Positions 1-13,374 of a stretch of DNA of 13,374 nucleotides are shown here, in pieces. Origin of the DNA: Parcubacteria group bacterium SW_4_49_11 (GTDB lineage: Bacteria > Patescibacteriota > Minisyncoccia > SW-4-49-11); the NCBI GenBank assembly GCA_003021915.1, contig PXOY01000001.1, forward strand, positions 1 to 13,374, read 5' to 3'. Every line of letters starts with the position of its first letter. Position 1 is the stretch's first letter. A program made the translations under genes and the position numbers. Under the pieces are notes generated by a model that saw only the letters and a list, made by a program, of their open reading frames with translations, was not told where the DNA came from and did not search any database.

Positions 1-471
1 CACCACTAATGTCGTCCCCGCTCGCTTTACAGAATTATCTACCTCGGTGTTCGAGGCTTTGACCGCTATATTGCCGTTTTCGTCTTTGCCCACTTCGTAT
101 CCGATATCCTCATTGCTGTCCGAAGCCTGCGGATCGCGCGGAATGGCGGCCAACTGGTCAGGCACCAACCCTGATAAATCTACGTAATAATCCGGGCAGT
201 TACTCGGGGCAACCGCTTCCGTATCGCACACTTCCTTATACGTGTTCACCTCTATCCCCGACGGGTATTGCCCATTCTTGTCTAGGGAATACTGCTCGAT
301 TCCGTCTTTGAGGGTGCCTACTTCGCTTTGCCGTTCGGCGTCGCGCGCCTTTCCTAACTGCCTCTGCGGGTTAATCGCCACGATGACTATCGCCGCTAAT
401 ATACCGATAGCCGCTACCACGAGCAAGACCTCCAGTAAGGTGAAGGCGCTTCTTTGAGGCGTGGTATTCAT
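1..471 (-). CDS. Type IV pilin / type II secretion pseudopilin, N-terminal part (cut by window edge)
   Basis: The minus strand is open from an ATG at 471 to the window edge (157 codons, no stop). The protein starts MNTTPQRSAFTLLEVLLVVA, a short basic leader followed by a class III prepilin signal with Phe at +1 and Glu at +5, then a hydrophobic helix (about residues 9-33). Next comes the usual pseudopilin stretch KARDAERQSEVGTLKDGIEQ and a YSLDKNGQYPSG motif, then a globular domain with DPQASD and GYEVGKD. Members of this family are cleaved by prepilin peptidase and polymerise into pili or pseudopili. The residue before the cleavage site is Ala, not the usual Gly. There is no clear SD before the start (AACAAAACCCGT). 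The 5' spacer is filled by a heptamer array. Which pilus or secretion system it serves cannot be told from this window. The family call is secure; the subtype is not. Confidence 0.9.
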   Translation of the reverse strand, partial: MNTTPQRSAFTLLEVLLVVAAIGILAAIVIVAINPQRQLGKARDAERQSEVGTLKDGIEQYSLDKNGQYPSGIEVNTYKEVCDTEAVAPSNCPDYYVDLSGLVPDQLAAIPRDPQASDSNEDIGYEVGKDENGNIAVKASNTEVDNSVKRAGTTLVV

Positions 472-499
472 ACGGGTTTTGTTTTGTTGCTATACATGT

Positions 500-576
500 A
501 TCCTACCATATACCTAATACTAAATACCAACTACTAAATACTATTTCCTTGCTACTCACTACCCGCTACATGCTAC
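500..576 (-). repeat. Heptanucleotide array, unit GTANNNN (often GTAGCNN)
   Basis: Eleven consecutive 7-bp units fill most of the 114-bp spacer between the symporter stop and the pilin start. On the plus strand each unit ends in TAC, except one TCC at 546-548. On the minus strand the units read GTAGCAT, GTAGCGG and so on, later drifting to GTATTTA. The last four plus-strand units all fit NNNCTAC. The same GTAGCNN unit recurs at 11541-11568 on the plus strand. The array lies where the pilin promoter and leader would be expected. It resembles, in form only, the short tandemly repeated repetitive (STRR) heptamers known in cyanobacteria. Function is unknown. Confidence 0.8.
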
Positions 577-585
577 TTTTTTCAT

Positions 586-2139
586 CTACCATAGATCTTC
601 ATCCTCTTCCTTCTCCGACCGAAACGGTCGCGTGAAGAAACTGCCTACACTCTCGACCACCGACCACAAAGCGTTGTCGTTCTCAAACTCCTTCACGACA
701 ACGTCCTCTCCGGTTTCGGCGCGAATTTCCTCAGCCTGTTTTTCTTGCTCCATTTCTTCTTCGTACGAGGTGCCGCTCGCGGCCCAGCGGTCCATAACCG
801 TGGAGGCGACGACGTCGCCGGTGACGTTTACGGAGGTGCGCATCATTTCCAAAATACGATCCACACCCAGAATCAGGGCGATGCCGGCCGTAGGGATGCC
901 TACGCTCGTGAGCACGGTGGCTAAAATGACCACGCCCACTCCCGGCGTCGCCGGCGTTCCGATGGATGAACCTACGGCGGTTAACGTAACCAAAACCAAC
1001 GTAGTAAGCGCCAATTCCATACCGTACACTTGAGCTAAAAAGACGGTAGCAAGCCCCTGGAAAAGCGCGGTGGCATCCATATTAATCGTGGCCCCGAGGG
1101 GTCCGACAAATTGCGAAGTCGACGGCCGCACCTTCAGTTTTTCTTGGGCCGTTTTCATCGTGAGCGGCAAAACTGCCACGGAACTTCCCGTAGAAAATGC
1201 CAAGAGCTGCAGTTCGCGTACCGCTCCCAAAAACCTCCACGGCGGAATACGCGCCACGAGCATAACAATGATCAGATAAACACAAAGGAGCAGCCCCAGT
1301 GCCAAAATCGTAGAGCCGACATACACGCCGAGACCGACGAGTGAATCCAGGCCGGTATTAAGGGTCAACTTGGCAATAAGGCCAAATACCGCTACCGGCG
1401 CTAAATACATGGCCCACTTCACCACCTTCATGGAGACTGACTGAACCGATCCGAACAAGTCCAGAAGCGGCTTGGACTTTTTGGGTTCCAAACTCACCAA
1501 CGCGAGGCCAAAAATAATCGCGAAGATGACCACCTGTAACATTTGTTGTTCTACTGCGGCATTTAACGGATTATCAGGAAACACAGACAGCACAGAGCTC
1601 GGTATTTCGGAGGGATTAAGGTCAGTTGATCCGGAACCGTTACCATTGTCGGTGCGAGAAGTGATGGAGGCGGGCAGAGAGGCGTTTTGTTGATAAAAAG
1701 ATACGTATGTACCGGGCTGTAACAGCGAAGCCACACCAATGCCGATAGTGATAGAAATAATGGTCGTCATGACAAAATAGGCCACCAGTCCGGCACCCAG
1801 CTTCTTTAACTGGTCCAGGCTTTCACTGGAGGCAATCCCCCGAATGACCGAGCTTACAACTAACGGAATAACCACCATCTGGACCAGCAACAGAAATATT
1901 TGGCCGGGCAACGCCAAAAATTCGCCCACCGACTTGCTAATCTGCGGCTCGAGAATCCCGGCGGTAGGCCCCAACGCGAATCCGATGAGGAGCCCGCAAA
2001 ACAGGCCGATAAGAATTTTCACCCAGAGTTGCGCTTCCAACAAATCGGTAAGCGCTCCCTCCGCGTAATGCTTGAGATTTTTCGGATGGAGTCTCTGGAT
2101 CGTATCAGACATACGTTTGTTGGAGATGACAACGTTCAC
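586..2139 (-). CDS. Dicarboxylate/amino acid:cation symporter (DAACS/SDF family, GltP/DctA-like)
   Basis: This 517-residue membrane protein couples uptake of an acidic amino acid or C4-dicarboxylate to sodium or protons. Family landmarks are in order: first helices at about 38-58 and 77-100, a Ser-rich hairpin 1 tip (STGSSVAVLP, 316-325), an NMDATA motif at 353-358, a hairpin 2 tip (GTPATPGVG, 394-402), and a final helix DRILEMMRTSVNVTGD (427-442). Arg434, Thr435, Asn438 and Asp442 match the GltPh substrate and sodium residues R397, T398, N401 and D405. GltPh D394, which binds the substrate amino group, is Glu431 here, and NMDGT is NMDAT. The TM3-TM4 loop (about 145-190) is long and Ser/Asn-rich, and a charged tail of about 65 residues follows the last helix. 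The start is GTG, chosen because GGGAGA lies 9 nt upstream. An ATG nine codons later has no SD. Substrate is uncertain. Confidence 0.93.
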   Translation of the reverse strand: MNVVISNKRMSDTIQRLHPKNLKHYAEGALTDLLEAQLWVKILIGLFCGLLIGFALGPTAGILEPQISKSVGEFLALPGQIFLLLVQMVVIPLVVSSVIRGIASSESLDQLKKLGAGLVAYFVMTTIISITIGIGVASLLQPGTYVSFYQQNASLPASITSRTDNGNGSGSTDLNPSEIPSSVLSVFPDNPLNAAVEQQMLQVVIFAIIFGLALVSLEPKKSKPLLDLFGSVQSVSMKVVKWAMYLAPVAVFGLIAKLTLNTGLDSLVGLGVYVGSTILALGLLLCVYLIIVMLVARIPPWRFLGAVRELQLLAFSTGSSVAVLPLTMKTAQEKLKVRPSTSQFVGPLGATINMDATALFQGLATVFLAQVYGMELALTTLVLVTLTAVGSSIGTPATPGVGVVILATVLTSVGIPTAGIALILGVDRILEMMRTSVNVTGDVVASTVMDRWAASGTSYEEEMEQEKQAEEIRAETGEDVVVKEFENDNALWSVVESVGSFFTRPFRSEKEEDEDLW

Positions 2140-2148
2140 TCGAGAACG

Positions 2149-2154
2149 TCTCCC
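2149..2154 (-). promoter_or_regulatory. Ribosome binding site deciding the GTG start of the symporter
   Basis: GGGAGA on the minus strand sits 9 nt before the GTG at 2139. It is the only convincing Shine-Dalgarno sequence before a gene in this window, and it supports the GTG over the ATG at 2112. Confidence 0.55.
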
Positions 2155-2177
2155 ATATGTTTGTTATAGATACTTGT

Positions 2178-2206
2178 ATTATATATCACCAGAGTCTACA
2201 TTCCAA
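2178..2206 (-). promoter_or_regulatory. Sigma70-type promoter of the symporter gene
   Basis: On the minus strand, TTGGAA (2206-2201) is followed after exactly 17 nt by a perfect TATAAT (2183-2178). The predicted transcript start is near 2171, giving a leader of about 32 nt that contains the SD. The match is by eye and the start has not been mapped. Confidence 0.65.
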
Positions 2207-2217
2207 ATTCTATTTGC

Positions 2218-2246
2218 TTGACGGAGCCGCAGGTGTGTGATATTTT
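2218..2246 (+). promoter_or_regulatory. Sigma70-type promoter of rpmH-rnpA-yidC
   Basis: TTGACG (2218-2223) is followed after 17 nt by TATTTT (2241-2246), predicting a start near 2253 and a leader of about 20 nt to the rpmH ATG. It is back to back with the symporter promoter in the same 133-bp gap, and no third gene lies between them. Confidence 0.55.
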
Positions 2247-2272
2247 CGATATATGTGATTTAAATATCTCGT

Positions 2273-2416
2273 ATGAAGACGCGCAATCGCGTAACCAAGA
2301 AGCGAAAGCATCAAAAAACACATGGCTTTTTACGGCGTATGCGACTCTATAAGCAGGGTAAGAGCAACGTGATTAAACGCCGACGCAAGAAAGGACGTCA
2401 TGAATTGACCGCCTAA
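2273..2416 (+). CDS. rpmH: 50S ribosomal protein L34
   Basis: A 47-residue, extremely basic protein that binds 23S rRNA in the large subunit. The centre and end match the family: KKRKHQKTHGFLRRM (residues 9-23, compare the canonical RKRKRxHGFRARM) and KRRRKKGRHELTA (35-47, compare RRRAKGRKRLTV). The usual MKRTFQPS opening is replaced by MKTRNRVT. An in-frame stop a few codons upstream rules out a longer start. No SD precedes the ATG. It begins the rpmH-rnpA-yidC cluster, with rnpA starting 9 nt after its stop. This cluster often lies next to dnaA, but here the upstream neighbour is a divergent transporter. Confidence 0.96.
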   Translation: MKTRNRVTKKRKHQKTHGFLRRMRLYKQGKSNVIKRRRKKGRHELTA

Positions 2417-2425
2417 GACGCGTTC

Positions 2426-2758
2426 ATGTTAGCCTCTCACCGTCGACTGCGGCGACCGGTTGAAATTCAAGACGTATTTCGAACGGGAGAGGCATTTTTT
2501 AGTCCGTACTGTAAAGTTGTGGCCCGTAACAGTCCAGACCGAGAAGAAAGCCGTTTCGCCGTCATTGTGGGAAAAAAAGCGGCAAAAAAGGCGGTCACCA
2601 GAAACCGTATTAAGAGGCGCCTCCGAGCGGCGATTCGAGAAAGTATTCCGTCTCTCGCGCATTCATCTGATATAATCGTGATAGGCAACGCGCGCGTGCT
2701 GGATGCTCCGTACGAAGATCTGGTCAGGCATCTGAGCGCTATCTTCTATAAGATCTAA
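2426..2758 (+). CDS. rnpA: Ribonuclease P protein component
   Basis: This 110-residue basic protein helps the RNase P RNA bind and process pre-tRNA 5' leaders. The family signature is clear: FAVIVGKKAAKKAVTRNRIK (about 44-63), holding the conserved RNR loop, followed by RRLRAAIRE. The N-terminal RLRRPVEIQDVFRTG matches the family's opening helix (usually ...F..v...G). Length is normal (family about 105-130). It lies 9 nt after rpmH and 10 nt before yidC, so the three are almost certainly co-transcribed. No SD is visible before the ATG. The RNase P RNA gene is not in this window. Confidence 0.96.
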   Translation: MLASHRRLRRPVEIQDVFRTGEAFFSPYCKVVARNSPDREESRFAVIVGKKAAKKAVTRNRIKRRLRAAIRESIPSLAHSSDIIVIGNARVLDAPYEDLVRHLSAIFYKI

Positions 2759-2768
2759 AACCTCTTTT

Positions 2769-3557
2769 ATGCAAGCGTTTTTCCATGAAGTGCTGTATCG
2801 GCCGTTATTTAATATACTCGCGTTTCTCTACAACAACATCGCTGGGGAAGACTTGGGAATCGCGATTGTGGTATTGGCCATTCTGGTCCGGTTGGTCATG
2901 TTCCCCATTTTTCAAATAAGCTTCAAAAATAATCAGCAAATGCAGAAAGTTCAACCGGAACTTAAAGAATTGCAACGCAAATACAAGAATGACCGCCAAA
3001 AAATGGTGGAGAAGCAAATGGAGCTTTTCCAAAAATACGAAATCAACCCCTTAATCATGTTCGTGCCCATTCTGTCCATCTTGTTTATTCAGTTGCCGAT
3101 TATTTTGATGGTGAATCGGATCACCCGGAACGCCTATGATCCGGACACGTTTCCTGAGGCATATTCGTGGGTAAACTTCCCCGACGCCTTCAATGAAGTC
3201 GCGTTCGGGTTTTTGAACATTAACTCCTCGGGAGGGAGCTTATGGATTTCCGTGCTTTTGGCACTGGTCATTTATTTGAATTTCCGACTCACTAGTCAGC
3301 AGATGCAAACGCAAAGCTCTCAGCAATCTTCGGACAAAAAATCCAACGAGCCAAGCATGGGTGAAGCTCTTCAGATGTCCATGCAGCAGATGAAATACGT
3401 CTTTCCGATACTCATGTTCTTCACCTCTTACTTTTTTCTTCCGCTCGCGCTTAGCATCTATATTCTGCCGACGATCACGTTTCTATTTGCCCAGCAATAC
3501 CTCACAAAACGCCTTACCGGTCAGACTAGTTCCGACGTCGGGCACCCTCCTTCGTAA
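2769..3557 (+). CDS. yidC: Membrane protein insertase YidC/Oxa1 (short form)
   Basis: This 262-residue insertase places and folds membrane proteins, alone or with SecYEG. It is the short form without the large periplasmic P1 domain of proteobacterial YidC. An N-terminal hydrophobic stretch (about 11-24) is followed by the first core helix, IAIVVLAILVRLVMFPIF (31-48). Arg41 corresponds to the conserved hydrophilic-groove arginine. A basic coiled cytoplasmic hairpin follows (about 52-90, MQKVQPELKELQRKYKNDRQ), then YEINPLIMFVPILSILFIQL (90-109) and the remaining helices at about 158-173, 210-222 and 224-241. A Gln/Ser/Met-rich segment (174-208) links helices near the C-terminus. There is no lipobox Cys. 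The usual next genes (jag/khpB, mnmE) are absent; a separate promoter and a glycan cassette follow. Confidence 0.95.
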   Translation: MQAFFHEVLYRPLFNILAFLYNNIAGEDLGIAIVVLAILVRLVMFPIFQISFKNNQQMQKVQPELKELQRKYKNDRQKMVEKQMELFQKYEINPLIMFVPILSILFIQLPIILMVNRITRNAYDPDTFPEAYSWVNFPDAFNEVAFGFLNINSSGGSLWISVLLALVIYLNFRLTSQQMQTQSSQQSSDKKSNEPSMGEALQMSMQQMKYVFPILMFFTSYFFLPLALSIYILPTITFLFAQQYLTKRLTGQTSSDVGHPPS

Positions 3558-3587
3558 CAACCAGATGCATTACTGTGTCCGCATACA

Positions 3588-3616
3588 TTGACAAAATTCG
3601 GGTTGTTTGATATCCT
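3588..3616 (+). promoter_or_regulatory. Sigma70-type promoter of the flippase-GT2-ligase cassette
   Basis: A perfect TTGACA (3588-3593) is followed after 17 nt by TATCCT (3611-3616). The predicted start is near 3623 and the flippase ATG lies about 21 nt downstream. This suggests the surface-glycan genes have their own promoter and do not depend on rpmH-rnpA-yidC read-through. Confidence 0.65.
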
Positions 3617-3643
3617 ACCTCCTTATCTCAACGCTATGTATTT

Positions 3644-5107
3644 ATGAGTTTTGCCAAACGTTTCACATTTAACGCGTTAATTCAGGTGATCGGCAAATTT
3701 GTCGTGCTGTTTATTAGCCTCGCGAACGTCAAACTCCTGACCACGTTTTTGGGGGTGGAAATATTCGGACAGTACACGACGATTATTACCTATGTCATTG
3801 TCCTCGGGATGATCGCTGACCTGGGACTGAACGTTATTCTGGCGCGCGAAATTGCCGAGCATGAAGAGCACGAAGACGCTCCCGAAGGCGCACGCAGTCA
3901 CGGCGCGGTGTCCAATATCTTCACTATGCGCCTCGCCGCTGTCATCTGCGTTATGCTTCTTGGAAGCGCGGCGGTCTGGCTCTTTCCGTATACTCCCCAG
4001 GTAAAACTTCTCACCATGCTTGCCGCCTTTGGCATGATCTTCATGTCGTTAGTGCAAGTATTTCATGGCGTATTTCAGAAACATCTGCGCACCGATAAAG
4101 TCATGATCGGTGATATTCTGTCACGCGTAGGGCTCTTGGCGGCGATCGGCGTCGCACTGGCCTTCAACTCGCTCGTACTCACCTGGGTGATTGTCGGATA
4201 CGTCCTCTCACAGATGGCGCAGTTCGCCTACATTTTCTGGAATATTCGCAAGTACTACAATGTGAGTTTGCAGACGGACATGACGTACTGGCGAACAACT
4301 ATGCGCAAGGCGCTCCCCATGTTCGTCATCATTACCCTGAACATCGTCTATTTTCAGATCGACAAGCTCATGCTCTCGGTCATGGACTCGCAAACCGCTG
4401 TCGGGTACTACGGAGCCGCGTATAAAATTCTCGAAATTTTGGTTACCTTCCCGGGCATGTTCGTGGGACTTCTCGTCCCGCTGATGACGAAACATTATCT
4501 CTATGCCCCCGAAAACTTTCAAAATGTTATTGATAAAGCGTTCAACATTCTCTATTCGTTAGCCATTCCGGTGGGGGTCGGCGGCGTTATTTTGGCTGAG
4601 CCCATTGTCCTCCTGATCTCGGGAGATGACTTTCTCCCGTCTCAATGGGCGCTCAAAGTTCTATTCGTCGCTGTTTCGTTCATTTTCGTTAGTAACATGT
4701 TCGGCCATATCCTCATTAGCACGAAGTATCAAGACCCGAGCATGGCGGCTTCTATTCTGGGAGCGGTGGCCAATATTGTGCTCAATCTCTTCCTGATTCC
4801 CATGTACTCCTTTATCGGAGCGGCGATTGCCACCGTCATCACGGAAGGATTGGTCTTCATTGCGTATCTGGTGCTTACGTTTACGTTCGTCAAACGCACG
4901 CCGCGCCTCAACTTCCTGCAAGTGTTCAAGGTGGTGTTGGCCACGAGCTTCATGACGGTCAGTCTCCTGTATCCCCCCCAAATACTCCCGCTCCCCTGGG
5001 ACGTGTTCGTACAAGCTCTGATCGGGGGATTTGTGTTCACGCTTACACTCTTCCTCTTTACGGGGCGCGACCTTCTATATAAGCTGTATATAATAGATAG
5101 AGCCTAG
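3644..5107 (+). CDS. Oligosaccharide/polysaccharide flippase (MOP superfamily, Wzx-like)
   Basis: This 487-residue polytopic membrane protein most likely flips a lipid-linked glycan across the membrane. The opening (RFTFNALIQVIGKFVVLFIS) and the following TTFLGVEIFGQYTTIITYVIVLGMIADLGLN have the family's typical arrangement, in which the first two helices precede a GxEYG-like turn (here GVEIFGQY). About 12-14 hydrophobic segments follow, with the mid-protein IDKLMLSVMDSQTAVGYYGAAYKI that marks Wzx/MurJ-type proteins. A charged acidic-His loop (about 71-86, EHEEHEDAPEGARSH) is unusual. The next gene starts 3 nt after the stop, and a ligase follows, so the context supports surface-glycan export rather than lipid II flipping. 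MurJ is a less likely alternative. There is no SD. A 3-codon reading frame (ATG TAT TTA TGA, 3636-3647) overlaps this start. Confidence 0.88.
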   Translation: MSFAKRFTFNALIQVIGKFVVLFISLANVKLLTTFLGVEIFGQYTTIITYVIVLGMIADLGLNVILAREIAEHEEHEDAPEGARSHGAVSNIFTMRLAAVICVMLLGSAAVWLFPYTPQVKLLTMLAAFGMIFMSLVQVFHGVFQKHLRTDKVMIGDILSRVGLLAAIGVALAFNSLVLTWVIVGYVLSQMAQFAYIFWNIRKYYNVSLQTDMTYWRTTMRKALPMFVIITLNIVYFQIDKLMLSVMDSQTAVGYYGAAYKILEILVTFPGMFVGLLVPLMTKHYLYAPENFQNVIDKAFNILYSLAIPVGVGGVILAEPIVLLISGDDFLPSQWALKVLFVAVSFIFVSNMFGHILISTKYQDPSMAASILGAVANIVLNLFLIPMYSFIGAAIATVITEGLVFIAYLVLTFTFVKRTPRLNFLQVFKVVLATSFMTVSLLYPPQILPLPWDVFVQALIGGFVFTLTLFLFTGRDLLYKLYIIDRA

Positions 5108-5110
5108 CGT

Positions 5111-5911
5111 ATGCCGGAAGTATCTGTTATTATTGTCTCTTACCAGGCCAAAACGTTTCTTTCCGGCTGTTTACGGTCCTTATCCAATCACATCGACACC
5201 TCGTACGAAATCATCATCGTGGAAAATAATTCCGGAGAAGATTTAGAATTTCTGAAAGACGAGTTTCCCGAAGTGCGCATTGTATATCATGACACGAATG
5301 CCGGCTTCGGAGGCGGAAATAACGTCGGAGTTCACCATGCGCACGGAGAATACCTGTTTTTCCTCAACCCCGATACCACGATGCAAAACGGTCAGTTCTC
5401 GGACGTCATAAGCAAGATGCGAGAAACCGAACACACCGGAGCCGTAGGACTGACGCTTATGAATGAAAACGGTCATCTGCAAGCTCATCAGTATGGACAA
5501 ACATTGACGCTCCCACGCCTTTGTAAGCAAAACTTTACGTCTCCTCAAGCTCCCTCAGAGCCGGTCGAATACACGGTATGGAAGCAGGTTGACTGGACCA
5601 GCGGCGGCGCGTTTGTCTGCTCGCGAACTGTCTTTGAGGAAGTGGGCGGATTTGATGAGGATTTCTTCCTTTATATGGAAGACATTGACTTAGGAAAACG
5701 CCTTACAGAAAGCGGTTATCAAAACTATTGGACCAATCTCCTGCGTGTCTTTCACGAAGAAGGCGGCACCGAGACGCTGCGGTTAACCACAAAACAACGC
5801 TACTACTCCTCGCAACGTCGCTACTTCCGCAAACACTTTGGGGTGTGGACTACGCCGCTTCTCCTGCCGTTTCATTGGCTTTTGTTACTCAAACTTCGTC
5901 TCTCGAACTAG
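5111..5911 (+). CDS. Family 2 glycosyltransferase (rhamnosyltransferase-like)
   Basis: A 266-residue GT-A fold enzyme predicted to transfer a sugar from a nucleotide-sugar donor to a growing glycan on the cytoplasmic face. The opening VSVIIVSYQAKTFLSGCLRS and VENNSGED (37-44) form the nucleotide-binding half. NAGFGGGNNVGV (63-74) and LNPDT (85-89) carry the NPD variant of the metal-binding DxD motif that is common in the WbbL-like rhamnosyltransferase branch. GGAFVCSRTVFEEVGGFDE (165-183) and FFLYMEDIDLGKRL (185-198, with Glu190-Asp191) match the acceptor and catalytic-base region. A hydrophobic C-terminal patch (about 249-261) could hold it at the membrane. It starts 3 nt after the flippase and ends 6 nt before the ligase. 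Donor and acceptor are not predictable here. The start has only a weak AGAG upstream. Confidence 0.92.
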   Translation: MPEVSVIIVSYQAKTFLSGCLRSLSNHIDTSYEIIIVENNSGEDLEFLKDEFPEVRIVYHDTNAGFGGGNNVGVHHAHGEYLFFLNPDTTMQNGQFSDVISKMRETEHTGAVGLTLMNENGHLQAHQYGQTLTLPRLCKQNFTSPQAPSEPVEYTVWKQVDWTSGGAFVCSRTVFEEVGGFDEDFFLYMEDIDLGKRLTESGYQNYWTNLLRVFHEEGGTETLRLTTKQRYYSSQRRYFRKHFGVWTTPLLLPFHWLLLLKLRLSN

Positions 5912-5917
5912 CGAGTT

Positions 5918-7114
5918 ATGCGAGTGCTGTATGCTTTGCTTATATTCACTGTCCTCCTCGGGCAACTTGTCCAACTTCCGCTCTTAGGCGGTGTCCTCAC
6001 CGATCTGGTGGTTCCCCTCTATCTGGGAGGATGGGCTATTCACTCCGTTCTTACCAAACGTTCCCTCTACGTGACGTCTTCGATTATCCTTGGGGTGTTA
6101 TTTCTGTTGTACGCAGCGTTCTCTTTGTTGATCAACGTCGGAGAACTGCCGGTCGAGAGCGGTATGTTCGGTTCTCTCGCCTACTGGATACGGCTCGCGC
6201 TTTACTTGGGCTTGCTGTTTCCTTTTACGCAAATGATGTCCGAAGACCGGCAAGGCACCCTGCGCCTTTTTCTTGACACGCTCATTTACACCGCTCTGGT
6301 TCTCGCGTTTCTCGGGTTTCTGCAACTCATTTTCGTTCCAGACTTTTCGTTTATGGCCCAATACGGCTGGGATCCGCACCAAGGCCGCCTCCTCGCGACC
6401 TGGTTTGACCCCAACTTTCTGGGCGGTTTCTTAGGTATGGCCTTGCTTGCCGTTCTCAGTCGACTTCTCTTTCATTGGGATGCCGGTCCCCGAGCGCTTA
6501 TCTCCCTCTATAGCCTGCGATACCTCGGATTCGGAGCAATCTTAACTCTGGCGTTGGTTCTCACGTTTTCTCGGAGCGCGTTACTAGGATTTTTAGTGGG
6601 GATGACCATTCTGTTTCTTTTCAAATCGTGGCGCGCGTTTTTGTTGGCGATTGCGGTTGGTGCGCTGTTCTTTGTTTCTATCCCCCGCCTGCAAGAACGC
6701 GTGGAAGGTGCTCTCGACGTGGACGAAACCGCCAAACTCCGGCTCAAGTCCTGGAATCGAACGCTCACAGACATCGAACAGACGCCATGGATCGGCCAAG
6801 GATACAATACGCTCCGGTATCGCGCTGTCAATCCCGCCAGTCTCAACACCGCTTCCGGACGGGACAACAGCCTCTTAACCATGTGGTTGACCACCGGGTT
6901 GCCCGGCATGCTGCTGTTCTTGGGCGTATTCGCTCACAAATGGCTCCAGTTTGTTCTTATCTATTTCCGTCCGGACCAATATACAAAAGAAACGCGGAGC
7001 TTCGCATTAACGGGCCTCTCCATCATCGCCCTTATTATCGTACACTCGATGTTTGTACACAGTCTGGTGTACCCGCATATTTTGCCGTTCCTGCTGATGT
7101 TTTTAGCGTTTTAG
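5918..7114 (+). CDS. O-antigen ligase / polymerase-like membrane protein (Wzy_C/WaaL family)
   Basis: A 398-residue protein with about ten hydrophobic helices. It is predicted to join or polymerise lipid-linked glycans at the outer face of the membrane. Family marks are GRLLATWFDPNFLGG (156-170, the F.nPN region), LTFSRSALLGF (215-225), and after a long extracellular loop RLKSWNRTL (275-283) with TPWIGQGYNTLR (289-300). The region GRDNSLLTMWLTTGLPG (314-330) corresponds to the family's aHNxyL...GlpG box. In WaaL this box contains a conserved His, but here the residue is Asp316, so chemistry or substrate may differ. It is the third gene of the flippase-GT2 cassette, 6 nt after GT2. The C-terminus ends inside its last helix. 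Sequence alone does not separate ligase from polymerase or protein O-glycan ligase. Confidence 0.85.
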   Translation: MRVLYALLIFTVLLGQLVQLPLLGGVLTDLVVPLYLGGWAIHSVLTKRSLYVTSSIILGVLFLLYAAFSLLINVGELPVESGMFGSLAYWIRLALYLGLLFPFTQMMSEDRQGTLRLFLDTLIYTALVLAFLGFLQLIFVPDFSFMAQYGWDPHQGRLLATWFDPNFLGGFLGMALLAVLSRLLFHWDAGPRALISLYSLRYLGFGAILTLALVLTFSRSALLGFLVGMTILFLFKSWRAFLLAIAVGALFFVSIPRLQERVEGALDVDETAKLRLKSWNRTLTDIEQTPWIGQGYNTLRYRAVNPASLNTASGRDNSLLTMWLTTGLPGMLLFLGVFAHKWLQFVLIYFRPDQYTKETRSFALTGLSIIALIIVHSMFVHSLVYPHILPFLLMFLAF

Positions 7115-7115
7115 G

Positions 7116-7149
7116 AGAGAAGCCTGAATCCTGAAGCCGGAAGCCAGAG
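7116..7149 (+). repeat. Module A, copy 1: GAAGCCN heptamer array
   Basis: Four tandem 7-bp units run from 7119 to 7146: GAAGCCT, then GAATCCT, then two more GAAGCCN units. The whole 34-bp stretch is identical to 11500-11533 and 28 of 30 positions match 12892-12921. It starts 2 nt after the ligase stop codon. Each copy lies just after a stop codon on the plus strand. Confidence 0.85.
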
Positions 7150-7153
7150 GTTG

Positions 7154-7173
7154 TGATATACGATGGATATATA
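7154..7173 (+). repeat. Module B, copy 1: 20-bp AT-rich box
   Basis: The 20 bases TGATATACGATGGATATATA are identical to 12929-12948, and both follow module A by only a few bases. GATATAC recurs at 7187-7193 and 7198-7204, where ACCGT (7192-7196) and ACGGT (7203-7207) can form a small hairpin. TGATATAC also looks like an extended -10 element, but no -35 is in register, so promoter activity is only a possibility. Confidence 0.75.
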
Positions 7174-7210
7174 TGCCTGGCGGCGCGATATACCGTAGAT
7201 ATACGGTTGT

Positions 7211-7262
7211 GTTTTCCTCCTTTTAAGGAGGAAACACCCGTTAGGGAATGGAGGTTACCTTA
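7211..7262 (+). repeat. Module C, copy 1: double-hairpin repeat
   Basis: The first hairpin is a perfect 10-bp stem (7213-7222 with 7225-7234) with CCTCC on one arm and GGAGG on the other. The second is a short CCC-GTTA-GGG hairpin (7237-7246), followed by AATGGAGGTTACC. 51 of 52 positions match 13079-13130. An inverted copy lies at 11658-11705 and a diverged copy at 11590-11636. No long T-run follows the stem, so it is not a standard terminator. Confidence 0.85.
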
Positions 7263-7270
7263 GAAATCCG

Positions 7271-7309
7271 TAAAAAACACCATGTGTTTTCTATAGGTGT
7301 CCGTTGTAA
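7271..7309 (+). repeat. Module D, copy 1: A/T-rich hairpin repeat
   Basis: AAAACAC (7274-7280) pairs with GTGTTTT (7284-7290) around the loop CAT, followed at a short distance by GTCCGTTGTAA. It aligns with 13017-13053, where the stem sequence differs but a stem is kept and the tail CCGTTGTAA is the same. Here D follows C, while in the other copy D precedes C. Confidence 0.7.
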
Positions 7310-7358
7310 CTCGAGTTGTTAATAATTGACAAATAGTTATTCCTTCCGGCGGAAAGTC

Positions 7359-7387
7359 TTTTCAATGAGCCTAATATGACGTACAAT
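7359..7387 (+). promoter_or_regulatory. Candidate promoter of the mre operon, possibly giving a leaderless mreB mRNA
   Basis: TTTTCA (7359-7364) is followed after 17 nt by TACAAT (7382-7387). The start would fall at about 7394, next to the ATG at 7395. A perfect TTGACA at 7326-7331 has no -10 box at a usable distance. Confidence 0.45.
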
Positions 7388-7394
7388 ATAAATA

Positions 7395-8448
7395 ATGAAG
7401 CAGACAAAACGTACGCAACCATCCTGGGTAAAAGCCGTCATGCAAAAATTCGGTCAGGATATCGGGATCGACTTGGGAACAGCCAATACGTTGGTATACG
7501 TGCGTGATCGCGGTATTGTGATTAACGAACCCTCTGTAGTCGCGGTTAATACGAAAACGGGTCAAGTTCTCGCGATCGGGGACGAGGCGAAGGCGATGGT
7601 CGGTCGGACTCCTTCGCATATTGTGGCTTCTCGACCGCTTGTAAACGGTGTAGTTTCGGACTACGAAGTGACCGAACAGATGCTTCAGTATTTTATCCAT
7701 AAAGTAACGCGCGGAGGCCTGTTTCATCGGATGCGTTCGCGTGTGGTAGTGGGTATCCCGTCCGGTGTCACTGAGGTAGAGAAGCGGGCGGTGTATGACG
7801 CCACGAAAACAGCGGGCGTGCGGGCGGTATATCTGGTGGAAGAACCCGTCGCCGCGGCTATCGGATCTCGGTTGCCGATTCAGGAACCTACCGGTAATAT
7901 TGTCGTGGATATCGGCGGGGGAACAACCGAAATTGCGGTTATTTCGTTAGGGGGAATTGTCCTCTCCAAAAGTCTGCGCGTGGCCGGTGATCAACTCAGT
8001 CGGGATATTACCCGGTACATTCGCAATCAGTACAAGTTAGTCATCGGCGAGCGAACCGCGGACGAGGTGAAAATGACGATCGGATCCGCCAAACAGACGG
8101 ATCAAGGAGCGGAGATGATTATTCGAGATTATGGTCAACGACGAGGATATTCGTGCCGCGATTACCGCGTCCGTGATGACGATTGTCTATACGATCAAAG
8201 CCGCCGTGGAGGAAACACCTCCGGAATTGATCGGAGACATTATGGAACGAGGTATTATTTTGGCCGGAGGTGGCGCTCTTCTAAAAGGATTAGACGAGTT
8301 GGTCTCGGATGTTACGCAGGTGCCATGCCATATCAGTGACGATCCCCTGACAGCGGTTGTGCGTGGAGGCGGATTGGTTCTCCAACAGTTAGACAGTTTG
8401 CAAGAAATTCTGGTTCCCCTGGATGTGGGCGAGCGGCCGAAGATGTAA
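7395..8448 (+). pseudogene. mreB: Rod shape-determining protein MreB, frameshifted by a small internal deletion
   Basis: MreB is the bacterial actin that positions sidewall peptidoglycan synthesis. Frame 1 (from 7395) encodes residues 1 to about 245: phosphate 1 motif DIGIDLGTANTLVYV (22-36), then PSGVTEVEKRAVYDA, VEEPVAAAIG, phosphate 2 motif VVDIGGGTTEIAVISLGG and GERTADEVKMTIGSAKQTDQ. It then shifts to the +1 frame near 8125-8131, which continues VNDEDIRAAITASV, ETPPELIGDIMERGIILAGG (adenosine motif) and DPLTAVVRGGG to a TAA at 8446-8448. The loop that reads GRDLxxGLPKT in other MreBs is missing at the junction. The lost length must be 2 (mod 3), most simply about 32 nt. Without frame repair, frame 1 ends at 8339 with foreign residues. 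The N-terminal extension WVKAVMQKF could be an amphipathic membrane helix; an alternative ATG is at 7440. mreC, mreD and mrdA are intact, so a real null is surprising and an assembly or clonal defect is possible. Confidence 0.9.
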
Positions 8449-8457
8449 GACAGATGT

Positions 8458-9201
8458 ATGAAACGCTCCCAAAAACAATCAGTACGAATCGTGGTGGGAA
8501 TAGGGGGAATTCTCCTTTTAGGCGTTTTGGTATGGCCCACAGGGAGAGCGTGGCTTGTCTCTCGGATTCATACGTCCATTCCTTCCACTGCCGCCTCGTC
8601 CGATGCTGAAGTGCAAGCTCTCCAAAAGGAAAATGCGCAATTGAAGGCCGAGGTGTCTTCTCTTATGTCCCTGAAAGAAGAAAATGAACGGCTCCGGAAG
8701 GCGTTGGGCATTCAAGATCAAGCCGACATTAAAGATTATATTTCCGCTCGCGTTTCTATGCGAGGGGACGGCACCTATCTGCGCCGTAGCGTTATGCTTA
8801 ATGTCGGTCAAGAGGCCGGCGTCGCGAAGGGGCAAGCGGTCATTCATAACGGATTTGTAATCGGGCAAATAGCAGAAGTACGGGCTGAGACGAGTCGCGT
8901 GCAACTGATTACGGATCCGGATTCCAAGGTGGCCGTTCGGATTGCGAATGATCAAGACTCCAAAGGGGTTCTGAAGTCTCCGCTCGGTATAGAGCTCAAT
9001 ATCGAACTGGTCCCCCAGACCGAGGAGGTAACCTCCGGCACGAGGGTGTTCACCTCCGGTGTGGACAGTCTCCCCGCCCGCTTGCCGGTGGGAAGCGTGA
9101 AGCACGTCAATTCGTCCCAAACGCAGTATCATGATATAACGCTCCAAACGCCTGTTGACTTTCAGAAACTCAGGGAAGTGTTTATTTTAGTTCCATCATG
9201 A
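8458..9201 (+). CDS. mreC: Rod shape-determining protein MreC
   Basis: A 247-residue membrane-anchored scaffold that binds PBP2 and helps activate the elongasome. It has one transmembrane helix (about 9-28), a coiled coil (about 48-84, AEVQALQKENAQLKAEVSSL then KEENERLRKALG), and the two-barrel MreC domain. In that domain GVAKGQAVIHNGFVIGQIAE (121-140), SRVQLITDPDSKVAVRI (146-162), SGTRVFTSGVDSLPARLPVG (193-212) and DFQKLREVFIL (234-244) match the family. It starts 9 nt after the mreB stop with no clear SD. Its TGA stop overlaps the mreD start as ATGA (9198-9201), which suggests translational coupling. Length is at the short end for the family (about 240-370). Confidence 0.94.
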   Translation: MKRSQKQSVRIVVGIGGILLLGVLVWPTGRAWLVSRIHTSIPSTAASSDAEVQALQKENAQLKAEVSSLMSLKEENERLRKALGIQDQADIKDYISARVSMRGDGTYLRRSVMLNVGQEAGVAKGQAVIHNGFVIGQIAEVRAETSRVQLITDPDSKVAVRIANDQDSKGVLKSPLGIELNIELVPQTEEVTSGTRVFTSGVDSLPARLPVGSVKHVNSSQTQYHDITLQTPVDFQKLREVFILVPS

Positions 9202-9638
9202 AGGATCGTATCTTTTGGATTGGGCTCATCGCTATTGCGCTTGTTTTGGAATTTTTCCTTATTTCCTCTCCGTTAATGTTTCATTTTGTGGCCATGCTTC
9301 TGTTGGTCGCCCTGTTCTTATTCCGCAGACCGATCGTGTTTGCAATTGGCGTGTGTTTGCTGGGCTATCTTCTCTGGACGATTTCCCTTACGCCTCCGCT
9401 CGTCCTGCTCCTATGGCTGGGAAGTTGGACCCTTATCATGGGAGGGTGGTATATGCTCACTGGTCGCTCTCTGGTGTGGCCCATTCCCATAGGAATTGTC
9501 TTATTTCGCCTTCTTCACTATCTCTTTAGTGCTCCCTCGTTTTTCGATATCCTGGAACGAGGAGAGATATGGGCAGGAATGGTCCTGAACGTGGTCTTAG
9601 CTACGTTTCTTGCCTGGTGGCTCCGACATACGACCTAA
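9198..9638 (+). CDS. mreD: Rod shape-determining protein MreD (assigned by position and topology)
   Basis: A 146-residue, very hydrophobic protein with about five membrane helices (roughly 5-22, 25-41, 46-60, 66-85, 92-110, with a last one at about 124-141). MreD is poorly conserved in sequence. The call rests on its place between mreC and the PBP2 gene, its 4-nt overlap with mreC, its length (family about 150-180) and its helix pattern. It is thought to work with MreC in controlling PBP2-RodA. The last helix ends WWLRHTT just before the stop, and the PBP2 gene begins 3 nt later. No SD is visible, so coupled re-initiation from mreC is the likely way it is translated. Confidence 0.8.
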   Translation: MKDRIFWIGLIAIALVLEFFLISSPLMFHFVAMLLLVALFLFRRPIVFAIGVCLLGYLLWTISLTPPLVLLLWLGSWTLIMGGWYMLTGRSLVWPIPIGIVLFRLLHYLFSAPSFFDILERGEIWAGMVLNVVLATFLAWWLRHTT

Positions 9639-9641
9639 GCT

Positions 9642-11495
9642 ATGTTCAATCATTCGAACAGACACCTCAAAGACCTGACTCCCGAAGAAATCTATCTCGA
9701 CAAAGAGGGGAGAGACGTCTCGTTTGTGGAAGGGAAGACCATGCGGTGGACTATTACGATAGGAGGGGTGCTCGCTCTTCTCCTGATGGTGGGTTTTTGG
9801 GGGTATACCTTTCGTCTGCAAGCGTTGAGCTCGAATGAAGAAAATGCAAGCATATACGCCAAGACGTATATCGAGCCGCAACGAGGCAAAATCGTTGGAC
9901 AAAACGGAACCCTTCTTGCCGGCAATTCCATCACCTATGATGTAGTGATCTTTCCCGGCGAGTTACCGCAGGATTCCGCCCCTGTGTTAGAGAACGTCGC
10001 TCAGGTCTTGGACAATTCCAAGAGCGAGTTACAGTCTCAAATCCAAGGAAGGTCCGGACAAGAAAAGCTTGTCGTAGCAGAGGATGTGTCGCGAGAGGCG
10101 GCTATCAGCATGCAAACCAATGGTTCGCTGGAAGGTGTGGTGTTAAAAAAGCGTCAGGTAAGAGGATATCGGTATCCGAACATCTTCTCGCATATTATCG
10201 GCTACACCGGCAAGCTGACCAAAGCTGACAAACAAACATACGAAAATTATCTTTTGGATGAGACCGTCGGAAAGCGAGGAGTGGAGCAAGTGTATGAATC
10301 CCAGTTACACGGAGAATACGGTGTTCGCGATCCGCTTGATACGGAAAACGTACGCAAATCTCCCGTGCCGGGCAATTCGCTCCAACTAACCGTTGACTCC
10401 GAATTTCAGAAAACCACGCATAACAAACTGAAGAGCATTGTAGACGAGAATGAGCAAATCAGTAAGGGAATCGCCATTGCCATGAACCCTCAAAACGGCG
10501 AGGTGCTCTCGTTGGTAAGTTTGCCGACCTACAACGCTAATACGTTTATCGGCGGCATTTCGCGACAGAAGTATCAGCAATTACAAGACGACGAAGGAAA
10601 TCCCTTGTTGAATAAAGCGACGAAGGGCGAGTACGCGCCCGGCTCTACGGTCAAACCACTCCTTGCGGGAGCGATGCTTCAGGAAGATGTCATAACAACC
10701 GAGAGTGAAATCAATGATCCGGACGGAAGACTGGTCGTGCCCAATCCGTATAATCCGGGAAACCCCGCCATCTTTCCGGACTGGAAGCCTCATGGACGCA
10801 CGGATGTGTATAAAGCCATTGCCAAATCCGTGAACACCTTCTTCTATACGTTTGGCGGCGGCACCCCGGATCGGGAAGGGTTAGGAATTGAGCGTATCGT
10901 AAAGTATTACCAGGCCTTTGGGTTCGGATCTCCCACCGGTATCGATCTCGCCGGCGAGCGGGGTGGTCGTCTGCCGTACACAAATCTTTCTGCCCAGGAA
11001 AAAGAACGATGGACGCGCGGGCGCACGTATAATGTTTCCATTGGCCAAGGAACCCTCAACACCACGCCCCTCCAAATCGCCACGTACATCTCGGCCATTG
11101 CCAATGGAGGCACGCTCTACAAACCTCGGTTGGTCGACACCATGTATGACTTTGAGAGAGACCATGTTACCAAAGATCTTACATCACAGGTAAAACACAA
11201 CGATCTGTTAAATCCCCAAGACTTGCAGGTAGTGCAGGAAGGCATGCGCCAGGGCGTAACCAACGGGACCGGAGATGAACTCCAGGACCTTTCGTTTAAG
11301 GCCGCGGCCAAAAGTGGAACAGCTCAAACCAGTAACGAGCGCAACAACTCTTGGTTTACCGCCTACGGTCCGTACGATAACCCGCAGATTGTCGTAACCG
11401 TGTTGGTACCGGAAGGGGAAGACAGCGGCACCACTGCCGTGCCGGTCACCAAGCATATGCTGCAGTGGTATAAGAAGAATCGCGGGTTTGAGTAA
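9642..11495 (+). CDS. mrdA: Penicillin-binding protein 2 (elongation-specific transpeptidase)
   Basis: A 617-residue class B PBP that cross-links sidewall peptidoglycan outside the membrane. It has an N-terminal cytoplasmic tail, one transmembrane helix (about 35-54), then the class B pedestal: IEPQRGKIVGQNGTLLA (77-93), RGYRYPNIFSHIIGYTG (174-190) and GKRGVEQVYESQLHGEYG (210-227). The transpeptidase domain carries all three active-site motifs: S335-T-V-K338 in PGSTVKPL, S396-V-N398, and K557-S-G-T560. SIGQGTLNTTPLQIATYISA (466-485) is also typical. The usual RGxIxDRNG reads RGKIVGQNG. The length is normal for PBP2. It is the last gene of mreB-mreC-mreD-mrdA, 3 nt after mreD. The partner glycosyltransferase RodA is not in the window. 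A start 11 residues further in is not better supported. Confidence 0.96.
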   Translation: MFNHSNRHLKDLTPEEIYLDKEGRDVSFVEGKTMRWTITIGGVLALLLMVGFWGYTFRLQALSSNEENASIYAKTYIEPQRGKIVGQNGTLLAGNSITYDVVIFPGELPQDSAPVLENVAQVLDNSKSELQSQIQGRSGQEKLVVAEDVSREAAISMQTNGSLEGVVLKKRQVRGYRYPNIFSHIIGYTGKLTKADKQTYENYLLDETVGKRGVEQVYESQLHGEYGVRDPLDTENVRKSPVPGNSLQLTVDSEFQKTTHNKLKSIVDENEQISKGIAIAMNPQNGEVLSLVSLPTYNANTFIGGISRQKYQQLQDDEGNPLLNKATKGEYAPGSTVKPLLAGAMLQEDVITTESEINDPDGRLVVPNPYNPGNPAIFPDWKPHGRTDVYKAIAKSVNTFFYTFGGGTPDREGLGIERIVKYYQAFGFGSPTGIDLAGERGGRLPYTNLSAQEKERWTRGRTYNVSIGQGTLNTTPLQIATYISAIANGGTLYKPRLVDTMYDFERDHVTKDLTSQVKHNDLLNPQDLQVVQEGMRQGVTNGTGDELQDLSFKAAAKSGTAQTSNERNNSWFTAYGPYDNPQIVVTVLVPEGEDSGTTAVPVTKHMLQWYKKNRGFE

Positions 11496-11499
11496 GAAA

Positions 11500-11533
11500 A
11501 GAGAAGCCTGAATCCTGAAGCCGGAAGCCAGAG
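11500..11533 (+). repeat. Module A, copy 2: GAAGCCN heptamer array
   Basis: These 34 bases are identical to 7116-7149, with four 7-bp units from 11503 to 11530. The module lies 4 nt after the PBP2 stop. A second heptamer array with a different unit follows at once. Confidence 0.85.
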
Positions 11534-11540
11534 AATTGCA

Positions 11541-11568
11541 GTAGCAAGTAGCTCGTAGCAGGTAGCAA
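11541..11568 (+). repeat. Heptanucleotide array, unit GTAGCNN
   Basis: Four tandem 7-bp units, all starting GTAGC (GTAGCAA first and last). The unit is the one seen on the minus strand at 500-576. Seven nt separate its first base from module A, and the two arrays are out of phase by 3 nt. Confidence 0.75.
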
Positions 11569-11589
11569 GTGCTTGGAGATAAGATGTGT

Positions 11590-11636
11590 CTTCCTCTTTT
11601 TAAAGAGGAAGGGCCCCGAAGGGGGATGGAGTTCTC
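11590..11636 (+). repeat. Module C-prime: diverged double-hairpin repeat
   Basis: A perfect 10-bp stem (11590-11599 with 11602-11611) is followed by a CCCC-GAA-GGGG hairpin (11614-11624) and GATGGAGTT. The layout is that of module C, but the stem pair C-G is replaced by T-A (CCTCTTT with AAAGAGG) and the second stem is also changed on both arms. It faces the inverted module C at 11658-11705. The reverse complement of 11586-11601 recurs at 13058-13073. Confidence 0.75.
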
Positions 11637-11657
11637 GTCAGAAGCAGTGTTTAACGA

Positions 11658-11705
11658 AACCTCCATTCCCTAACGGGTATTTCCTCCTTTAAAAAGGAGG
11701 AAAAC
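11658..11705 (-). repeat. Module C, copy 2, inverted
   Basis: Read on the minus strand this matches 7211-7256. The differences are one substitution and the insertion of one T and one A at mirrored places, which lengthens the stem without breaking it. With module C-prime it makes a head-to-head pair of about 116 bp, like the paired REP units (BIMEs) of enterobacteria in layout. Confidence 0.8.
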
Positions 11706-11744
11706 AGAAGGTTTTTAAGTGCCCCGTAGATAAATCGAAATTTA

Positions 11745-11753
11745 TGATATACT
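11745..11753 (+). promoter_or_regulatory. Extended -10 promoter of the GT4 gene
   Basis: TG at 11745-11746 is followed by one base and TATACT (11748-11753), a good extended -10. The -35 position is poor (CGTAGA at 11725-11730). The predicted start near 11760 leaves a leader of about 27 nt to the ATG at 11787. Confidence 0.5.
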
Positions 11754-11786
11754 ACACATAAGATGATCGTACAATATCCATAAGCT

Positions 11787-12871
11787 ATGCGCATCGGCAT
11801 TGACATCAGAAGTATCGGCAAACGGGGGACAGGGGATGAAGTGTACACCACCCAACTGATTCGCAATCTGGCTCGGAGTGGAGAAGAGCACATGTTTGTT
11901 CTCTTCACCGACGATGAAGAGATCCCCACCTACGAGCTTATCCAGCATCTTCCCGCGAACATGCAGGTCGTGGTTATTCCTCCCGCACACCGCGCAGTTT
12001 GGATGTTTGTCCGCCTTCCGCGCTACGCCCGAGCATACAATCTCGATCTGTTACATGTGCAGTACATTACGCCGCTCTACATCCGAGACATGACCCTGAT
12101 TACCACCATTCATGATGTTTCGTGGAAAGTATTACCGGCCTCCGTACCGTTCAAGGACCGTCTTTTGCTGAATATGTGTATGCCGAAGAGTGTGCGAAGC
12201 GCCGATCATGTGCTTACCGTATCTCATCATTCCAAGGAACAAATCGAGCGTTTGTATCCCGCTTCCCATGGCAAGGTGACGACTATCTACAATGGCGGCT
12301 ACATTGATCCCGCTGACCGATCCTTAGCGGCCGATATCGATCCAGTCTCCAACCGCGCAAAAACGTACCTCAGTTATTGCGGGCGTACGCGTCGTTCTTA
12401 AGCCGATTTGAAAATCCAAACAACGCCCCGCTCTGCGTAATCGCCGGTGGAGAAGGTGTCAATTACGACACAGAGATTGATACCGTCATCATACAAGAGA
12501 ATCTCTCTGACTATGTCCTCAAAACCGGCCATGTCTCGGAAGCGGAAAAGTATCGGTTATATGCTCACGCCGAACTCTTCGTCTCTTTGTCTCTGTTTGA
12601 AGGATTCGGCATTCCGTTTGTGGAGGCCATGAGTTTTGGCATCCCGGTACTCGGTTCCAATCGGTCCTGTCTCCCTGAGATTATCGGTGAGGCGGGCGAC
12701 ATTGTTGATCCCGAAGATACGGAGGCAGTAGCCAACAAGCTTTTCTGGTTTTGTACTGATTCGAAACTCCATAATCAATACGCATGCCAGGGGATGGAGC
12801 GCGCTCAAAAATTTACGTGGGAGCGAATGGCCCAAGAAACACAGGCAGTATATGAGGAATTTGATAGTTAG
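11787..12871 (+). pseudogene. Family 4 (GT-B) glycosyltransferase, frameshifted by a small internal deletion
   Basis: The product would be a GT-B sugar transferase acting on surface glycans. Frame 1 gives the N-terminal domain: MRIGIDIRSIGKRGTGDEVY, LLHVQYITPLYI (88-99), TTIHDVSWKVLP (106-117), SADHVLTVSHHSKEQIERLY (138-157) and TIYNGGYIDP, to about Asn189. The donor-binding domain is in another frame from 12353: PRKNVPQLLRAYASFLSRF, VLKTGHVSEAEKYRLYAHAE, LFEGFGIPFVEAMSFGIPVL (the E(x7)E motif) and LPEIIGEAGDIVDP, ending at TAG 12869-12871. The segment YLLYVGxxx that should precede PRKN is missing; the lost length is 1 (mod 3), by family spacing about 40 nt. Unrepaired, frame 1 stops at 12401 and the protein lacks its donor-binding half. 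It stands alone between two repeat cassettes and has its own promoter candidate. Donor is unknown. Confidence 0.88.
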
Positions 12872-12891
12872 AATATAGAATTTTGTAAAAC

Positions 12892-12921
12892 AGAAGCCGG
12901 AATCCCGAAGCCGGAAGCCAG
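12892..12921 (+). repeat. Module A, copy 3: GAAGCCN heptamer array
   Basis: Four 7-bp units (12893-12920), with 28 of 30 positions matching copies 1 and 2. Both changes turn T to G or C at unit ends or in the second unit. It lies 20 nt after the glycosyltransferase stop. Confidence 0.8.
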
Positions 12922-12928
12922 CAAAATT

Positions 12929-12948
12929 TGATATACGATGGATATATA
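12929..12948 (+). repeat. Module B, copy 2
   Basis: Identical over 20 nt to 7154-7173 and again placed directly after module A. GCTTTC (12999-13004) and GAAAGC (13009-13014) further on form a 6-bp stem with a GTAA loop that has no counterpart in the first cassette. Confidence 0.75.
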
Positions 12949-13016
12949 GTTGTTCAACGCCAAAAAGAAAGTAGCTAACGGCAGTCCTCTGAAAATAGGC
13001 TTTCGTAAGAAAGCAG

Positions 13017-13053
13017 TAAAAAACACCACATGTTTTTTAAGTGACCGTTGTAA
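13017..13053 (+). repeat. Module D, copy 2: A/T-rich hairpin
   Basis: AAAAAACA (13018-13025) pairs with TGTTTTTT (13031-13038), and the tail GTGACCGTTGTAA matches copy 1 except near its start. The stem register differs from copy 1 (7271-7309) but base pairing is kept. It precedes module C here. Confidence 0.65.
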
Positions 13054-13057
13054 TTTG

Positions 13058-13073
13058 AAAAAGAGGAAGACAC
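13058..13073 (-). repeat. Half of module C-prime, inverted
   Basis: These 16 bases are the exact reverse complement of 11586-11601, one arm of the C-prime hairpin and its flank. The other arm is absent. It sits between module D and module C and looks like a remnant from recombination between modules. Confidence 0.55.
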
Positions 13074-13078
13074 AACCT

Positions 13079-13130
13079 GTTTTCCTCCTTTCAAGGAGGA
13101 AACACCCGTTAGGGAATGGAGGTTACCTTA
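13079..13130 (+). repeat. Module C, copy 3
   Basis: 51 of 52 positions match 7211-7262. The single change is in the hairpin centre (TTTC for TTTT). It is the last module of the third cassette. After it, about 65 bp up to the permease stop contain only an imperfect inverted repeat. Confidence 0.85.
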
Positions 13131-13165
13131 TTATACAACATTTTGATAGGTAATAAAGGATTTTT

Positions 13166-13193
13166 GAGATAGAGCTTTAGAGAGCGTTATCTC
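13166..13193. other. Imperfect inverted repeat between convergent genes
   Basis: GAGATA (13166-13171) pairs with TATCTC (13188-13193), with GCT/AGC pairing inside. It lies 2 nt beyond the permease stop, where a terminator would be expected. No T-run follows on the minus strand (AAAAATCC instead), so terminator function is doubtful. Confidence 0.35.
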
Positions 13194-13195
13194 CG

Positions 13196-13374
13196 TTAAC
13201 TGACCGTATCTCTGTGGGAAAAACCTCGCTTTGCGGTCCGGAGTTTTAAAACGTAACGAATTCCTACACTAACCAAAAATAACGCCGCGGCAAGAAGGAT
13301 AATAATAGCGCCGGCCGGTAACTCGAAGACAGAAGCCGCGATGAGGCCGCCCAAGCTCGATAAGAAGGCGAACA
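13196..13374 (-). CDS. ABC-3 family metal (Zn/Mn) transporter permease, C-terminal fragment (cut by window edge)
   Basis: The minus strand is open from the window edge to a TAA at 13196-13198, giving the last 58 residues of a protein. They contain FAFLSSLGGLIAASVFELPA, then GAIIILLAAALFLVSVG and a basic tail (RYVLKLRTAKRG). This matches the end of ZnuB/MntB-type permeases, where a helix is followed by a D/E-LPxGxxIVL turn and a last hydrophobic helix. Such permeases work with an ATPase and a substrate-binding lipoprotein to import zinc, manganese or iron. The rest of the gene and its partners would lie to the right of the window. It is convergent with the glycosyltransferase. The identification rests on a short stretch, so it is good but not certain. 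Confidence 0.72.
   Translation of the reverse strand, partial: FAFLSSLGGLIAASVFELPAGAIIILLAAALFLVSVGIRYVLKLRTAKRGFSHRDTVS

Follow-up and report, generated by a model that had tools for sequence, protein, structure and literature searches.

Intergenic mosaic repeat cassettes in a patescibacterial genome and a possible family of folded elements at tRNA 3' ends

The analysed window is one whole contig (C1) of the draft genome of Parcubacteria group bacterium SW_4_49_11 (G000), with a length of 13,374 nucleotides. The draft contains 494,541 bases in 53 contigs, and is 73.9% complete. Genes were called mechanically, and the intergenic placement of the modules described here is based on these calls. 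Three gaps between genes (7115-7394, 11496-11786, and 12872-13195) had been described as mosaics of repeated modules; the copies within the window and their recurrence across the genome confirm this. Module A of that preliminary description is termed H1 here (GAAGCCN units), the GTAGCNN array is termed H2, B is termed P, and C-prime is termed c; the names C and D were retained. Two further modules were named: H3 (TAGTATT-like units), which was unlisted before, and the MITE-like element E.

In the first gap, all modules are on the plus strand. An H1 array of 7-bp GAAGCCN units at 7116-7149 directly follows the stop codon at 7112-7114, and has copies throughout the genome. It is followed by P at 7154-7211, in which 11-bp GATATACRGTN units flank a short hairpin, by C at 7207-7262 (a CCTCC...GGAGG hairpin and then CCCGTTAGGG; 45 matches in the sequence searched), and by D at 7264-7314. 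The stem of the P hairpin at 7166 is imperfect here, and it is one of the few P hairpins without a full 5-bp stem. The order A-B-C-D read earlier holds over 7116-7314, but the D there is only the 3' part (second hairpin and tail), with a weak match to the D model (24.5 bits, E 0.007). The second gap contains an H1 array at 11500-11533, a 7-bp GTAGCNN array (H2) at 11541-11569, and c with two hairpins at 11584-11640, all on the plus strand; C is inverted at 11652-11709 (minus strand), and a 3' tail fragment of D lies at 11710-11738 (plus strand). The earlier order (A, GTAGCNN array, C-prime, and inverted C) is thus extended by the D tail, over 11500-11738. The third gap carries an H1 array at 12890-12923, a truncated P without hairpin at 12929-12950, a full copy of D with two covarying hairpins at 12951-13058 (model match 88.7 bits), an inverted half copy of c at 13055-13074, C at 13075-13130, and one end of E, with the MITE-like inverted end ...TTTTTGAGATAGAGCTTTA, at 13131-13180. 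The half c and E are on the minus strand, and the others are on the plus strand. The order A-B-D-(half C-prime)-C was found as described over 12890-13130, with a short B.

The copies in the three gaps are closely similar. The 34-nt H1 copies at 7116 and 11500 are identical, and the copy at 12890 is 85% identical to the former. C at 7210 and C at 13078 share 98% identity over 53 nt, and the inverted C at 11652 is 90% complementary over 42 nt. The P copies have 20 of 20 nt in common, and the D copies share 79% identity over 39 nt. A fourth array-bearing gap was found at 472-585, with an H3 array of 7-bp TAGTATT-type units at 516-543 and a GTAGCNN array (H2) at 549-576, both on the minus strand; the latter is 9 nt from the end of a minus-strand gene at 586. 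Two promoter gaps had been considered free of modules. This is correct for 3558-3643; 2140-2272 has two isolated motif matches. Two genes of the window are split. The mreB gene is divided over two overlapping frames (7395-8448), whose pieces correspond to positions 2-223 and 237-326 of MreB_Mbl; this may be a sequencing error or a broken gene. A glycosyltransferase is divided over two frames at 11787-12871, with a Glyco_transf_4 part and a Glycos_transf_1 part.

The modules were scanned across the genome and in relatives, and are present beyond the window, including in the sister species G001. A BLAST search with the first gap as query found at least 62 places in its own genome at E<=0.001, query included, and at least 90 at E<=10; these counts are lower bounds, because 40 of the 70 first-look candidates were scored. 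Three consecutive GTAGCNN units have 64 matches in the 494,541 bases, and the reversed control has none. A chance origin of the repeated modules in the gaps is ruled out. Among 36 genomes (the own genome and 35 relatives), the first-gap cassette was matched only in G000 and G001; GTAGCNN arrays were found in four, with 64 matches in G000, 25 in G001, 2 in G024, and 5 in G031. Exact matches to the C pattern among genome contigs were found only in JAHEOE01, a metagenome-assembled genome of Candidatus Paceibacterota, in a collection from which the window's own genome is possibly absent. Viral contigs gave 0 exact matches to the C pattern, and a phage origin was rejected on this ground.

In the sampled DNA, 39 module clusters make up 6.9% of 173,773 bases in G000, and 42 clusters make up 7.5% of 196,009 bases in G001. 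Both densities are upper estimates, because the stretches apart from the window were chosen for carrying matches. Tandem periods that are multiples of 7 occur in 53 of 82 arrays in G000 and in 44 of 76 in G001, from stretches selected for modules. The comparison set, drawn from 20 other genomes and including two stretches (L171 and L172) selected for GTAGC arrays, has 7 of 80. Common 7-bp and 11-bp arrays with such a period bias would be expected if replication slippage grew the arrays locally and recombination homogenised them, without any transposition. Such a local origin is improbable, since unlinked arrays share unit variants and, by eye, their starts and ends, and since the cores C and D are not products of tandem arrays. 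An assembly or binning artefact might also be considered for a 53-contig draft in which GTAGC arrays lie within 100 bases of several contig starts. The separate assembly of G001, however, has the same modules, with different copies at orthologous sites, which makes an artefact scarcely credible.

Module order is varied, yet apparently constrained. The 81 clusters with at least three module matches each show 77 canonical orders in 370 kb of the two species, sampled for module content, so that no one fixed order exists. Same-strand neighbours among the arm modules (the 7-bp arrays H1, H2, and H3, and the 11-bp/hairpin array P) favour the cycle P-H2-H3-H1-P, with 92 single steps, 47 skips, and 25 reverse steps, although this cycle was picked after inspecting the adjacency list. 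The bias could alternatively arise from arms that spread as longer units and then decayed. The arm modules face inward from both gene ends, with 148 convergent vs 6 divergent pairs; of the 26 two-sided clusters, 23 have a strict plus-then-minus polarity. In one-sided clusters, D points the same way as the arms in 35 of 41 cases. The ends of modules, as read by eye, recur between copies. That the inward polarity arose from heptamers added to broken ends in a telomerase-like manner was also considered, and was rejected as no enzyme supports it.

The hairpins of P have near-constant flanks around many different stems. After exclusion of 52 of 149 pattern matches (wrong length or tandem-unit type), the full 5-bp stem was found in 62 of 69 P hairpins in G000 and in 19 of 28 in G001. 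When each distinct sequence is counted once, the full stem is present in 32 of 39 and 13 of 22, with shuffle means of 10.7 and 2.4, respectively. In an alignment of 61 P sequences, one per distinct spacer and genome, 94.7% of the cells are paired vs 68.8% in shuffles, 74 cells are changed on both sides vs 17.2, and slid partners are at most 51.1% paired. The D alignment consists of 51 of 80 BLAST hits, after removal of 26 that did not fit the boundary pattern and, by hand, of 3 that were over-long or truncated. Its two hairpins have 98.0% of cells paired vs 77.1% in shuffles and 142 doubly changed cells vs 41.4, and slid partners are at most 61.3% paired. The number of pairs with a double change is not in excess of shuffles for P (347 of 500 shuffles reach the value), and is weakly above them for D (44 of 500); further pair types of D are not in excess (352 of 500). 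Pairing in the P and D hairpins is maintained through many sequence changes. The keeper of this pairing may be RNA, single-stranded DNA, or a copying process. The covariation could equally reflect a selected function or a mutational process, of which quasipalindrome correction is an example. In 619 kb, the D model matches 39 places in G000 and 38 in G001 (77 in all, with most of its own seeds among them), and none in 20 stretches from other genomes. A scan of the window and 8 further loci with the Rfam 15 covariance models identified tRNA genes and otherwise only matches below the gathering score; a known structured RNA family was rejected, as none of these matches was relevant.

D copies were also found at the ends of tRNA genes. 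In the genus sample, 5 of 25 tRNA genes (Ile, Gly, Gly, Trp, and Thr) have a D copy that ends at -2 to +1 nt from their 3' end. A sixth flush copy, at +2 of a tRNA-Arg, is in L004, which has one further tRNA and was inspected because a tRNA had been seen there; 6 of 27 tRNAs are thus flush with D (-2 to +2 nt). For the 25 tRNA genes of the sample, 0.01 flush copies would be expected at random, and 0.14 with D restricted to 7% of the DNA. All six copies are antisense to the tRNA. None of the six has a duplication of the tRNA on its far side, and such a duplication beside the genus copies was rejected.

The placement of the cassettes relative to genes was compared in 65 of the 81 clusters, which have called genes on both sides; the 16 at contig edges were excluded. 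Arms start at a median of 9 nt after stop codons in G000 (n=22) and 13.5 nt in G001 (n=26). From called start codons, the medians are 67 nt in G000 (n=15) and 83 nt in G001 (n=19); the distances scatter in both directions. These short distances behind many stop codons, the hairpins that remain paired, and the D copies flush with some tRNA 3' ends are features of functional RNA parts, such as terminators, 3'-end stabilisers, or tRNA trailers, that would be under selection at each site. We regard this explanation as rather unlikely. In 37 orthologous gene pairs, some of which are affected by split or uncalled genes, cassettes were read in both species at 3, with different content and order in all 3. 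Cassettes were read solely in G001 at 6 of the 37 gaps, with lengths of 34 vs 209, 40 vs 736, 122 vs 321, 160 vs 474, none vs 256, and 68 vs 380 bases, and at none solely in G000; this bias is uninformative on direction, because the G001 contigs were picked for holding modules. Orthologous gaps without cassettes or with other modules argue against selection per site, as does a polarity that tracks the cassette and not the gene. Moreover, 34 of 82 arm ends lie beside start codons. A translational safety device, with stop arrays in all frames (TAG every 7 nt), was set aside for this last reason.

The D model was also run over 285 genomes of the class Paceibacteria. Among the best candidates per genome (up to 15, with strict filters), strong matches occur only in the genus. 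Weak matches outside it (E 3e-6 to 8e-4) were found in G056, G103, and G168, and provide pattern-free support for relatives. A D core pattern derived from reading these matches was found in 17 of 383 class genomes. Of its matches, 11 are in G000, none is in G001, and 44 are spread over 16 extra-genus genomes; the reversed pattern, as a control, matches once. The pattern is strict, since G001 has D copies yet no match. Outside the class, the pattern was found in 0 of 347 genomes (second draw of 379). A model from 7 extra-genus elements matches the genus sample in 19 places at E<=0.01, the best with E 3e-7, and 20 other stretches gave no match up to E 1. The model misses the window's own D, and most genus copies are weak or missed. 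These later model matches are not independent of the core pattern, because the class-wide elements were picked with it. In the class, 16 other genomes thus carry probable relatives of D.

In the extra-genus D-like elements, a third stem is arranged in two ways: it forms a hairpin left of the core in 18, its two arms enclose the core in 7, and 2 of the 27 are untyped. In the predicted fold, the two arrangements are circular permutations of a three-way junction. Hammerhead types I-III are likewise naturally circularly permuted RNAs, with a three-way junction in which different strands are opened. However, the conserved junction strands of the D-like elements are unlike those of hammerheads, and the Rfam scan gave no relevant match. 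D-like matches lie within 250 bases of a tRNA gene in 17 of 29 distinct cases, against 2.5% of positions in 219,447 bases of relatives' stretches unselected for matches. Among the 26 class-wide elements with flanks long enough, 16 have direct repeats of score >=16, compared with 4 of 151 mismatched flank pairs. The direct repeats are up to 70 bp, and several are copies of tRNA 3' ends; one of 61 bp, in L204, consists of tandem units and is not a target.

Y1 transposases and reverse transcriptases were searched in the 36 genomes. The preliminary description had suggested looking for a RAYT-like or other Y1/HUH transposase encoded near a cassette. G000 and G001, which are 74% and 88% complete, have a single Y1_Tnp match each, in short open frames (157 and 148 aa), and neither has a RAYT-sized Y1 transposase; this absence is not final, because both genomes are incomplete. 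The Y1 of G000 is a 151-aa IS200-type protein, and, apart from one 10-mer in the first gap, its flanks and the modules tested have no 9-mer in common. The single Y1 match of G001 differs from that of G000, and is on a 3.4-kb contig (L094, G001:C54) that is possibly a contaminant. Y1 transposases are present in 19 of the 36 genomes. RAYT-sized matches were found in other genera, all without a cassette match, and among them G031 has GTAGCTT arrays. At 18 Y1 loci of other genera (2-3.4 kb per locus; mostly RAYT-sized), there is no D-like core and no four-unit heptamer array. RVT_1 was found in 6 of the 36 genomes, and in neither of the incomplete genomes of the genus, on which ground retrotransposition, by a group II intron or another retroelement, was rejected. 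G008, G028, and G032 have D-like elements, but no Y1 match and no reverse transcriptase match. A Y1/RAYT enzyme or a reverse transcriptase is therefore unlikely to move D.

The gaps had been interpreted as bacterial interspersed mosaic elements (BIMEs), as opposed to single transposon copies. The mosaic part of this interpretation stands: the modules are in high copy number, intergenic by the mechanical gene calls, variable in order, and spread across the genome and the sister species. Palindromes in extragenic mosaics, often downstream of coding regions, are also described for REP/BIME (PMC3733652, PMC2817692). In the strict sense, BIMEs are REP palindromes spread by a RAYT (Y1 HUH) transposase. 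Small palindromes just after stop codons, the many genomes with a Y1 transposase, and the combination of RAYT-sized matches and GTAGCTT arrays in G031 would fit this origin. RAYT-driven BIMEs were rejected as very improbable, as no RAYT-sized Y1 was found in the incomplete genomes of the genus, the 18 Y1 loci of other genera are without a D-like core or a four-unit heptamer array, and some genomes carry D-like elements without a Y1 match. In addition, the arms are convergent, whereas REP orientation alternates, and arms of 7-bp and 11-bp arrays are absent from the BIME description consulted. By eye, no GTAG or CGTC tag was seen at the foot of a 20-40 bp palindrome: the P hairpin is flanked by GATATAT and GATATA, and the D hairpin by AATAGG and AGTG. 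GTAG is present in the H2 arrays, which are not hairpins. The gaps might thus be called BIMEs by analogy only.

Cyanobacterial STRR sequences are intergenic 7-bp direct repeats in short arrays. Similar heptamer repeats are TAACTGA in Beggiatoaceae and GGGNATC in Xanthomonas and Nostoc (PMC4679880, PMC4692102). The arrays reported here resemble all of these, but the units differ, GTAGCNN has two free positions, and here they form the inward-pointing arms of larger cassettes. Closer analogies than BIMEs are neisserial intergenic mosaic elements (NIMEs) and pneumococcal BOX elements. NIMEs consist of RS units of 50-150 bp between 20-bp dRS3 inverted repeats (PMC9778887). NIMEs and the cassettes here are both intergenic composites of short repeats, with dozens to hundreds per genome; the arms here, however, are 7-bp and 11-bp arrays with variable hairpins. 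GGGAAT of dRS3 (ATTCCC(N)8GGGAAT) is found in C, perhaps by coincidence. BOX elements are described as boxA-boxB(n)-boxC (PMC3049150). They are also modular, with one module in variable tandem number between others and a predicted fold if transcribed; the cassettes here have 77 orders among 81 clusters. Elements of such kind in this bacterial group were not recognised among the top results of group-named queries of the open-licence literature.

The MITE-like element E has inverted ends ATCTCAAAA / TTTTGAGAT and, by reading, a flanking TA. It is about 170 bp long, and is very alike by eye in three gaps of G001 (L123 4271-4826, L124 14326-14799, and L121 2126-2505), with a flanking TA in two of them. 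E looks recently active in G001. An IS630-type mover was rejected for E, as no IS630-type DDE_3 transposase was found in either of the two incomplete genus genomes.

We consider it rather likely that small non-autonomous mobile modules of several kinds accumulated in layers in the gaps, where their remains are now found. Instead of textbook repeats of the E. coli type, the gaps resemble a graveyard of small mobile elements. In the proposed arrangement, the arms would enter from the gene ends with a single polarity, and would enclose the structured cores (C/c and D) and E. The modules would move in trans by copying or insertion, and new copies would land in or beside old ones and then decay. 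Selection might merely keep the modules out of genes and promoters. The inward arms may come from orientation-specific insertion next to an existing module, which is a guess. We infer the mobility of the modules; no genus cassette showed a transposition event with a clean empty site and a target duplication. In any case, the inward polarity rule strongly constrains any mechanism.

D is probably a member of a larger family whose targets are the 3' ends of tRNA genes and of transcripts. As a tentative proposal, somewhat speculative in its details, D could be a branch of an undescribed family of folded mobile elements of about 100 nt, so far found in this class only. Its members would share a three-way junction in two circular permutations, use tRNA 3' ends and other ends of transcripts as insertion sites, duplicate a target of 17-70 bp outside the genus, and move without RAYT or reverse transcriptase. 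The predicted junction may act as a catalyst, in an RNA that cleaves or ligates itself, or may be a single-stranded DNA substrate of some recombinase. As a candidate for a new kind of structured mobile element at tRNA ends, the D family is concrete and can be tested.

The small genomes of patescibacteria are usually described as streamlined. Despite the small genome, about 7% of the sampled DNA (an upper estimate) consists of repeat cassettes. Should the modules be mobile, they would be parasites that live as a layered population in a near-minimal genome.

Several further loci may be noted. A long similar non-coding stretch without modules is found in both species (L073 3761-4089 and L121 1234-1660), and ARAGORN called no tRNA or tmRNA in the L073 stretch. 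In L204 (G008:C2), D-like units repeat 163 bases apart, each then followed by a sequence like a tRNA 3' end. One contig of G001 carries two blocks of tRNA-Pro and a D-like element, about 860 bases apart (L120 97-347 and 963-1208).
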